Source of the DNA: Nitrospinaceae bacterium
GTDB lineage: Bacteria; Nitrospinota; Nitrospinia; Nitrospinales; VA-1
Length of the DNA: 64,000 nt
Direction: 5' to 3'
NCBI GenBank assembly: GCA_021604505.1
Contig: BQJC01000002.1
Span: 682,001 to 746,000 of the forward strand
In this document: one piece after another, positions 1-64,000 of the stretch
Layout of the letters: every line of letters begins with the position of its first letter
How positions within the stretch are numbered: the first letter of the stretch is position 1
Notes under the pieces: model-generated
The model's database searches: none
Told to the model about the DNA's origin: nothing
Seen by the model: the letters and a program-made list of their open reading frames with translations, nothing else
Position numbers and translations under genes: made by a program

Positions 1-701
1 ATGATCAATCCTTCCAGCATCTGGTGCGGAGAGCCTTCCATGACACTGCGGTCCATATAGGAGGCCGGATTGCCTTCGTCGCCGTTGACCAGAATGTAAC
101 GCGCCCCGTCGTAGGAAGGGGCGTTGGCGGCTTTTTTCCACTTATGGCCGGTGACGAATCCGCCGCCGCCTTTGCCGCGCAGACCGGACTTTATGATCTC
201 GTCGATCACTTCTTCCGGCTCCATTCCGGTGACGACTTTTTTCAGCGACTCGTAGCCGCCCACTTCGATATATTCGTCGATGTTTTCAGGGTCGATGACG
301 CCGCCGAACTCCATCGCCACCCGGCTCTGTTTTTTGAGCTGTTCGTAATAATCTTCCTTGGCCGCGGCTTTTTTGAACACCTTGCCGCCAACAACATGCT
401 CTTTTAAAATTTTCGTAACCATTTCAGGTTTGACTTTTTCATAGGTCACGCGCTCTTCACCCGGCACGTAGACATCCACCAGAACATCGCGGCTGCAATA
501 GCCCCGGCATCCCACCTGGCCCATATTGCATTGCCGGTCGCCGAGTTCTGCATTGGCGCTCATGGCGGCAATTTGCTTTTCGAATTCTTTGTAGACTTCT
601 TGTCCGCCCTCGGCCACGCCGCTCAGGCTGAGACAAACGGTAATCTTGACGGTTCCCTGTTTTTCTTGAGTGGCCTGTGCCTGTTCTTCGACAGCTTCCA
701 T
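1..701 (-). CDS. NADH-binding flavoprotein, NuoF/HndC type, with fused [2Fe-2S] domain (5' part only)
   Basis: The gene runs off the left edge; the first 233 residues are visible. Residues about 17-110 form a thioredoxin-like [2Fe-2S] domain of the NuoE/HndA kind, with Cys23, Cys58, Cys65 and Cys69. From about residue 170 the NuoF fold begins with the glycine-rich loop GLRGKGGGGF (173-182), then VNGDEGNPASYMDRSVMEG, the FMN/NADH-binding signature of the family. Such proteins oxidise or reduce NAD(P)H within complex I, soluble hydrogenases or formate dehydrogenases. The VNGDEG form, rather than the usual CNADEG, points to the HndC/HoxF-like branch, but the partner genes lie outside the window. 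The start is ATG at 701, preceded by GGGAGAGG. Family call is firm, physiological role open. Confidence 0.85.
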   Translation of the reverse strand, partial: MEAVEEQAQATQEKQGTVKITVCLSLSGVAEGGQEVYKEFEKQIAAMSANAELGDRQCNMGQVGCRGYCSRDVLVDVYVPGEERVTYEKVKPEMVTKILKEHVVGGKVFKKAAAKEDYYEQLKKQSRVAMEFGGVIDPENIDEYIEVGGYESLKKVVTGMEPEEVIDEIIKSGLRGKGGGGFVTGHKWKKAANAPSYDGARYILVNGDEGNPASYMDRSVMEGSPHQMLEGLI

Positions 702-1139
702 GAAAACCTCTCCCTTTTCGCCGGATATCTATCTATATGTAAAGTTGAAAAAATTTTTATTCAGGAAACAGGCAAAACCCCTTAAAATCCTTTGCCTGTA
801 ACACCATAAGATCGCATAAAAATGCGGGAATTTCCAGCAATTCTAGTCATGCAGAAGGCGATTGTCAATCTCTCATCCCTTTCCAGAGTCAACCCCCTGA
901 AGCCATTCCCTCCAATCGACAGGCCGTTCCTTCTTACCGGAGGTCAAACTCCCAATTCCCTTTGGAAATGACGGGCTTTCCGGTTTTAGCCATCTAAAAA
1001 CAAGATGCTAAAGATCGAAGCGTTTCAGGCAGGCTCCCTATTTGCCCGGCGTAAACCACAATCCATGCAAATCGGCCGACCGCTCCTGGTGAAATCGGAA
1101 AAGCTGGTCAACAACTTTCAATTTCACCGCTCCTTTCAC
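702..1139. other. Intergenic region upstream of the NuoF-like gene
   Basis: I see no gene in this 438-base stretch. It holds a perfect 8-base inverted repeat, CAGGCAAA at 769-776 and TTTGCCTG at 791-798, about 70 bases upstream of the NuoF-like start, which could be an operator. A small hairpin (CGCAT-AAAA-ATGCG) lies near 814-827. The remainder is the downstream flank of the Vgb-like gene. Confidence 0.4.
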
Positions 1140-2204
1140 CTAGGGAATGAGTTTTCCGATCTTGTTGTGATATTGGCCTCGAAAAAAGTGCCCCATTTCC
1201 GTGAACCAGACGTTTCCTTCTCTATCCAGAGCCAGAGAGTTGGGGTGGCTTCCTTTCGTCGGTATTTTAAACTCCTCGATCCCCTGGCCGGTTCCCGGTT
1301 TGGCGCGGGAAAGATCCAGACGGCCGATGCTGTCCGCATGATTCAGGACAAACCAGACCCAGCCTTTTTTATCGTCAACCGCCAGATCGTGGGGACCCTT
1401 TCTTTTTCCGGGGATCGGGTAATCGACGATTTTGGGCGCCGCCGAAGGTTCCAGCCTGGAAATCTTGTGCGCAAAAAACTGGGTGAACCAGATATTTCCA
1501 GCGGCATCCAGGGTGACGCCATGCGGCACGGAGTTTTCCGGTGGAATCACAATTTCCTGAACCTCGCGGGTTTTAATATCCAGAGAGGCCATCTTGTTGA
1601 AAAAAATCCGCGCCCAGAACTTTCCGCCCTGCGAATACCAGACCTGCTGGTCTCGAATCACCAGATCGTGCGGATGACCGGGATTGACCTGGTATTCTTC
1701 AAAGGTTCCTGTTACAGGGTCCAGCCGGGCGATTTTATCGGCCTCGAATTCGGCAAACCAGATACCGCCTTTTGGCCCCTCTACCAGCTTGTGCGGTTCG
1801 CTCTTTGGGGTGGGTATGGCGTATTCTTTAATTTTTCCGGTAGCCGGGTCCAGCCGCCCAATCCGGTTGCCGCTCATTTCGGAAAACCAAACCATGCCGT
1901 TTTGGGCCACAATGATGCCGTTTGGCTGACTGTTGGCGTTTGGCAGATCGAATTCCACGACTCCCTGAGATGTGCCGGGTTTGGCCTCAGCCGGATCGAT
2001 CTTCCCGATTTTATTGCCATTGATTTCCGTAAACCACAGGTTTCCTTCACCGTCAAAAGCCAGCCCCGCCGGACTGCTGTCCGGGGTGGGAGTCACATAT
2101 TCATGGATAGTCACGGCCTGCGCCAAGGATCCAGCGAGGAAAACCGCCGCGAACAACATCGCAAAGGTAAAATCAACAAAAATGGATCGCTTTTGTCTGG
2201 ACAT
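1140..2204 (-). CDS. Secreted Vgb-like (streptogramin B lyase family) beta-propeller protein
   Basis: This 354-residue protein has an N-terminal signal peptide (hydrophobic about residues 12-30, ending SLAQA). The rest is repeated blade units of the form G-N-(L/I)-W-F-T-E-x-x-x-(N/H)-K-I-(G/S)-(K/R)-(I/L), for example GNLWFTEINGNKIGKID and GNIWFTQFFAHKISRLE. About seven such units match the virginiamycin B lyase / NHL-type propeller family. Vgb opens streptogramin B antibiotics, but most chromosomal homologues are uncharacterised, and secretion argues against that role here. It stands alone between two intergenic stretches. Start is the ATG at 2204. The fold call is strong; the function is unknown. 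Confidence 0.75.
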   Translation of the reverse strand: MSRQKRSIFVDFTFAMLFAAVFLAGSLAQAVTIHEYVTPTPDSSPAGLAFDGEGNLWFTEINGNKIGKIDPAEAKPGTSQGVVEFDLPNANSQPNGIIVAQNGMVWFSEMSGNRIGRLDPATGKIKEYAIPTPKSEPHKLVEGPKGGIWFAEFEADKIARLDPVTGTFEEYQVNPGHPHDLVIRDQQVWYSQGGKFWARIFFNKMASLDIKTREVQEIVIPPENSVPHGVTLDAAGNIWFTQFFAHKISRLEPSAAPKIVDYPIPGKRKGPHDLAVDDKKGWVWFVLNHADSIGRLDLSRAKPGTGQGIEEFKIPTKGSHPNSLALDREGNVWFTEMGHFFRGQYHNKIGKLIP

Positions 2205-2342
2205 ATTTCAGCCCTCCTGTTTTGAGGACAAGTTTAAGGTTGATTGGATTATGGCTTGAATATAAACTCATTGTTCATTAAAGCAAACCCTCATCGCCAA
2301 AATATTCTGTTAATTAATCCACAACCTTGAAATCCAACACAA

Positions 2343-3911
2343 ATGATAAAAACAACCGTTAAAACCGATAACCTGTTGCAACACAAAACCCCATGCCTTG
2401 TTCTTTTTTGCCCGGAAGAAAAAAAACCGGCGGGGGATTTAAAACAAATCGACCAGGCGCTCAACGGATCCGTGGCCCAGGCTTTTAAGGATAAACGTTT
2501 TGAAGGAAAGCCCAATCAGGCGTTACTTTTGAACGCGCGGGGCGCGATGAAACCGGACAACCTTCTTTTGGTTGGAATCGGCAAAGCCAAAGAAGTGACC
2601 GAGGAAAATATCCGGCAGGCATCCGGAACCGCCGCCAAAGTCGCGGAAGGCGCCAAATTCAAGACCCTGTCTTACTACCTTCCCGATGGAGCGCTGGAGA
2701 AAGCGTTGACGCGGGACCGGAAAAAATCCTCCAGTGAGGCCGCTCGCGCCGTGGCCGAGGGGAGCTACCTGGCTCTTTACCACTTCGACATTTATAAGAG
2801 TAAAGAAAAAGATGAGACCCCCAGCCGGGTCGAGGAAATCATTTTGCTCACCGATTCCCGTTCAGCGGTTGGAAAACTCAAGCAGGCCAGTGAGGTGGCG
2901 GGAAAAGTGGCGGATGGGGTCTGGCAGGTCCGTGACCTTATTCTGGAACCCAGCAACAAATTAACCCCTTCCATCTTAGCCAATACCGCCAAAAAAATGG
3001 CCGCCAAGCAAAAAATTTCATGCAAAGTTTTGCGCGAAGCAGAGATGAAAAAACTGGGAATGGGTTCCTTGCTCGGCGTGTCAAAGGGAAGCAGCGAACC
3101 GCCCGCATTCATCATTCTGGAATATAAAGGCGGAAAGAAGAATGAAGCGCCCATCGCCATTGTCGGGAAAGCCGTCACTTTCGACACCGGCGGGATTTCT
3201 TTAAAACCTGCGCCCAATATGGATGAAATGAAAAAAGACATGTCCGGCGGTGCCGTGACCCTGGGAACCCTGCAGGTTGCGGCGAGTTTGAAACTCCCGA
3301 TTAATTTAGTGGGCTTGATCCCTTCCGTGGAAAACATGCCTGACGGCGCCGCCATCAAGCCTGGCGACATTTTGACCAGCATGTCAGGCAAAACCATCGA
3401 GGTGCTGAATACCGACGCGGAAGGCCGGTTGATTCTGGCGGATGCGTTGAGCTACGCGGCGCGCTTCAAGCCGAAGGCGGTCATTGACCTGGCGACTTTG
3501 ACGGGAGCTGTGATCGTGGCTCTGGGTTCTTACGCCGCCGGTGTGATGGGCACCGATGATGAATTGATCGAAAATTTAAAAGCTTCAGGAACCCTGACCG
3601 GCGAAAAGCTGTGGCAACTGCCGCTTTGGGACGAGCACGATAAAGAAACCAAAAGCGATATCGCCGACCTTAAAAACATTGCGTCCGCAGGGGTGGGCGC
3701 CGGGACCACCATGGGGGCGGCTTTTTTAAAGCCGTTTGCAGGTGATCAACCCTGGGCGCACATCGATATCGCCGGAACTTCCTGGACCGGAAAGGACAAG
3801 GCCTACACTCCAAGGGGGGCCTCCGGATTCGGGGTGCGGCTTCTCGTTAATTTTCTGGAACAACAATCCCAGGGGAAAAAAACAAAATCATCCAAGAAAC
3901 GTGGGAAATAA
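2343..3911 (+). CDS. pepA: Leucyl aminopeptidase (M17 family)
   Basis: PepA is a hexameric cytosolic zinc or manganese metallopeptidase that removes N-terminal residues and recycles peptides; in E. coli it also binds DNA. At 522 residues the length is normal. The catalytic domain shows GKAVTFDTGGISLKP (from residue 275; Lys276 and Asp281 are metal or catalytic residues) and the family signature NTDAEGRL (356-363), followed by LADAL. The N-terminal macro-like domain is divergent, as usual. No convincing Shine-Dalgarno precedes the ATG at 2343. The stop codon overlaps the GTG start of the next membrane protein by 11 bases, so the two are probably co-translated. The extreme C terminus is lysine-rich. 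Confidence 0.95.
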   Translation: MIKTTVKTDNLLQHKTPCLVLFCPEEKKPAGDLKQIDQALNGSVAQAFKDKRFEGKPNQALLLNARGAMKPDNLLLVGIGKAKEVTEENIRQASGTAAKVAEGAKFKTLSYYLPDGALEKALTRDRKKSSSEAARAVAEGSYLALYHFDIYKSKEKDETPSRVEEIILLTDSRSAVGKLKQASEVAGKVADGVWQVRDLILEPSNKLTPSILANTAKKMAAKQKISCKVLREAEMKKLGMGSLLGVSKGSSEPPAFIILEYKGGKKNEAPIAIVGKAVTFDTGGISLKPAPNMDEMKKDMSGGAVTLGTLQVAASLKLPINLVGLIPSVENMPDGAAIKPGDILTSMSGKTIEVLNTDAEGRLILADALSYAARFKPKAVIDLATLTGAVIVALGSYAAGVMGTDDELIENLKASGTLTGEKLWQLPLWDEHDKETKSDIADLKNIASAGVGAGTTMGAAFLKPFAGDQPWAHIDIAGTSWTGKDKAYTPRGASGFGVRLLVNFLEQQSQGKKTKSSKKRGK

Positions 3912-4383
3912 TTTACTCATTTTCATCCACCTGATGGCGGCGGCGGTTGCCGTGGGAGGCTTGGCGTTTTGCCTGCTGTTCCTGCTGCCGGCGGCGGCGA
4001 AGCTTCCGGATCAGAACACTCCGGTGGAGTATTCGGTTTCCTACAGAGCCCTGGAAATCCTGGCGCCCACGGTTCTGGCGGCGATTCTGGTTCTCATCGG
4101 CACCGGAATATATTTTTTGCTGACCAACTACACCCGTCAGGTCGATCTGGCCCCTGGCTATTACGATCTATTTGGAGTGAAGATGGTATTCGTGATCGCC
4201 GCCTTATTTTTGAGCGTCTATCAGACCTTCACCTTGCGCCCGCGCATTTCCGATTTGGACCTGAGCCCTGAAAACCGGGAGCGGGTTCCCCAAACCTTGC
4301 AAAAGATGAAGACCCTGGGCCAGGTGACATTAGCCACCCTTTCCGTGACCGTTTTTCTCGGCATCTGGCTGGCGCGCTATTGA
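3901..4383 (+). CDS. Small integral membrane protein, CopD-like
   Basis: I place the start at GTG 3901, overlapping the end of pepA by 11 bases, giving 160 residues. There are four hydrophobic segments: about 3-27, 50-72, 88-108 and 138-157. The pattern, with an early His (IFIHLMAAAVAVGG) and a GIYFLLTNY segment, resembles the CopD/YtpI-type four-helix membrane proteins that may bind copper or heme. The conserved His is suggestive only. Context is a two-gene unit with pepA and then a small acidic protein. A longer reading from ATG 3736 lies wholly inside pepA in another frame and is rejected. Confidence 0.6.
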   Translation: MGNNLLIFIHLMAAAVAVGGLAFCLLFLLPAAAKLPDQNTPVEYSVSYRALEILAPTVLAAILVLIGTGIYFLLTNYTRQVDLAPGYYDLFGVKMVFVIAALFLSVYQTFTLRPRISDLDLSPENRERVPQTLQKMKTLGQVTLATLSVTVFLGIWLARY

Positions 4384-4461
4384 ATAAAATTTTGAATTGT
4401 TTCGTCAGAGGGATTTGGATAGCATAAAAACGACCGTTTCACGAAAGAAGGATCTTCTAAA

Positions 4462-4773
4462 ATGAGTGAAGAGAAACAGCCCACCCCCGACCCTGAGTCT
4501 CCCATCGAGAATATAGCGGAAGAGTCTCCCCAAGCTGCCGAACCCGTGGAAAAAGAGATCGATCTGAACTCGATTTTCCCGGATGCCGAGACCGACCTCA
4601 ACGCCTTGTTTCCCGATGAAGAAATCAAGCACCTTTTAAAGAAGGTCAGTAAGAATAAAAAGGATCTGCACGCTTTAAAAGACCGCTTCCTGGAAGAAAA
4701 CGAAACCGAAGATGATGCAAAAGAAGAATCTGATAATCAGGAAAACGATGGAGCGGGCCAGTTGCCGACTTAA
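4462..4773 (+). CDS. Small acidic protein of unknown function
   Basis: This 103-residue protein is very acidic, probably disordered at both ends, with a short helical or coiled-coil stretch at about 52-78 (EEIKHLLKKVSKNKKDLHAL). It contains a duplicated short motif, DLNSIFPD and DLNALFPDEE, at about 34-54. The start ATG is preceded by AGAAGGA at suitable spacing. It follows the CopD-like gene by 78 bases on the same strand. I do not recognise a family. Confidence 0.55.
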   Translation: MSEEKQPTPDPESPIENIAEESPQAAEPVEKEIDLNSIFPDAETDLNALFPDEEIKHLLKKVSKNKKDLHALKDRFLEENETEDDAKEESDNQENDGAGQLPT

Positions 4774-4811
4774 GGGTTCAAAATGAAAGCGCCGGGATAA
4801 CGTCGCCGGTC

Positions 4812-5675
4812 TTAAGAGAGCAGATTGCGCATGGGTCCCTGGTGCTCGAACTGCTGGCAGATGGATTTTAATTTGGGAATCATCGTTTTGTTCTGCACCT
4901 TCAGCCATTGAATCTGCCGCGCATAGGGTTTCAACCGCTTTAAAGGCGGCAAAGAATCCAGTTCGCTCCAGGGGACCCAGAACTGGGCATCGGTAAAAAG
5001 TTCATAAGGGTGAATGTACACCATCGGCATGAATCCTCTGGAATGCGCTTCATTCATAGTCGCAACCGTCATCTTCACCGGAAAAAATTTTAAAAAAGTT
5101 CCTCCCGATCGGTAATTCATGCGCCGGGCAAACGATTTTTTCGCGTAGACAGGGAATTCTTTTAGATTCTCATCGATGGAATAAAAATAGTCTTTAAGCG
5201 TGTCGGCGGTTTGCTGTTCGTCAGCCACAAAGCTCGAGTCGTACTCGAACCGCTTGGCGATTTCTTTATAGATGTCCTTGTCCGTATTCCGGATGGAGAA
5301 TTCCGGCGCCCTGAAACCCCGGATGGTTTGACCGCTGGCCTGGGTCAACGTCTCAATAGCGAGGTCCAGGTTTTTTGCAATGGAGTCGATGGAATCGCGG
5401 TATACGGAGTCATGGTAATAGTAATGACAACCCACCTCATGGCCGTCGTCACTGATTTGCTTGACGAGATCGGGCGCATTTTTGGCGAGGATTCCCGTGG
5501 TGAAAAAAGTCACACCATTTTGGATGCCGATATCCTTTAAAACAGATTTGATTTTTTCATAACTCGTCCACAGCAGATCGACATTCATCTTGGCCGGAGT
5601 CGATCCGTATTTCCGTTTATAGTCGTGAGTGAAATCCTCGAAATCGATAGAAAAATGAAACGGCAGCCGGCTCAT
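4812..5675 (-). CDS. Polysaccharide deacetylase (NodB homology domain)
   Basis: The 287-residue protein is a carbohydrate esterase 4 family metal-dependent deacetylase acting on N-acetylated sugars. Visible motifs are FSIDFEDF near the N terminus (metal and catalytic aspartates), the HxxxH-type zinc motif in HEVGCHYYYHD (about residues 76-86) and RGFRAPEFSI (about 116-125). The FSIDFEDF form resembles the group found in exopolysaccharide clusters. No signal peptide is seen, so it is probably cytosolic and acts on a lipid- or nucleotide-linked sugar or a polysaccharide intermediate. Its ATG overlaps the stop of the upstream carbamoyltransferase by four bases (ATGA), which implies translational coupling and a shared pathway. 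Confidence 0.85.
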   Translation of the reverse strand: MSRLPFHFSIDFEDFTHDYKRKYGSTPAKMNVDLLWTSYEKIKSVLKDIGIQNGVTFFTTGILAKNAPDLVKQISDDGHEVGCHYYYHDSVYRDSIDSIAKNLDLAIETLTQASGQTIRGFRAPEFSIRNTDKDIYKEIAKRFEYDSSFVADEQQTADTLKDYFYSIDENLKEFPVYAKKSFARRMNYRSGGTFLKFFPVKMTVATMNEAHSRGFMPMVYIHPYELFTDAQFWVPWSELDSLPPLKRLKPYARQIQWLKVQNKTMIPKLKSICQQFEHQGPMRNLLS

Positions 5676-7438
5676 CGGTGCGCTTCCTTCCAGGCCACAT
5701 CAAACACATAATCGTTCAACACAAGATAATCGACGCCGGATCTGACGAAAGCCCGGACCGCTTCCGCGGGCGTGTTGATGATGGGTTCTTGAATATTAAA
5801 AGAGGTGTTTAACAGCAGTCCCACGCCGGTAATCTTTTCAAACTCGTCGATCAGGTGCCAGTATCTGAAGTTGCTTTTCTCGGACACCGTGTGCACCCTC
5901 GCGGTGCCGTCGATATGGGTCACCGCAGGGATGACGCTTTTTTTATCTTCCCTGACATTGGACACGATATTCATGAAAGGGCTTTTTTGTTTGATTTCAA
6001 AAAAATCCGCCGCACATTCTTCCTTGACGGAGGGCGCGAATGGCCGGAACAGTTCACGTTTTTTAATTTTTTCATTCATCAGGTCCTGAATATTTTTATT
6101 GCGCGGGTCCGCCAGAAAAGAACGGTTACCCAGGGCCCGGGGGCCGAATTCCGACCGTCCTTGAAACCACGCAACGACATTGCCCTCGGAAATTTTTTCG
6201 CTCACGAATTTGAATAGATTTTCTTCGTCGAATTTTTCCGGTACCTTGTAATTATTTTCAACAAGAAATTTCTCGATTTGTTCATTGGAAAACGACTCGC
6301 CGAGATAAGCCGTTTCCATGACGATTTCATCCTGAACCTTGCCGAACTTTTTATGCCCGAGGATAGCCGCGCCGACAGAGCATCCCGCATCGTGCGGTGC
6401 CGGAGGCACAAAAACCTTTTCAAACCCCAAATGGTCGACGATTTTTCCATTTGCGGTCACATTGAGCCCGCAGCCGCCGACCACGCAAATGTTTTTAACG
6501 CCGGGAAACTTTTTTAACCCGTAGGAAATCATGTGATTGACGATTTCTTCATAAGCGGCCTGGATGCTCGCGGCGAGATTTCTGTGTTCTTTAGTGAACT
6601 CATCGTTTTTTCCGCGCGGATTTCCGAGCAGTCGGATCAGTTCCTTTGAGAATTGGCCTTCAAGGGCCTGATGATAATCCAGAATTCTAGTATTTAAGGA
6701 ATAACCGCCATCTGCTTCTTTTCGCAATATTTTGTCTAAAATGACATCTTTGTAGACCGGCTCGCCGTAAGGCGCCAGACCCATCATTTTGTATTCGCCT
6801 TCCAGCATTTGGAACCCAAGGAACCCGGTGAAGGAGCTGTAATAATGTCCCAGGGAATTCGGCCACCGTTCCTTGAGGATTTCCGTGAAGGTACTGCCCT
6901 CCTGGTACCCCAGCAAGGTCGATAATCCCTCGCCGCCTCCGTCATAGCTGAGGATCATGGATTTATCAAAACCCGAGATTTCAAAGGCGGAGGCGATGTG
7001 ACAGGAATGATGATCGAGAAACACCGTCTTTGCGTAAAAATCACCAAACTCTTTTTCTAAAATACTGTTTACGAAAAAAAGATCCTTCCAGCTTCCCTGG
7101 TTTTGTGTCTCCTTTGCCCGGTTTCCATTGGATTGCAAAAAGATGGTTTTAATCCGGTTCAGCTTGGAGCCAAGCGTCCTCGGGTTGTTCACCACCCCTT
7201 TGACCACGCCGGATACTCTCGGAAGCAGGTTCCATCGCTCCCAATACACACATATCAGATCGATGTCTTTGAGCTTGATTCCTGCAAAATCGAGAGCTGC
7301 TTGAATTGACTTTATGGGAAACGAGCCGTCGTTTTTTACCCGCGTCAACCGCTCTTCTTCGGTGGCAAAGATCACCTTGCCATCCTCGACCAGAGCCGCG
7401 GAACTGTTTCCCATAGTGCAAAGTCCAAGAATTTTCAT
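5672..7438 (-). CDS. NodU/CmcH/TobZ-family carbamoyltransferase
   Basis: This enzyme family transfers a carbamoyl group from carbamoyl phosphate, via carbamoyl-AMP, to a sugar or antibiotic hydroxyl. The 588 residues cover the Kae1-like N domain, starting MKILGLCTMGNSSAALV and including FATEEERLTRVK and the metal site LDHHSCHIASAF. The C-terminal domain has VVGGCGLNVTANGK and FQGRSEFGPRALGNRSFLAD, both typical. The gene is followed by the coupled NodB-type deacetylase, so the target is probably a glycan or glycolipid, as in Nod-factor decoration, rather than an antibiotic. No glycosyltransferase flanks the pair. Start is the ATG at 7438. Confidence 0.9.
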   Translation of the reverse strand: MKILGLCTMGNSSAALVEDGKVIFATEEERLTRVKNDGSFPIKSIQAALDFAGIKLKDIDLICVYWERWNLLPRVSGVVKGVVNNPRTLGSKLNRIKTIFLQSNGNRAKETQNQGSWKDLFFVNSILEKEFGDFYAKTVFLDHHSCHIASAFEISGFDKSMILSYDGGGEGLSTLLGYQEGSTFTEILKERWPNSLGHYYSSFTGFLGFQMLEGEYKMMGLAPYGEPVYKDVILDKILRKEADGGYSLNTRILDYHQALEGQFSKELIRLLGNPRGKNDEFTKEHRNLAASIQAAYEEIVNHMISYGLKKFPGVKNICVVGGCGLNVTANGKIVDHLGFEKVFVPPAPHDAGCSVGAAILGHKKFGKVQDEIVMETAYLGESFSNEQIEKFLVENNYKVPEKFDEENLFKFVSEKISEGNVVAWFQGRSEFGPRALGNRSFLADPRNKNIQDLMNEKIKKRELFRPFAPSVKEECAADFFEIKQKSPFMNIVSNVREDKKSVIPAVTHIDGTARVHTVSEKSNFRYWHLIDEFEKITGVGLLLNTSFNIQEPIINTPAEAVRAFVRSGVDYLVLNDYVFDVAWKEAHR

Positions 7439-7736
7439 TCCATATTTTCCTTGTCACAAAGCGCGTTTGAGACAACAACGCAGCTTCAAAAAGTTTGATT
7501 GAACTCAATTGGGTCCGGCGAAAGAAGGCAATAGGCTCCCATGCCTGCTTGTCAGTGATCGTATGGAAGGGGATGGGTCTTGAATCCCGCCGCGAATTTC
7601 CGGTGCGGGCAAAAATTATGTATTTTCCCTTCCCCAGGTTGCCGGGAGATTTTTTGGAGTCGGTACCCTTTTTGTCTTACAGCTTCTTCATCACGATTCA
7701 GGGCACATGCCCGTCCATTGCAGGATCCTGCAAATA
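7439..7736. other. Intergenic region between the carbamoyltransferase gene and tRNA-Arg
   Basis: There is no credible gene here. An imperfect stem pairs CCCGC with GCGGG at about 7589-7612, and a perfect 16-base palindrome at 7718-7733 lies just past the 3' end of the tRNA. On the minus strand the stretch contains the promoter of the carbamoyltransferase gene. Confidence 0.35.
7718..7733. repeat. 16-base perfect palindrome next to tRNA-Arg
   Basis: TTGCAGGATCCTGCAA reads the same on both strands and begins three bases beyond the encoded CCA of the tRNA. In the transcript it would fold as a 6-bp stem with a GATC loop. No U-run follows, so it is not a standard terminator. It may be a processing hairpin or a protein-binding site. 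Confidence 0.5.
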
Positions 7737-7813
7737 TGGTACGCCCGAGAGGAGTCGAACCTCCGACCTACGGAACCGGAATCCGTCACTCTATCCAGCT
7801 GAGCTACGGGCGC
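7737..7813 (-). tRNA. tRNA-Arg (anticodon CCG)
   Basis: Read on the minus strand, the acceptor arm GCGCCCG pairs with CGGGCGT. The D stem is GCTC/GAGT, the anticodon stem ACGGA/TCCGT encloses loop TTCCGGT with anticodon CCG, and the T arm GGAGG-TTCGAAT-CCTCT closes the cloverleaf. The discriminator is A and the CCA end is encoded. It reads CGG arginine codons. Confidence 0.95.
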
Positions 7814-7867
7814 ATTTAATAATAAATTTATTCGTCCGACGTTTAACTATAGAAAGCGGTGGGTGGA

Positions 7868-8218
7868 TCAGTTCATTCCCGATGAATCGTCATCCGCCTC
7901 TTGCGAACTCATGGACAAATGGCCCACGGTTTTCCCCGGCTTCTCGCGGCCAAATTCGCGGATACTGTCTAACCGCCACATCCACCACTTGACTTCTTCT
8001 TTCACTTCATCGGGCGCTGACGAGGAAAGCACCAGGGTCTCGACTTTTGCAGAGCCCACTTTCATTTCAGCTCCCTCAGGAATGGTCAATCCATTCTCAA
8101 CCATCAGAGTGACCGGATTGGCCACCAGTTTTGATTTGAAATTATCATCGGTCACTGCTTTGGCGGCAATGGCTTTCCATTTTTTATCCAGATTTTCCTT
8201 CTTGCCTGCGTCCATCAT
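7868..8218 (-). CDS. NHLP-like (nitrile hydratase alpha / RiPP leader family) protein
   Basis: The 116-residue protein has, at about residues 12-60, the pattern W-x-x-I-x-x-K-A-x-x-D-x-x-F-K-x-x-L-x-x-N-P followed by GLTIPEGAEMKV. This matches the nitrile-hydratase-leader (NHLP) family: leader peptides of ribosomally made natural products and the alpha chain of nitrile hydratase. The metal-binding Cys motif of true nitrile hydratase is absent. There is no clear GG cleavage site, and the C-terminal 50 residues are Trp-containing, charged and lack Cys. No modification enzyme or peptide transporter flanks it. ATG 8218 has GGAAAGGA upstream. The family call is good; whether it is a precursor peptide is open. 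Confidence 0.65.
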   Translation of the reverse strand: MMDAGKKENLDKKWKAIAAKAVTDDNFKSKLVANPVTLMVENGLTIPEGAEMKVGSAKVETLVLSSSAPDEVKEEVKWWMWRLDSIREFGREKPGKTVGHLSMSSQEADDDSSGMN

Positions 8219-8335
8219 TGAATCCTTTCCGGTTTTTCAGATACCGGTTTTGAGTCGCCTAATTTCTGGTTTTTTTGGAGTGTTCACAGGGTAAAGGACA
8301 GAACCCTCGAGTGCAATGGCAAATTGCATCCCGCC

Positions 8336-10972
8336 TTATTTTTCCTGAAGGAGGGTCTCGACTCTGGCCAGAGCATCGTCGATTTTATCGACTTTAGTGC
8401 CCCCCGCCTGGGCCATGTCGGGCCGTCCCCCGCCGCTGCCGCCGACAATGCCCGCAATTTCCTTGATGATGGCGCCCGCCTGATAACGGTCGGTCAGATC
8501 CTTGGTGACTCCCGCCGCCAGCATCACCTTGCCATCGATGGCCGTACCCACAACCACCACCCCGGAACCCATTTGGTTTTTTGCGTTGTCAATGAACGAC
8601 CGCAGAGTTTTAGCGTCCATTCCTTCAACCATTTTGGTCAAAAGAGACACATTGCCGATCTTTTTGACATTGTCCATGAGACTGGACCCCTTGCCGCTGA
8701 CCAGTTTTTCTTTGAGGGCGGCAATTTCCTTTTCCGCTTCACGGGTTTTTTCGATGAGTTTTTTTACCCGATTCAGTTCTTCATCCGGCTGAGCTTTAAG
8801 CAGGGACCGGATGGCGTTCAGAGTTTCATTCTCCTTTTGCACTCTTTCGTAGGCGGCTTTGCCGGTGACCGCCTCGATGCGCCGGACCCCCGATGCTATG
8901 CCCCCCTCCGAGGTGATTCTGAACAATCCGATATCGCCGGTAGCCGTGATATGCGTGCCGCCGCACAATTCCTTGCTGAATCCGGGTACCGAAACCACCC
9001 GGACCTCGCTCCCGTATTTTTCCCCGAACAGCGCCATGGCGCCTGCTTTCATGGCGTTCTCAATCGTCATCTCCTCTGTTTCGACACGGATGTTATCGCG
9101 GATTTTTTCGTTGACCAGTGTTTCGATGCGGTTTTTTTCCCGCTCGCTGAGAGGGGAGAAATGCGTGTAGTCGAACCGCAGGCGGTCTGATGCCACCAGC
9201 GATCCCGCCTGCTTGACGTGATCGCCCAGGACCTCATGCAAGGCCGCATGCAAAAGATGGGTCGCCGTATGATTCAAGGCCGTAGAGGCGCGTTTCCCCG
9301 GATTCACTTCCAGTTTCAGGGAATCGGACACCTTTAACGTCCCGCTCACCACCCGTGCTTTATGGACAATCAACTCCGATAAAGGTTTGGTGGCGTTCGC
9401 TATTTCCAAATGGGTTTCCGGGTTAAAGGCCAGGCCCTGGTCCCCCACCTGTCCTCCCGATTCTCCGTAAAAAGGCGTTTGGTCGAGCAACAGTTCCACT
9501 TCTTCGTCGGTGGAGGCGGTTTCGATGGGAGCGCCGTTCTTCAAAATAGCGAGGACTTTTCCCTCACCATGCGTGTTGCCGTAACCCTGAAATAAGGTGG
9601 CCGGGGAATTCTTTATAAATTCTTTGAAAAACGGCGCGACTTCTTTTTCCCCGGATCCCTTCCAGGAGGCCATGGCCTTTTGCTTCTGACTTTGCATGGC
9701 CTTCCGGTAGCCGGTCATGTCCAGTTCGAATCCGGAATCTTTAGCCATTTCCTGAGCCAGGTCCACGGGAAATCCGTAGGTGTCATAGAGCTTAAAAATT
9801 TCTTCCCCGGGAATGGTGTTCATTTGTTTCTTTTTCAGATTCTCCAGAATTTCCTCGACCCGCTGGAACCCCATATTGAGGGTGTTGCTGAAATTTTCCT
9901 CTTCGTTCTGAACCACTTTTTTGATGAATCCGGCGCTGACCTCCAGTTCCGGATACGCCTCCTTGTAGCTCTCGATCACCCGGTCCGTGATGTGATGGAA
10001 AAACGGTTTCGTTTGCTCAAGGAGTTTCCCGTGTCTAAGCGCACGGCGCAGGATTCGCCTCAGCACATAACCGCGACCCTCATTGGAAGGAAGAACCCCG
10101 TCGCCCACCAGAAAAGCCGCCGCACGGGCGTGGTCGGTGATGACGCGAATGGACCCGTCGTCACCTTTATTTTTTCCGTAGGGCTTGCCGGTGACCTGAC
10201 TGACCGTGTCGATCAATCCCATCAACAAATCGCAGTGGAAATTGCTGTGCTGTCCCTGAACGACCGCCGCCAGACGCTCCAGCCCCATTCCCGTATCGAT
10301 GCAGGGGTTGGGCAGGGGAGACATGTTCCCCGTGGCGTCGCGGTCGAATTGCATGAACACCAGATTCCAGATTTCAAGATAGCGGTCGCAGTCGCAACCC
10401 ACCTCACAGGCGGGCTTGCCACAGCCGACGGCTTCCCCCTGGTCGATGAAGATTTCAGAACAGGGGCCGCAAGGCCCGGTCTCGCCCATTGCCCAGAAGT
10501 TATCCTTTTCGCCCAGCCGGTAAATACGCTCGGCGGCAAGACCGATATCCTTGTGCCAGAAATCGAACGCTTCATCGTCGTCTGTGTAGACGGATACGTA
10601 GAGTCTGTCCTTGGGAAGCCCGATCTCCTTGGTTAAAAATTCCCAGCCGTATTGAATCGCTTCTTTCTTGAAATAATCGCCGAAGGAAAAATTTCCCAGC
10701 ATCTCGAAAAAGGTGTGATGTCTCGCCGTGTGGCCGACCATTTCCAGGTCGTTGTGCTTGCCGCCCGCGCGGACGCATTTTTGCACGGAAGCGGCCCGGG
10801 TGTAGCCCCGCTGTTCTTCTCCGAGAAAAACGTTTTTGAAGGGAACCATGCCCGCATTGGTGAAAAGCAAAGTGGGGTCGCTCTTGGGAACCAGCGAACT
10901 GCTGGGAACCATCGCATGGCCCTGGCCTTCAAAATACTTCAGGAATTTTTTTCTAAGCTCGTTGCCGGTCAT
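8336..10972 (-). CDS. alaS: Alanyl-tRNA synthetase
   Basis: AlaRS charges tRNA-Ala and edits Ser/Gly mischarging. The 878 residues are a normal bacterial length. It begins with the class II core (TGNELRKKFLKYFEGQGH, then NAGMVPFKNVFLGEE). The editing domain carries the zinc motifs HTATHLLHAALH and CGGTHITATGDIG. A coiled-coil linker and a C-terminal DHHA1-like domain (GGSGGGRPDMAQAGG) complete it. A four-Cys insertion near residue 185-197 (CGKPACEVGCDCD) is the type seen in many bacterial enzymes. It follows kdsD on the same strand after a 233-base gap, so it probably has its own promoter. Confidence 0.98.
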   Translation of the reverse strand: MTGNELRKKFLKYFEGQGHAMVPSSSLVPKSDPTLLFTNAGMVPFKNVFLGEEQRGYTRAASVQKCVRAGGKHNDLEMVGHTARHHTFFEMLGNFSFGDYFKKEAIQYGWEFLTKEIGLPKDRLYVSVYTDDDEAFDFWHKDIGLAAERIYRLGEKDNFWAMGETGPCGPCSEIFIDQGEAVGCGKPACEVGCDCDRYLEIWNLVFMQFDRDATGNMSPLPNPCIDTGMGLERLAAVVQGQHSNFHCDLLMGLIDTVSQVTGKPYGKNKGDDGSIRVITDHARAAAFLVGDGVLPSNEGRGYVLRRILRRALRHGKLLEQTKPFFHHITDRVIESYKEAYPELEVSAGFIKKVVQNEEENFSNTLNMGFQRVEEILENLKKKQMNTIPGEEIFKLYDTYGFPVDLAQEMAKDSGFELDMTGYRKAMQSQKQKAMASWKGSGEKEVAPFFKEFIKNSPATLFQGYGNTHGEGKVLAILKNGAPIETASTDEEVELLLDQTPFYGESGGQVGDQGLAFNPETHLEIANATKPLSELIVHKARVVSGTLKVSDSLKLEVNPGKRASTALNHTATHLLHAALHEVLGDHVKQAGSLVASDRLRFDYTHFSPLSEREKNRIETLVNEKIRDNIRVETEEMTIENAMKAGAMALFGEKYGSEVRVVSVPGFSKELCGGTHITATGDIGLFRITSEGGIASGVRRIEAVTGKAAYERVQKENETLNAIRSLLKAQPDEELNRVKKLIEKTREAEKEIAALKEKLVSGKGSSLMDNVKKIGNVSLLTKMVEGMDAKTLRSFIDNAKNQMGSGVVVVGTAIDGKVMLAAGVTKDLTDRYQAGAIIKEIAGIVGGSGGGRPDMAQAGGTKVDKIDDALARVETLLQEK

Positions 10973-11205
10973 TTTATTTTCAAGTCAAAAGACTCCCGAA
11001 AAATTTTATTCCCAGGGCCTTTGAACCCTATTGATTTTGGAGTGGTGTGATTTTTTGGGCAAGGCGAGATTAAATCTCCCCAGTGCTATCTGCAAATTCC
11101 AGATCATCGCGAGCCCGCTCCGCGCGAGGAAAAACTCTGTACGGTGAGAGTTCAGCCAGCCATCAACCCACCGCCCGTCAATATCGGGTCCCGCGTCACG
11201 CTGGA

Positions 11206-12216
11206 TCAAACGATCCCGGCTTTGAGCAAATCCTGCAAGTGGATGATTCCCTCAATTCCCCTGGCATCGTCAGTCACCACCAGAGATGTTATAGAATATT
11301 CTTCCATGATCTGCACCGCTTTTTCCGCCAGTTGATCCTTTTGAATGCATCTTGGCCGGGTCCCCATGAAATCCCCGGCAACGGTATTCGAAATATCCTT
11401 TTTATCTTCGATGAGCCGCCGAAGGTCGCCATCGGTGATGATTCCTTTAAGATTGCCGTCCTGGCACACCACCAGCGTCGTTCCCAGGCGTTTTTGACTC
11501 ATCTCCTCGAGCACTTTATAAATATTGGCATCTTCCGAAACCCTGGGCACATCCTCACCGATGTGCATCAGGTCGCCGACGGTCATCAGAAGCCTTCGCC
11601 CCAGACTGCCGCCCGGATGGTTCAAGGCAAAGTCTTCCTCGCGAAAGCCGCGAAGATCGAGCAGAGCCATTGCCAGGGCGTCGCCGAGAGCCAGTGCCGC
11701 GGTCGTGCTGGCGGTCGGGATCAATCCCATGGAACAGGCTTCCTCCGTGACGCTGATATCGAGCAGATGATCGGCGCGTTTCGCCAGGGTGGATTTCGGA
11801 TTGCCCGTCAGGGCGATGAGCGTGCACTTGATCCGGCTGAGAGTGGGGAGCAGTTTGACGATTTCCTCTGTTTCTCCGCTGTTGGAAACCGCAATGACGA
11901 TGTCGCCTCTCGAAAGAACGCCCACATCCCCGTGGCTGGCCTCGGCGGCGTGCAGAAAAACAGCAGGCACGCCGATGCTGGAAAACGTCGCGGCGATTTT
12001 AGTGCCGATCAGCCCGGATTTCCCCATGCCGGTGACGACCACATGTCCCTGGCATTGATCCAGTTCACGCACCACCTGAGCAAAGTTCTCATCGATTCTT
12101 CCGATGAGACCGGCCACCGACTGGCTTTCGATTTTAAGAACCTCTTTGGCCCTTTCAATCAGGGATTGAGTTTGTTGGGCCGAATCTGGCTTGGAGAGTT
12201 TTTTGACCGCGCGCAT
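11206..12216 (-). CDS. kdsD: Arabinose-5-phosphate isomerase (KdsD/KpsF)
   Basis: The enzyme converts ribulose-5-phosphate to arabinose-5-phosphate, the first step towards KDO of lipopolysaccharide or capsule. The 336 residues show an SIS isomerase domain (about 45-185: VVVTGMGKSGLIGTKIAATF, AEASHGDVGVL, SNSGETEE, NHPGGSLGRRLL) followed by two CBS domains (about 215-330). Domain order and length match KdsD. It lies between alaS and the divergent polA. A GATGGCC/GGCCATC hairpin at 12260-12281 lies in the divergent promoter region. Together with waaF it shows that this organism makes a heptose/KDO-type lipopolysaccharide core. Confidence 0.93.
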   Translation of the reverse strand: MRAVKKLSKPDSAQQTQSLIERAKEVLKIESQSVAGLIGRIDENFAQVVRELDQCQGHVVVTGMGKSGLIGTKIAATFSSIGVPAVFLHAAEASHGDVGVLSRGDIVIAVSNSGETEEIVKLLPTLSRIKCTLIALTGNPKSTLAKRADHLLDISVTEEACSMGLIPTASTTAALALGDALAMALLDLRGFREEDFALNHPGGSLGRRLLMTVGDLMHIGEDVPRVSEDANIYKVLEEMSQKRLGTTLVVCQDGNLKGIITDGDLRRLIEDKKDISNTVAGDFMGTRPRCIQKDQLAEKAVQIMEEYSITSLVVTDDARGIEGIIHLQDLLKAGIV

Positions 12217-12382
12217 CCTCGTTCGAGCCTCGGTATAGTCCTTTATTTACAATAAGTTTGATGGCCGAAAAGGAGGCCATCATAACATAATTCGATGGAC
12301 TCCACAATGCGCCGCCCCTATAATCAACCATCGTTAAAAAGGGGTTTCCCCTTCCTTCAGAAATTCAGATTTCTTCCAGCCG

Positions 12383-15055
12383 ATGAGCAAAAAACAAACG
12401 CTCTATTTGATAGATGGGTCCTCTTATATTTTCCGCGCCTTTTTCGGGGTTCGTCAAAACCTTTCCACGTCGAAGGGGCTTCCCACGAACGCACTGTATG
12501 GGTTCGTCACCATGTTGCAGAAAGTCGTCCGCGATGAAAACCCCGACTATCTGGTGGTCGCCTTCGACAGTAAGGAAAAAACCTTTCGCCACGAAATGTA
12601 CCCTCAGTATAAAGCCAACCGCGAAGTCCCGCCAGAGGATTTAGTTCAGCAGTTTCCCTATTTTGAACCTATTGTAAAGGCCCACAAGATACACAGCATC
12701 CGCATTCCAGGGGTCGAAGCCGACGACATTATTGGAACCCTGGCCCGGCAGGGGAAAGAAGCCGGATTGAGCGTCGTTATCGTCAGCGGCGATAAGGACA
12801 TGATGCAGTTGATCGGCCCGCACGTGCATATGCTGGACACGATGAAGAACAAGCAGTTTGGGAAAAAAGACGTGATCGAAAAGTTTGGCGTCGGTCCGGA
12901 CCGGGTCATTGAGGTGATGGGGTTGATGGGCGATTCCAGCGACAACATTCCCGGTGTCAAAGGTGTGGGTCCTAAAACCGCCGCCGAGCTGATCCAGAAA
13001 TATGGCTCGATTGAAAATCTTTATAAGCATATCGAGGAAATCGACAAGAAAAAGCTGAAGCAAAAACTGGAAACGGACAAAGAAAACGCCCTGTTGAGCC
13101 GCCAACTGGTGACCATCGATACGGGTGTAGATATGGACGGCACTTTGGAAGATTTTAAAACCGCAGAGCCGGACACCGATGCGCTGACCCAATTGTTTAG
13201 CGAGCTGGAATTTTCTTCTCTCATTCCTAAGGGGGAAAAGAAACCTGCTAAAATTCAGCATGCCTACGAGACCATTTTGTCAGACGCGGCGTTTAAAAAA
13301 CTTTTGAGCGATCTGAAGGCCGCGAAGGAATTCGCCCTCGACATGGAAACCACCAGCCTGCATCCAGTTGAAGCCGAATCGGTGGGGATATCCTTTTCGT
13401 TTAAGGACGGCGAAGCCTGTTACATCCCACTCACCCACCGCTATCTGGGCGTGCCGGAGCAACTGGATAAATCGATGGTGTTTGAAAAATTAAAACCCAT
13501 TCTGGAAAATCCAAAAATAAAAAAGGTCGGCCACAATATCAAATACGATCTGATCGTCCTGAAAAGTGAGGGTGTGCATTTGCAGGGCATCGCGTTCGAT
13601 ACCATGCTGGCGTCTTATGTGCTCGACCCTTCCAGGCGGGGTCACAGCCTGGACGACCTGGCTCTGGAACTCCTGGGACATAAAACCATCACCTACAAGG
13701 AAGTGACGGGAACGGGAAACAAACAGATCGGTTTCGACGAGGTGGAGGTCGAGCGGGCGACGGAATACGCGGCTGAGGATTCCGACATCACCTGGCGGCT
13801 TTATGGGAACTTGAAGCCCAGGATGAACGATGAACTCCTCGAACTATTCAACAATATAGAAATGCCGCTCCTCGAAGTGCTGGCTGAGATGGAGAGCAAC
13901 GGCGTGTTTCTGGACAAGCATCACCTGGCGGCTCTGTCCAAAAAAATGAACCAGGAAATGCAGAAATGCGAGATCAACATCTATGAACTTGCGGGAGAAG
14001 AATTCAATATCAACTCGCCCAAACAGCTCTCGGTGATTCTGTTTGAAAAGTTGAAACTCCCCGTCGTTAAGAAAACCAAAACCGGGTATTCCACCGACGT
14101 TTCGGTTCTTGAGGAATTGGCGTCTAAGCACGAATTGCCGGATAAAATTTACAACTACCGGCAATTGCAGAAATTGAAATCGACCTATGTAGACACGCTA
14201 CCTAAAGAGATCGACCGCAAAACCGGGCGGGTGCACACCTCTTTCAATCAGACGGTGGCGGCGACCGGGCGCTTGAGCAGCAGCGATCCGAATTTGCAGA
14301 ACATTCCTATCCGCACGGAGATGGGCCAGGAGATCAGAAAGGCTTTCATCTCCGAGGACGGCAACCTCCTGATGTCTTCCGATTATTCGCAGATCGAGCT
14401 CAGGATTCTGGCGCATCTCTCCCAGGACGAAACGTTGATCAAAGCGTTTAAAAAGGGCGAGGACATTCATTCCCGGACGGCGGCGGAAATTTTTGGAACG
14501 ACCCTTGAGGGCGTCGATAAGGATGCAAGACGCATGGCCAAGGCGGTGAATTTCGGCATCATTTACGGGTTGAGCGCGTTTGGCCTGTCCAGGCAATTAA
14601 AAATAGCAATGAATGAAGCCAGGAAATTCATCGACCAGTATTTTGCGCTGTACCCCAACATCAAAACTTTTATCGACCACTCGATCGCTCAGGCGAGAGA
14701 AAAGGGGTTCACCACCACGATCATGAACCGCAAACGCTATCTGCCGGATATCCATAGCAAGAACAAACAGGTGAAACAGGCGGCGGAACGAATCGCCATC
14801 AACTCGCCGATTCAGGGAAGCGCCGCCGATCTCATCAAAGTCGCGATGATCAATCTGTCAGAAAAAATGCAGCAAAAGAAACTACAATCGAAGATGATCC
14901 TGCAGGTTCACGATGAACTGCTTTTCGAATGCCCACCCAGGGAAAAGCAGGAAATGCACGATCTGGTGAAACAGGAAATGGAAGGCGTCTATCAATTTTC
15001 CGTCCCCATCGTGGTCGACATGGGATGGGGGAAAAATTGGAATGAAGTACATTAG
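12383..15055 (+). CDS. polA: DNA polymerase I
   Basis: PolA fills gaps and removes RNA primers. The 890-residue protein has all three domains. The 5'-3' exonuclease (1-295) has LYLIDGSSYIFRAFF, VEADDIIGTLA and GDSSDNIPGVKGVGPKTA. The 3'-5' exonuclease (about 310-500) keeps the DxE pair (ALDMETTSLHP), VGHNIKYDL and YAAEDSD, so proofreading looks intact. The polymerase domain has DYSQIELRILAHLS, RRMAKAVNFGIIYGLS and VHDELLFE. Start is ATG at 12383; no strong Shine-Dalgarno is visible. It ends 10 bases before a convergent hypothetical gene. Confidence 0.98.
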   Translation: MSKKQTLYLIDGSSYIFRAFFGVRQNLSTSKGLPTNALYGFVTMLQKVVRDENPDYLVVAFDSKEKTFRHEMYPQYKANREVPPEDLVQQFPYFEPIVKAHKIHSIRIPGVEADDIIGTLARQGKEAGLSVVIVSGDKDMMQLIGPHVHMLDTMKNKQFGKKDVIEKFGVGPDRVIEVMGLMGDSSDNIPGVKGVGPKTAAELIQKYGSIENLYKHIEEIDKKKLKQKLETDKENALLSRQLVTIDTGVDMDGTLEDFKTAEPDTDALTQLFSELEFSSLIPKGEKKPAKIQHAYETILSDAAFKKLLSDLKAAKEFALDMETTSLHPVEAESVGISFSFKDGEACYIPLTHRYLGVPEQLDKSMVFEKLKPILENPKIKKVGHNIKYDLIVLKSEGVHLQGIAFDTMLASYVLDPSRRGHSLDDLALELLGHKTITYKEVTGTGNKQIGFDEVEVERATEYAAEDSDITWRLYGNLKPRMNDELLELFNNIEMPLLEVLAEMESNGVFLDKHHLAALSKKMNQEMQKCEINIYELAGEEFNINSPKQLSVILFEKLKLPVVKKTKTGYSTDVSVLEELASKHELPDKIYNYRQLQKLKSTYVDTLPKEIDRKTGRVHTSFNQTVAATGRLSSSDPNLQNIPIRTEMGQEIRKAFISEDGNLLMSSDYSQIELRILAHLSQDETLIKAFKKGEDIHSRTAAEIFGTTLEGVDKDARRMAKAVNFGIIYGLSAFGLSRQLKIAMNEARKFIDQYFALYPNIKTFIDHSIAQAREKGFTTTIMNRKRYLPDIHSKNKQVKQAAERIAINSPIQGSAADLIKVAMINLSEKMQQKKLQSKMILQVHDELLFECPPREKQEMHDLVKQEMEGVYQFSVPIVVDMGWGKNWNEVH

Positions 15056-15065
15056 TAAACGCGGT

Positions 15066-15632
15066 CTACCTCTTCTTCCTTCTGCGCAAATATTTTTCTA
15101 CCCAGTGAACCAGTTCCCCTGTGAGCGAAGTGAACCGGTTGAGAGCTTCGCGTTGTAAAACCAGCCTGCCCTCGCCATCGACATCGAAATAAGGGTCGAC
15201 TGCTTTTTTCTTGCGGTTTTTAATTTCCCCTGTATCCAATTGCTTGCGAAACGCCTTGACCTTCGCGTCTTGACCGTTGAGACTGCCTTGTCTATGGGTG
15301 AAAGAGTCCGCCAGCCGGAAGAAATTGGTCAGTTCCTGCCAGCCATACCATTCGCTTTGAGGATCAAATTTATAGTGCCAGAAGTCGATCTCCCGGATGA
15401 CCGGTCTGCCGGTAATATTCTTCATCCGCTTGGGAAATTTGCCCGGTTTGGGAAAATCGATAAATTTTTCCATCTCACGCGTTAGAAAGCCCCGGCAAAC
15501 GATCAATCCCAATCCATAATGCATCGTTGCTAAGTCATAGGGCAGGGGGCCCGCAATTCGGCGCGAGCGGTTGACGGTCTCGCCAACGGTCTTCTGAATT
15601 TCGTATAATACGGCATCGTGATGCTCACTCAT
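15066..15632 (-). CDS. Conserved-looking hypothetical protein
   Basis: The 188-residue protein has no signal peptide or membrane segment. It is Arg/Lys-rich, Trp-rich in the middle (FWHYKFDPQSEWYGWQELTNFF) and ends with a basic tail LRRRKKR. The N-terminal part (EIQKTVGETVNRSRRIAGP) looks helical. I do not recognise a family. It is convergent with polA, 10 bases away, with no room for a terminator between them. Confidence 0.6.
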   Translation of the reverse strand: MSEHHDAVLYEIQKTVGETVNRSRRIAGPLPYDLATMHYGLGLIVCRGFLTREMEKFIDFPKPGKFPKRMKNITGRPVIREIDFWHYKFDPQSEWYGWQELTNFFRLADSFTHRQGSLNGQDAKVKAFRKQLDTGEIKNRKKKAVDPYFDVDGEGRLVLQREALNRFTSLTGELVHWVEKYLRRRKKR

Positions 15633-15799
15633 TCCAAGGCTTCCTCATTCAAAGGTTGAGCCCGGCGGGGCCGGGAGTTGTCGGTTGAACCGTCACCAAA
15701 AAGGTGTGCTAGGATAGTCCGCAATCAATTTTATACCATAACGGCAATGCAATCTGGAAAAATGAATGATTGCTTCAAATAGGGGGAAGAAAGAATACG

Positions 15800-16459
15800 A
15801 TGCCGGAAGAAAGAGAAGTGGATGTAAAAAAACTCATCGCGACCAAGGAAAAACTCAAGGGAATCGACCTCAGCCACGCCAACCTGGCGAAAGCGAATCT
15901 CAGTCAGGGCGATCTCAGGGAAGCTAACCTGAGCGAAGCCTTTCTCAGCGAGGTTAATTTCAGCGGCGCCAACCTCAATAAAGCGGATCTCGGCAAAGCC
16001 AACTTAAGCGGCGCCGACTTTTATGGCGCCAACTTGAGCGAGGCCAATCTAAGCGGAGCTTTTATGCGGCGCGCTAAATTTGAAAAAGGGTTTCTCTTAA
16101 AGGCGGATTTGAGCAATACCAATATGCGGGAAACGTTTCTCATGCGAGCCAATCTCAAGCAGGCCGATCTCAGCGGTGTCAACCTGCAGGATGCACAAAT
16201 TCATCAGGCGCATTTGCAGGAGGCCAATCTGGAAGGCGCCGATCTGCAACGGGCCAATCTCAAAGGGTCCAATCTGGAGGGCGCAAAGTTGAAGGACGCA
16301 TTGCTCATGGGAGCGGATCTTCGGCAAATACGAAAGTTATCGTGTCAGGATCTGGAATCGGCGATGGTGGATAAAACCACCAAGTTTCCCGACCACCTTA
16401 AAATAAAGTGGATCTCGGACACTGAATTCGAATGTGAGGAACGGAAAAGATCAAGTTAG
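15800..16459 (+). CDS. Pentapeptide-repeat protein
   Basis: About 30 tandem pentapeptides of the form A(D/N)Lxx, for example ANLAKANLSQGDLREANLSE, span roughly residues 20-180 of 219 and fold as a right-handed quadrilateral beta-helix. I choose ATG 15800, preceded by AGGGGGAAGAAAG, over an upstream TTG at 15770. The short C-terminal part (CQDLESAMVDKTTKFP) is the usual cap of cytosolic members. Functions range from gyrase protection (Qnr/MfpA) to unknown scaffolds. No fluoroquinolone-resistance signature is claimed. It is monocistronic. Confidence 0.85.
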   Translation: MPEEREVDVKKLIATKEKLKGIDLSHANLAKANLSQGDLREANLSEAFLSEVNFSGANLNKADLGKANLSGADFYGANLSEANLSGAFMRRAKFEKGFLLKADLSNTNMRETFLMRANLKQADLSGVNLQDAQIHQAHLQEANLEGADLQRANLKGSNLEGAKLKDALLMGADLRQIRKLSCQDLESAMVDKTTKFPDHLKIKWISDTEFECEERKRSS

Positions 16460-16925
16460 GGAAGCAGGCATAGGCGCTTCAAGCGCCGGGGGCGGCAAAA
16501 GTCGACAGGGAAATAGGAATTCGCTGAAATTACAGGATTCTCATGCGGATGATTACATCAAGAAATAAAAAATGACCGCTGGGATGGAGGCTCCGCAAAG
16601 AGATGCGGCAATGGTTTTCATGATGAATTGGCCGGAGCCGTACGAGTCGCTTCCATTGTTCAAATTCATCGGGATGGGGTAACGGACTTTAACCTTATCC
16701 ATAGCATTTCACCTTGCAAAAGTGTTGGGACCCTTCTTGGCCCTTGAACTGCCTCAGTATTTTTAGCGGTAACTGTTGACTTAAACTTAATGAAAAAATT
16801 TGCTGATAACCGTCAAAAACGGATATTTTTTGGGTTTTACAATTGCAAGGCTTAAAAACAATGGGTTGACAAATAGGCCCGATGAATTTTTTGAGCAAAT
16901 TAAAAAAAATTTTCAAATAGACCCT
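16460..16925. other. Intergenic stretch holding a candidate miniprotein gene
   Basis: The stretch lies between the pentapeptide-repeat gene and asnB. The only credible content is a 49-codon minus-strand reading frame at 16553-16702, listed separately. A 73-codon frame at 16695-16916 has no Shine-Dalgarno and a composition like that of non-coding AT-rich DNA, so I leave it out. Confidence 0.4.
16553..16702 (-). CDS. Candidate single-pass miniprotein (49 aa)
   Basis: A short minus-strand frame encodes MDKVKVRYPIPMNLNNGSDS and continues to a hydrophobic C-terminal segment (about 29-49, KTIAASLCGASIPAVIFYFL). ATG 16702 is preceded by AAGGTG seven bases upstream, a fair Shine-Dalgarno. Hydrophilic N terminus plus one C-terminal helix is the usual form of small membrane proteins. 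It lies upstream of, and in the same direction as, nothing close on this strand. I recognise no family. Moderate support only. Confidence 0.4.
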   Translation of the reverse strand: MDKVKVRYPIPMNLNNGSDSYGSGQFIMKTIAASLCGASIPAVIFYFLM

Positions 16926-18872
16926 TCAGTTCTGGTTTTCTTCCAACCAGGCTTGAAACATGAGGGTATTCCATAACACATGCTGCCAGTTTCTTTCCCC
17001 TGAAAGATGCTCAGCCCATTTCCGACGCACCATTTCCGGGTCGAAATAGCCTTCCCTTTGCAGTCTTTTTTCATTCATCAACTCCTCCGCCCATTCCCTC
17101 AAGGGGCCGCTCAACCAGGCTCCAAGAGGGACGCCGAACCCCATTTTGGGCCGCTCGATCAACTTTTTTGGGACATATTTATACAGGATTTGCTTCAACA
17201 GCCACTTGTTTTGCCCGTTTTTTATTTTCATGCTCATAGGAATCCGCCAGGCAAACTCCACCACCCGGTGATCGAGCAGGGGAACTCGGGCTTCCAGGCT
17301 GACCCCCATGCTGGCCCGGTCTACCTTTGTCAAAATGTCGCCTGGCAGGTAAGTGATGAGATCCAGGAACATCAGCCGTTCGATAAGCTCCGGAAGCACT
17401 TTCCACTGGATCGGTTCGGAAAGCGCAGTGGGCGGCTCGGTCGATCGCAGGACCAGGGAGGAAGGGTTTCTCCAGTGTGAAGTCAGTCCATTATAAAGGG
17501 TCTCGGCGCTTTCAGGGTTCAACAAATCCGAAAGGACATGAAGTTTGTGTCCGGTATTTGCAACTTTCAGTTTCTGGGGAATCATAAACCCGATGCGATT
17601 GAAAAACGCATCCCAGGTTTGCGGGGAAACAGCGACTAAAACTTTGGAAATAAAATCCCTGAATAGAAAAGGGCACCATTTGATTTTGTTCCAGATAAAA
17701 TTTGTCCGGTCGTAACGATGGTATCCGGCAAACAGCTCATCGCCTCCGTCGCCGGACAAACTGACAGTGACCTTTTTGCGTGCCAGTTGGGACACGAGAA
17801 AGGTGGGAACTTGCGAAGAGTCCGAAAAGGGTTCGTCAAATAATGTGGGTAAGCGAGGGATGACCGCCCGGGCTTCTTCAGGGGTCACGTAGAGTTCCGT
17901 ATGATCGGTTCCCAGATGCTCGGCGACCAGTTTTGCATGCTGAGCTTCGTTATACTCGTCTTCCAGAAACCCGATTGAAAAGGTTTTTACCGGTTGACTG
18001 CTTTGCGCCTGCATCAAGGCGACCACCGTAGAAGAATCGACACCGCCTGAAAGAAAGGCACCCAACGGAACATCGGACACCATACGAAGTTTGACGGCAT
18101 CAGAAAGCAGGGGTTCCAGTTGTTGCATGGCGTCCTCTTCCGACCCGATAAGGGGTTTGCTGATTCCCCGCTCCACCACTTCCTGAGCAGACCAATAGGG
18201 AACCGGATCGCAGGCATTTTTCGGATGGTTGAGAGAAAGGGTGAAAATGTGGCCGGGAAGAAGTTTTTTTATGCCTTCATAGATGGAGTAGGGAGCAGGG
18301 ATGTAATTGTGCCTCATTAATAAAGCCAGGGAGTTGCGGTCAATGACGCCCTTAAATTCAGGATGCGCTTTCAAGGCTTTCAACTCCGACCCGAACAGAA
18401 AAGAATCGCCCTGCCACCCATAATAGAGAGGTTTGATTCCGATGCGGTCACGCACGAGGTGAAGCAGACGCTCTTTTTTGTCCCACAGGGCAAACGCAAA
18501 CATTCCTGTAAAATTTTTGACCGCTTCCTCGACCCCCCATTCTTCGATGGCGGCGAGCATGATCTCGGTGTCCGAGTGGCCCCGCCATTGTTTGAAAGCC
18601 AAACGGTCCCTGAGAGCCGGGAAGTTATAGACCTCTCCGTTATATGCGATGACGTACCGGCCGCTGGCAGAGAACATAGGTTGATGTCCCTGTGGCGAAA
18701 GGTCCAGAATCGACAGACGCCGATGCGCCAATCCCAGGGAAAGAGCAGAGTCGAACCAATAGCCCTCATCGTCAGGACCGCGGTGCGTTAAAGAGGCGTT
18801 CATCCTCCTCAGATGGTCTTCGCATTTTGATCCGCCATTTTTTAAATTAAAGAACCCGGTAAAACCACACAT
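16926..18872 (-). CDS. asnB: Asparagine synthetase, glutamine-hydrolysing
   Basis: The 648-residue protein starts MCGFTGFF, so that Cys2 becomes the N-terminal nucleophile of the class II glutaminase. I therefore choose ATG 18872 over the TTG one codon upstream; AAGGA lies upstream of it. The N domain shows RGPDDEGYW and [14 protein letters not shown]. The synthetase domain (about 240 onwards) has the PP-loop ATP site [15 protein letters not shown] and [19 protein letters not shown]. The C-terminal part matches the long AsnB form common near exopolysaccharide genes, which may amidate a sugar or peptide instead of making free asparagine. No glycan cluster is adjacent here. Confidence 0.9.
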
Positions 18873-19490
18873 CAAAATTTTTCCTTCGCAGTGAGTCTGG
18901 ATAAAAGTATTTGCATTGCCGTTGAAAGTGTAACAAGAGAGGCGGATCAGGATTGGATGACGGTAAAAATACGTTAAACCATACCAGCCCCGCAGTGTTT
19001 GGTCCAGTCCCTATCTCAAGAATTTGCGCAAAGCCCCCTCGGAAAGAAGCCGCGTTTTTAGACCCCTGCTCTATTCAAGATCCATGGCAGGTTCAACCCC
19101 TTGTCGTTTGATCGTGACCTCTGCGTGACAATACCTTCACCCAACTTTGATACGACCCTTGCCTTCACTCAAGCAAGACCGGATGGACTTTTTTGCCGGG
19201 ATCAGACATCGGCAATAAATAATCTTCCAAAACCATAAGCCGGATGATTTGGTTCGGGCTTAAACCCTTGCCCTGACTGAGAATTTCACTTTTTTGATTT
19301 TGAAAAGTCCCCGCCCGTCGAAGGTTCAAATTTATTGAATAGTGACTTGGCCTTAACGAAATCTTAACAACCGCCCTGCATCATGTGTCCCAGACAGTTC
19401 AACTCGAGTGGTCTCACACTGGTCGGTTTTTGAAATATGCATATTTCCCATGCTTGGCAGTGATAACAACTTTAAAAAGAGAGGTTCACT
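18873..19490. other. Long intergenic region upstream of the curli-like operon
   Basis: No gene is visible in about 620 bases. The distal part is the leader and promoter of the operon starting at 19491. It contains the direct repeat CTTAAC-N5-CTTAAC at 19352-19368 (listed separately) and AT-rich DNA from about 19310. Confidence 0.4.
19342..19368 (+). promoter_or_regulatory. Candidate response-regulator box upstream of the curli-like operon
   Basis: GTGACTTGGCCTTAAC is followed by GAAAT and a second CTTAAC. The two CTTAAC copies start 11 bases apart, one helical turn, as in boxes of OmpR/PhoB-type regulators. The first 16 bases recur almost exactly at 29822-29837. It lies about 120 bases upstream of the ATG at 19491. 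Inference from pattern only. Confidence 0.35.
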
Positions 19491-19910
19491 ATGTGTAAAT
19501 TTTCAGGAAAAATTTTAACGTTCGCAGTACTGGCTTTGTTTCTCAACGTTGGTATTGCCGTTGCCGATCCGGCCAACTCGGATTGGAACAACAGCTGGGG
19601 ATTTCCGTCTCCTTTTGAAAAAGCCAACTTGCTCGATCAAGCGATTGCTATTGAACTCGTTGAAGAGGACGGATTTTCCAACAAAACCAATTTTTATAAT
19701 TCCTATTCGGATGTCGTAGCCATCGGAAATCAGGTGAACATCGAAGGCAATGACAACAATGTTGGCGCTAACAACGATGGCAACGTAGCCGCGCAAAATA
19801 ACGGTGACGACATCAATCAAGAAGCTGGCGACGATTTTAACAGCCAAAATGCCGGCGACGATATAAACAACAACCAAAACGCTGGCGACGATATTAACAA
19901 CAACTTTTAA
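19491..19910 (+). CDS. Secreted Asn/Asp/Gln-rich repeat protein, candidate fibre subunit
   Basis: The 139-residue protein has a signal peptide (hydrophobic 8-23, cleavage after AVA at 25). After a linker, residues about 72-138 are low-complexity: AIGNQVNIEGNDNNVGANND, then units with the core (N/A)GDD(I/F)N: NNGDDINQ, EAGDDFNS, QNAGDDINNN, QNAGDDINNN. Asn/Gln at regular spacing with Gly resembles curlin repeats (SxxxxxQxGxxNxA), but the match is not exact. The next gene is a CsgG-family secretion lipoprotein, 45 bases on, which strongly suggests it is an exported fibre-forming substrate. AAAAAGAGAGG precedes the ATG. Confidence 0.75.
   Translation: MCKFSGKILTFAVLALFLNVGIAVADPANSDWNNSWGFPSPFEKANLLDQAIAIELVEEDGFSNKTNFYNSYSDVVAIGNQVNIEGNDNNVGANNDGNVAAQNNGDDINQEAGDDFNSQNAGDDINNNQNAGDDINNNF
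19845..19904 (+). repeat. Tandem 30-base coding repeat
   Basis: Two adjacent 30-base units at 19845-19874 and 19875-19904 differ at few positions and both encode QNAGDDINNN. Two more degenerate units lie just upstream. They are the DNA of the repeat domain, probably expanded by slippage or recombination. Confidence 0.8.
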
Positions 19911-19955
19911 TTTAAAAACCAATATCAACTACGCGTGTCAAAGGAGGCGTTCAAC

Positions 19956-20831
19956 ATGTTCAACAAGAATTTTAAAAAGCTAATACTCGCTATTAGCCTG
20001 TTAGTTCTGGGAAGCGGTTGCGCCGCAACCACTCCCTTTAAGGAAGATATGAAATTGACGGAAGGTCCCAAACCCGTCACTCAGATCATGACTCCTTACG
20101 ACTCTTTGCTTTCCTGCCTGAGCTCGACTTATTTGGGCAAAAAAGCCAGCATCGGTGTCGGTGCGGTCAGTGACGAAACCGGTAAGTTTTCCATTTCCGA
20201 TTCTGGGAACGGAAAATTCGTGACCCAGGCCGCAGGCGATATCGTTCAAAGTGCCTTGCTGCAGTCCAAAGTGGTCAAAGTGGTCAACCGTCGCGATCCT
20301 CGTGTCATGAAGTTGGAAGCCGCTTTCGGTGGAAAAGTAAAATGGATCAAGTCTGACTATCACATCACAGGCTCCATCAACAGCCTGGATTTCCTTCCTG
20401 GTGGTGGTATCGACGCCAGCGTCTATGGCGTAGGCGCCAAATATCGTCAACATCGCATGTTGATAGGTATGGATCTGTTCTTAACCGATACCCGTACGTC
20501 TGAAGTCATTGCGCATTCTTCAATTTTCAAACAGGTCGTTGCCGACGAAATTGGCGCCAACATTGGAAGGTTTTTTGGCGACATTTTGGTTGCGGTTGAT
20601 TTGGGTGAACAGCATCGGGAAGCCGTCCATTTTGCTTTGCGCAATATGCTGAAAATGGCCGTCTACGAGATGATGTCTGATCTTTACGATATCGACTCCA
20701 AATCCTGCTCTACCATCATTGAAAAGGTGGAAGGCGTGGAAGATGCTTCTCCAACTGCGGCGCCGGTTGCGGCTACCACCAGCGTTGAGCCGTTTGACGG
20801 TGAAGCAGAATGGCAAAAAGTATCGTTTTAA
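19956..20831 (+). CDS. csgG: CsgG/HfaB-family outer-membrane secretion lipoprotein
   Basis: CsgG forms the nonameric outer-membrane channel that exports curlin. The 291 residues start with a lipoprotein signal (hydrophobic 9-18, LGSGC with Cys22 as lipid anchor). ATG 19956 is chosen because AAAGGAGG lies eight bases before it; the in-frame GTG at 19935 sits upstream of that ribosome site. Family features are the block after the lipobox (PYDSLLSCL), IGVGAVSDETGKFS, the helix around residues 85-110 (GDIVQSALLQSKVVKVVNRR) and DLFLTDTRTSEVIAHSSIFKQV. Caulobacter HfaB, which anchors holdfast, is the same family. No CsgE or CsgF accessory gene is visible nearby. Confidence 0.85.
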   Translation: MFNKNFKKLILAISLLVLGSGCAATTPFKEDMKLTEGPKPVTQIMTPYDSLLSCLSSTYLGKKASIGVGAVSDETGKFSISDSGNGKFVTQAAGDIVQSALLQSKVVKVVNRRDPRVMKLEAAFGGKVKWIKSDYHITGSINSLDFLPGGGIDASVYGVGAKYRQHRMLIGMDLFLTDTRTSEVIAHSSIFKQVVADEIGANIGRFFGDILVAVDLGEQHREAVHFALRNMLKMAVYEMMSDLYDIDSKSCSTIIEKVEGVEDASPTAAPVAATTSVEPFDGEAEWQKVSF

Positions 20832-20915
20832 TCCGAACATTCGATCTTGGGATCGGATCACTTTTGTAAATCAGCAGGAGTAGTTTTTTCACCACTTTAA
20901 TTTAGGAGATTCATC

Positions 20916-21470
20916 ATGCAGAAGAAAATTTTGTCCGCAGTATTGTCGCTTTTCCTGGTAGGTTCCGCCAGCTCAGCGTTTGCTGGATTCTATGACATCG
21001 ATGTGGATGTCGACGATTCTTTCAACACCGAATACGATGTTGATATCAATAAATCTTGGGACATCGATGTTGATATCGACAAGACCAAAACCATCACCAA
21101 GACCAAAACCATCACTAAGACCTACGATAACGATGTGTTCGATGTAAACAACGATGATGGAGCGGTTCTCAACCAGTACGTCAACGGCGGCCTGGGTGGT
21201 CCTTATTTGAGTGAGGGTAGCCGTGGTGGCATGCGTATGCCGACTGCAGAGATGAGCGGCAATGTTGCATCTCAGGTTAACAACGCAGTGGGCGATGTAA
21301 GTTCAATCGCGATTGGCAACATGCTTTCTATCGATGATTCTTATAACAGCTCTCGGACCTCCACCCGAACATCTACCCGCAGCCTGGGTCTCGATTTAGA
21401 CGTTGAAATCGAGGACAGCTTCAACACGGAGGACAGCTTCAATGGTCCTTCTCTGTGGCCTGCTAACTAA
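20916..21470 (+). CDS. Secreted Asp-rich DSFN-block protein, first tandem copy
   Basis: The 184-residue protein has a signal peptide cleaved after AFA (23). The mature chain has a mirrored layout: an acidic block (24-55, DIDVDVDDSFN), a Lys/Thr linker (56-70, KTKTITKTKTITKT), DNDVFDVNNDDGAVLNQYVN, a conserved core at about 112-140 (MSGNVASQVNNAVGDVSSIA), an Arg/Ser/Thr linker (146-156) and a second acidic block with two more DSFN motifs. AGGAG lies before the ATG at 20916. It is downstream of the CsgG-like gene and is very similar to the next gene. I know no named family; the core is reminiscent of curlin-type N/Q/S/G repeats. Likely an exported surface or fibre protein. Confidence 0.75.
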   Translation: MQKKILSAVLSLFLVGSASSAFAGFYDIDVDVDDSFNTEYDVDINKSWDIDVDIDKTKTITKTKTITKTYDNDVFDVNNDDGAVLNQYVNGGLGGPYLSEGSRGGMRMPTAEMSGNVASQVNNAVGDVSSIAIGNMLSIDDSYNSSRTSTRTSTRSLGLDLDVEIEDSFNTEDSFNGPSLWPAN

Positions 21471-21514
21471 TTGGGTGAATTGAGAGATTTTTCAGTAATA
21501 ACAGTTCAATCAGC

Positions 21515-21544
21515 GCGGCAGGGGGCGAAACATCCCCTTGTCGC
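21515..21544 (+). promoter_or_regulatory. Intercistronic hairpin between the two paralogues
   Basis: GCGGCAGGGGG pairs with CCCCTTGTCGC around an 8-base loop, an 11-bp stem with one G-U or mismatch step. No U-run follows. The sequence resembles the terminator stem at 22184-22212 (CGGCAAGGAG), as expected if the gene and its 3' flank were duplicated together. It may attenuate or stabilise the message. Confidence 0.45.
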
Positions 21545-21569
21545 TCACATTAAACTCAGGAGAATTATC

Positions 21570-22139
21570 ATGCAGAAGAAAATTTTATCCGTAGTATTGT
21601 CGCTTTTTCTGGCAGGTTCCGCGAGCTCAGCGTTCGCTGGATTCTATGACATAGATGTCGACATCGACGATTCTTTCAACAAAGAAGTAGATGTTGATAT
21701 CAATAAATCTTGGGATATCGATGTGGATGTTGACAAGACCAAGATCATCAACAAAACCAAAACCATCAATAAGACTTATGACAACGACGTGTTCGATGTT
21801 GACAATGACGATGGTGCGGTTCTTAACCAGTATGTCAATGGTGCTCCGATGGGCGATTTGTACTCCTTCCAGGAAAACGGACCCAGGGGCATGGGTCTGC
21901 CGACTGCGCAGATGAGCGGCAATGTTGCATCTCAGGTTAACAACGCGACAGGTGACATAAGCTCAATTGCGATTGGCAACATGCTTTCCATTGAAGACTC
22001 TTTCAACCGGACCCGGAATTCCACCCGGAATCATACCCGGAATCTGGACATCGATGTAGACGTAGATATCGAGGACAGCTTCAATGTGGATGATAGCTTC
22101 AATCAGTCTGGCTTTCCCGGCGGACTGCAACTCCCGTAA
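21570..22139 (+). CDS. Secreted Asp-rich DSFN-block protein, second tandem copy
   Basis: This 189-residue paralogue follows the first by 100 bases. I use ATG 21570 (CAGGAGAATTATC upstream); the longer frame from 21471 is intergenic. Signal peptide, acidic block (DIDVDIDDSFN), Lys/Thr linker (KTKIINKTKTINKT), the core MSGNVASQVNNATGDISSIA, an Arg/Asn/Thr linker and a final acidic block with two DSFN motifs all occur in the same order. The segment between the NQYVNG motif and the core differs most. High DNA similarity of the 5' ends shows a recent tandem duplication. A strong terminator follows. Confidence 0.75.
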   Translation: MQKKILSVVLSLFLAGSASSAFAGFYDIDVDIDDSFNKEVDVDINKSWDIDVDVDKTKIINKTKTINKTYDNDVFDVDNDDGAVLNQYVNGAPMGDLYSFQENGPRGMGLPTAQMSGNVASQVNNATGDISSIAIGNMLSIEDSFNRTRNSTRNHTRNLDIDVDVDIEDSFNVDDSFNQSGFPGGLQLP

Positions 22140-22183
22140 GTTGAATCAGAACGCTTGATTCTTTAGTTAAGGTAAAACGAGTG

Positions 22184-22226
22184 CGGCAAGGAGATGCAAT
22201 ATCTCCTTGCCGTTTCCTTTTTTTTC
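22184..22226 (+). terminator. Rho-independent terminator of the curli-like operon
   Basis: CGGCAAGGAGAT (22184-22195) and ATCTCCTTGCCG (22201-22212) form a perfect 12-bp stem with a GCAAT loop, followed by TTTCCTTTTTTTT. This is the strongest terminator seen in the window. Confidence 0.9.
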
Positions 22227-22262
22227 TAACCTGTGAGGTTTCTACCGTCTGAAGCCAAAGCC

Positions 22263-22727
22263 TCAGCGTCCGAAACCAACCGCCCCTCCGCGAAAAAAGG
22301 TAAAGCTCCCTATGTTCACACCGACCCCGCCTCGAAAAATGGACCCTGAGTTAAAAACCGGAAACGAAGCGATAAAAGGAAATGAGGAATTAATAGGGAC
22401 TAATTGGTTATTCACTACAAAAAACCCTCTATTGGTTCCAAAATCCCCGTGGTGATGGGAGCTTATCCAGTAATAATCGGTAAGGGCTGCATAACTCTCT
22501 TCGCCATAATATCCTCCCCCATAGTACCCGGTGTTGGAACCGGAACTTTCAGCATACAATCTCTCGTCGATTTTGAATTCCGCTTCCTCTTCGGCAACCG
22601 GAGCGGGCTGAATCGCCGCAGGTGTTTCATCGCTTATTCCATGGGCGCCGTCAAACGCGCTGGATGGGGCGCCGGCAAATGCAGGAGATGTGAACAGCAA
22701 AATCATGATAGTGACTAGATATTTCAT
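22263..22727 (-). CDS. Secreted Gly/Tyr/Phe-rich protein
   Basis: I use ATG 22727 (GAGGG upstream), giving 154 residues with a signal peptide ending AFA (18). The mature chain has an Ala/Pro/Glu-rich segment, then Gly/Tyr runs (NTGYYGGGYYGEESY), a HHHGDF stretch and a Phe/Gly-rich C terminus (VGVNIGSFTFFRGGAVGFGR). It is convergent with the curli-like operon across the terminator at 22184-22226. Composition suits a structural surface protein. I know no family; a link with the fibre system is inference from position. Confidence 0.6.
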   Translation of the reverse strand: MKYLVTIMILLFTSPAFAGAPSSAFDGAHGISDETPAAIQPAPVAEEEAEFKIDERLYAESSGSNTGYYGGGYYGEESYAALTDYYWISSHHHGDFGTNRGFFVVNNQLVPINSSFPFIASFPVFNSGSIFRGGVGVNIGSFTFFRGGAVGFGR

Positions 22728-23314
22728 AATACCCTCGCTTTGTGGTTTTCCTCCAATGTTCACCCCCCGTGAACGTATTAAATAAGTGCAACCTGGGTCA
22801 GATTCGGGTCTGGATTATTGCAAAGACGGGCACAGGGATTCAGTAAAACCCCCAGGCCACGATCCAGAGCCGCCTAGACCTCTATTCAATGTAGAAATTT
22901 TTCAAAATATTTGCAATAGCAATTGGCAATTCGCCTTTTAATTTTGCGAGCGAGGGGAACCTTTTGCATTATTTGGGAAGGGGTATATCCGTTTATCCCC
23001 TGCGACCGTGCCCTTTTCTTCGGCCAGTCCATATTTTCATAGGTTTAGGGATAGAAATTTTTGCCAGGATGGATTTGACCGTGAGGCAGGAGGATCTCCC
23101 ACGGTGACCAGTCAAAGGCGAGTCCTGGCCTGAGTTGGGTTAAAAATCACTGGTCTGATAATGAAATTTTTTTTAAACGGCTCGCTTGGGATTTACAAAA
23201 TTGTGACCCATTCATGATAGCTCTGTGAAAGAACCATTAGATAATAAATGGATTGCAAAAAACTCCCTTTATTTCGCTTTGGGAGTGATTCTGTTTTTGG
23301 TTTACTAGAATGAA
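22728..23314. other. Long intergenic stretch with a candidate 27-codon frame
   Basis: About 590 bases without a clear gene. Near its right end, GTG 23225 opens a 27-codon frame that ends six bases before the next gene; its product is a short helix (KNSLYFALGVILFLVY) without a Shine-Dalgarno. ACTCCC and GGGAGT near 23260-23285 could pair. Otherwise I see nothing. Confidence 0.3.
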
Positions 23315-23584
23315 ATGAGGATGGAAATGCTGGTAGCCCCTGCCGAAAAGTCAAATCAAAAGGGAAGAAAAATAAGAAAACTGATTGTTCCGGTGTTTTT
23401 TATTTTCTGGACAGGTTGTGCTTTTAATGCGGAGGACTGGGAGCCTAAAGGTGAAAAACTGAGCATTGCCTTGAAACATTGCCAAACGGAAATCCTGCAA
23501 CGTGATCCACTATTGGGTCCTCTATGGTATTGGAGTAAGGACTTTGCACCTTGTATGGAAGGTTTCGGTCATTTCAAAAGATAA
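23315..23584 (+). CDS. Small lipoprotein of unknown function
   Basis: The 89-residue frame has a basic N region, a hydrophobic stretch (about 24-33, LIVPVFFIFW) and TGC at 33-35, a lipoprotein-like cleavage site. The mature part is about 55 residues with two further Cys (His-Cys-Gln and PCMEG) that could form a disulfide. The N region is long for a signal peptide, so the true start may be one of the ATG codons at 23321 or 23327. No recognisable family. Confidence 0.5.
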   Translation: MRMEMLVAPAEKSNQKGRKIRKLIVPVFFIFWTGCAFNAEDWEPKGEKLSIALKHCQTEILQRDPLLGPLWYWSKDFAPCMEGFGHFKR

Positions 23585-23625
23585 AGAAAGACCCGTTCTA
23601 TAGTTAAAAGAAGACAAAAGGTTAT

Positions 23626-23871
23626 TTAAGAAGCTTCCCGCAAACCTTTTGTGTGGGTTGCCCTCACTTTCTTGACATTGCCATTTTCAGTTTTTTGAAG
23701 CCAATCCTGGAGTTCATCAAAATGGATCTCCAAAGCAACCGCATCCCCAATTTTCGCCAGTGCAGAATCTCTATCCACCGCGCCCTGAATTTGATCTTGG
23801 AAATCTCCTTCGGTAAATTTGCTGAATGCATAGCGACCTCCATTCGAAGTGATTGAAAGTTCTTTTGTCAA
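23626..23871 (-). CDS. Small hypothetical protein
   Basis: The 81-residue frame begins with TTG at 23871 (TKELSITSNGGRYAFSKFTE) and is soluble and acidic with no signal peptide. Codon use is unremarkable. There is no good Shine-Dalgarno before the TTG, which lowers confidence. It is convergent with the small lipoprotein gene. No family recognised. Confidence 0.45.
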   Translation of the reverse strand: MTKELSITSNGGRYAFSKFTEGDFQDQIQGAVDRDSALAKIGDAVALEIHFDELQDWLQKTENGNVKKVRATHTKGLREAS

Positions 23872-24098
23872 ACTGCTGCGACCGTGTTGGAGGAATCAGG
23901 ATCTCATGGACATATCGAGATTGAATCGAGGTTGTGTCACGGTTTCATTACAATCTTCAGCCGATCGCTGAAAATAGATAGATTGTAAAGCCTTGAAAAC
24001 AATGGTATTATTTCCACGAAAACGTGGCGGTAGGAAAGCGATTCAACCGACGGGGTTTTAAACTTGAAAACGCCCGATAATCTAAGGGGAGACAGTGT

Positions 24099-24791
24099 AT
24101 GAATCCGTCCATAGATAAAAGAAAAATGCCGCGAATGCAGGTGGATGTGCCGGCTTGCATTTTTCTGGGTGTCTCTAAAACCGCTTCAGATGTAAGCGTT
24201 AAAAACCTGAGCATTCACGGTCTATCCTTCCGGTCCAGAAAATATTTTTCGCAAGGAACTCCATTCCAATTGATATTTTCCAGCCAAAACGCAGGGCGGA
24301 ATGTAAAGAAAATACAGGCGGTGGTGCTGCGTTGTGAACCCCTGAAGGGTTTGTCCTCTGATAGATTTAAAATAGGAGCTAAATTTTTGTTTGAGTCTAA
24401 CATGTTTGGAGAGACAGAAAACCATTCAACCGCGGAGAAAAAACCCTCCGCTTTGCAACCCATCCACGTCCAGCGCTCCGTTGAGATGACTCGTCACAAC
24501 AAGGGGGTTCGTCTGAAGGCCCAGGTAGGCAATAAAAGCGCGTTGTCTGAACCTGTCCGTGCTGTCAGAAAAGGAGAGATCAGGGCAGAATTCTTTCAGT
24601 TCATACAAACCTCCCAAAGTCAGGAAACGGTTCACACTTTCATAAAAGTGAGGGAATCCCGTATCACCGACATAAATCCATCCACCCTTTCTACTCCGAT
24701 ACTTCCGGAAGAAATCGTCCCCGGAAATTCAATGCCTGAAATGTCTGATGGAGAGAACCCGTTTGCAAAACGATTACCCAACCTTCGCTAA
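24099..24791 (+). CDS. PilZ-domain protein with disordered C-terminal extension
   Basis: Residues 7-110 have the PilZ pattern: basic RKMPRMQVDVPA (the RxxxR-type c-di-GMP contact) and, about 25 residues on, VKNLSIHGLSF (the (D/N)xSxxG contact). The remaining 120 residues are low in hydrophobics and probably flexible. PilZ proteins read the second messenger c-di-GMP and control motility, adhesion or exopolysaccharide. GGGGA lies before the ATG. It sits between the fibre-like operon and a histidine kinase gene, which would suit a surface-attachment role. Confidence 0.75.
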   Translation: MNPSIDKRKMPRMQVDVPACIFLGVSKTASDVSVKNLSIHGLSFRSRKYFSQGTPFQLIFSSQNAGRNVKKIQAVVLRCEPLKGLSSDRFKIGAKFLFESNMFGETENHSTAEKKPSALQPIHVQRSVEMTRHNKGVRLKAQVGNKSALSEPVRAVRKGEIRAEFFQFIQTSQSQETVHTFIKVRESRITDINPSTLSTPILPEEIVPGNSMPEMSDGENPFAKRLPNLR

Positions 24792-25032
24792 AGGGTAGCC
24801 CGGCATCCTTTTTTAACTCGCCTCAATACTCATCATCACGGTTTGCCGATTCGAAGGACTCCCTTGCGGTAATTCGACCCCTTGGGCGATTCACTGCACA
24901 AACTTTTAAGCTCTAAACAAGAACTGACAGCAATTTTTTCGCCGGCAAATGGGTTCCGTTCATTCTATTATCCGTAGCGACTTGTGGTCACGATAAAGTT
25001 GAATAAATTGAATAAAGGTCTATATTGCAGAA

Positions 25033-26499
25033 ATGCGGAATTCTCCAACAAACGAAAGGTTGGCCTATCTGCTGGATGCATTGCCTGAAAGCATCGCTCT
25101 TTTAAGCAAAAAGGGAGATATTGAATTTGTGAATAGAGCCTGGAATCATTTCGCCGAAGAAAATTTTGGCGACACGTCCAGGGTAGGGCTGGGGGTCAAT
25201 TACCTTGAGGTTTGTCAAGTCGCGGGAAGCGAAGGGGTGGGAGCCTTAAATGGAATCAAAAAAGTCATCGATGGTTCCATAGATTTTTTTTCCCTGGAAT
25301 ATCCCTGTCATTCCAAAAATGAGGAACGTTGGTTTATTTTTAATGCGACTCCAGTAAAAGACCGATTGGGAGGCGCGGTGGTTTCTCATGTCAATATAAA
25401 CCATCAAAAACGGGCGGAAGAAAAATTAAACAAACTTTCGTCTGCCATTGAAAAATGTTTCAGTTCAATAATGATCACCGATAAGAGAGGCAATATCGAA
25501 TTTGTAAATCCTTTTTTTGAAATGATGTCCGGGTATTCTTTAAGAGAAATTGTGGGAAAAAACCCAAGACTTTTAAAGTCGGGACAACACCCTCCTGACT
25601 TTTACAGGGAACTTTGGGAAATGATTCTTGCAGGGAAGGAGTTTAAATCTGAAATATGTAACAAAAATAAAAATGGAGATCTCTATTGGGAACTGCAATC
25701 CATAACGCCCATTTTCGATTATCGCGAAAAGATCACCAATTTTATTGCAGTTGGAATCGATGTTACACAGCAAAAAGCCGATCGGGAAAAATTAGGCAAC
25801 TATTCCGCTCAATTGAAAATTCAACATGAAGAACTGCAAAGTTTTATATCCATAGCCTATCATGACCTTCGCGAACCTCTCAGAAAAATAGTCCTCCTCT
25901 CTGATCGAATAAAAAAGGGAATTACAGAAAATCAAAAAAATGAAAAGGATTATCTTGAGCGGCTTCAAAAATCAGCCTTGAGGCTGAATCAGCTTATCGA
26001 GGGATTGCTTAAGTACTCAAGAGTCACAGCCCCTTCAAACCCGCGTCAAAAGGTCCATCTCAAACAAATTGTGGAAGAGGTGATAGACGATTTAGAAGCG
26101 ATTATTCTGGAAACAAAAACCGATATTCAAGTTAACAGCCTTCCTGCGCTTAGAGTGGATGTTTTTCAAATTCGTCTTTTGTTTCAGCATTTAATTCGTA
26201 ATGCCATTCAATTTTGTAAAAAAGATATTCCCCCTGTCGTAAAAATTTACTCTCAAAAAGCCAGGGATAATTCTTATAAAATTTTCTTTGAAGATAATGG
26301 CGTGGGTTTTGATGAAAAATATTCCGATAGAATTTTTCAGCCTCTCCAACAACTGCAAGATCGGAAAACACATGAAGGTGTCGGAATGGGGTTGGCAATT
26401 TGTAAGAAAATTGTGGAGGGTATGAATGGAGAAATTTCCGTCACAAGCAAACCGGGAAAAGGATCTACTTTTATCATCCATCTCAAATCCCAAGTTTAA
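25033..26499 (+). CDS. Soluble PAS-PAS histidine kinase
   Basis: The 488 residues contain two PAS domains (about 8-115 and 125-235, the second with a PAC motif GVDVTQQKADREK), a coiled-coil linker, a DHp helix with phosphoacceptor His277 (AYHDLREPLRK) and a HATPase domain with N box, G1 motif DNGVGF (about 421-426) and G2 motif GVGMGLAI. No membrane segment is present, so it senses a cytosolic signal; whether a PAS binds a cofactor cannot be seen. No response regulator is adjacent. The gene is AT-richer than its neighbours, which could mean transfer. Confidence 0.9.
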   Translation: MRNSPTNERLAYLLDALPESIALLSKKGDIEFVNRAWNHFAEENFGDTSRVGLGVNYLEVCQVAGSEGVGALNGIKKVIDGSIDFFSLEYPCHSKNEERWFIFNATPVKDRLGGAVVSHVNINHQKRAEEKLNKLSSAIEKCFSSIMITDKRGNIEFVNPFFEMMSGYSLREIVGKNPRLLKSGQHPPDFYRELWEMILAGKEFKSEICNKNKNGDLYWELQSITPIFDYREKITNFIAVGIDVTQQKADREKLGNYSAQLKIQHEELQSFISIAYHDLREPLRKIVLLSDRIKKGITENQKNEKDYLERLQKSALRLNQLIEGLLKYSRVTAPSNPRQKVHLKQIVEEVIDDLEAIILETKTDIQVNSLPALRVDVFQIRLLFQHLIRNAIQFCKKDIPPVVKIYSQKARDNSYKIFFEDNGVGFDEKYSDRIFQPLQQLQDRKTHEGVGMGLAICKKIVEGMNGEISVTSKPGKGSTFIIHLKSQV

Positions 26500-26535
26500 A
26501 ATTGAATTATTATCCAATCCATCCGGGAGGGCATC

Positions 26536-27027
26536 ATGAAGAGCAAAATTTTCTGGATCTTTTTGATGAGCGTTTTGTGTTTTTCGGAATTTGCTTATGC
26601 AAACGAAGGCGAACTGGTCCTGGATAAGATCCGGCTGGATTTTCAAATCAGTCTCGGAGACAGCAGTTGCGACGAATTGATGAATATTGCTTCGGGAAAA
26701 AATATCCCCGATATGCGGGGTTTTGACTGTTACCACCGTACCGGAAAATACACCCTGACATTGGCAGGTCCTCCTGGAACAACGGTGACGCTTTTTGGGG
26801 AGGTTTCTTTCGGAAAAGATCGCGGCTACCTCGTTATTAGAAAAACGGACGACCGTCCGGTCTGGTTACTGGACCTTGAGGATTTTACTTCCGATCAGTG
26901 GAATCGGGTGGAGGCAAAGAGGCAGTCGGGCGCTTACGAAGTTTTTTATCACGCCGCCCCAATTTTCAGCCAAAATGTATCTTCCATCAAATGGGAGAAA
27001 TGGTGGCCTGAAGATCGCCCTGACTAA
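26536..27027 (+). CDS. Secreted protein of unknown function
   Basis: The 163-residue protein has a signal peptide (hydrophobic 5-17, cleavage about 22 after AYA). The mature part contains two Cys (DSSCDEL, GFDCYHR), a beta-rich segment (YTLTLAGPPGTTVTLFGEVSF) and a Trp-rich C terminus. Two Cys about 22 residues apart could form a disulfide in the periplasm. GGGAGGG precedes the ATG. It follows the kinase gene by 36 bases and may be in the same unit. No family recognised. Confidence 0.6.
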   Translation: MKSKIFWIFLMSVLCFSEFAYANEGELVLDKIRLDFQISLGDSSCDELMNIASGKNIPDMRGFDCYHRTGKYTLTLAGPPGTTVTLFGEVSFGKDRGYLVIRKTDDRPVWLLDLEDFTSDQWNRVEAKRQSGAYEVFYHAAPIFSQNVSSIKWEKWWPEDRPD

Positions 27028-27039
27028 AGAGTAGCCGAG

Positions 27040-27156
27040 GGTCTTAACCCCCCTGTGGAATTGGCACGACCATCAGATGGTTGTTTATGGCGCCGCAGAC
27101 GGACGATGTCTGTTCGGGCGTTGCTGGCGGCTTGATGTCCGCCAGTGTGGTTTTTT
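27040..27156 (+). ncRNA. Candidate small RNA or structured 3' end
   Basis: Three consecutive stems can form: ACCAT/ATGGT near 27069-27081, CAGAC/GTCTG (extendable by CGCC/GGGCG) near 27092-27117, and CTGGCGG/CCGCCAG at 27124-27130 and 27139-27145. TTTTTT follows at 27151-27156. The last stem is the terminator-like end. This could simply be the 3' end of the preceding gene, or a separate RNA. I match no known family. Confidence 0.3.
27124..27156 (+). terminator. Candidate rho-independent terminator
   Basis: Stem CTGGCGG / CCGCCAG with an 8-base loop, then TGTGG and six T. The T-run is five bases beyond the stem, so efficiency is uncertain. Confidence 0.5.
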
Positions 27157-27525
27157 CCTTGAGCCACTGCCCATGTGATCCGCGTATAAAATAGTCGCAT
27201 TTTACGTTTAACCAATCCCTCCCCGCCCCACATCTTATTCAGGCGAAAAGCCCCCGGCCCTTGAACTCAGAGGATTGAAAGTACCATCCCTCCATTGATT
27301 TCCACTTCTCATCTTTCCTGAAAGCTAAGGCTGAAGACTCCCTCACGCAAACCGGGTTGGGTTTGATTTTCCCCAGGTTATTGCTTCGGTCGGCGAGTTT
27401 CAAAAATAAAAAACAAAATTAATAAAAGCGTCACACAGCCTTAACGGTTCCGCAATATTGCCATGTCATATTAGTACCCATCGACAGCAGATGGATGATT
27501 GCCAGCGGGTAAATAAATTCGGATT

Positions 27526-27577
27526 CCACCCACCAGACCCAATATGTCTCCTCCAAAGTACCCCCTCTGGTGGGTGG
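27526..27577. repeat. 12-base perfect inverted repeat with 28-base loop
   Basis: CCACCCACCAGA (27526-27537) and TCTGGTGGGTGG (27566-27577) are exact inverted copies, about 65 bases upstream of the small gene at 27643. It may be a leader hairpin or protein site. Confidence 0.6.
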
Positions 27578-27642
27578 TTTCCAATATAACGTTACAAAAT
27601 TTTTAATCCTTAAAGTCAACCACCACGTACCGGAGGTGAACC

Positions 27643-27828
27643 ATGCTTTATGAAGTAAAAATTTATGATGGCGGCGGAAACCTGTTAAAAATTGTCTCCC
27701 CTCAGGAATTGGAAAACAAAACCACAGAAAACATCCGTTCAATGTTCTCTAAAAGGGACAGGGAACATATCATGAGCCTGGAAAACGATGAACAAGCCGT
27801 CCAGATGCATTCCTATCACATGGCTTAG
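27643..27828 (+). CDS. Small cytosolic protein (61 aa)
   Basis: ATG 27643 has an excellent ribosome site, GGAGGT, five bases upstream. The 61-residue product (MLYEVKIYDGGGNLLKIVSP at the start) is soluble and charged: a short beta hairpin is likely at the N terminus and a helix at about 22-50. No family recognised. It is convergent with the Sel1-repeat gene, with a hairpin terminator between. Confidence 0.6.
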   Translation: MLYEVKIYDGGGNLLKIVSPQELENKTTENIRSMFSKRDREHIMSLENDEQAVQMHSYHMA

Positions 27829-27893
27829 TAGGTTGGGAATATCTGCCAGAATTGGCTGGAAAGCTGTGCCTCTAAACTTAGAGGTTAATTTAG

Positions 27894-27909
27894 AAAACCC
27901 GCGGGTTTT
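27894..27909. terminator. Bidirectional terminator-like palindrome
   Basis: AAAACCCGCGGGTTTT is a perfect palindrome with T-ends on both strands, between convergent genes. A second hairpin, CCTCTAA/TTAGAGG, precedes it at 27869-27884. Confidence 0.45.
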
Positions 27910-27933
27910 ACTTCGAAGGAGAGAAGGGGCAGA

Positions 27934-28578
27934 TCATTGCCCCGATGGTTTCCATTCTTTGCTGAGCTTCTGAGCCATCAGGATTTCATCAGGGGCCATT
28001 TTTGATTTCAATCGATTGACAAAAAGCAACGCATCCGCGCCGGCAGATTGAAATTCATTGATCGGGATGGGGGACCGGGAAGAAACCAGATCAAACCACA
28101 TCAGAGCTTTAACGTTGTCCTGTTCAATCCCCAGCCCCTTAACGTAAAAATGGCCGACAAAATACTGGCCACCGGCATGCCCTTGTTCAGCGGCTTTCAA
28201 GTACAGAGAGAAAGCTTTTTTCAAATTCTTGCGAACCCCTCCTAAGCCATTCGCGTAGATATGGCCCATGTTTTGGAGAGCCTCCGGGTCACTTTGCCGC
28301 GGGACTTTTTCAAACCATTTTAGGGCTTCTTTAAAATCCTGGGCCGTCCCGATGCCATAAAAATATGAGTTCCCCAATTCATTTTGGGCTTCGGGGTAAC
28401 CTTCCTGGGCGGACAATCTCAACTCCTTAAAAGCCCGCTTGAAATCCCCGGATTCGACCGCTTTTTTGGCGACCATATAATCCGCAGTCACGGAAACTGC
28501 GGGTAGGAGCCAAAAGCAAAGCACCACAAATATCAATCGGCTAAGACCACTCCAATACGTAAAACTCCGGCCCATCAT
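27934..28578 (-). CDS. Secreted Sel1-repeat protein
   Basis: The 214-residue protein has a signal peptide (hydrophobic about 14-30) and three to four Sel1-like units of about 36 residues, seen in PEAQNELGNSYFYGIGTAQD, PEALQNMGHIYANGLGGVRK and AGGQYFVGHFYVKGLGIEQD. Sel1 repeats are alpha/alpha scaffolds for protein contacts. The N-terminal unit (FKRAFKELRLSAQEG) is the usual entry repeat. The last 40 residues are a non-repeat cap. Partner unknown; the neighbourhood has several other repeat scaffolds. Confidence 0.8.
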   Translation of the reverse strand: MMGRSFTYWSGLSRLIFVVLCFWLLPAVSVTADYMVAKKAVESGDFKRAFKELRLSAQEGYPEAQNELGNSYFYGIGTAQDFKEALKWFEKVPRQSDPEALQNMGHIYANGLGGVRKNLKKAFSLYLKAAEQGHAGGQYFVGHFYVKGLGIEQDNVKALMWFDLVSSRSPIPINEFQSAGADALLFVNRLKSKMAPDEILMAQKLSKEWKPSGQ

Positions 28579-28964
28579 GATTCCTGCCTGTTCATTTTTA
28601 GAATTCCAAAAATGTATTGTATTCGAAGGTTTTTGTCAATGAATAAAACCCCATTAGAGGAAGCATAAAAGCCAATAAATCGTCACTTTGCAAGATGGCC
28701 CGAGCGACAAAAATGATCACAGGAACCATCCGCTCTGTGTATAGATTTTTGCTCTTTCCCTCCTCACCCGTTTTTGGATCGAAATCGAAAACCGTTAAAA
28801 AACCGCTCATTAGCTCAATGGTGAAGCATTTGTCCATTTGGCAAGAAAATTGCTTCCATATAGTTGAAAAAATGCAGTTTATACTCATATAGGCAGGGGG
28901 GAGTCTCCCTTTCCTAATGAAAAACCGCCGCCGAAAAGGTTGGCAATGGATAGAGGATTGAAAA
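28579..28964. other. Divergent intergenic region
   Basis: It separates the Sel1 gene (leftward) and the ankyrin gene (rightward) and must carry both promoters. A minus-strand frame at 28598-28810 (70 codons) is listed as a weak candidate. GGGGGGAGTCTCCC near 28898 could form a small hairpin. Confidence 0.35.
28598..28810 (-). CDS. Weak candidate small membrane protein
   Basis: A 70-codon frame starting MSGFLTVFDFDPKTGEEGKS has a hydrophobic middle (about 30-55) and ends 20 bases before the Sel1 gene on the same strand. The ribosome site is poor and the frame continues upstream without a clear boundary, so it may be chance. Confidence 0.22.
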   Translation of the reverse strand: MSGFLTVFDFDPKTGEEGKSKNLYTERMVPVIIFVARAILQSDDLLAFMLPLMGFYSLTKTFEYNTFLEF

Positions 28965-29654
28965 ATGACCCTGACAAAAACTGATTTCTTCTCTGGACGA
29001 ACGATCCGGGTCACTGTTAGTTCGGTATGCGTTTTTCTTTTTGTATTGGGAATTTTATCCTCCCCGTCTTTGGCTCAAAACATGGACAAGGTTCTTTACA
29101 AGGCCATCGAAGATAAAAACAAAACCCAGATTAATTCCATGCTGCAGGGGGGGATCGATATAAATGCCGGAAGTTATCTCAATAGTGCGGCTTTAAAAAA
29201 GAATAGAGAAATATTTCAATATTTGCTGGATATGGGAGGCGATATCAATAGAGTGCATGAGGGACCCTCATTGAGTCATGAGGGGAAAACCGATGTGGGT
29301 GGAAAAACCCCCTTATGCCTGATGGTTGCAAATTTTTTATCCAGCAAGAAAGGGTTTGAAACTGTTCAGGGAAGCGACGAATGGGTCGAATTTTTATTGG
29401 ACCGTGGAGCCGATGCGAACAAAGTGTGCTACGGCAAATACACTCCTTTGATGATGGTTGCCGGGAAGGGGGCCGATCAGGAAGGTTTGTCCGAATGGGG
29501 GCGGTTGGAAATAGCCATGAAGATCATCGTGCTTCTTGTAAAAAACGGCGCAGAATTGAATGCAAGCGTCGATGGTGCCACTGCAATGGATTTTGCCAAA
29601 CGACACAATAATCTGGATCTTGTTATGTTTTTGAAAAGTTTGGGTGCCTCTTAA
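28965..29654 (+). CDS. Secreted ankyrin-repeat protein
   Basis: The 229-residue protein has a signal peptide (hydrophobic about 17-34, ending SLAQ). Ankyrin units follow: LYKAIEDKNKTQINSMLQGG, AALKKNREIFQYLLDMGGDI, a long insert, TPLCLMVANFL...FLLDRGADANKV, TPLMMVAGKG...LLVKNGAELNAS and ATAMDFAKRHNNLDLVMFLK. Ankyrin folds mediate protein contacts; periplasmic members are common and often protect against oxidants or toxins, but no such function can be read here. GAGGATTG lies before the ATG. Confidence 0.85.
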   Translation: MTLTKTDFFSGRTIRVTVSSVCVFLFVLGILSSPSLAQNMDKVLYKAIEDKNKTQINSMLQGGIDINAGSYLNSAALKKNREIFQYLLDMGGDINRVHEGPSLSHEGKTDVGGKTPLCLMVANFLSSKKGFETVQGSDEWVEFLLDRGADANKVCYGKYTPLMMVAGKGADQEGLSEWGRLEIAMKIIVLLVKNGAELNASVDGATAMDFAKRHNNLDLVMFLKSLGAS

Positions 29655-29944
29655 CGGCTCATCGGTAAAAGCAATTCCCATCATTATTTATCAAATCGCT
29701 TTAGAAATTTTAAACCAGGGCTTTCACCGCCTTGCCAAATTCCCTGTAAAACCATTCCTCACGGACATCCGTAAACAGATTAAATCGCCGAATACCCCCC
29801 CCGTTCGTACTTTACGAATTTGTGACTTGGGCTTAACCCGCCTGTGAACCCCCATCCCTATACTAAAAACTACGCCTCATCCCCAGGCTAGGATGATGAA
29901 AAATAAATCAATCGATGATCGTTTCAATGCTCCGAGGCGCTGCG
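29655..29944. other. Intergenic region with recurrent GTGACTTGG motif
   Basis: It contains GTGACTTGGGCTTAAC at 29822-29837, matching 19342-19357 at 15 of 16 bases, about 108 bases before the next start codon. A TATACT at 29859-29864 could be a -10 element. No gene is seen. Confidence 0.35.
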
Positions 29945-30205
29945 ATGGAATTGGAGATCAAAAAGTTGGAAAAAGCTGTCTGTGATTTGACGGCTGCCAT
30001 CAAAGCACTGAAGGTTTCGATCGATGGATCGAAATACAAGGGGAAACCTTTAGGGGAAAATCAGGTACTGTCAATGCCAAACAATCCTTCGATTGAGGGT
30101 CCCAAAACTGTATGCACCGATACGGATTGCGGAGTGATCAACTCGAGAGTCGCCACCTGTGATCATACCTTTGAAAGGTATCGATCCGAATATAACTGTG
30201 GATAG
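29945..30205 (+). CDS. Small soluble protein with coiled-coil N terminus
   Basis: I prefer ATG 29945 (CCGAGGCG upstream) over 29915. The 86-residue product has an N-terminal amphipathic helix (MELEIKKLEKAVCDLTAAIK, residues 1-27), a flexible middle and a C-terminal part with several Cys (TVCTDTDCG, ATCDHT, YNCG) that may bind metal or form disulfides. It ends 9 bases before the TPR gene and is probably co-transcribed. No family recognised. Confidence 0.5.
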   Translation: MELEIKKLEKAVCDLTAAIKALKVSIDGSKYKGKPLGENQVLSMPNNPSIEGPKTVCTDTDCGVINSRVATCDHTFERYRSEYNCG

Positions 30206-30214
30206 ACGGAGGTT

Positions 30215-30754
30215 ATGACCAGCATGTTTCCCACAAAAATAATTACGAGCCTACTGTGTTTTTGGTTGTTCACTGTTTTTTCGGAGGCGTCCGCATACGC
30301 GAACCAGGATCTTCCCCATTTCCTGAAATTGAACCGCAAAGTGGTTTCCCTGTACAAGTCCAAAGAATATGCTTCCGCGTTACCCTTTGCTCAACAAGCC
30401 GTTAAATTGATGGATCAAAATTTACCCGCCAACCCCGAGGGATTGGTGCAGGCTCTCAATAACTTAGGAGAGTTGAACCGAAAAGTGGGGAATCATGCCG
30501 CGGCTGAAGCTACGTTTTTACGCTCGCTTAAAATTTCTGAGGATTTTCTTGAAGAAAATCATCCTCTGATAGCGATTCTTTTAAACAATCTGGCCTTACT
30601 CTATGAGGATGCAGGAAAATTTTCTGAAGCACAAAAGCTTTACCAGCATTCACTGACGATAAGGGAGAAAACCCTCGGTCCCAACCACCCCACCGTGGCA
30701 AACCTGGTCCATAAACTTGCAACCTTAAATAGTGATGGAGTCTCTTCTCAATAA
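30215..30754 (+). CDS. Secreted TPR protein (kinesin-light-chain type)
   Basis: The 179 residues have a signal peptide (hydrophobic 8-23, ending AYA) and about three 42-residue TPR_10/12 units, with motifs ALNNLGELNRKVGNHAAAEA, ILLNNLALLYEDAGKFSEAQ and HPTVANLVHKLATL. The NHP(L/T)(I/V)A ends are typical of this TPR subtype. It probably acts as a periplasmic adaptor. No enzymatic domain. Confidence 0.8.
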   Translation: MTSMFPTKIITSLLCFWLFTVFSEASAYANQDLPHFLKLNRKVVSLYKSKEYASALPFAQQAVKLMDQNLPANPEGLVQALNNLGELNRKVGNHAAAEATFLRSLKISEDFLEENHPLIAILLNNLALLYEDAGKFSEAQKLYQHSLTIREKTLGPNHPTVANLVHKLATLNSDGVSSQ

Positions 30755-31090
30755 AACCTATTGCAATCCCGGTATCCTGATAACACGGACAAAAACAAGA
30801 TCGTTCCCGTCTTAAAAAGCCACCCTGTTAGGAGACAACCGTATCCGCAAAATATTTTGATTTCCCGGGCACTGATAAAGTTTTTTCCCCCGCAAATTCT
30901 CCAACCCGTTACAAACAAATTTCAGGTTCATCTTGTGAAAAGGGGAATTTGATGATACCCTATGCCGGTCTTTCTAGCTTTGAAATCAAAGGAGTTTTTT
31001 GATCAGAGCTTGTTCGTGGCCAAATTAGAAAAGATACCCCCTCTGTTAAATCGAATTAAAAATTCAAACTCGTAAAAGTCGCCTCGAAAT
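30755..31090. other. Intergenic region upstream of the SPT-like gene
   Basis: No gene is supported in these 336 bases; AT-rich and presumably carrying the promoter of the gene at 31091. The short frame at 30761-30952 lacks a ribosome site. Confidence 0.4.
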
Positions 31091-32422
31091 ATGGAGAAGT
31101 ATTTCAATCTAAATATCCAAATGGATGACCAGGCAGAGATGGCGCCTCATTTGAAGCGCAACAAAATTGTTTCCCTTCTCAAGAAAAAATTTGATTTTGA
31201 AAACTCCCATTTACGGCTTTCCCCTGAAAAAGACAGTGGTCTTCTTTCGAAATGTTTCAATTACAATGCTCCCGAACAGGCCAAAGACCTGGGCATTTAT
31301 CCTTTTTTCCGAGAGATCCAGGAAACCAACGGTTCCGAGGTCACGATCAATGATAGAAAAGTCCTGACCGTTTCCACCAATAATTATCTGGGATTGACCC
31401 AGGATCCGCGAGTGATCCAGGCAGGGCAGGAGGCGCTTGCCCGATTTGGCGCCGGATGCACCGGAAGCCGTTTTTTGAACGGTACGATCAGTCTGCACAA
31501 TAATTTGGAAAAGGAACTTTCCAAGTTTCTCGGTCGTGAAGATTCCATCGTGATGTCTACTGGTTTTCAGGCCAATCAAGGCACGATCGCTTGCCTCCTG
31601 GGAAGAAAGGACATTGCTTTTTCGGACCGGGAAAACCATGCCAGCATTTATGAAGGGTGCGCTATTTCCCCAGGGCAAACTGTCCGTTACAGGCATAACG
31701 ACATGGATCACCTGGAGTATTATTTAAAAAAATACTCAAATGTCACCGGCAAGCTCATCATCACCGACAGCATATTCAGTATGAGCGGGGATATCGCCAA
31801 TCTTCCTGAAATCGTCAAGCTGGCCAGGGACTACCGGGCTACAGTCTTGGTGGATGAAGCGCACGGTCTGGGAGTGTTGGGCGATCAGGGAAAAGGCGTG
31901 ACCAATTACTATAATTTGGAAAAAGAAATTGATATTTATGTCGGAACTTTTTCAAAGAGCCTAGGGTCCATTGGGGGGTTTGTTTCCGGCAAGGCAAAAG
32001 TCACCGAGTTCATCCGTCATAAAGCATCCGCATTTATATTCACAGCGGCGTTGCCTCCGGCCTCGGTTGCGGGAGTCACAAAAGCCCTTCAGATTATGAT
32101 GTCTGAACCAGACCGCCTCAAAAGACTCCATGAAAACACCTCTTATGTTAAAAAGGGATTTTTTGATATGGGATTCCAGGTAAACAATAACCCTGTGCCC
32201 ATTGTTCCTATCAAAATAGGGGATGAAGCCCTGACTTTATTGATGAATCAAATGCTTTTTGATGATGGAGTATTTGCAGGTGTGGCGGTGTCCCCTGTTG
32301 TCCCTCCCCACAACGCCATGATCCGGACAAGTTTTACCTCATGCCACAATCGCGAAGATCTGGACAAGATTTTGGTGTCCTTTAACAAACTTGGAAAAAA
32401 ACTGGGAATCATTCCCCAATAG
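31091..32422 (+). CDS. Alpha-oxoamine synthase, serine palmitoyltransferase-like
   Basis: This PLP enzyme family joins an amino acid to an acyl-CoA or acyl-ACP: SPT (serine), AONS/BioF (alanine) or KBL (glycine). The 443 residues carry a 65-residue N-terminal extension, then YPFFREIQETNGSEVTI, STNNYLGLTQDP, GSRFLNGT (125-132), FSDRENHASI, RHNDMDHLE, VDEAHGLGVLG and the PLP lysine Lys289 in TFSKSLGSIGGF. GSRFLNGT and the YPxF block upstream are the forms seen in bacterial SPT; KBL and BioF usually differ at this site. The next gene is an extended SDR, as in bacterial sphingolipid clusters. Substrate choice remains an inference. Confidence 0.8.
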   Translation: MEKYFNLNIQMDDQAEMAPHLKRNKIVSLLKKKFDFENSHLRLSPEKDSGLLSKCFNYNAPEQAKDLGIYPFFREIQETNGSEVTINDRKVLTVSTNNYLGLTQDPRVIQAGQEALARFGAGCTGSRFLNGTISLHNNLEKELSKFLGREDSIVMSTGFQANQGTIACLLGRKDIAFSDRENHASIYEGCAISPGQTVRYRHNDMDHLEYYLKKYSNVTGKLIITDSIFSMSGDIANLPEIVKLARDYRATVLVDEAHGLGVLGDQGKGVTNYYNLEKEIDIYVGTFSKSLGSIGGFVSGKAKVTEFIRHKASAFIFTAALPPASVAGVTKALQIMMSEPDRLKRLHENTSYVKKGFFDMGFQVNNNPVPIVPIKIGDEALTLLMNQMLFDDGVFAGVAVSPVVPPHNAMIRTSFTSCHNREDLDKILVSFNKLGKKLGIIPQ

Positions 32423-32591
32423 ACGGGATTTTTGCTTCGTCTATAGGCTGTTGGCAACATCCTGTCAGGATGACGACAATGGCTGGCCTGTTCTCAGAAA
32501 CTGTCCCTAAACCCCAATTTCCCCTTCCGGAAAGCCCACGTTTTTTTGCCAGGAATCTATAAAAACCTCAGTTCTTAAGCTGGAATCTTTC

Positions 32592-33602
32592 ATGAACCAA
32601 AATGCAACCATCGACCATTCCACCGTTTTAGTGACGGGGGCTTCAGGGTTTATCGGCAGTCACCTCGTCGATGCTTTGTTACAGCGTCATTGCAAGGTTC
32701 ACTGTCTGGTCCGTCGAAGCAGCGACTTGCATTGGCTCGATCGGACAAAAGTGCAGCTGCATTTTGGAAATTTGATCGAGTCTTTTCCTCTTGGCGACTG
32801 CCTGGAACAATCAGACTACGTATTTCATTGCGCCGGCCTGACACGGGCGAAAACCAGAGAGGGTTATTTTCAGGCCAACGCCCATGCTTGCAAGGTCCTT
32901 TATGAAAAATGCGCTGTTCAGGGAAAGAACCTGAAACGAATCGTGCATATCAGCAGCCTGGCTTCAGTGGGTCCATCGTTGCCGGATCATCCGGTCGATG
33001 AAGACACCCCCTGCAAACCTCTCACCTATTATGGCAAGTCCAAGTTAGCTGGAGAGAAAATCGCCGAGCAATATTCATCGTCACTGCCGATCCTGATTCT
33101 TCGTCCACCCGTGGTCTATGGACCGAGAGAAGTAAATTTTTTTACTTTTATCAAAGGAATTTCCAAAGGCTGGAACTTGAAAATGGGAAGTGGTGAGCGT
33201 GTTCTTTCCCTGATATATGTTGCAGATCTTGTTCAGGCCATGCTTAAGGCCGCGATCACATCAACCTCCTCTGGGGGACAAACCTATTTCATCACCGATG
33301 GCCAGTTTTATCATTGGGATGCAGTGGTCGAAACCACCGCAAAGCTTTTGGAGGCACGCATCCGTTCAATTAAAATTCCTGACAGCTTATTGGGGTTATT
33401 GGGGCTCTTTATGGATTTTGCGTCCATTTATCTAAAAACGACCCCCTTGCTGGATAGCCAGAGGATCATAGATATCCGGCAGAGTACCTGGACCGCCTCA
33501 TCTCAAAGGTTTTTTGAAACATTTGACTTTAAGCCCCAATATGATCTGCAAAAGGGGTTATCGGAAACCGTCGATTGGAATAAAAAACAGCTGCTATTGT
33601 AG
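32592..33602 (+). CDS. Extended SDR, NAD-dependent epimerase/dehydratase family (CerR-like)
   Basis: The 336-residue protein has a Rossmann start VTGASGFIGSHLVDALL (TGxxGxxG, residues 15-21), an active-site Tyr147-x3-Lys151 (YYGKSK) preceded by the Ser region HISSLASVG, and the RPPVVYGP motif. It belongs to the extended SDR family with 3-beta-HSD-like members. In Caulobacter and Bacteroidetes a related SDR beside serine palmitoyltransferase reduces the keto group of the sphingoid or ceramide intermediate. Position 170 bases after the SPT-like gene supports that role, but a sugar epimerase is possible. It has its own likely promoter. Confidence 0.75.
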   Translation: MNQNATIDHSTVLVTGASGFIGSHLVDALLQRHCKVHCLVRRSSDLHWLDRTKVQLHFGNLIESFPLGDCLEQSDYVFHCAGLTRAKTREGYFQANAHACKVLYEKCAVQGKNLKRIVHISSLASVGPSLPDHPVDEDTPCKPLTYYGKSKLAGEKIAEQYSSSLPILILRPPVVYGPREVNFFTFIKGISKGWNLKMGSGERVLSLIYVADLVQAMLKAAITSTSSGGQTYFITDGQFYHWDAVVETTAKLLEARIRSIKIPDSLLGLLGLFMDFASIYLKTTPLLDSQRIIDIRQSTWTASSQRFFETFDFKPQYDLQKGLSETVDWNKKQLLL

Positions 33603-33663
33603 GTTTAGAAACCCATTCCATCCAATCGATCCGCCTGTCCCACCTGGCGTCAGGTTTTCCTCT

Positions 33664-33709
33664 TAAACAAAAAATAAGCGCTTGCAGGTCATGTCCGCAA
33701 ACGCTTATT
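33664..33709 (-). terminator. Terminator for the leftward CBS genes
   Basis: On the minus strand AATAAGCGTTTGC pairs with GCAAGCGCTTATT around an 11-base loop, followed by TTTTTTGTTT. It lies past the stop of the CBS gene at 33738 and also between convergent genes. Confidence 0.75.
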
Positions 33710-33737
33710 AGAATCGCTAAGAAATATTTTTAGCCGG

Positions 33738-34181
33738 TCACTCCTGCATTTTAAAGGAAGTTTTAGCATAGTAACCCACTAAATCTTTTACTGACAGCAT
33801 ACCAACCACTTTTTCATTCTCGGTAATGGCCAAATGACGGATTTTGTTTTTATGCATAAATTGGTTCGCTTCTTCAACCGGGAAAAACCGGTCCATGGTT
33901 TGCAGGGGTTTGGTCATGATTTTAGTGACTTTAGTGGTCTCAGGGTCCAAACCCTTACTGACGACTTTGCGGGATAAATCTGTCTCGGTTACGATTCCAA
34001 CGTAATCATCATATTCCTTGACCAGGACGGAACCAACATTGCTGGAATGCATGGTTTGCGCCGCTTCCTGGACAGAAGAATCGTGATCAACACTGAATAT
34101 AGGGGAACTCATGTAATCCCCGATCTCATCAAGCAGAATGTCAGCTTCATCTAAATTATTTTTGGACTTATCTTGGGTCAT
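33738..34181 (-). CDS. CBS-pair protein, first copy
   Basis: I use ATG 34181 (GAAGGGA upstream), giving 147 residues made almost wholly of two CBS motifs (IGDYMSSPIFSVDHDSSVQE and KIMTKPLQTMDRFFPVEEAN). Such stand-alone pairs bind adenine nucleotides and tune partner enzymes or act as sensors. It is very similar to the protein encoded next upstream (34278-34718), so the two arose by tandem duplication. No fused effector domain. Confidence 0.88.
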   Translation of the reverse strand: MTQDKSKNNLDEADILLDEIGDYMSSPIFSVDHDSSVQEAAQTMHSSNVGSVLVKEYDDYVGIVTETDLSRKVVSKGLDPETTKVTKIMTKPLQTMDRFFPVEEANQFMHKNKIRHLAITENEKVVGMLSVKDLVGYYAKTSFKMQE

Positions 34182-34277
34182 GGTATTGGTCCCTTCTTCG
34201 CAAAGAAAAAAGTTCAAAATTGTTTTTGAATTTGCTCTATTATATTCGTTTTCTTCTTGCACACTCAGGTCTATTTT

Positions 34278-34718
34278 TTACCAGGTTCTCAACCTTGGAT
34301 TGGCAAAAAACGAAACCAAATCCTTGACAGATAATACGCCGACGACTTCCCCGTTTTTTGTCACTCCCAAATGACGAATCTTTTTTTGAGCCATCAACTG
34401 GTTCGCTTTTTCAACATGCTCCATACAGTCAATAGTGACGAGGGGCTCTGTCATGATTTCGGTTGCTTTTGTTGTTTTCGGGTCCAAACCTTTCGCCACT
34501 ATCTTGCGGGATAAATTACTTTCGGTGATAATTCCAATAAACTTATTGTTTTCCTTAACAAAGACAGATCCGATATGCTTGGAATGCATAACATTTGCCG
34601 CCTCCTGAACCGTAGACTCGGCGTCAACGCTAAATACGGGTGATGTCATATAATCACCGATTTCTTCCAAATGCGACTCGTGTTCCTTGGAAAAATGATG
34701 GGTCACATGCTTGGTCAT
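34278..34718 (-). CDS. CBS-pair protein, second copy
   Basis: ATG 34718 has GAGAGGG upstream and gives 146 residues. The two CBS units (IGDYMTSPVFSVDAESTVQE and EIMTEPLVTIDCMEHVEKAN) align along their length with the neighbouring protein. The His-rich N terminus (TKHVTHHFSKEHESH) is distinct. It is 96 bases upstream of its paralogue and probably co-transcribed with it. Confidence 0.88.
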   Translation of the reverse strand: MTKHVTHHFSKEHESHLEEIGDYMTSPVFSVDAESTVQEAANVMHSKHIGSVFVKENNKFIGIITESNLSRKIVAKGLDPKTTKATEIMTEPLVTIDCMEHVEKANQLMAQKKIRHLGVTKNGEVVGVLSVKDLVSFFANPRLRTW

Positions 34719-34965
34719 ATTGAACACCCTCTCTTTCCGAACATTAAATAAAATGATGAATATTGCTCCACTGGGTGGAACTTAAATTTAGAACTGCAAC
34801 TCAGTTATTATAGTGGGAATTTTAAGTAAAAGCCAAATCTCTAAGGTCTGAAACCGTTCATTATCCTTATGAGGTAATATTTTCAATGAGTTTCAAATTT
34901 TCCGCTAAAATTCACAGGCTTTAATATAGGGCTCGGTTTTTAGCGACGCCACTTTTTTATCCCCC

Positions 34966-35430
34966 ATGCCTCATAATTTAAACATTGTTTTGATGGAGCC
35001 CAAGATCCCGGTAAACACCGGGTCGATTGGAAGGTTATGCCTGGCAACCCAAAGCACACTGCATTTGATTGAACCACTGGGGTTTGAAATCAACGACCGG
35101 CAACTCAAACGAGCCGGACTGGATTACTGGAAATTCGTTCAAGTACAGATCCATAAAAACCTGGAGACCTTTTTTAAATCCATCCCGGATGAATCTCCCA
35201 AGGTTTTTTTTTCAACAAAAGCGCAGGCCTCTTATTTTGAACATCAGTTTGAAGCCGGGTCTTATCTTTTTTTTGGCAGTGAGACAGAAGGAATTTCGGA
35301 GAAATTGAGGAACACCTGGGCACATAGCTTGTACCGAATCCCTCAGTACGATGACCGGGTTCGCTCGCTCAACCTGGCCAATGCGGTGAGCATCGTGGTT
35401 TATGAAGCCATCCGGCAACTGGGTCCGTAA
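34966..35430 (+). CDS. trmL: tRNA (cytidine/uridine-34-2'-O)-methyltransferase
   Basis: TrmL methylates the ribose of the wobble base in tRNA-Leu isoacceptors using S-adenosylmethionine. At 154 residues it is the minimal SpoU/SPOUT form. Motif 1 is NIVLMEPKIPVNTGSIGRLC, motif 2 FFGSETEGISEKL and motif 3 IPQYDDRVRSLNLANAVSIV, which forms the trefoil knot. Stand-alone and convergent with the TPR gene at 35436. Confidence 0.93.
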   Translation: MPHNLNIVLMEPKIPVNTGSIGRLCLATQSTLHLIEPLGFEINDRQLKRAGLDYWKFVQVQIHKNLETFFKSIPDESPKVFFSTKAQASYFEHQFEAGSYLFFGSETEGISEKLRNTWAHSLYRIPQYDDRVRSLNLANAVSIVVYEAIRQLGP

Positions 35431-35435
35431 AGATG

Positions 35436-35813
35436 TTACCGATGTTCGGCAAAATCCTCAGGCTGGAAGCCAAATTTCTGATAATAGTCCCGCAAGCGTT
35501 TGCGGGATCTTTCTTTATTGTTCGCGTCGCCTTTTTCCCCAAACAGGTTTCCGGCTTTTAAAATATGAATGATGGCGTTTCGTCCATCGTTAACCTTTTC
35601 GTAAAGAATCCCCAGATTGAAATGGGCTTCTGCTGATTTAGGATTGAGGCGCACGGTTTCATTAAACTCGTCGATGGCTTCCGCGAGCCGTCCTTTTTCC
35701 TCGTAGGCGGCGGCCAGACAAAAATGCGCTTCGGCATCGTCGGAATTATTTTGCAAGCGTTCCTTTAATTTCTTGATGGTCTTGCCCTCTGAAAAAATAT
35801 CCCAGATTGCCAT
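35436..35813 (-). CDS. Small TPR protein
   Basis: The 125-residue protein has two to three TPR units (AEAHFCLAAAYEEKGRLAEA and AEAHFNLGILYEKVNDGRNA) and no signal peptide. The N terminus MAIWDIFSEGKTIKKLKERL is the common entry helix of such small scaffolds. It follows the STAS-like gene by 30 bases on the same strand and may share its transcript. Confidence 0.8.
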   Translation of the reverse strand: MAIWDIFSEGKTIKKLKERLQNNSDDAEAHFCLAAAYEEKGRLAEAIDEFNETVRLNPKSAEAHFNLGILYEKVNDGRNAIIHILKAGNLFGEKGDANNKERSRKRLRDYYQKFGFQPEDFAEHR

Positions 35814-35843
35814 CTTTCATCTCCTGTTTTTGCAAGCCTCGCT

Positions 35844-36221
35844 TTAAGACTCGACATCACCCAGTTCATCTTCTTCAAACAGATTGTTCATCAATTCGCG
35901 GGTCGTCGTCTCCAGATTTTTTTTATGTTTGAAATCGATAAACTCGTTGATCCTGCGCAAATGATCCGCGGATATATGACAGAGGACCAGTTTTTCCATC
36001 AGAGTTTCTTTTTCATAAAGGTCCAACAGCTTTCCGAGACTCGCATTCAAAAAAGGGGTGATGACGCTATTAACATTGGTGAAATCCAGTTCGACCGCCC
36101 TGGAGTTCCTGATTTCCCCGATGAGGGATTGGTACAACTTTTCCCCGTCATCGATGGATTCGCATTTTTCGCCGATCAATTCGGCCATTTTAATTTTCAT
36201 GTTCGGTCTCTTTATGGTCAT
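35844..36221 (-). CDS. STAS-like protein (DUF4325 type)
   Basis: The 125 residues match the STAS-like fold of DUF4325: an N-terminal strand, VELDFTNVNSVITPFLNASLG as the core strand-helix, and a later helix (HLRRINEFIDFKHKK). Members often occur with ATPase or anti-sigma-like partners in signalling or defence loci. Ribosome site AAGGAGGGAG precedes the ATG. No partner is adjacent apart from the TPR gene. Confidence 0.65.
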   Translation of the reverse strand: MTIKRPNMKIKMAELIGEKCESIDDGEKLYQSLIGEIRNSRAVELDFTNVNSVITPFLNASLGKLLDLYEKETLMEKLVLCHISADHLRRINEFIDFKHKKNLETTTRELMNNLFEEDELGDVES

Positions 36222-36448
36222 AGCGTTCTCCCTCCTTGCCCAATTTCGAAGGGACGAACGGTGAAATAAGTAAATGAAAAAACCGCATTATTTCACCATA
36301 TCCATACCGCCTGGTAAAGCCCGATTTATACCTTTGAAAATCTCTGAAAAAAGTTGAGGTTCCGCAAAAAACCTATAAAATGTAGAAAATCCTAAAATAC
36401 TCTTATCCCATTTTGCTCAGGCAACTCAAAATGGGGGAAGAAAAACCC

Positions 36449-36601
36449 ATGAATTCTACTGCGACTAAACAGGAAAAAAGTTCCAATTCGCCGCCCCGGC
36501 CCCTTAAAGAGAAACTTTGGAACCTTTTCGGGGTCTTGTTTTACATCACTGTGGTGGTGGGTGCGGTGTATCATCTGGCACTTCCCCTGTTCAATAAATA
36601 A
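36449..36601 (+). CDS. Single-pass small membrane protein
   Basis: I choose ATG 36449 (GGGGGAAG upstream; an alternative is ATG 36431). The 50-residue product has a Ser/Lys/Pro-rich N terminus and one membrane segment (about 27-46, LFGVLFYITVVVGAVYHLAL). No family recognised. It stands alone between the STAS-like gene and the SGNH hydrolase. Confidence 0.55.
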   Translation: MNSTATKQEKSSNSPPRPLKEKLWNLFGVLFYITVVVGAVYHLALPLFNK

Positions 36602-36694
36602 AAAAAACGTGTTCTGACGCCAAAAGCATCTCACATTCCCCCCAAACATCTTCATTGCCTGAGAAGATGGCACGGCTTCTCGAATGGTCACAAG

Positions 36695-37387
36695 ATGAGC
36701 CTTAGAAGAACATCCAGGAAAATCTTTGGAGCAGTTTCTTTTACGGCTTTTCTTTTCTTAACTGCATTTTCAGCCGAAGCAGAAACGATTCGCTACGTCG
36801 CCATAGGCGATTCCTACACCATCTGCGAAGGCGTTCCTGAGGAGGACTGCTGGCCGGCTTTGTTGACCCGGCACCTGGTTTCGGCTGGAATCGATATCGA
36901 GCTGACGGCCAATCCCGCACGCACCCGTTGGAAAGTGGAAGATGCTATCCGTTCAGAGTTCCCGGTTTTTAAAGAAGCACGTCCCACCTTTGCTACCTTA
37001 TTGATCGGAGTGAACGATTGGGTTCACGGTTCCGGAAAAAATAAATTCACGTCTAATTTGAGAGTTTTGATGGACCGCATGCGGGAGCACCTTCCTCACC
37101 CCCGTCGATTGCTGGTCATCACGATTCCGGATTTTTCCTGCGCACCCCGCGGGGAAACTTACGGCTTTGGCAGAAACATCGCTAAGGGAATTTTAAAATA
37201 CAATCAGATCATTAAAAAAGAAGCCAGGGAAAGAGGCCTTGCTGTGGTGGATATTTTTCCGCTGTCACAGACTTTCTGTAACCGGCCTGAAATGTTTGTG
37301 GAAGACGGGATTCATCCTTCTGCTCAGCAGTACGCCCTTTGGGAGCAGCTTATTTTCCCCGAGGCATACAACATGTTACGACAATGA
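36695..37387 (+). CDS. Secreted SGNH/GDSL-family hydrolase
   Basis: The 230-residue protein has a signal peptide (hydrophobic about 12-26, ending AEA). SGNH block I is AIGDSYT (catalytic Ser), block III is LIGVNDW (Asn) and block V is DGIHPSAQQYALW (Asp and His). Such enzymes hydrolyse esters, thioesters or acetyl groups of glycans and lipids in the periplasm. The neighbouring ICMT-like gene starts 34 bases on and may be co-transcribed. Confidence 0.88.
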   Translation: MSLRRTSRKIFGAVSFTAFLFLTAFSAEAETIRYVAIGDSYTICEGVPEEDCWPALLTRHLVSAGIDIELTANPARTRWKVEDAIRSEFPVFKEARPTFATLLIGVNDWVHGSGKNKFTSNLRVLMDRMREHLPHPRRLLVITIPDFSCAPRGETYGFGRNIAKGILKYNQIIKKEARERGLAVVDIFPLSQTFCNRPEMFVEDGIHPSAQQYALWEQLIFPEAYNMLRQ

Positions 37388-37421
37388 GTTGTTCAGCATT
37401 TCCTCATGAAAGGGACGTTCA

Positions 37422-37937
37422 ATGATAGTGACCGGCCGGCTGATCAAAGTTCTTTTAATCTGTCCTTTCAATGTCATGGTCGTCATTCCCGGTTTGCTCC
37501 TTTGGATTTCCAGACAAACGGGTTTGCTTGCCTCCTTTAATTTGGGTTTCAATCTTTACCGTGGAATACTCGGTGGTTTTTTCATTGCCATCGGGATGAT
37601 TGGCGCTTATTTTTGTGTTGCCCTTTTCACCGATCATGGCGATGGAACCCCCGCCCCCTGGGACCCTCCCAAAAATCTGGTGGTAGAAGGCATCTACCGC
37701 CACGTCCGCAACCCCATGATCGCTAGCGTTTTTTGCGTTTTATTGGGGGAATTCCTGCTTTCAGGTTACCCGCTTCTCCTGCTGTGGTTTTTATTCTTTG
37801 TGGCCGCCAACCTCTTGTATATTCCACTGATAGAAGAGCCGCAACTTCTCAAACGTTTTGGTGAACCCTACCGCCTTTATCTTAAAAACGTGCCGCGTTG
37901 GATTCCGAAGAAGAGCTTCACAAAAGGATACAAATAA
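37422..37937 (+). CDS. ICMT/PEMT-like membrane methyltransferase
   Basis: The 171-residue protein has four to five hydrophobic segments and the C-terminal family signature YRHVRNPMIASV, then LIEEPQLLKRFGEPYRLYLK and VPRWIP. This SAM-binding RHxxNP and EExxL motif is shared by isoprenylcysteine carboxyl methyltransferases and phospholipid N-methyltransferases. In bacteria most are of unknown substrate. Start ATG 37422 is spaced 34 bases after the SGNH hydrolase. Confidence 0.85.
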   Translation: MIVTGRLIKVLLICPFNVMVVIPGLLLWISRQTGLLASFNLGFNLYRGILGGFFIAIGMIGAYFCVALFTDHGDGTPAPWDPPKNLVVEGIYRHVRNPMIASVFCVLLGEFLLSGYPLLLLWFLFFVAANLLYIPLIEEPQLLKRFGEPYRLYLKNVPRWIPKKSFTKGYK

Positions 37938-38086
37938 TCCCCGCCCACAAATATTTTCCGACCCAACCGCCTTCCCTCGACATAATTCCATAAATATTTG
38001 ATATAATTAGTATTATATTTATATTGTGATGCTTTCGGCCTTTTCACATTGTATTTCCAACCTGCTCAATTTCACGATCGTGCAAA

Positions 38087-39115
38087 ATGACCTTTCGGCT
38101 ATTCTTTAAATTCATTTTTCCTCTCGTCACACTGCTGGCCGTCGGGCCGATTGCCGAGGCTCAGGAAAATGCTTCCGGGACGGAGCAGGAGGGTTTAGAA
38201 CTCGCTGAAAACATCATCGAGGTGGAGGTGGAAACGTTTCAATCCAACGCACTTAAAAATTTTTTAAAAGAATACCGGCAGATTTTGCAACAGTCCAAGT
38301 CAGACACGTCCGGGGTGTTGCAAAAATTCAGGAAAGATTTTTCGGATCTCAAACAGGAGAACGCCCGGAGCTTAAAAATTACGCGGCAGAAAAAACTTCC
38401 TAGAGTGGTTTTAAAAAGAGTCAATCCAAATGACGATCTGTTACCAACAAAGAATCCAGATCCGGCCCCCTTTTCACGCGACTTGCTTCGCATGGAAAAA
38501 TTCCATCCACCGCCGCTGGCACCGGAGCAAAAAGACAGGCTCCTGAGCCTTGACGAAAGACAACGTTTGGCCAAAATCGTAAAAAAACGCCGTCAAGAAA
38601 CGTTTCAGTTCCGACAAAGCGAAATAGGACGCCTAAAAGCGGAAATCGATCAGGAGCCCTTGAAAGGACACCAGACGAAACTGGCGGAATTCAGCGCCCG
38701 CATAAAAAAATGGCTGGCCCAGATAGAGAGGGGAAGGGGCAGGGAGCCGGCGCTTTTTTTGAATTTAGGAAATGTTTATCTGGAATCCCAGCGCTACTTG
38801 AATTCTTTGGAGCGTGAAGACCGGTTCAAACTGACACGTTACGCCCCGCATGCAGGGATTGCGCTTGGCAGTTATGAGTTGGCCCTTTGGACTTTTAAAA
38901 TGTCCCTCACTCAGAATCCTGATGACGGCGACACCAACCTTCTTCTTGGTAAGGTGCTCGCAGAAATGGGAAGGCCCGATCAGGCTCTTGAAAGGGCAAG
39001 GAACGCAGAATATTTATTCTCCCGAAACCGGGAATCGGGAAAAACCGCGCAAGCCCGCAGTTTTGTTGCTTCCCTGGAAAAACCATCGCCGATAAAATTT
39101 AACGCCGAACCCTGA
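38087..39115 (+). CDS. Secreted coiled-coil/TPR protein
   Basis: The 342 residues have a signal peptide (hydrophobic about 8-22, ending AEA). A long charged helical part (about 40-215, rich in Gln, Lys, Arg) is followed by a TPR-like C terminus (ALFLNLGNVYLESQRYLNSL and DTNLLLGKVLAEMGRPDQAL). No catalytic motif. The MORN-type gene follows 15 bases on. A TATAAT at 38002-38007 in AT-rich DNA may be its promoter. Function unknown; likely a periplasmic scaffold. Confidence 0.7.
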   Translation: MTFRLFFKFIFPLVTLLAVGPIAEAQENASGTEQEGLELAENIIEVEVETFQSNALKNFLKEYRQILQQSKSDTSGVLQKFRKDFSDLKQENARSLKITRQKKLPRVVLKRVNPNDDLLPTKNPDPAPFSRDLLRMEKFHPPPLAPEQKDRLLSLDERQRLAKIVKKRRQETFQFRQSEIGRLKAEIDQEPLKGHQTKLAEFSARIKKWLAQIERGRGREPALFLNLGNVYLESQRYLNSLEREDRFKLTRYAPHAGIALGSYELALWTFKMSLTQNPDDGDTNLLLGKVLAEMGRPDQALERARNAEYLFSRNRESGKTAQARSFVASLEKPSPIKFNAEP

Positions 39116-39130
39116 TAGAAAACCCACGCC

Positions 39131-39709
39131 ATGCAAAAAAACGGATTCGCCGCAACCTTGTTTGTTTGGGCTTTGTTGTTTTCTTCTTCGGGTTTTACCG
39201 AGCCTCTGGTCAAATACCACCCCAACGGAAAGGCGAGCGTTGAGGGACAACTGGATGAAAATGGACTGCCGCACAACACCATTCGCAAGTTTGATGAGAA
39301 AGGGAACATCGTTTCGGAACGAAACTTTCACCATGGAGTTTTAGAGGGGGTCAGTAAAATGTACTACTCGTCCGGCGAGTTGATGACTCACTGGGTTTAC
39401 AAAAAAGGCAAGCGCCACGGGGTTGGTATAGGATATTTTCGCAACGGAAAAATTAAAGATGAAGGATTTTATAAAGACGATAAGCTCGACGGCTTGGTTA
39501 AAATGTACTACGAGGACGGCACCCCGAAGACGGAAATGAATTTTAAAGAAGACCGTCAGGAAGGAACCACCAGAACCTACACAAAAGAGGGAAAGCTGGA
39601 GTTCATATACACCCACCGTAAAGGACGGCTCATCAACCGGAAAAAGTTTGATGCCGATGGAAAGCTCATTCTTGAGCAGGATTATCCCGTCCTACAGGTC
39701 CACCCCTGA
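39131..39709 (+). CDS. Secreted MORN-like repeat protein (YwqK family)
   Basis: The 192-residue protein has a signal peptide (about 1-20) and seven beta-hairpin units of about 22 residues with YxNGxx(K/R)xE-type motifs: VKYHPNGKASVEGQL, IRKFDEKGNIVSERNF, KMYYSSGELMTHWVYK, GYFRNGKIKDEGFYKD, KMYYEDGTPKTEMNFK. Databases often call this family YwqK-type antitoxin, but no toxin partner is here and the protein is exported. It is probably a surface or periplasmic contact protein. Confidence 0.8.
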   Translation: MQKNGFAATLFVWALLFSSSGFTEPLVKYHPNGKASVEGQLDENGLPHNTIRKFDEKGNIVSERNFHHGVLEGVSKMYYSSGELMTHWVYKKGKRHGVGIGYFRNGKIKDEGFYKDDKLDGLVKMYYEDGTPKTEMNFKEDRQEGTTRTYTKEGKLEFIYTHRKGRLINRKKFDADGKLILEQDYPVLQVHP

Positions 39710-39806
39710 ATCCTTCCCCCGAACGATTCTCACCGGGTTCCTGAGGTTATCCATTCAACTATTTCCCGAACTGCCTTGAAAATCCGTTATAATTGTATGG
39801 AATTCT

Positions 39807-41108
39807 ATGAAAGCGCCCTTTTACCAAATTCAATCGCCGGTACCTCAGACAAAAAAAGCCATCCTCGTGGGCGTCGAGTTGCCGCGAAACGGCTCCGCCC
39901 CCCTGACGGTTTCTTTTGAAGAACTGGAGGGGCTGGCCACCACCGCAAACTATCAGCCGATCGCCCGGCTTTCGCAAAAACTTTCGTCTATCAACCCCAA
40001 AACTTTTTTGGGAAGCGGCAAGGTGGAAGAACTTCAACAGGCGGTCAAGCACCACCATCCGAATGCAGTCATTTTTGATGTCGAACTTTCACCCGGGCAA
40101 AACCGCAACCTGGAAAATATTTTTAAATGCCGGGTGATCGATCGGTCCTGGCTCATTCTTGAAATTTTCAATGACCACGCACGCACCCGGGAAGCCAAAA
40201 CCCAGGTTGAGTTGGCGCGCTTGAAATATGCGCTCCCCCGGCTGACCCGCATGTGGGGGCATCTATCCAGGCAGCGCGGCGGCATTGGTCTGAAAGACGT
40301 GGGTGAGACCCAGATCCAGTTGGACCGCCGGTTGATCAGAAACGAGATCACCAAGCTGGAGAGAAAACTGAAAGGGATCGACAAGGAAAAAATAACCCAA
40401 AGGAAAGGCCGTAAAGGAATTTATCGTGTCGCTTTGGTGGGCTACACCAACGTCGGAAAATCAACCCTGATGAACCGCTTGACCGGGTCAGACACCTTGG
40501 TGGAAAACAAACTGTTTGCCACGCTGGACGCAACCATTCGTAAAATCAAAAAAAACTTCCCCTATCCGGTTCTTCTTGCGGATACCGTCGGCCTCATCGA
40601 CAAACTGCCGCATGACCTGGTGGCGTCCTTCAAAAGCACGTTGGATGAAGTCCGCGAAGCCGACCTCCTGATCAAACTGGTTGACCTCAGTCACCCCGAT
40701 TACCAAAAGCAGATGGAAACCGTTGACCAGGTGCTCAATGAACTGGGTGCTCAGGACATAGACTCGGTTCTGGTGTTCAATAAGCTCGACCGCATCAGCG
40801 ACCCGGAAATCCTGTCTATCGCCAACAATTTATACCCGCAAGCGGTTCTCATCTCGTGCAGGACGGGGGAAGGCATAGAAAACCTGCAAGAGGAGATCAT
40901 TCGCTGTTATCAAAACAGGTTGACGCCGTACACTCTCAAAATGGATTATTCTAAAGCCGATCAGATTTCACAAATCCGCAAACAAGCCATCATCGTCAAG
41001 GAAGAGTACGAAGAAGACCAAATCGTTCTCAGCTTGAGATTACCGCCGGAAGGCAAAGCCCGGCTCAATAAATTACTGAAGAGGGAGTCCAAACCAGCCG
41101 CTCTGTGA
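39807..41108 (+). CDS. hflX: GTPase HflX
   Basis: HflX binds the 50S ribosome and splits stalled ribosomes, notably after heat stress. The 433 residues have the HflX N domain, the glycine-rich linker (RQRGGIGLKDVGETQIQLDR) and the G domain: G1 VGYTNVGKST, G3 DTVGLIDKLP, G4 NKLD and G5 SCRTGEG. The length is normal. TATAAT at 39788-39793 is close to the ATG, implying a very short leader. It is convergent with the small secreted protein gene at 41112. Confidence 0.95.
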   Translation: MKAPFYQIQSPVPQTKKAILVGVELPRNGSAPLTVSFEELEGLATTANYQPIARLSQKLSSINPKTFLGSGKVEELQQAVKHHHPNAVIFDVELSPGQNRNLENIFKCRVIDRSWLILEIFNDHARTREAKTQVELARLKYALPRLTRMWGHLSRQRGGIGLKDVGETQIQLDRRLIRNEITKLERKLKGIDKEKITQRKGRKGIYRVALVGYTNVGKSTLMNRLTGSDTLVENKLFATLDATIRKIKKNFPYPVLLADTVGLIDKLPHDLVASFKSTLDEVREADLLIKLVDLSHPDYQKQMETVDQVLNELGAQDIDSVLVFNKLDRISDPEILSIANNLYPQAVLISCRTGEGIENLQEEIIRCYQNRLTPYTLKMDYSKADQISQIRKQAIIVKEEYEEDQIVLSLRLPPEGKARLNKLLKRESKPAAL

Positions 41109-41111
41109 TCG

Positions 41112-41426
41112 TTATTCGGACTTCAATTCCGTAGCGACATAGAGACCTTTGTCGGTCACCACATAAGCTCCGCTGATTGCATCGCCTTTTTTAATTTCCT
41201 CAAGACCCTTCCAGCCGGAAAGTATAGTTTTCTCATCAACGATTAGAGTGAAGCGCTTTTTTGTTTCTGGATCGATGACAGCCACCTTGTTTTTCTTCAA
41301 GATCACTTTCTTGACCTCACCGGAAAACGCCACGGCGTTGGGTTCTTCGGCATGAACTACCGAGACCGCCAGAAGAAAAAATACTGCTATAAAAACAACT
41401 CGATTTAAACTCGTTACGAAAGACAT
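41112..41426 (-). CDS. Small secreted protein
   Basis: I choose ATG 41426 (GGAGG four bases upstream) over 41453. The 104 residues have a signal peptide (hydrophobic about 10-22, ending VHA). The mature part is a compact beta domain (VAFSGEVKKVILKKNKVAVI) with alternating hydrophobics, like small OB- or SH3-like periplasmic proteins. No family recognised. It is convergent with hflX. Confidence 0.6.
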   Translation of the reverse strand: MSFVTSLNRVVFIAVFFLLAVSVVHAEEPNAVAFSGEVKKVILKKNKVAVIDPETKKRFTLIVDEKTILSGWKGLEEIKKGDAISGAYVVTDKGLYVATELKSE

Positions 41427-41500
41427 AAAACCTCCAGGAAAAATCCCGTTCAACCAAGGGAAGTCTCAAAAGAAAATCGTTCTTGTAAAAATTGAAAAGA

Positions 41501-43672
41501 TTAAAGAGGAATCAGTTTAGCATGTTTGACGGCAATTTTTTTCTTGCCGTGTGGCCGCTTGAAAAAAATTTCCAGTTTCAAATCGTCCTCATTGCCTGCC
41601 CGGTTCATCACCACTCCGGTGCCAAAGGCGGGATGCAGGAGTTTGGAGCCGATGGAATAAGGCTGATCGGCTGGAACCGCTTTGGATTGTGAGCGTATGG
41701 CATAAGAAGGAGCCGACGGGGAGGATGCGGAAAAGCCCTCAGATTCCGATGAGGTTTCCTTTTCCAGAATATCGGGGGGAATGGAAAGCAAAAACTGCGA
41801 GGGGGAGTAATTAAATATGCTTCCGTAGATTTTGCGTCGTCGGGCATTGCTGACAAACAGCATTTCTTTTGCCCGGGTGAACCCCACATAGCAGAGCCGC
41901 CGTTCTTCTTCATATTCAGCGGGGTCCGACATGGAACTGCTGTGCGGAAGAAGCCCGTCTTCCATGCCGATGATGAATACGGCGTTGAACTCGAGTCCTT
42001 TGCAGGTGTGAAGCGTCATGAGCGGCAGAACACCACGGGAATCTTCGAGAGAATCGATATCGGCAATCAAAGCGGTGGAGTCCAGAAACTCCTGCAGGGT
42101 CTGACCTTCTTTTTCCATGGATTGTTCCACAGCCGAACACAATTCCTGCAGGTTTTCCTGCCGGCTCCGGCTTTCAACCGTATTCTCCTTTTCCAGCATG
42201 GCCTCATACCCTGAGCGCACAATGATATCCCGCAACACTTCAAGGGGCGATCCGTTCTGGTACAGGTTCGTGAACGTGTCCATCATATTCACGAAACCGG
42301 CGATTTTTTTCGCGACCGCCGCCGAAAGCAGCCCCTTGGCTTCCATCTGCCGCAAGCCCTCCATGAGGGAAATTTTTGATTGTTCGCAAAAAGCCTCGAT
42401 CTTGTCCAGCGAGGTTTTGCCGATCCCCCGGGCCGGAAGATTGATGATGCGTTTCAGGGACACGGAATCCTCAGGGTTCAGCACCACCCGCAAATAGGAA
42501 AGAATGTCCTTGACCTCTTTTCTGGCATAGAACTTCAATCCGCCGAACACCTGATGCTGGATGTTTTCCCGGCGCAGAGCGTCTTCGATCACGCGCGACT
42601 GCGCATTGGTGCGGTACAGGACCGCCATGTCGTTGAACGAGATATTTTTCTCGCGGTTCAGCCGGAGAATGCGTTGGCAGACATTTCTCGCTTCGTCACC
42701 CTCGTCCTGGGCACGGTAGTAAACAATCGGAGCGCCTTCGCCATTTTTCGTCCACAAGGTTTTGGGTTTGCGGTTGAGATTTTCCTTGACCACCTCACCC
42801 GCCGCCTTGAGGATATTCTGCGTCGAGCGGTAGTTTTCTTCCAGTTTGATCACTGTGGTTCCAGGGTAATCTTTTTCAAAATGCAAAAGGTTTTCCAGAT
42901 TGGCCCCGCGCCACCGGTAAATGCTTTGATCGTCGTCTCCCACCACGCAGACATTGCGGTGTTTTCTGGATAGAAGTTTGAGCAACTGGTACTGAGTGCG
43001 GTTGGTGTCCTGAAATTCATCCACCAGAATGTATTGAAACCGTTCGTTATAGAGATCGGAAGCTTCCGCCGAGTCCCGTAAAAGACGAACAGCCCACATG
43101 AGAAGATCGTCAAAATCGAGCGCGTTGTTTTTCTGCAACGCTTCCTGATACGCCACATAGACTTCCGCGGCTTTCAACTTGTTGCCAAAGGGAAGGGAAT
43201 CGCGGTCCACGTCCTTAGGAAAAAGAAAATCGTTTTTGAACCCGCTGATGTGGTTGAGAATGGACTTCGGCGGAAACGCCTCGGCATTCACCGCCATCTT
43301 TTTCATGCATTGCTTGATGAGAGACAACTGGTCCTGCGAATCATAAATCACGAAGTCTCCGGGAAAACCCAGAGTTGAAATATGCCGTCGCAAAATTCTG
43401 AGGCAGAAGGAGTGAAAGGTGCTGATCCACGGCGAAGAATCGGTGTGTCCTAAAATTTTACGGACTCTCTCTTTCATCTCAGCCGCGGCTTTATTGGTGA
43501 ACGTGATCGCCAGAATACGTTCCGGGGCGATGCCTGATTCCTTCACCAGGTGCGCGATGCGGGTGGTGATCACCCGTGTTTTTCCGGAGCCTGCGCCGGC
43601 GACCACAATGAGGGGGCCATCTGAATGAAGGACGGATTGTAATTGTTGAGGGTTCAGTGAATCGGTAAGCAT
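41501..43672 (-). CDS. uvrD: UvrD/PcrA-type DNA helicase
   Basis: A superfamily 1 3'-5' helicase for nucleotide-excision and mismatch repair. The 723 residues contain Walker A AGAGSGKTRVI near residue 30, motif Ia ITFTNKAAAEMKERV, the Q-motif LNPQQLQSV, motif II DEFQDTNR, motif III GDDDQSIYRWRGA, motif IV EENYRSTQNIL, motif V LMTLHTCKGLEF and motif VI YVGFTRAKE. The C-terminal Tudor-like part (GTGVVMNRAGNEDDLKLEIF) is typical of PcrA/UvrD. Whether it is PcrA or UvrD by function is not decidable here. Confidence 0.93.
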   Translation of the reverse strand: MLTDSLNPQQLQSVLHSDGPLIVVAGAGSGKTRVITTRIAHLVKESGIAPERILAITFTNKAAAEMKERVRKILGHTDSSPWISTFHSFCLRILRRHISTLGFPGDFVIYDSQDQLSLIKQCMKKMAVNAEAFPPKSILNHISGFKNDFLFPKDVDRDSLPFGNKLKAAEVYVAYQEALQKNNALDFDDLLMWAVRLLRDSAEASDLYNERFQYILVDEFQDTNRTQYQLLKLLSRKHRNVCVVGDDDQSIYRWRGANLENLLHFEKDYPGTTVIKLEENYRSTQNILKAAGEVVKENLNRKPKTLWTKNGEGAPIVYYRAQDEGDEARNVCQRILRLNREKNISFNDMAVLYRTNAQSRVIEDALRRENIQHQVFGGLKFYARKEVKDILSYLRVVLNPEDSVSLKRIINLPARGIGKTSLDKIEAFCEQSKISLMEGLRQMEAKGLLSAAVAKKIAGFVNMMDTFTNLYQNGSPLEVLRDIIVRSGYEAMLEKENTVESRSRQENLQELCSAVEQSMEKEGQTLQEFLDSTALIADIDSLEDSRGVLPLMTLHTCKGLEFNAVFIIGMEDGLLPHSSSMSDPAEYEEERRLCYVGFTRAKEMLFVSNARRRKIYGSIFNYSPSQFLLSIPPDILEKETSSESEGFSASSPSAPSYAIRSQSKAVPADQPYSIGSKLLHPAFGTGVVMNRAGNEDDLKLEIFFKRPHGKKKIAVKHAKLIPL

Positions 43673-43729
43673 GGAAGAATAATACGGAGTTTAATAAAAA
43701 ATGGAAGCGTAAAATTAAATAATGCCGCC

Positions 43730-43855
43730 TTACAAAAGCGGGATTTTATATGCGCCGGGGATAGGACCCCGTAACCCAACCTGTCACCGTGCGGTTCTCC
43801 TGCAAGGAGGCGAAGATTGGGCCGCGGGGAAACTATTTATTTCTTCCAAACAATC
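43730..43855. ncRNA. Structured intergenic region between the HtrA-type protease and uvrD
   Basis: The stretch holds nested pairings: CCCCG/CGGGG, then CCCAA/TTGGG, enclosing ACCG/CGGT and CTCCT/AGGAG hairpins, and outside these GGGG/CCCC around ATAGGA. Transcription direction is uncertain. The SRP RNA tetraloop region, RNase P and riboswitch cores that I know are not visible. It may be a leader of uvrD, a small RNA or a terminator system. Confidence 0.3.
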
Positions 43856-43861
43856 GTATGC

Positions 43862-44989
43862 CTAACTTTCAACGGAGTCGGGAATTTTTTCCAGCTCCAC
43901 GTCAATCGTCATCTGTTTGCCCTTGCGAACGAGAACGACGGGCATTTTTTTTCCTGCAGGCGCGTGCGCGACCCATTTGGGAAGTTCGCGCGAGCTTTTG
44001 ATCGCATGCCCGTCGAATCCCGTGATGACATCATTGGATTCGATTCCCGCTAAGGAAGCAGGACTGCCTGCCATCACTTCCGTTACCAGAGAACCTTGAT
44101 CCACAGACAGATTCAAAGACTCTTTGGCGTCCAGAGTGATGTCCTGCACAGTAACACCCAGCCAGCTGCGAACCACCCGGCCCGTTTCCTTAAGCTGCGG
44201 AAGCAGTTGCTTCACCAGATCGATGGGTAATGAAAACCCCAGTCCCTGACCCTGAGAGAGAATGGCGGTGTTTATGCCGATCACCTCCCCCTTCATGTTG
44301 ATCAATGGACCCCCGGAGTTTCCAGGGTTGATCGGGGCGTCGGTCTGAATGAAATCGTCAAACGGGCTTGTTCCCAGAGACCGGCCCTTGCCGCTGACAA
44401 TCCCCGCGGTGACCGTCAAGTCGAGGCCGAAAGGACTGCCGATGGCCATCACCCATTCACCCGGTTTCAGTTTTTCGGAACTGCCCAGTGGAAGCACCGG
44501 TAAGTCGTATCCTGCATCGATCTTGATGAGGGCAATATCCGTTTCGGGATCGATGCCCACGGGTTTACCGCGAAACAGTTTTCCATCCGACAAAGTCACT
44601 TGCACGGCATCGGAACCCTGCACCACATGGGAATTGGTTAAAATATAACCCTCCTTGTGAATGATAAATCCAGAGCCCGCTCCTCTCGGCAGGAATTCCT
44701 CCGAAGGCCGCGGCCCATAATTCCTGAAGGGTCCCCAGGGATAGTTTCTATTGAAACTGCGGTTGATCATTTGCAGGGAACGGATGTTGACCACCGCAGG
44801 GCTTAATTTTTCAGCCAATTTACTGAGCAGATCCCCGCCGGGGACAACAGGTGTAACGGTTTCCGTTTTCTGCGTCCACAATGTACCTGTCGTTTCCTGA
44901 AAGGCGGCGACACTCGCTGCCAATAAAAACAACAGGCCTCCAGCCAGAACAATTGCAACCAGGCGATTCAAAAATTTCATCTTTCTCAT
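43862..44989 (-). CDS. HtrA/DegP-type periplasmic serine protease
   Basis: The 375-residue protein has a signal or membrane anchor (about 11-29) and a trypsin-like domain with His121 (LTNSHVV), Asp151 (ETDIALIKID) and Ser225 (PGNSGGPLI). One PDZ domain (about 270-365) has SWLGVTVQDITLD and SPASLAGIESNDVITGFDG. A single PDZ fits DegS or HhoA-like proteases rather than DegP (two PDZ). It degrades or senses misfolded envelope proteins. Stand-alone; own promoter in the 160-base upstream region. Confidence 0.92.
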   Translation of the reverse strand: MRKMKFLNRLVAIVLAGGLLFLLAASVAAFQETTGTLWTQKTETVTPVVPGGDLLSKLAEKLSPAVVNIRSLQMINRSFNRNYPWGPFRNYGPRPSEEFLPRGAGSGFIIHKEGYILTNSHVVQGSDAVQVTLSDGKLFRGKPVGIDPETDIALIKIDAGYDLPVLPLGSSEKLKPGEWVMAIGSPFGLDLTVTAGIVSGKGRSLGTSPFDDFIQTDAPINPGNSGGPLINMKGEVIGINTAILSQGQGLGFSLPIDLVKQLLPQLKETGRVVRSWLGVTVQDITLDAKESLNLSVDQGSLVTEVMAGSPASLAGIESNDVITGFDGHAIKSSRELPKWVAHAPAGKKMPVVLVRKGKQMTIDVELEKIPDSVES

Positions 44990-45150
44990 TTTAAGGTTCC
45001 TTCTCTCGATTAAAGATGGGTTCCATTCAAGATTAAGAAAAACAAAATTGATTTTTGATTAATTCAGGATTAAAAATTTTTAATAAGATAAACAGGTTGA
45101 GGAAGGGATCTTACAAAAAGCTGCGCGGTCAGAGAGAGGGTGTTAGAAAG

Positions 45151-46089
45151 TCAAACCAGGTTTTCCCACACCACGGCGGCCAGGGCCTCAATGAATGCGG
45201 GGGACAGGTTCATGGATTCTGTCCGGTAAAGGTCGAGTTTGCGCTCTCTGGCGTACGCTTTGAAATCGATATCGATGTCGTAAAGAATTTCGATATGATC
45301 GGAAACAAAACCCACCGGGACCACAAGGACGGTTCGTGCGCCGTAACGGGCAATTTTATCGAGGACCGATTCCACTGGCGGTCCCAACCACGGTACCGGG
45401 ATCATCCCCTGGCTCTGGTAAGCCATATGCCAATGGGTGGGTTGCACCCGGTCCACGATTTTGCGCACGGTTTTTTCATATTCTTCGGCATAGGGGTCGC
45501 CTTCGTCCAAAGAGGATGCGGGTATGCTGTGCACGGTGAATATGGTGTGAATTTGGTTTTTACCTTGTTTTTTTAATGACTCAATGGCCTGTTCGTACTT
45601 TTCGACGAAGGCATCCGTCAGGCAGGGATGGTCGCACCAGCTGGAGATGGTGTGAACCTGCAAATCTTTTGCCTCACATTCCTGTAACGCCTCGTTAAAC
45701 GATTTGAAATAACGCTCGGTGCTCCATTTGCTGTATTGCGGGGCGAGGCAGATGGCGTAAACTTTTTTGATACCATCGTCCACCATCTGTTTGACAACGT
45801 CCCGGATGTAGGGACTCCAACTGCGCATGCCAAAATAAACTTTGAAGGCGTTTTTACCATCCTGATTGATAAAGTTTTCCAGGGCTTCGGCCTGCCCGCG
45901 GGTGATTTCAAGCAATGGCGAACTGCCGCCGATGGCCTGGTAACGCTCGCGGATCAATTGGATCACTTCCGGCGTGGAGTCTTTTCCGCCGCGGATATTT
46001 TTCAAATAAAGGGGGATGTCGTCCACAGAGGTCGGCGCCCCGTGTGCCATCAAAAATATTGCAGTGGTTGGTGACGAGCCGTCATGCAT
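45151..46089 (-). CDS. hemH: Ferrochelatase
   Basis: HemH inserts iron into protoporphyrin IX or, in the coproporphyrin route, coproporphyrin III. The 312 residues contain the family features near the N terminus (FLMAHGAPTSVDDIPLYLKN), YFGMRSWSPYI, SCDHPCLTDAF-like SWCDHPCLTDAF and VPVGFVSDHIEILYDIDID; His and Glu of the last segment bind the metal. Its ATG overlaps the hemE stop by eight bases, so the two are translationally coupled. Which of the two substrates is used cannot be told from sequence alone. Confidence 0.93.
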   Translation of the reverse strand: MHDGSSPTTAIFLMAHGAPTSVDDIPLYLKNIRGGKDSTPEVIQLIRERYQAIGGSSPLLEITRGQAEALENFINQDGKNAFKVYFGMRSWSPYIRDVVKQMVDDGIKKVYAICLAPQYSKWSTERYFKSFNEALQECEAKDLQVHTISSWCDHPCLTDAFVEKYEQAIESLKKQGKNQIHTIFTVHSIPASSLDEGDPYAEEYEKTVRKIVDRVQPTHWHMAYQSQGMIPVPWLGPPVESVLDKIARYGARTVLVVPVGFVSDHIEILYDIDIDFKAYARERKLDLYRTESMNLSPAFIEALAAVVWENLV

Positions 46090-47134
46090 GACGGTATTCG
46101 TGCACCATATCGCAGACGGCTTTTACGTGATCTACAGGAGTGTGTTGTAGTATCCCGTGTCCCAGATTGAAAATATGGCCGGGCCGGCCTTGGGCGCGGC
46201 GCATGATGTCGTGCACCCGCTCTTTAATAACCGGGAGAGGTGCGAATAAAATCACCGGATCGAGATTGCCCTGAATCGGCTGATCATGGCCCACCTGTTG
46301 CCACGCATCGTCGAGATTGATGCGCCAGTCAAAACTGATCACGTCGCCTCCGGCTTGCGCCACCCGGTCCAGCATGGTGGACGTGCCGGTGCTGAAATTG
46401 ATGATCGGGACACCGGTGTCCTTCACGCCTTCAATCACCCGCTTGGTGTAGGGCAGGACATAGCGGGTGTAGTCTTCCGGGCTGAGGCACCCCACCCAGC
46501 TGTCAAATATCTGCAAGGCCTGGGCGCCGGCCTTCACCTGCATTTTTAAATAATCGATGAGGGTGGTGCAGACCTTGTCCATCAATCGTTCCCACAGGTC
46601 CGGAGCTTCAAACATCATCATTTTAGTGGTGGTGAAGTCTCGTGATTTTCCGCCTTCAACCATATAACTGCAAAGCGTGAAGGGCGCTCCGGCAAACCCT
46701 ATAAGAGGAATTTTTCCGGAAATTTCACTGCGCACCATGCGGATGGCGTCGCCGACAAAGCCCAGTTGCTCCTCAGCATTCACGGGAAGGAGTTTTTCCA
46801 CGTCCTTCGCATCTCTTACGGGGCGGGGGATCGACGGCCCGTCTCCGACGACGAACTCCAGTCCCGTTCCCATCGGTTCAAGGGGAAGAAGAATATCCGC
46901 GAAAATGATGGCGGCGTCGATATCGAGAGCGTTCACCGGTTGCAGGGTCACCTGCGTGGCCAGTTCCGGGGTTTTACACATTTCCAGAAAAGTATATTTT
47001 TCTTTGAGATCGCGGTAGGCCTTCATATAACGTCCCGCCTGACGCATGAACCATACCGGGGTGGCGTCCACCGGTTCGCCGCCGCATGCTTTTAAAAATC
47101 GAAAATCCTTGTTTTCACTCATGGTTGCTTTCAT
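46082..47134 (-). CDS. hemE: Uroporphyrinogen decarboxylase
   Basis: HemE removes four carboxylates from uroporphyrinogen III to give coproporphyrinogen III. The 350-residue protein has PVWFMRQAGRYMKAYR (substrate-binding Arg), the catalytic region IFADILLPLEPMG, GFAGAPFTLCSYMVEGG and the C-terminal HIFNLGHGI (His-box). All are conserved. It precedes hemH, with the hemG-like gene 16 kb away on the other strand. Confidence 0.97.
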   Translation of the reverse strand: MKATMSENKDFRFLKACGGEPVDATPVWFMRQAGRYMKAYRDLKEKYTFLEMCKTPELATQVTLQPVNALDIDAAIIFADILLPLEPMGTGLEFVVGDGPSIPRPVRDAKDVEKLLPVNAEEQLGFVGDAIRMVRSEISGKIPLIGFAGAPFTLCSYMVEGGKSRDFTTTKMMMFEAPDLWERLMDKVCTTLIDYLKMQVKAGAQALQIFDSWVGCLSPEDYTRYVLPYTKRVIEGVKDTGVPIINFSTGTSTMLDRVAQAGGDVISFDWRINLDDAWQQVGHDQPIQGNLDPVILFAPLPVIKERVHDIMRRAQGRPGHIFNLGHGILQHTPVDHVKAVCDMVHEYRHA

Positions 47135-47198
47135 TTTTAGGGGTTGAATGCCGTTGATTATAAACTCCGGGAAGCGGGTTTTTCAATGGGTATATTTG

Positions 47199-48359
47199 CT
47201 AGGAAGTGAAATAAGAATCCGAAGCGCGGGGAATCGTTTTTTCAATGTTCCGAATTTCCGTCAAAACCATTTCGTCGCGTTCTTCCGCAAGGTTTTCCTT
47301 AAGAACGGGGTGGACTTTCGCCTTTAACAGCTGTCCCAGCGCCCAAACCGCGTGTGCGCGTATGAGAGGTTCCTTGTCGCTGAGAACCTCTATCAAAGGA
47401 GAAACCGCATCGGGGTTACCGGAATTTCCGAGAGCCACCGCGACGTTGCGCAACAATCCCCGGCGTTTGATGCGCTTAACGGGGCTTTTTTTAAACCGGC
47501 GGCTGAAATCGTCTCCATCCAGGCGGATCAAATCGATGAGGCGGCGCACGCCGTCCCGTTCGTGAAAGGCTTCGTCCGCGGTCTTTACCGCGTATGAATT
47601 CCACGGGCAAACGATCTGGCAATCGTCGCAACCGTAAATCCGGTTTCCGATGGCTTGCCGGAATTCCAAAGGGATCACCCCCTTGAGTTCGATGGTCAGA
47701 TAGGAAATGCAGCGCCTGGAGTCCAGAACATAGGGCGCGACGATGGCCTGCGTGGGGCAGATATCGATGCAATCTTTACAGGTGCCACAACGGTCTTCAG
47801 CCTCTTTGTTTACAGGAAGCCGGATGTCGGTCAGAATTTCGGAAAGAAAATACCAGGAGCCGATGCCTTCTGAGATCAGGTTGGTGTGCTTGCCCACCCA
47901 GCCGATGCCGGCTTTCTGGGCCAGGGGTTTTTCGAGCACCGGACCGGTGTCAACATAAACTTTGGTGTGGCAGTCGTCAAATTCCTGATGGATTATTTCT
48001 TCAAGCCGTTTCAGCCGGGGAATCAAAACCTCATGGTAGTCGTCGTTGAGCGCGTAAAGCGAGATATCTCCCTGGTCGGTGTCGTCCAAAAAGGTCATGT
48101 CTTTTGCCTGCGGGAAATAATTCGTCCGCAAACAGATCACGCTCTGCACTCCGGTAAGCACCTTATCCAAATCCGCCCGTTTTTCCGCCCAGCGGCCCAT
48201 ATAACCCATCTCTCCGTCATATTGTCGGACGAGCCAGCTCTTAAAATGCGCCACCGCTTCGGGAGTATCAGGCCGGGTGATGCCGAAGCCGTCAAACCCG
48301 AGGTTTCTGGACGCGTTCTCAATCGTCCTCACTTTTTCCTGCAATCCGGTAGAATCCAT
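47199..48359 (-). CDS. queG: Epoxyqueuosine reductase
   Basis: QueG uses cobalamin and two [4Fe-4S] clusters to reduce epoxyqueuosine to queuosine in tRNA. The 386 residues show the N-terminal DUF1730 domain, two cluster motifs (CGTCKDCIDICPTQAI and CDDCQIVCPWN), and C-terminal HEAT-like repeats (ALGNSGNPDAVSPLIEVLSD, IRAHAVWALGQLL). Normal length for the HEAT-containing form. Divergent from the histone-deacetylase-family gene. Confidence 0.95.
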   Translation of the reverse strand: MDSTGLQEKVRTIENASRNLGFDGFGITRPDTPEAVAHFKSWLVRQYDGEMGYMGRWAEKRADLDKVLTGVQSVICLRTNYFPQAKDMTFLDDTDQGDISLYALNDDYHEVLIPRLKRLEEIIHQEFDDCHTKVYVDTGPVLEKPLAQKAGIGWVGKHTNLISEGIGSWYFLSEILTDIRLPVNKEAEDRCGTCKDCIDICPTQAIVAPYVLDSRRCISYLTIELKGVIPLEFRQAIGNRIYGCDDCQIVCPWNSYAVKTADEAFHERDGVRRLIDLIRLDGDDFSRRFKKSPVKRIKRRGLLRNVAVALGNSGNPDAVSPLIEVLSDKEPLIRAHAVWALGQLLKAKVHPVLKENLAEERDEMVLTEIRNIEKTIPRASDSYFTS

Positions 48360-48470
48360 TTCAGCCGCTATTGTTCAAAATTTTTTATTCTGATATTCTC
48401 TCACCAAACAAAATACAAACAAAGAACAACCTGTTCGATCAGGAAATTTCTAATATTGAGAGTGGCCGCC

Positions 48471-49406
48471 ATGGGGAAAACCAGTTTTATATACAACCCG
48501 CTTTATCTGAAACACGAGACCGATCCGCACCCGGAAACGCCAAGAAGGCTGGAAGCCATTTATGGCAAAATCCAGAGTTCGGAAATTTCCTCGCAGTTGA
48601 TTTTTACCGAGCCCCGGCAGGCGGCGCCCGAGCAAATCGCCATGAACCACAGTGCCGGTTACATCGACCAGGTGAAGGCCTCCTGTGAGCAGGGAGTGCG
48701 AAATCTGGATGCCGACACCGTCATCAGCCAAAATTCTTACGATGCCGCGGTTCTGGCCGCAGGCGCTGGGTTGACGGCGGTGGATATGGTTCTCGATGGA
48801 GAGGCGGACAACGTATTTTGCGCCGTGCGTCCTCCCGGCCATCATGCGGAACAAAACCGCGCCATGGGTTTTTGCCTTTTTAACAACGTCGCTGTCGCCG
48901 CCCGCTATGCGATCCGGGAGAGGGATCTCAACCGGGTGTTTATTTTCGACTGGGACGTGCATCACGGCAACGGCACCCAGCATTCCTTCTACTCCGATTC
49001 GGCAGTGTATTATTCCAGTGCCCATCAGTTCCCGTTTTACCCCGGAACCGGGGACAAAGACGAAACCGGGTCCGGCGATGGATTGGGGACCACCCTCAAT
49101 TTTCCTCTGAGAGCGTATTCCGGCGATGCGGACTATCTGGCTTTGGTTGAAAATCAACTCATCCCGGAGATGATTAAATTCAAGCCCGATTTGATCATCA
49201 TTTCTGCGGGCTTTGACGCCCATACAGGCGATCCACTGGCTAACATGGAAGTCACTACGGAAGGTTTTGGTAAAATGACAGAACTGATCAAGAACGCCGC
49301 TCAGGAAATTTGCCAGGGCCGTTTGATCTCCATGCTGGAAGGCGGGTACAATCTCGAGGAATTGAGCGATTCGGTTCACAACCATTTGATATCCTTATTG
49401 AAATAG
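48471..49406 (+). CDS. Histone-deacetylase-family metallohydrolase (AcuC/AphA-like)
   Basis: I choose ATG 48471 (a long in-frame extension from 47886 runs antisense to queG). The 311 residues have VRPPGHHAEQNRAMGFCLFN, DWDVHHGNGTQHSFY (zinc ligands Asp and His) and SAGFDAHTGDPLA (Asp ligand and catalytic region). These zinc enzymes remove acetyl or other acyl groups from amines such as polyamines or lysine. It is 38 bases upstream of the ClpC-type gene and may be co-transcribed with it. Confidence 0.92.
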   Translation: MGKTSFIYNPLYLKHETDPHPETPRRLEAIYGKIQSSEISSQLIFTEPRQAAPEQIAMNHSAGYIDQVKASCEQGVRNLDADTVISQNSYDAAVLAAGAGLTAVDMVLDGEADNVFCAVRPPGHHAEQNRAMGFCLFNNVAVAARYAIRERDLNRVFIFDWDVHHGNGTQHSFYSDSAVYYSSAHQFPFYPGTGDKDETGSGDGLGTTLNFPLRAYSGDADYLALVENQLIPEMIKFKPDLIIISAGFDAHTGDPLANMEVTTEGFGKMTELIKNAAQEICQGRLISMLEGGYNLEELSDSVHNHLISLLK

Positions 49407-49444
49407 CCGGTGATGCATTCGCCGCTTTTGTAACATCCAAAACC

Positions 49445-51910
49445 ATGCTTCAACAATACGTTCGCAACTTCACAAACAAAGTCGTCGAAGCCCTGAACAT
49501 CGGGTCCATGGAAATGATCAACCTGCATCAGGACCTGCTCACCCCGGAATTCATCCTGCTCGGACTTCTGGAGCAGGAAGAGTCCATGGTCGTCGAATTG
49601 CTGGAAAGGATCCGCCCGGACGAAAAAAACCTGCACAATGAGTTACTGGAAGCTGTTTTTGAAGCGCAAAAGGATCAGCGGAAAATAAAAGGCAAACCCA
49701 TTCAGCAAATCCAGCTCGCCAAGGAAACCGAAACCCTGTTCGAAATTGCCCAGGAAGAAACAAAAAAAATGGGAGATAAATTTATCGGTGTGGGAGCGGT
49801 TTTTCTGGCATCACTGGACCCGCGTGTCGGTAAAGTGGCGGCCATCCTCAAGGAAGCCGGCCTGCAATATGACAGGGTCAAGGAAGAATTGGAGAGCCTG
49901 CGAGGCGGACGAACCGTAGACGCCAAAGACGCGGAAGGAAGGTTCAACGTCCTGGATCAATTCACCACCGATCTCACCGACCTCGCCCGCCGGGGCGAAC
50001 TGGACCCGGTCATTGGCCGGGAAAATGAAATCAACCGGCTCATTCAAATCCTCACCCGCCGGAAAAAAAACAATCCCGTTCTGATCGGTGAAACCGGCGT
50101 GGGGAAAACCGTGATCGTCGACCGGCTGGCGCAACGAATCGTCAACGCGGAAGTCCCCAATTCCCTGCTGAACAAACGGGTCAAGGTGCTGGAAATGTCC
50201 GAGGTCATCGCCGGAGCTAAAATGCGCGGTGAGTTCGAAGAGCGCATGAAAATGGTCAAGGATGAAATCATCGCCGCGCGGGGGAACATCATTCTGTTCA
50301 TCGACGAACTGCATACCATCGTCAGCGCAGGGGCCGGGGCAGGCGGGGTGGATGCGTCCAACATGCTGAAAGCCGCTCTCGCCAAAGGACAACTGCAGTG
50401 CATCGGCGCCACCACCACGGAAGAATATAAAAAACACATTGAAGAAGACAAGGCGCTGGCCAGACGGTTTCAGCCCGTTCTGGTCCAGGAACCCTCGGTG
50501 GAGCTGACCATAAAAATTCTCGAAGGACTCAAGTCAAAATACGAACAGCATCATGAGATAACTTATAAACCATCAGCGATTGTGGCCGCCGCCAAGTTAT
50601 CTGAAAAACACGTGTCCGACCGGTCCTTGCCGGACAAGGCCATCGACCTTCTCTATGAAGCGGGAGCGCAAAAGCATCTGGCCCTCATCAATGTTCCCGT
50701 TCCCATTCGCGAACTGGAAAATGAAAAAAACCATTTAATGCAGAGGCAAAATGAAGAATTCGCCAGGCAGGAATTCGAGGAGGTCGCCGAGATTCGGCAA
50801 AAAATTCTCGAACTGGATAAAAAACTCTCTGAGGAAAAAATAAAATGGCAACAGGAATTGGCTGATATTGACGCTTACGTGAGCGAAGAGGACATCGCCA
50901 ACATCGTTGCCGCCTGGACAGGCATTCCAGTCAGCAAAATTCAGGAAACGGAGAAAGACAAACTGATGCGTATGGAGGAGAACCTCCACAAGCGGGTCAT
51001 TGGGCAAAACAACGCCATCATCGCGGTCAGCAACGCCATTCGCAGAAACCGCGCCGGCCTCAAAGAGAAAGATAAACCGATCGGAAGTTTTCTCTTTCTA
51101 GGGCCAACGGGAGTCGGAAAAACCGAACTCGCCAAGGCCCTGGCAGAATTTCTCCTCGACGATGAAAACCGCATCATCCGTCTGGACATGTCGGAATATA
51201 TGGAAAAACACACCGTGTCAAAAATCATCGGCTCGCCGCCGGGTTACGTGGGCTATGACGAAGGCGGGCAGTTGACAGAAAAGGTCCGGCGCAACCCGTA
51301 CAGCGTCATCCTGCTCGACGAACTGGAGAAAGCTCATCCGGACGTTTTTAATATTCTTCTGCAGCTTCTGGACGACGGGCGATTGACGGATGCGCAGGGT
51401 CGAGTCACCAGTTTTAAAAACGCCATCATCATCGGCACTTCCAATATCGGGTCCAAGGCGATCTCTGAAACGGAAAAGGGCATCGGGTTTGGGACCACGA
51501 CGGAGACTGTAAAAAAATACCAACAGGTGCAGGCCCTGGTTTTAAGCGAAGCCAAAAAACTGTTCAAGCCGGAATTCATCAATCGTCTGGACGACCTGAT
51601 GGTGTTTCACAGTCTGACAGAAGAGAACATTCGGGAAATCGCCGACCTGATGATCGACAACCTCAACAAACGCCTGACCGAACAGGAACTCCATATTGAA
51701 GTTTCCACAAAAGCAAAAGATAAGCTGGCGAAAGACGGATTCAGCGAAGTCTACGGCGCGCGGCCTTTGAAACGGCTGATCGAGGACCAAATCGAAAACC
51801 CCATTTCGATGAAAATCATCAACGGCGAGTTCATTTTTGGAGATACCATCCGGGTCGACCTCGAAAACGATGAGTACACGTTTGCCAAAGTGACCCAACC
51901 CTCTGATTAA
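49445..51910 (+). CDS. clpC: ClpC-type AAA+ unfoldase
   Basis: ATG 49445 gives 821 residues; the frame upstream runs inside the previous gene. The protein has an N domain (about 1-150), AAA1 with Walker A GETGVGKT (about 215) and Walker B IILFIDELH, a UVR-like linker (about 435-460, EFEEVAEIRQKILELDKKL), and AAA2 with GPTGVGKT (about 552), Walker B ILLDELEKAHPD and a ClpC-like C terminus (GARPLKRLIEDQIENPIS). The UVR linker favours ClpC over ClpA or ClpB. The N domain is divergent from the ClpC consensus. It probably feeds ClpP for protein quality control. Confidence 0.9.
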   Translation: MLQQYVRNFTNKVVEALNIGSMEMINLHQDLLTPEFILLGLLEQEESMVVELLERIRPDEKNLHNELLEAVFEAQKDQRKIKGKPIQQIQLAKETETLFEIAQEETKKMGDKFIGVGAVFLASLDPRVGKVAAILKEAGLQYDRVKEELESLRGGRTVDAKDAEGRFNVLDQFTTDLTDLARRGELDPVIGRENEINRLIQILTRRKKNNPVLIGETGVGKTVIVDRLAQRIVNAEVPNSLLNKRVKVLEMSEVIAGAKMRGEFEERMKMVKDEIIAARGNIILFIDELHTIVSAGAGAGGVDASNMLKAALAKGQLQCIGATTTEEYKKHIEEDKALARRFQPVLVQEPSVELTIKILEGLKSKYEQHHEITYKPSAIVAAAKLSEKHVSDRSLPDKAIDLLYEAGAQKHLALINVPVPIRELENEKNHLMQRQNEEFARQEFEEVAEIRQKILELDKKLSEEKIKWQQELADIDAYVSEEDIANIVAAWTGIPVSKIQETEKDKLMRMEENLHKRVIGQNNAIIAVSNAIRRNRAGLKEKDKPIGSFLFLGPTGVGKTELAKALAEFLLDDENRIIRLDMSEYMEKHTVSKIIGSPPGYVGYDEGGQLTEKVRRNPYSVILLDELEKAHPDVFNILLQLLDDGRLTDAQGRVTSFKNAIIIGTSNIGSKAISETEKGIGFGTTTETVKKYQQVQALVLSEAKKLFKPEFINRLDDLMVFHSLTEENIREIADLMIDNLNKRLTEQELHIEVSTKAKDKLAKDGFSEVYGARPLKRLIEDQIENPISMKIINGEFIFGDTIRVDLENDEYTFAKVTQPSD

Positions 51911-51913
51911 GAA

Positions 51914-52171
51914 ATCCCATCTTACCCTGGGAAACATCCACATGAATGAGGGTAATCTGAAAGAGGCAGGGGCGAAATTTAAAAAAGCCCTTGTGCTTGA
52001 CTCAAAATTTACCAACGTCTACTTCATTTTGGGGGTATTTTGGGAGAAATGAGAGGGGCTCTAGGTGCGGCAAAATGGGCGTATGAAGAAGCCTTGCGGT
52101 TTGATCCAAATGATGCAGAGGCAAAAGAAAATCTTGAGAAGATAAAAAGAAGAATGGAGAAGGGGAAATGA
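51914..52171 (+). pseudogene. Frameshifted TPR remnant
   Basis: Directly after clpC, one frame reads LTLGNIHMNEGNLKEAGAKF and KKALVLDSKFTNVYFILGVF, then hits a stop. A shifted frame resumes GALGAAKWAYEEALRFDPND and ends at 52171. Joined, they form two adjacent TPR units, interrupted by a single-base-type slip near 52040. No N-terminal part exists because the clpC stop lies immediately upstream, so this is a truncated, decayed gene. Confidence 0.65.
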
Positions 52172-52203
52172 GCCTTTTCCTCAGCAAAACATGGAAAGTA
52201 TTT

Positions 52204-52276
52204 AAATCCCCCTAGCCCCCTTTAAAAAGGGGGAAAACCTGCTCCCCCTTCCACGAAGGGGGTTGGGGGGATTTTG
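52204..52276. repeat. Palindromic repetitive element (REP/MITE-like)
   Basis: AAATCCCCCTAGCCCCCTTT and, on the far side, AAGGGGGTTGGGGGGATTT flank inner runs of G and C, so the whole 73 bases folds on itself. Such CCCCCT...AGGGGG elements are scattered in many bacterial genomes. It lies between the TPR remnant and the next gene and may mark a former insertion or rearrangement. Confidence 0.6.
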
Positions 52277-52322
52277 ATTTTCACCTTTTTTAAAGATTCC
52301 CTTAAAAATATCCCAAAAAATC

Positions 52323-52853
52323 ATGCCTCCCGAATCCATAATACAATCACCTGACAAAAAACTCGTCACCATGGCGCTGATGGTCGCGCTGGGGGTGATT
52401 CTGCACCGCGTGGAAGCCCTGCTTCCGCTTCCCACGCCGTGGATCAAGCTGGGACTGGCCAACATCATGACGCTGCTGGCGCTGGTTTTTTTGGGCTTCA
52501 AGGAAGCTTTGATAGTCACGGCATTGCGCGTTTTTTTAGGTTCCATCATCGGCGGAACGTTTCTGGGACCGACTTTTTTTCTCAGCCTGACTGGAGGGCT
52601 CGCCGCCACCTTTCTCATGGCTCTCGTGTATGGCAGGGGACAAGGCCCATTCAGCATGATTGGCGTCAGTATTGCCGGAGCTTACGCCCATATTCTGGCA
52701 GTGACGTTTTGCGTTTATTTTATGTTTATTCCACAGGAGGCGTTTCTCAAGCTACTACCGGTGTTTTTGTCTCTGGCTCTCGTCTCCGGCCTGTTGACCG
52801 GTATCGCCGCAAATATTTTGACCCATCGCCTGGCCGCGGTGTCTTTGAGGTGA
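52323..52853 (+). CDS. Gx transporter / heptaprenyl diphosphate synthase component I family membrane protein
   Basis: The 176-residue protein has five to six membrane segments and the family motif WIKLGLANIMTLLALVFLGF, followed by GGTFLGPTFFLSLTGGLAA. Despite an old name as heptaprenyl diphosphate synthase component I, these are ECF-type S-component-like membrane proteins of uncertain substrate. ATG 52323 follows shortly after the palindromic repeat. The downstream miniprotein is not clearly coupled. Confidence 0.85.
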   Translation: MPPESIIQSPDKKLVTMALMVALGVILHRVEALLPLPTPWIKLGLANIMTLLALVFLGFKEALIVTALRVFLGSIIGGTFLGPTFFLSLTGGLAATFLMALVYGRGQGPFSMIGVSIAGAYAHILAVTFCVYFMFIPQEAFLKLLPVFLSLALVSGLLTGIAANILTHRLAAVSLR

Positions 52854-52958
52854 AAATTCAACGTGTTTCGGACGGGACCTTCCGAGTGGGAAGAAAATCT
52901 CGCGTCTCGTTCGAAATTTTTATTAGACAAGGTGGGTTTCATCCATTACACTTTTCCC

Positions 52959-53132
52959 ATGAACCAACGAAGCAACAGCAAACTTTCCATCGTCTCCGAA
53001 TTCTGGGGCTTTCTGAAGACCCGGAAAAAGTGGTGGCTGGGCCCGATCATTCTGGTCATGCTGCTCATGAGTCTTCTTATCATTTTGAGTGAAGGAAGCG
53101 CCGTCGCGCCATTCATATATACCCTTTTTTAA
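52959..53132 (+). CDS. DUF5989-type small membrane protein
   Basis: ATG 52959 is internal to a longer frame, but the family starts here. The 57 residues have a soluble N part (FWGFLKTRKKWWLGP), one hydrophobic helix (IILVMLLMSLLII) and the signature SEGSAVAPFIYTLF at the end. DUF5989 proteins typically sit beside carbamoyltransferase genes; the window's carbamoyltransferase lies 45 kb away. Here the neighbour is a GT2 gene. Confidence 0.85.
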   Translation: MNQRSNSKLSIVSEFWGFLKTRKKWWLGPIILVMLLMSLLIILSEGSAVAPFIYTLF

Positions 53133-53147
53133 TTTTCCTTCTTCTTT

Positions 53148-53831
53148 TTGAAACTTTCGGTCGTCATTCCGGTTTACAACGAGGAAGCCTTCCTTCGGGA
53201 CGTGGTCCACAGGGTCGAAGCGGTGGACTATGACAAGGAGATCCTGTTAATCGACGATTGCTCGACCGACGGGACCCGGAGAATTCTTGAGGAATATAAG
53301 GATCGCGAAGGATTCCAGGTTTTATACCATTCCCGCAATCAAGGAAAAGGGGCAGCCCTCAGAACGGGTTTCACCCACGCCACAGGAGACATCATCATCA
53401 TTCAGGACGCCGACCTGGAATACGACCCCAAGGATTATGGCATTCTTCTGGAACCGATTCTCGACGGACGGGCCGACGTGGTGTTCGGCTCGCGGTTTCT
53501 GGGAGGGCCGCATCGTGTGCTGTTTTACTGGCATTATGTCGGCAACAAATTTCTCACCACCCTGTCCAACATGTTCACCAACCTGAATCTGACAGACATG
53601 GAAACGGGTTATAAAGTCTTCACTAAAAAAGTAATCGACTCGATCCGTTTAAAATGCGACCGCTTCGGTTTTGAACCGGAAATCACCAGCAAGATCGCTA
53701 AGAAAAATTTCAGAGTCTACGAAGTGCCCATTTCCTACAGCGGCAGGGACTATTCGGAAGGTAAGAAAATCACCTGGAAGGATGGCGTTGCAGCTTTGTG
53801 GTTCATCGTCAAATTCCGGTTTTCCGATTGA
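53148..53831 (+). CDS. Family 2 glycosyltransferase (polyprenyl-phosphate type)
   Basis: The 227 residues read [58 protein letters not shown] (metal-binding DxD-like DAD) and SRFLGG, the GT2 pattern of dolichyl- or undecaprenyl-phosphate sugar transferases. No membrane anchor is seen at the C terminus. The start is TTG at 53148, with no clear ribosome site, so the start is less certain. It probably charges a lipid carrier for glycan export. Confidence 0.9.
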
Positions 53832-53837
53832 TCGTCA

Positions 53838-54143
53838 TCAAATCGGTTCTAAGGATTCCCCACAGAAGTCGCATTCGGTGTCCCCGGTCAGAACCACGTG
53901 ACCGCATGAAGAGCAGTTTGCAAACTGCTCGTGTTCCCGGATCAATTGCCGGGCTTTTTCCGCATCCGATTTTTTGGTCCAGATGCGGACCTTGGTGAGT
54001 CCGGCCACAGGGATGGGTTCTGCATGAAACACTATGTTTTCCAGCTGGCAGGGGATGCCCGCATTTTCCAAAAATCCACGCAGGATATAAGCGTTTTCCT
54101 CCTGAAGGACCGTGAAGGCGATTTCAAGCTCTTCGATTTCCAT
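53838..54143 (-). CDS. DUF2007 domain protein with C-terminal zinc ribbon
   Basis: I use ATG 54143 (AGAGGCAG upstream). The 101 residues have a DUF2007 fold (about 4-68: FTVLQEENAYILRGFLENAG, then VPVAGLTKVRIWTKKSDAEKA) and a C-terminal four-Cys zinc ribbon (CSSCGHVVLTGDTECDFCG). The family is thought to be a small signal-transducing protein, with function unknown. It is convergent with the GT2 gene and upstream of the symporter's 3' end on the same strand. Confidence 0.8.
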   Translation of the reverse strand: MEIEELEIAFTVLQEENAYILRGFLENAGIPCQLENIVFHAEPIPVAGLTKVRIWTKKSDAEKARQLIREHEQFANCSSCGHVVLTGDTECDFCGESLEPI

Positions 54144-54209
54144 GGGCTGCCTCTCAGAAAATGGCTGGAACAGCCATAGATTACTCTCTTCGCCTGCAGA
54201 AACCAAGTC

Positions 54210-55568
54210 TCAATCGTATTTATCGATAGACCCGTCCCGAATTCCCTTTTCGAAACCTTTGGTTTCCCGCGCCAGGAGCCCGCTTAAAAACAGGAGTCCG
54301 ATCAGATTGGGAATGGCCATCAAACCGTTCATCACATCGGAAAAATTCCACACCAGATCCAGTTTGACCACCGCGCCGACGAAAACAAACGCCACCCAGA
54401 CGTATCGGTAAAAAGGGACGAATCGTTCTCCAACCAGGTATTCAAAACATTTTTCTCCGTAGTAACTCCACCCGAGAATCGTCGAAAACGCAAAATTGAC
54501 GATTCCAAGCGTCACGATCCATTGCCCCCACTCCCCGGGCAACCCGGCGGAAAAAGCCTGAATGGTCAATGCCACCCCGGTCGCTCCCGACTCCCAGACC
54601 CCGGTGGCGGCCAGCACAAGTGCCGTCAAAGAGCAGACGATGATCGTGTCGAAAAACGTTCCTGTCATGGACACCAGAGCCTGCTTGGCCGGGTGATTGG
54701 TGCGCGCCGCGGCGGCGGCAATGGGTGCGGATCCAAGTCCGGATTCATTGGAAAACAGTCCGCGAGCGACCCCAAAGCGGACCGTTTGGGCCAGGGTCGC
54801 TCCCGCGAACCCTCCCGTGACAGCAGTGCCCGTGAACGCCTGTTGGACAATCATCTCAAGGCCCGGCACGATCTGAGAGAAATTTCTAAACAGGATAATA
54901 ACGGCGCCGCCAAAATAAATCAGCACGGACAGTGGAATAATAATTGCGGAAACATGGGCGATCCGCTGGATGCCGCCTAAAATCACCAGGGCGGTCAACC
55001 CGGTAAGAAAAACTCCCACAGAAAATTTACTGCTTCCCATGACTTCCGTGATGGCTTCAGCCGTGGTGTTGGCCTGCACCATGTTGCCAATGCCAAACGC
55101 AGCCAGCGCCCCGAACAAAGCGAAGCAGACTCCAAGCCATTTTTGACCCAACCCCTTGTCCAGGTAATACATGGGGCCGCCGGAAATCTCGCCGTTGGCG
55201 TTGACCTGGCGGAACCGGACCGCCAGAAATCCTTCGCTGTATTTGGTGGCCATGCCAAACAGTGCCGTGATCCACATCCAGAACACCGCACCCGGTCCGC
55301 CGAGAGCCACGGCGGTACTGACGCCGGCAATGTTGCCGACCCCGATCGTGGAAGCCAGCGCCGTCATCAATGCGCCAAAATGGGAGATATCCCCCTTGCC
55401 ATCGCGTTCTTTGGAAAACGTGAGACGCAGGGCGTAAATTAGACAGCGAAACTGAATGCCGCGCAGGCGGACGGTCAGCAGAATTCCGGTTCCCACCAAG
55501 AGAAACAAGAGCCAAGGGCCCCAAACGACACCGCTTAAATCTTCAAAAAAGTTGTTCACTGAGAGCAT
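54210..55568 (-). CDS. Sodium:alanine symporter family (AGCS) transporter
   Basis: The 452-residue protein has about ten to eleven hydrophobic segments and AGCS signatures: GWPLLFLLVGTG-like opening, GVGNIAGVSTAVALGGPGAVFWMW, SGGPMYYLDKGLG and FGVARGLFSNESGLGSAPIA. It imports alanine or glycine with sodium. Length and motifs are normal. It is followed, on the same strand, by the DUF2007 gene 66 bases on. Confidence 0.94.
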   Translation of the reverse strand: MLSVNNFFEDLSGVVWGPWLLFLLVGTGILLTVRLRGIQFRCLIYALRLTFSKERDGKGDISHFGALMTALASTIGVGNIAGVSTAVALGGPGAVFWMWITALFGMATKYSEGFLAVRFRQVNANGEISGGPMYYLDKGLGQKWLGVCFALFGALAAFGIGNMVQANTTAEAITEVMGSSKFSVGVFLTGLTALVILGGIQRIAHVSAIIIPLSVLIYFGGAVIILFRNFSQIVPGLEMIVQQAFTGTAVTGGFAGATLAQTVRFGVARGLFSNESGLGSAPIAAAAARTNHPAKQALVSMTGTFFDTIIVCSLTALVLAATGVWESGATGVALTIQAFSAGLPGEWGQWIVTLGIVNFAFSTILGWSYYGEKCFEYLVGERFVPFYRYVWVAFVFVGAVVKLDLVWNFSDVMNGLMAIPNLIGLLFLSGLLARETKGFEKGIRDGSIDKYD

Positions 55569-55701
55569 AAAACCGGAGAGATTATTTTCTAAGAGGAAAC
55601 CGTCTGAACGTCCTGACGTTAAACCATTCAGGAATTAGTTACAGGGAACAATACGTTAGATGAAGGGGCAACTGCAAATCTTTTGCTTTTAGCAGCGGGA
55701 G

Positions 55702-56487
55702 TTAATAATTTCCGACGCCTCTCCGTCCGGTCTCTCGACTTTCGGGTTCCGGTTTTTCAATCGTTGTATTGTTGCGACCGATTTCTGAGGGGAGGCGGTT
55801 TGTTTGAACGGGATCTTTATCAGGCAGGGAAGCGAGCTCCGCTTCCAGCTTTTCGACGAGCTGGATTTTTTCCGAGAGTTCTCCGTTGATGCGGGATCGT
55901 TCTTTTACGAAAATCAACCGGCGCGGGTTTTCCCGTTTTTTTGCTTCGTAGTCTTTCTGCAGGCTCTTTTTGAGAAAACTTCTAATATTGTTGGAAAGTG
56001 GAGAATCGAATTTTTCGAGCTTTTTCTCCAACGCTTCCTTTGCGGGAAGAACCTCTACGATTTCGTTTCTCAGCAACACGGCATGCCGGCGTTGCGGAAC
56101 ATAATCTTCATATTTTTGGAAGCGCTGAATATCGCTTTTCAGGAAACTGAGAGCTTCTTCCATGACCGGCTTTTCAGCGCCCGGTTCACTGGTTTTAGGG
56201 ACATCCTCCGAGGCTTCTGTGTTCCCTGTTTTTCCCGTCCCTGACGGGCCATTGCCAGGGTTCGATTTGGCCGGCGGCAGGCCGCGTCTTTTTTCGACGG
56301 TGGAGGGAGAGCGGTACTTTTCGGGAATTTTTAAAGGGTTGTCGGTGAAATGGACCTTTCCCTGATCGTCTTTCCATTTGTAAAAACTAGAAACTCCCGC
56401 AATAGCCGGAAATGCGAAAATTAAAATTCCACCGAAAATAATGACGGATTTTAGAAAGCTCATGGAAAGTTGAAGTTTCACGTTCAT
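55702..56487 (-). CDS. DUF4124-domain secreted protein
   Basis: The 261-residue protein has a signal or anchor segment (about 11-29), then the DUF4124 domain (about 32-75, SFYKWKDDQGKVHFTDNPLK), whose YxWxDxxGxxHFTDxPP signature is recognisable. A Pro/Gly/Asn linker and a long charged helix (about 115-235, KDYEAKKRENPRRLIFVKER) follow. DUF4124 proteins are common in the envelope of Proteobacteria and of unknown function. ATG 56487 is used; an internal Met at 8-9 residues is possible. Confidence 0.8.
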   Translation of the reverse strand: MNVKLQLSMSFLKSVIIFGGILIFAFPAIAGVSSFYKWKDDQGKVHFTDNPLKIPEKYRSPSTVEKRRGLPPAKSNPGNGPSGTGKTGNTEASEDVPKTSEPGAEKPVMEEALSFLKSDIQRFQKYEDYVPQRRHAVLLRNEIVEVLPAKEALEKKLEKFDSPLSNNIRSFLKKSLQKDYEAKKRENPRRLIFVKERSRINGELSEKIQLVEKLEAELASLPDKDPVQTNRLPSEIGRNNTTIEKPEPESRETGRRGVGNY

Positions 56488-56553
56488 GACGCTCCTATAA
56501 AGTCAGAGGGTTTTAAACTCAAAATCCAGTGATCCCGAAAAGTCAGGTTATTA

Positions 56554-56582
56554 TAACAATACCGAACCGTCTATGCTATAAT
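56554..56582 (+). promoter_or_regulatory. Candidate sigma-70 promoter
   Basis: TATAAT at 56577-56582 is a perfect -10 with TGC upstream; a TATAAC-like -35 lies 17 bases before it. It is 67 bases upstream of the PRC-barrel gene start. Confidence 0.4.
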
Positions 56583-56648
56583 AAAAACCTTAAGATACAA
56601 GTAGTTAACTGTTAATCAGGGGAAAAACAACCGTTCACAAAAACAGGC

Positions 56649-57086
56649 ATGGCCACATCCCAACTTTCTCACATACAGGAAAATATTTTTAAACTCAGGG
56701 AACAGGACCGGATCATTGGGGCCTATCTTTACGATGAGTTCGACGAAGCGCTGTCCAGAATCGAAGCGTTGGTCGTCGAATCAGGGACCCTCCTGGTCCG
56801 CTACGCGGTGGTCACCATCGGAGGGATGCTCAATATCAAAGGGAAAACCGTGCTTCTTCCCATTGAGATTTGCCAGTCCGTCGATTTGGGAAAAGTGAAA
56901 ACTTCCTGGCGCAAAGAGTCGCTGATGGATGCACCCACGCCGCACGACCCTGAACAGGTGACGCGCTCGGAAGAGGAACTCATCTTGGGGTATTTTGATC
57001 TGAAACCCTATTGGGCGGTCGAGCCGTCCAAGCCTGAAGAAAAATCCGACCATTTGCCTTCCGATCCGAAACCCTCAAAAGAGTGA
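56649..57086 (+). CDS. PRC-barrel domain protein
   Basis: The 145 residues have a PRC-barrel-like beta domain (about 18-105: IIGAYLYDEFDEALSRIEAL, then VVTIGGMLNIKGKTVLLPIE) and a flexible acidic tail. PRC barrels occur in RimM and photosynthetic H subunits and in many stand-alone proteins of unclear function. No other domain. It is convergent with waaF, six bases away. Confidence 0.75.
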   Translation: MATSQLSHIQENIFKLREQDRIIGAYLYDEFDEALSRIEALVVESGTLLVRYAVVTIGGMLNIKGKTVLLPIEICQSVDLGKVKTSWRKESLMDAPTPHDPEQVTRSEEELILGYFDLKPYWAVEPSKPEEKSDHLPSDPKPSKE

Positions 57087-57092
57087 AGCCCG

Positions 57093-58202
57093 TCACACGC
57101 CGGCGGCTTTTTTGCCTTCAATTTTTTTCATCAGCCGGGCCACCGCTTCAGCCACGTCGTTCACACTGATGTCTTCCAGACAATACGGCTTATTGTGGGG
57201 TGAGGGTTTGCATTCCTTGAAAAATTTCTGGCGGCAGGGAGAGCATTCGAAGTTCTTGCTGACGATTTCCAGTTTCTCCTCATCGATGAATGGTCCGCTG
57301 GTGCGAGAACTTCCCGGACCAAATATGCCCACGATCGGCGTGTCCACCATGCTGGCAAGATGCATCATACCGCTGTCGTTGCCGATGAACAGATGACTTT
57401 TTTCGAGAAGTGCGGCCACCTCTCGCAAATCCATGTCAGGAGGAACGGGAACCACCTGCTCAGGAGAAAACTTTCGAATCTGCGTCAGTAATTCCGCATC
57501 CTTATGGTTGCCCAGGAGAATAATTTTAACGGAATATTTCTTTAACAGGTTCTGGCATAAAATTCCGAAACGCTCCGAATGCCAGCTCCTTTGCGGCTTT
57601 GACGTTCCCGGATGAACCATCATCAACACCTGGTTTTTTTCCCATCCGGATCGGGACAGGAAGGCTTCCACAACGTTTTCTTCCTCATTTTTATTCAGCG
57701 GTTGGAATTTTTTTTCGTCGGGATCGGGTTTGAGCGGAGCCATGAGGTTGAAAAAATAATCGACCCGGTATTCGGTTCGTTTGGCAAGAGCCGTGACGGG
57801 AACCGGATGGGTCAGGAAAATTTCCCGGCCTTCGGTATTGTATCCTATCCGGTGTTTAGCTCCGGAAAGCGCCAGTGACAACGCGCTGTGGATCGAATTG
57901 GGAAAAACAATTCCAAGGTCGAACTGATACTTTCTCAGTTTTACGGAGAACCGCATTCCAGCCAGAAAACCGCTCTCCGGTTTAAAAGGAAATGGAATCA
58001 CCGTATCCACCGCAGGATGAGCGGACAGGAGCTGGTCGGCGGGTGTTTTTGCCACGGCCGTTATTCTCGATTGAGGATATTTGGCACGCAGTGAATTAAG
58101 GGCCGGCAAGGCTAGAATCACGTCGCCGATCCAATTGGGCATCCACAGGAGGATGTTGTGAAAATTTTGTTCGTCCAGTGGTTTTTCCTCAGGCTCATTC
58201 AT
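57093..58202 (-). CDS. waaF: Lipopolysaccharide heptosyltransferase II
   Basis: A GT9 family transferase adding a heptose to the LPS inner core. The 369 residues show ILLWMPNWIGDVILALPALN at the start, MMVHPGTSKPQRSW, FIGNDSGMMHLASMVDTPIV and GPGSSRTSG, all of the family. A Cys-rich stretch (CSPCRQKFFKECKPSPH) near 305-325 is the usual WaaF feature. It is the last gene of the leftward rho-rpmE-prfA-prmC-murA unit, 49 bases after murA. Confidence 0.9.
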   Translation of the reverse strand: MNEPEEKPLDEQNFHNILLWMPNWIGDVILALPALNSLRAKYPQSRITAVAKTPADQLLSAHPAVDTVIPFPFKPESGFLAGMRFSVKLRKYQFDLGIVFPNSIHSALSLALSGAKHRIGYNTEGREIFLTHPVPVTALAKRTEYRVDYFFNLMAPLKPDPDEKKFQPLNKNEEENVVEAFLSRSGWEKNQVLMMVHPGTSKPQRSWHSERFGILCQNLLKKYSVKIILLGNHKDAELLTQIRKFSPEQVVPVPPDMDLREVAALLEKSHLFIGNDSGMMHLASMVDTPIVGIFGPGSSRTSGPFIDEEKLEIVSKNFECSPCRQKFFKECKPSPHNKPYCLEDISVNDVAEAVARLMKKIEGKKAAGV

Positions 58203-58251
58203 CGGCTGGAAACCTTATGCAAAAAACCTCGATTCGTTTTATTCCGTGCGA

Positions 58252-59508
58252 TCAGTGGATCCGTTTAATGGTAGCGCCTAATTGGACTAACTTTTTTTCC
58301 ATGGCTTCATACCCCCGGTCGATATGATAGACGCGGGATATGACAGATTTCCCTTTAGCCGCAAGAGCGGCTAATACCAGAGACGCGCTCGCTCGAAGGT
58401 CGGTCGCCATCAGGGGAGCGCCGCACAATTGCTCGACGCCCTCGACAATGGCGGTGTGTCCGTCCAACGTGATTTTAGCGCCCATGCGCTTGAGTTCCGC
58501 CGCGTGCATGAACCGGTTTTCGAACACATTTTCGACGATGATGCTTTGTCCTTTGGACAGAGTCATCAACGCCATCATCTGAGCCTGAAGATCGGTGGGA
58601 AACCCGGGGTGGGGCTGCGTTTTGATGTCGACCCCCTGGAACGATCCGTCCCCCTGAACTCTAACACACGTGCCGTTGACTTCAACAGACAGTCCCGCTT
58701 CCTGCAGTTTATGGATGAGAGGCTCCACGTGCTGGGGGATGCAGTTGGTTATTTCAAGATCTCCCCCGGTGATGGCAGAGGCGATCATGTAGGTGCCGGT
58801 TTCTATTCGGTCTGGAAACACCCGGCATTCGATGGGTTTAAGGGAAGAGACCCCTTGAATGATGATGACATCTGTTCCCTGGCCTTCAATTTTTGCTCCC
58901 GCCCGAACCAGGACATCGGCAAGAAAAACCACCTCTGGCTCCTTAGCGGCGTTTTCAAGCACGGTTTCCCCGTCAGAAAGAGCCGCCGCCATCATCAGGT
59001 TGGCGGTTCCCGTGACCGTCACCGTGTCGAAATAGATGTGTTTTCCTTGAAGCCGCTTTTTCGCGGTTCCGTGGATATAACCCTGGATCAAATCGATCTC
59101 AGCCCCCATCATCTGCAAGCCCTTGATGTGCAAATCCATGGGCCGGGCTCCGATAGCACAACCGCCGGGAAGAGACACTTTGGCCTGTCCCAATCGCGCC
59201 AGAAGCGGACCGAGAACCATGCAGGATGCCCGCATGGTCGATACCAATTCGTAAGGAGCTTCCGGGTTGTTCACCCCGGAAGTATCGATTATCACGGTAT
59301 CCCCTTCAAAGCTCTCCAACCGCGCACCAAGTTCCTCCAGCAAGCGGATCATGGTGGTGACATCGCGGACGCGGGGAACGGCGCGAATCTCATTTCTGCC
59401 TGAGGTCAACAAGGTTGCGGCCAAAAGGGGGAGGGCCGCATTTTTAGCCCCGCTGATGGCAACCTGCCCCGTTAACTTTCGTCCTCCTTCGATAGCCAGT
59501 TTATCCAT
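58252..59508 (-). CDS. murA: UDP-N-acetylglucosamine 1-carboxyvinyltransferase
   Basis: MurA adds enolpyruvate to UDP-GlcNAc, the first committed step of peptidoglycan synthesis. At 418 residues it is normal. The catalytic Cys is Cys117 (LPGGCAIGARP), so it should be sensitive to fosfomycin. KLTGQVAISGAKNAALP holds the conserved Lys22-region. Its start overlaps the prmC stop by eight bases. Confidence 0.97.
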   Translation of the reverse strand: MDKLAIEGGRKLTGQVAISGAKNAALPLLAATLLTSGRNEIRAVPRVRDVTTMIRLLEELGARLESFEGDTVIIDTSGVNNPEAPYELVSTMRASCMVLGPLLARLGQAKVSLPGGCAIGARPMDLHIKGLQMMGAEIDLIQGYIHGTAKKRLQGKHIYFDTVTVTGTANLMMAAALSDGETVLENAAKEPEVVFLADVLVRAGAKIEGQGTDVIIIQGVSSLKPIECRVFPDRIETGTYMIASAITGGDLEITNCIPQHVEPLIHKLQEAGLSVEVNGTCVRVQGDGSFQGVDIKTQPHPGFPTDLQAQMMALMTLSKGQSIIVENVFENRFMHAAELKRMGAKITLDGHTAIVEGVEQLCGAPLMATDLRASASLVLAALAAKGKSVISRVYHIDRGYEAMEKKLVQLGATIKRIH

Positions 59509-60373
59509 CTTGGCGTTTCCTCGCTGAAATCACACGTTGTGTCCCCATCAAATCTTGGGTCACTTCAGGCGGGTGGAAGCCGCCATGGTTCGCAATGAGA
59601 TAGGACACAGGTTTAGCCTGGTCATTGCCCAACTCCATAAACAATGCGCCGTTTTCGTGAAGGTAACTCCAGCCTTCCGACAGTATGCGTTTGTAACAAT
59701 CCAGACCTTGCTCGCCGCCGTCCAACGCCTGCCGGGGTTCATAGTTTATAATATCAGGCATTAAGGATGGCATTTGTTTGTCCTCAATGTAAGGAGGGTT
59801 CGACAGGATGGCGTGAAAAGAACCGAATAAATCACAGGAAAATAAATCGCCCCGCACAAACCGGATACGACTCGCCACTTCATGAACCCAGGCGTTGGTC
59901 TGCGCGACCTCCAGCGCCGCCGGAGAAATATCGACGGCGGTCACTTCAGCGTCCGGAATTTCCCTGGCCGCCACTATGGCTATATTTCCCGAACCCGTTC
60001 CTATATCCAGAATCCGGAGAGGTTCGGAAAAAGCGGTGGACCGGGTCCACTTCAAAAATTGCTCTATCAGAATTTCAGTTTCCCAGCGCGGGACCAGAAC
60101 ATCGGGAGTCACTCGAAAATCCAGCCCCCAGAATTCCCTGCGGCCAAGAATATAAGCCACGGGCTCTCTGAGAAACCGCCGCTCCACAAAACTCCTGGAA
60201 AGCGCAACTTCCGCCTCTTCCAGTTTGCGGTCCGGGTCATGGTAGAGGTCCTCACGCCTGGCATGCAGACCCTGGGCAAGCAGGACTTCGGATTCCAGTT
60301 GCGGAGATTCGATTCCCGCCAGGCTCAAACGCTCGGCAGACCATTTTAAAAACGTCTTTGTCGTCCAGGTCAT
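59501..60373 (-). CDS. prmC: Release-factor glutamine methyltransferase
   Basis: PrmC (HemK) methylates the Gln of the GGQ motif in RF1 and RF2. The 290 residues have the helical N domain, the SAM motif LDIGTGSGNIAIVAA and the catalytic NPPYI. It overlaps murA by eight bases and follows prfA, its substrate gene, by 55 bases, the common arrangement. Confidence 0.96.
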   Translation of the reverse strand: MTWTTKTFLKWSAERLSLAGIESPQLESEVLLAQGLHARREDLYHDPDRKLEEAEVALSRSFVERRFLREPVAYILGRREFWGLDFRVTPDVLVPRWETEILIEQFLKWTRSTAFSEPLRILDIGTGSGNIAIVAAREIPDAEVTAVDISPAALEVAQTNAWVHEVASRIRFVRGDLFSCDLFGSFHAILSNPPYIEDKQMPSLMPDIINYEPRQALDGGEQGLDCYKRILSEGWSYLHENGALFMELGNDQAKPVSYLIANHGGFHPPEVTQDLMGTQRVISARKRQDG

Positions 60374-60428
60374 TTCTCCGGCCCCGTCTCCTTAGTGGAG
60401 AAATTTTAATCCTTGGTGGTCCAGGGGG

Positions 60429-61535
60429 TCAGGCTGTGGCTTTTTCCGGTTTTCCCTTTTCCAATTCGCTGATGTTTCCTTTGAGCGCCTCGGCCTGGTT
60501 GTGAACGATGAGTTCATCGACAATGGTTTCCATGTCCCCTTCCAGAACCTGGGAAAGTTTGTGCAGGGTCAATCCAATGCGGTGATCGGTCACCCGCTCC
60601 TGCGGAAAATTATAGGTGCGGATGCGTTCACTGCGATCTCCGGACCCCACCTGTTGCTTGCGGTTTTTTGCCATTTCCGCCTGCTGTTGGTTCTGCACCT
60701 CATCATAGAGCCTGGCCCTCAGCACTTTCATGGCCTTTTCCCGGTTTTTATGTTGCGATTTTTCATCCTGGCAGGTCACGACCAGCCCGGTGGGGTTGTG
60801 GGTGATGCGCACTGCGGAGTCGGTGGTGTTGACACTCTGGCCTCCAGGCCCTGAGGAACGAAACACGTCGATTTTTAAATCGGACGGATTGATCTTGATG
60901 TCCACGTCTTCCGCTTCCGGCAAGATCGCCACCGTCACCGCGGAGGTGTGAACCCGGCCCTGAGTCTCGGTTTCCGGAACCCGTTGCACCCGGTGGGTTC
61001 CGCTTTCAAATTTCAATCGGCTGAATACGTTTTTTCCGCTGATACTGACAATGATTTCTTTGAAACCGCCTTTTCCGGTGATGCTTGTGCTCAGGATTTC
61101 TGTCTTCCATTTACGGACCTCGGCGTACCGGGAATACATGCGGTAAAGATCCGACGCGAAGAGAGCCGCTTCTTCACCTCCGGTGCCGGCGCGGATCTCC
61201 ATGATGACGCTTTTTTCATCTCGGGGGTCTTTGGGAAGCAACAGCCGTTTTAAATTGTCTTCGACCTCCTGGCGTTTTGCCGTCAATGCGTCGAGTTCTT
61301 CCTGAGCCAGGGCAACCATTTCCGCATCGCTTTCCTCGGCGACGATTTTCTGGTTTTCTTCCAATTGCACGACAATGGTTTTCAGTTCTTTGGATGCGGC
61401 CACGATAGGCGCCAGTTCCGACTGTTCGCGGGCGTACTTCTGGTAATCGGATTGCTGAGCAATGATTTTCGGGTCGCTCAAAAGTTCGTTGAGCTGATCG
61501 TAGCGTTGGCCGATGGAATCGAGTTTTTTTAACAT
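60429..61535 (-). CDS. prfA: Peptide chain release factor 1
   Basis: RF1 ends translation at UAA and UAG. At 368 residues it is slightly long. The codon-reading tripeptide is PET at 187-189 (PxT type) and the peptidyl hydrolysis motif GGQ is at 231-233 in [14 protein letters not shown]. Normal bacterial RF1. It lies between rpmE and prmC. Confidence 0.98.
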
Positions 61536-61640
61536 TGGACAGCCTCACAAGGGGAGGCGGGAAGGTCGAGTGAAATTAGTGATTACAAGAAATTCCGTGC
61601 CGAAAATTCCACGGCAGGGATGCGGTTGTGAGGAATGGAT

Positions 61641-61874
61641 CTAATTGGGGGCGGCGGTTTCCTGATCGTTTTTGGAACTTTTCTTGTATTTGCGGTTGAA
61701 TTTTTCAATACGCCCTGCGGTATCCAGCAGTTTCTGCTTTCCGGTATAGAACGGGTGGCATGCGGAGCAGATTTCAAGATGCAGATCCTTGACGGTGGAA
61801 CCGATTTTCACTTCGTTTCCGCAAGCGCAACGGATCACGGTTTCAAAATAATCAGGATGGATTCCCTCTTTCAT
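61641..61874 (-). CDS. rpmE: 50S ribosomal protein L31, zinc form
   Basis: L31 of the zinc-binding (C+) type: Cys16, Cys18, Cys36 and Cys39 (IRCACGN and [11 protein letters not shown]). The 77 residues end with an acidic extension. It lies between rho and prfA in the common order. Confidence 0.97.
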
Positions 61875-61894
61875 AACACGTCATTCCTCTATTT

Positions 61895-63154
<1,260 letters not shown>

Positions 63155-63587
63155 AGTTCTAGGTCTCTTTGGGGTAGAGAGTTTTGGTTGGTCGATTAGT
63201 TAGGATTTGGAGTTATTGATTGCTATTCCGGATTGTGGGCAGAAATGAAATCTTTCTATCTTTAGGTGTATGGAAAATGGATATGTTTATTTAAAAGCGT
63301 AGAAAAAGCCGGTGCTTGATTGGGGTTCGGGGTTTTTTTTGGGAGCTTAAGGAGATCTATTATCAGAGTAGACAGTAAAACTCCCTTTGTCAACTTTATT
63401 TTCGTCTTAACGTTCTAATTTAGCCAGCCTTTGGGGGACGGTCGGAATGGTTTTTGCCCCGGTCAGGAGCGTCTTTTTTCGACATCTGGATAATTTGAAG
63501 GCACTCACCGGTCTTTAGGGTACCGGTCGCTTTGTCTAAATTTCTGATTCGATTGCACGTTTTTTGCAAACCTGCCATAATGGCCGC
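63155..63587. other. Divergent region between rho and the hemG-like gene
   Basis: About 430 bases without a gene. Rho leaders are often long and autoregulated, so the left half (from 63155) may be an untranslated leader of rho. AT-rich DNA from about 63200 likely contains its promoter. The right 100 bases hold the hemG-like promoter. Confidence 0.4.
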
Positions 63588-64000
63588 ATGAAAAAAATTG
63601 TGATCATAGGCGGCGGCATTGCGGGGCTGGCGGCGGCGCACCGTCTTCAGGAAGAGATTTCCGCCGGGGTTCCTTTAGAGTGCACGCTTCTGGAATCGGC
63701 GGAGCAGTTTGGCGGCAAGATCGCCACCGAGCGGTTTGACGGTTTTGTGATCGAGCGCGGGCCGGATTCTTTCATTTCGCAGAAGCCGGCGGCCATCGAG
63801 CTGTGTAAAAAGCTGGGTCTGGGCGACCGGTTGGTGGGAACCAATCCCGGCCAGACAAAAACCTATGTCTACACCGGTAAAAAGCTGGTGACCATGCCGG
63901 ACGGTTTGAGTTTGATGATTCCCACAAAGTTTCTGCCGTTTGCCCTGACGCCGCTGTTCAGCATTCCCGGAAAAATCCGCATGGGGCTGGATCTTCTGAT
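63588..64000 (+). CDS. hemG: Protoporphyrinogen/coproporphyrinogen oxidase, FAD-dependent (5' part)
   Basis: The gene runs past the right edge; 137 residues are seen. The start MKKIVIIGGGIAGLAAAHRL is a classic FAD dinucleotide-binding motif, followed by ECTLLESAEQFGGKIATERF and ERGPDSFISQKPAAIELCKK, the pattern of HemY-type oxidases. They oxidise protoporphyrinogen IX or coproporphyrinogen III to the porphyrin, the step on either side of ferrochelatase, so it serves the same pathway as hemE and hemH 16 kb away. Confidence 0.85.
   Translation, partial: MKKIVIIGGGIAGLAAAHRLQEEISAGVPLECTLLESAEQFGGKIATERFDGFVIERGPDSFISQKPAAIELCKKLGLGDRLVGTNPGQTKTYVYTGKKLVTMPDGLSLMIPTKFLPFALTPLFSIPGKIRMGLDLL

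Follow-up and report, generated by a model that had tools for sequence, protein, structure and literature searches.

Organization of the locus

The window analyzed here, a stretch of 64,000 nucleotides, is part of contig C2 of a 3.6 Mb Nitrospinaceae genome. It contains a short operon, a terminator and a convergent gene, with the following features (coordinates are those of the window):

19491-19910, plus strand: ORF1, secreted protein of 139 aa, in the HfaA position
19956-20831, plus strand: exporter, assigned to the CsgG/HfaB family of outer-membrane lipoprotein channels, 291 aa, best start ATG 19956
20916-21470, plus strand: ORF3, secreted acidic paralog 1, 184 aa, presumed substrate in the HfaD position
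21570-22139, plus strand: ORF4, secreted acidic paralog 2, 189 aa
22183-22226, plus strand: intrinsic terminator, a 14-pair stem (22183-22213) followed by a T-rich run
22263-22727, minus strand: convergent secreted protein, 154 aa, probable fifth component

An earlier, sequence-only reading of this DNA had described four genes in order on one strand, ending in a strong terminator. Inspection of the sequence, the open reading frames and a terminator scan confirmed this description, as all four genes and the terminator are present on the plus strand in the order given. A signal peptide could be read at the start of all four operon proteins. Of the 10 sites resembling terminators, against an expectation of 3.3 from shuffled sequence, the one at 22183-22213 was the strongest. 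A longer ORF for ORF4, beginning with TTG, was rejected as an artifact of mechanical start choice. The gene list of the earlier reading was right for these four genes, but it overlooked the convergent secreted gene on the minus strand.

Two minor features were also seen. The gap between ORF3 and ORF4 contains, as judged by eye, a hairpin-forming sequence (21510-21555) with a stem like that of the final terminator and without a T run, possibly an mRNA-stabilizing or processing element. Downstream of the operon, a PilZ-domain (c-di-GMP binding) protein is encoded at 24099-24791 (plus strand), in the same place as in two relatives; it could link attachment with c-di-GMP signaling.

Family and branch of the exporter

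The exporter matched the Pfam CsgG model (PF03783) with 49.4 bits, and thus passed the curated cut-off of 20.8. It has the lipobox LGSGC, with cysteine C22 after LGSG, and both membrane-hairpin segments of CsgG could be aligned between the exporter and the E. coli protein, a comparison made at the sequence level. Judged by family cut-off, lipobox and hairpin segments, we classify it as a CsgG-superfamily outer-membrane channel.

Among NCBIfam models, HfaB was the best match, with 94.6 bits versus 24.8 bits for the E. coli-type CsgG model PRK15184, although the score did not reach HfaB equivalog status (cut-off 300). In a maximum-likelihood tree, the window exporter fell into a clade of 11 rows with support 100/100, made up of five Nitrospinaceae sequences, five alphaproteobacterial sequences and the Pacificitalea sequence. 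This clade joined Caulobacter-type HfaB and Variovorax-type proteins (23 rows, support 100/99). Outside this HfaB-type group lay the CsgG of E. coli and also those CsgGs of the window genome that are linked to curlin. With the reservation that the root is uncertain, since the tree was rooted with the long-branched E. coli CsgG, the exporter is placed in the HfaB (holdfast-anchor) branch and apart from curli CsgG. Identity among the exporters of Nitrospinaceae carriers was 82-87%. Alphaproteobacteria hold relatives at about 51% identity, and more distant ones were found in other alphaproteobacterial genomes and plasmids.

Distribution and conserved gene order

Among 77 genomes from the phylum, 5 (the window genome included), belonging to two genera, carry the exporter, and the whole set is absent from some close relatives. 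We compared 11 loci, namely the window, four from other Nitrospinaceae, five from alphaproteobacterial genomes and one from a Pacificitalea plasmid. The order gene-1-like protein, exporter, secreted protein was found in all of them, and in the window and its relatives this succession of a small secreted protein, an exporter and a secreted protein is the order of hfaA-hfaB-hfaD. The earlier proposal of an export operon with unfamiliar substrates is borne out by the conservation of this order in ten relatives. The reading had also named gene order in related genomes as a point to check, and here gene 1, exporter and a secreted gene were kept, but tandem paralogs were found in only one of the four close relatives, which goes halfway toward one of the outcomes that the reading had said would refute it.

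The window and the related loci L010 and L013 share their flanking genes on both sides, apart from an asparagine synthase that is missing in L010. Genome G001 was searched as a possible empty site that might date gain or loss of the operon, but no synteny was found.

The two closest relatives among the Alphaproteobacteria have a further member of the gene-1 head family, which is convergent to the operon (L014:2179-2532 and L015:2369-2791, both on the minus strand) and has a different, non-repeat tail.

Window paralogs and the proteins that replace them

ORF3 and ORF4 are 76% identical at the protein level and 78% identical at the DNA level, with net charges of -18 and -19, respectively. ORF3 has DxDVDDSFN-type motifs and a GNVASQVNNAVGDVSSIAIGNMLSI core. 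Neither protein matched any model in Pfam or NCBIfam, and neither matched the HfaD model. HPPK/FolK-type matches of ORF4 (E 0.03-0.08, short of the cut-off) were rejected as chance. AlphaFold2 gave no confident structure for ORF3 together with its four relatives (mean pLDDT 36). Without their signal peptides, the paralogs matched nothing by profile, and in these comparisons the signal peptide was the sole part that they had in common with the repeat protein of the relatives. ORF3 and ORF4 are protein kinds so far undescribed.

The exporter is followed by two such short acidic paralogs in the window and by three in L010, but by one long repeat protein in L011, L012 and L013. Among 60 genomes, the paralog profile matched only the window genome (G000) and G003, and the repeat profile only G002, G004 and G008; both substrate families were found solely beside the exporter. 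As the flanks of the window, L010 and L013 are the same, it seems that the exporter was conserved while the substrate genes next to it were exchanged in place.

These data also bear on the question whether the genes form a system at all. If the neighborhood were accidental, the CsgG-like protein would have some other envelope role and the secreted genes would merely be adjacent to it. The set is missing from some close relatives and is thus not essential, as this explanation would allow. An accident is nevertheless highly improbable in view of the same order in ten relatives from two phyla, the occurrence of two substrate families only beside the exporter, and the single strong terminator at the operon end.

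The repeat protein of L011 has a period of 47 residues, with a mean identity of 42% between repeats. AlphaFold2 modeled it, from three sequences, as a beta-solenoid with a mean pLDDT of 89.5. AlphaFold2 is known to predict beta-solenoids too readily when repeats are near-perfect (PMC11795689), a worry that the repeat identity of 42% should lessen for the L011 model without removing it. A Foldseek search of the PDB with this model returned nothing that reached E 0.001. The repeat proteins of L011 and L012 matched the HfaD model weakly (E 9e-5 and 1.1e-4, 22 bits against a cut-off of 100), in the case of L011 over 295 residues, and the L013 repeat protein did not match this model.

Relation to curli

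The operon had been called curli-like in the sequence-only reading. In the strict sense it is not; what it does contain is a pore of the CsgG family, and the curli system of Escherichia coli (CsgA, B, E, F, G) likewise has a CsgG-superfamily lipoprotein pore beside small secreted proteins. Curli differ from the window operon in their curlin repeats, in CsgE and CsgF, and in the branch of the CsgG family that they use. No window protein matched the curlin repeat (PF07012) or the Pfam models for CsgE and CsgF, and hhalign comparisons with E. coli CsgE and CsgF gave at most 0.3%. The genome does contain curlin repeats, but at a separate locus. All 10 repeat matches are confined to contig C1, at about 287-294 kb, and two of the three further CsgG-family genes of the genome lie among them, at 289-292 kb.

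It could still be argued that the operon is genuinely curli-type, an amyloid system whose curlins have diverged very far and in which CsgG would export amyloid subunits to fibers nucleated by ORF1. Such a system would have a pore of the CsgG superfamily, small secreted proteins rich in Asn and Gly, and tandem paralogs that recall csgB-csgA, all of which are present; moreover, bacterial CsgA (8c50) was among the non-significant Foldseek matches (E 0.45) of the solenoid model of a relative. Diverged curlins are nonetheless quite unlikely, given that the window lacks curlin repeats while the same genome has them beside two other CsgG genes, that similarity to CsgE or CsgF was not found, that the exporter branch is HfaB-type, and that AlphaFold2 yielded no confident structure of ORF3.

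The curlin locus itself (G000, contig C1, about 287000-294000) corresponds to L001, L002, L068 and L075-L082. Several of its proteins have curlin repeats. One of its two CsgG-family proteins, L001, is without an obvious lipobox, and the second hairpin region of this protein is shortened in the alignment.

ORF1 and its possible role as an adaptor

The mature part of ORF1 consists of 24% Asn and 13% Asp. A conserved N-terminal head, DWNNSWGFPSPFEKANLLDQAIAIELVEEDGF, is followed by a variable tail rich in Asn, Gly and Asp, with 'AIGNQVNI...NDGNVAAQ'. Residues D31, W32, N33, F38, E43, Q50 and A51 of the head are invariant among close members of the family. The head is laid out as a short aromatic loop followed by a likely helix, which recalls the N-terminal plug that CsgF forms in the pore of CsgG (PMC7304575). 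The likeness is no more than an analogy, and no sequence similarity between ORF1 and CsgF was found.

Members of the gene-1 family are encoded directly before the exporter in five Nitrospinaceae and five alphaproteobacterial genomes, and a protein judged similar by eye precedes the exporter on the Pacificitalea plasmid. With hhalign, the ORF1 family reached 97.7% and 85% against alphaproteobacterial gene-1 families, and 50-71% against HfaA-like small proteins (12-51% after removal of the signal peptides), compared with values near 0.1%, and at most 0.3%, in column-shuffled controls. It is mainly the tail motif (AIGN...V...N.G) that matches HfaA, whereas the heads differ: Caulobacter HfaA is without the head of ORF1, and ORF1 is without the DANGNR block of HfaA. 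ORF1 did not match the HfaA model. Together, the profile comparisons are suggestive of a weakly HfaA-like protein.

In L010, the tail of ORF1 resembles the downstream paralogs of the same locus (z 5.4-8.4). The effect was weak or absent in other genomes, and the idea that the tail matches the substrate type in every genome was rejected, since it is clear in L010 only.

The features of ORF1 have to be weighed against another explanation, according to which the HfaB-type pore would export a protein matrix without anchoring it, secreting free or loosely bound acidic proteins with no tie to a holdfast or polysaccharide. Acidic substrates without a predicted fold are expected of exposed matrix proteins, as is the presence of another repeat protein in their place in close relatives. 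The operon also has no polysaccharide export gene, or other polysaccharide gene; the sole Poly_export match of the genome is a generic gene that lies on the contig of the operon at a distance of about 664 kb. The combination of a constant head with a variable tail in ORF1 favors a tether over free release, and so does the resemblance of tail and paralogs in L010, which makes export without anchoring unlikely.

The convergent gene

The minus-strand gene at 22263-22727 encodes a protein with the signal MKYLVTIMILLFTSPAFA and the C-terminal region 'GGVGVNIGSFTF'. It was found in 4 of the 60 genomes searched (G000, G002, G003 and G008), all of them operon carriers, and always in the same place. 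In the fifth carrier, G004, the contig breaks off within the repeat gene. None of the operon-less genomes among the 60 had the convergent gene, and we consider it a probable fifth part of the system. The C-terminus of the convergent protein of L013 is extended by a sequence rich in Gly, Phe and His. A profile comparison lent no support (0.1%) to homology with the alphaproteobacterial convergent copy of gene 1.

Comparison with the Hfa system

HfaA and HfaD of Caulobacter need HfaB for reaching the cell surface, and an extracellular layer is formed by the two proteins (PMC6707917). HfaA-HfaB-HfaD of Caulobacter crescentus (PMC6707917), the anchor that holds the adhesive holdfast on the cell, resembles the window operon in the order of a small secreted protein, a CsgG-like lipoprotein and a further secreted protein; the window exporter falls into the HfaB branch, and the HfaD model matches the third proteins of two relatives. 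The differences are the HfaB score of the window exporter, which is below the equivalog cut-off, and the nature of the substrates, two acidic paralogs without an HfaD match. The earlier statement that no HfaA or HfaD is recognizable was too strong, considering the hfaA-hfaB-hfaD order, the weak HfaA likeness of gene 1 and the weak HfaD likeness of the third gene in two relatives; the window proteins themselves match neither model.

We favor, with a probability of roughly 0.6, the interpretation that the locus is a divergent Hfa-type secretion and surface-anchoring operon with replaceable substrates. It probably works like the Hfa system, yet by the curated HfaA, HfaB and HfaD models it is not a member of it. 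To our knowledge, no holdfast is known from Nitrospinota. In the favored Hfa-type scheme, the lipoprotein (19956-20831) would span the outer membrane as a CsgG-type pore and export ORF1 and the two paralogs. The head of ORF1 would stay at the channel mouth as an adaptor, in the position of HfaA, and the variable tail would bind or seed material of the downstream proteins. ORF3 and ORF4, in the position of HfaD, would then be the bulk surface adhesin or matrix, tethered via ORF1 and the pore, and the convergent gene would supply a further secreted partner. The exported material may serve adhesion, may form fibers and may be linked to a polysaccharide.

Uncharacterized CsgG/HfaB modules (Vibrio, Photobacterium, Variovorax and Pacificitalea plasmids; Alphaproteobacteria) are similar in that the exporter stands beside one small and one larger secreted protein; repeats of the ATAVGNN type are present in several of these modules. 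Unlike in the window, the small gene comes after the repeat gene in the Vibrio-type modules, and the substrates of the uncharacterized modules have no detectable sequence likeness to the window paralogs.

A broader generalization, possible but doubtful as a whole, is that pores of the HfaB type serve generally for the export of surface polymers that are interchangeable and of unrelated sequence, outside any holdfast. Export would proceed via a one-piece adaptor, with a channel-plug head and a polymer-seeding tail that would unite the roles of CsgF and CsgB, and the polymers would be the low-complexity acidic pair here and a beta-solenoid of 47-residue period in sister species.

As far as the literature searched shows, Hfa-type export has apparently been studied in Caulobacter and relatives only; neither curli of Nitrospina nor HfaB-family systems from beyond the Caulobacterales turned up in it. 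The kind of machine is already known, and the host phylum and the substrates are new. The occurrence of a version that is conserved, though patchy, both in Nitrospinota and on marine plasmids suggests an export family of HfaB-type pores that is broader than the holdfast, with swappable substrates. The operon provides candidates, accessible to testing, for how a family of marine nitrite oxidizers attaches to surfaces, and it offers a comparative handle on the roles of HfaA and HfaD.

The uncharacterized HfaB-type modules on plasmids of Vibrio alginolyticus (L084), Photobacterium (L086) and Variovorax (L085) have, besides the exporter, two secreted proteins, of which one is small and the other carries ATAVGNN-type repeats. 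The repeat protein of the Variovorax plasmid is an S-layer family protein.
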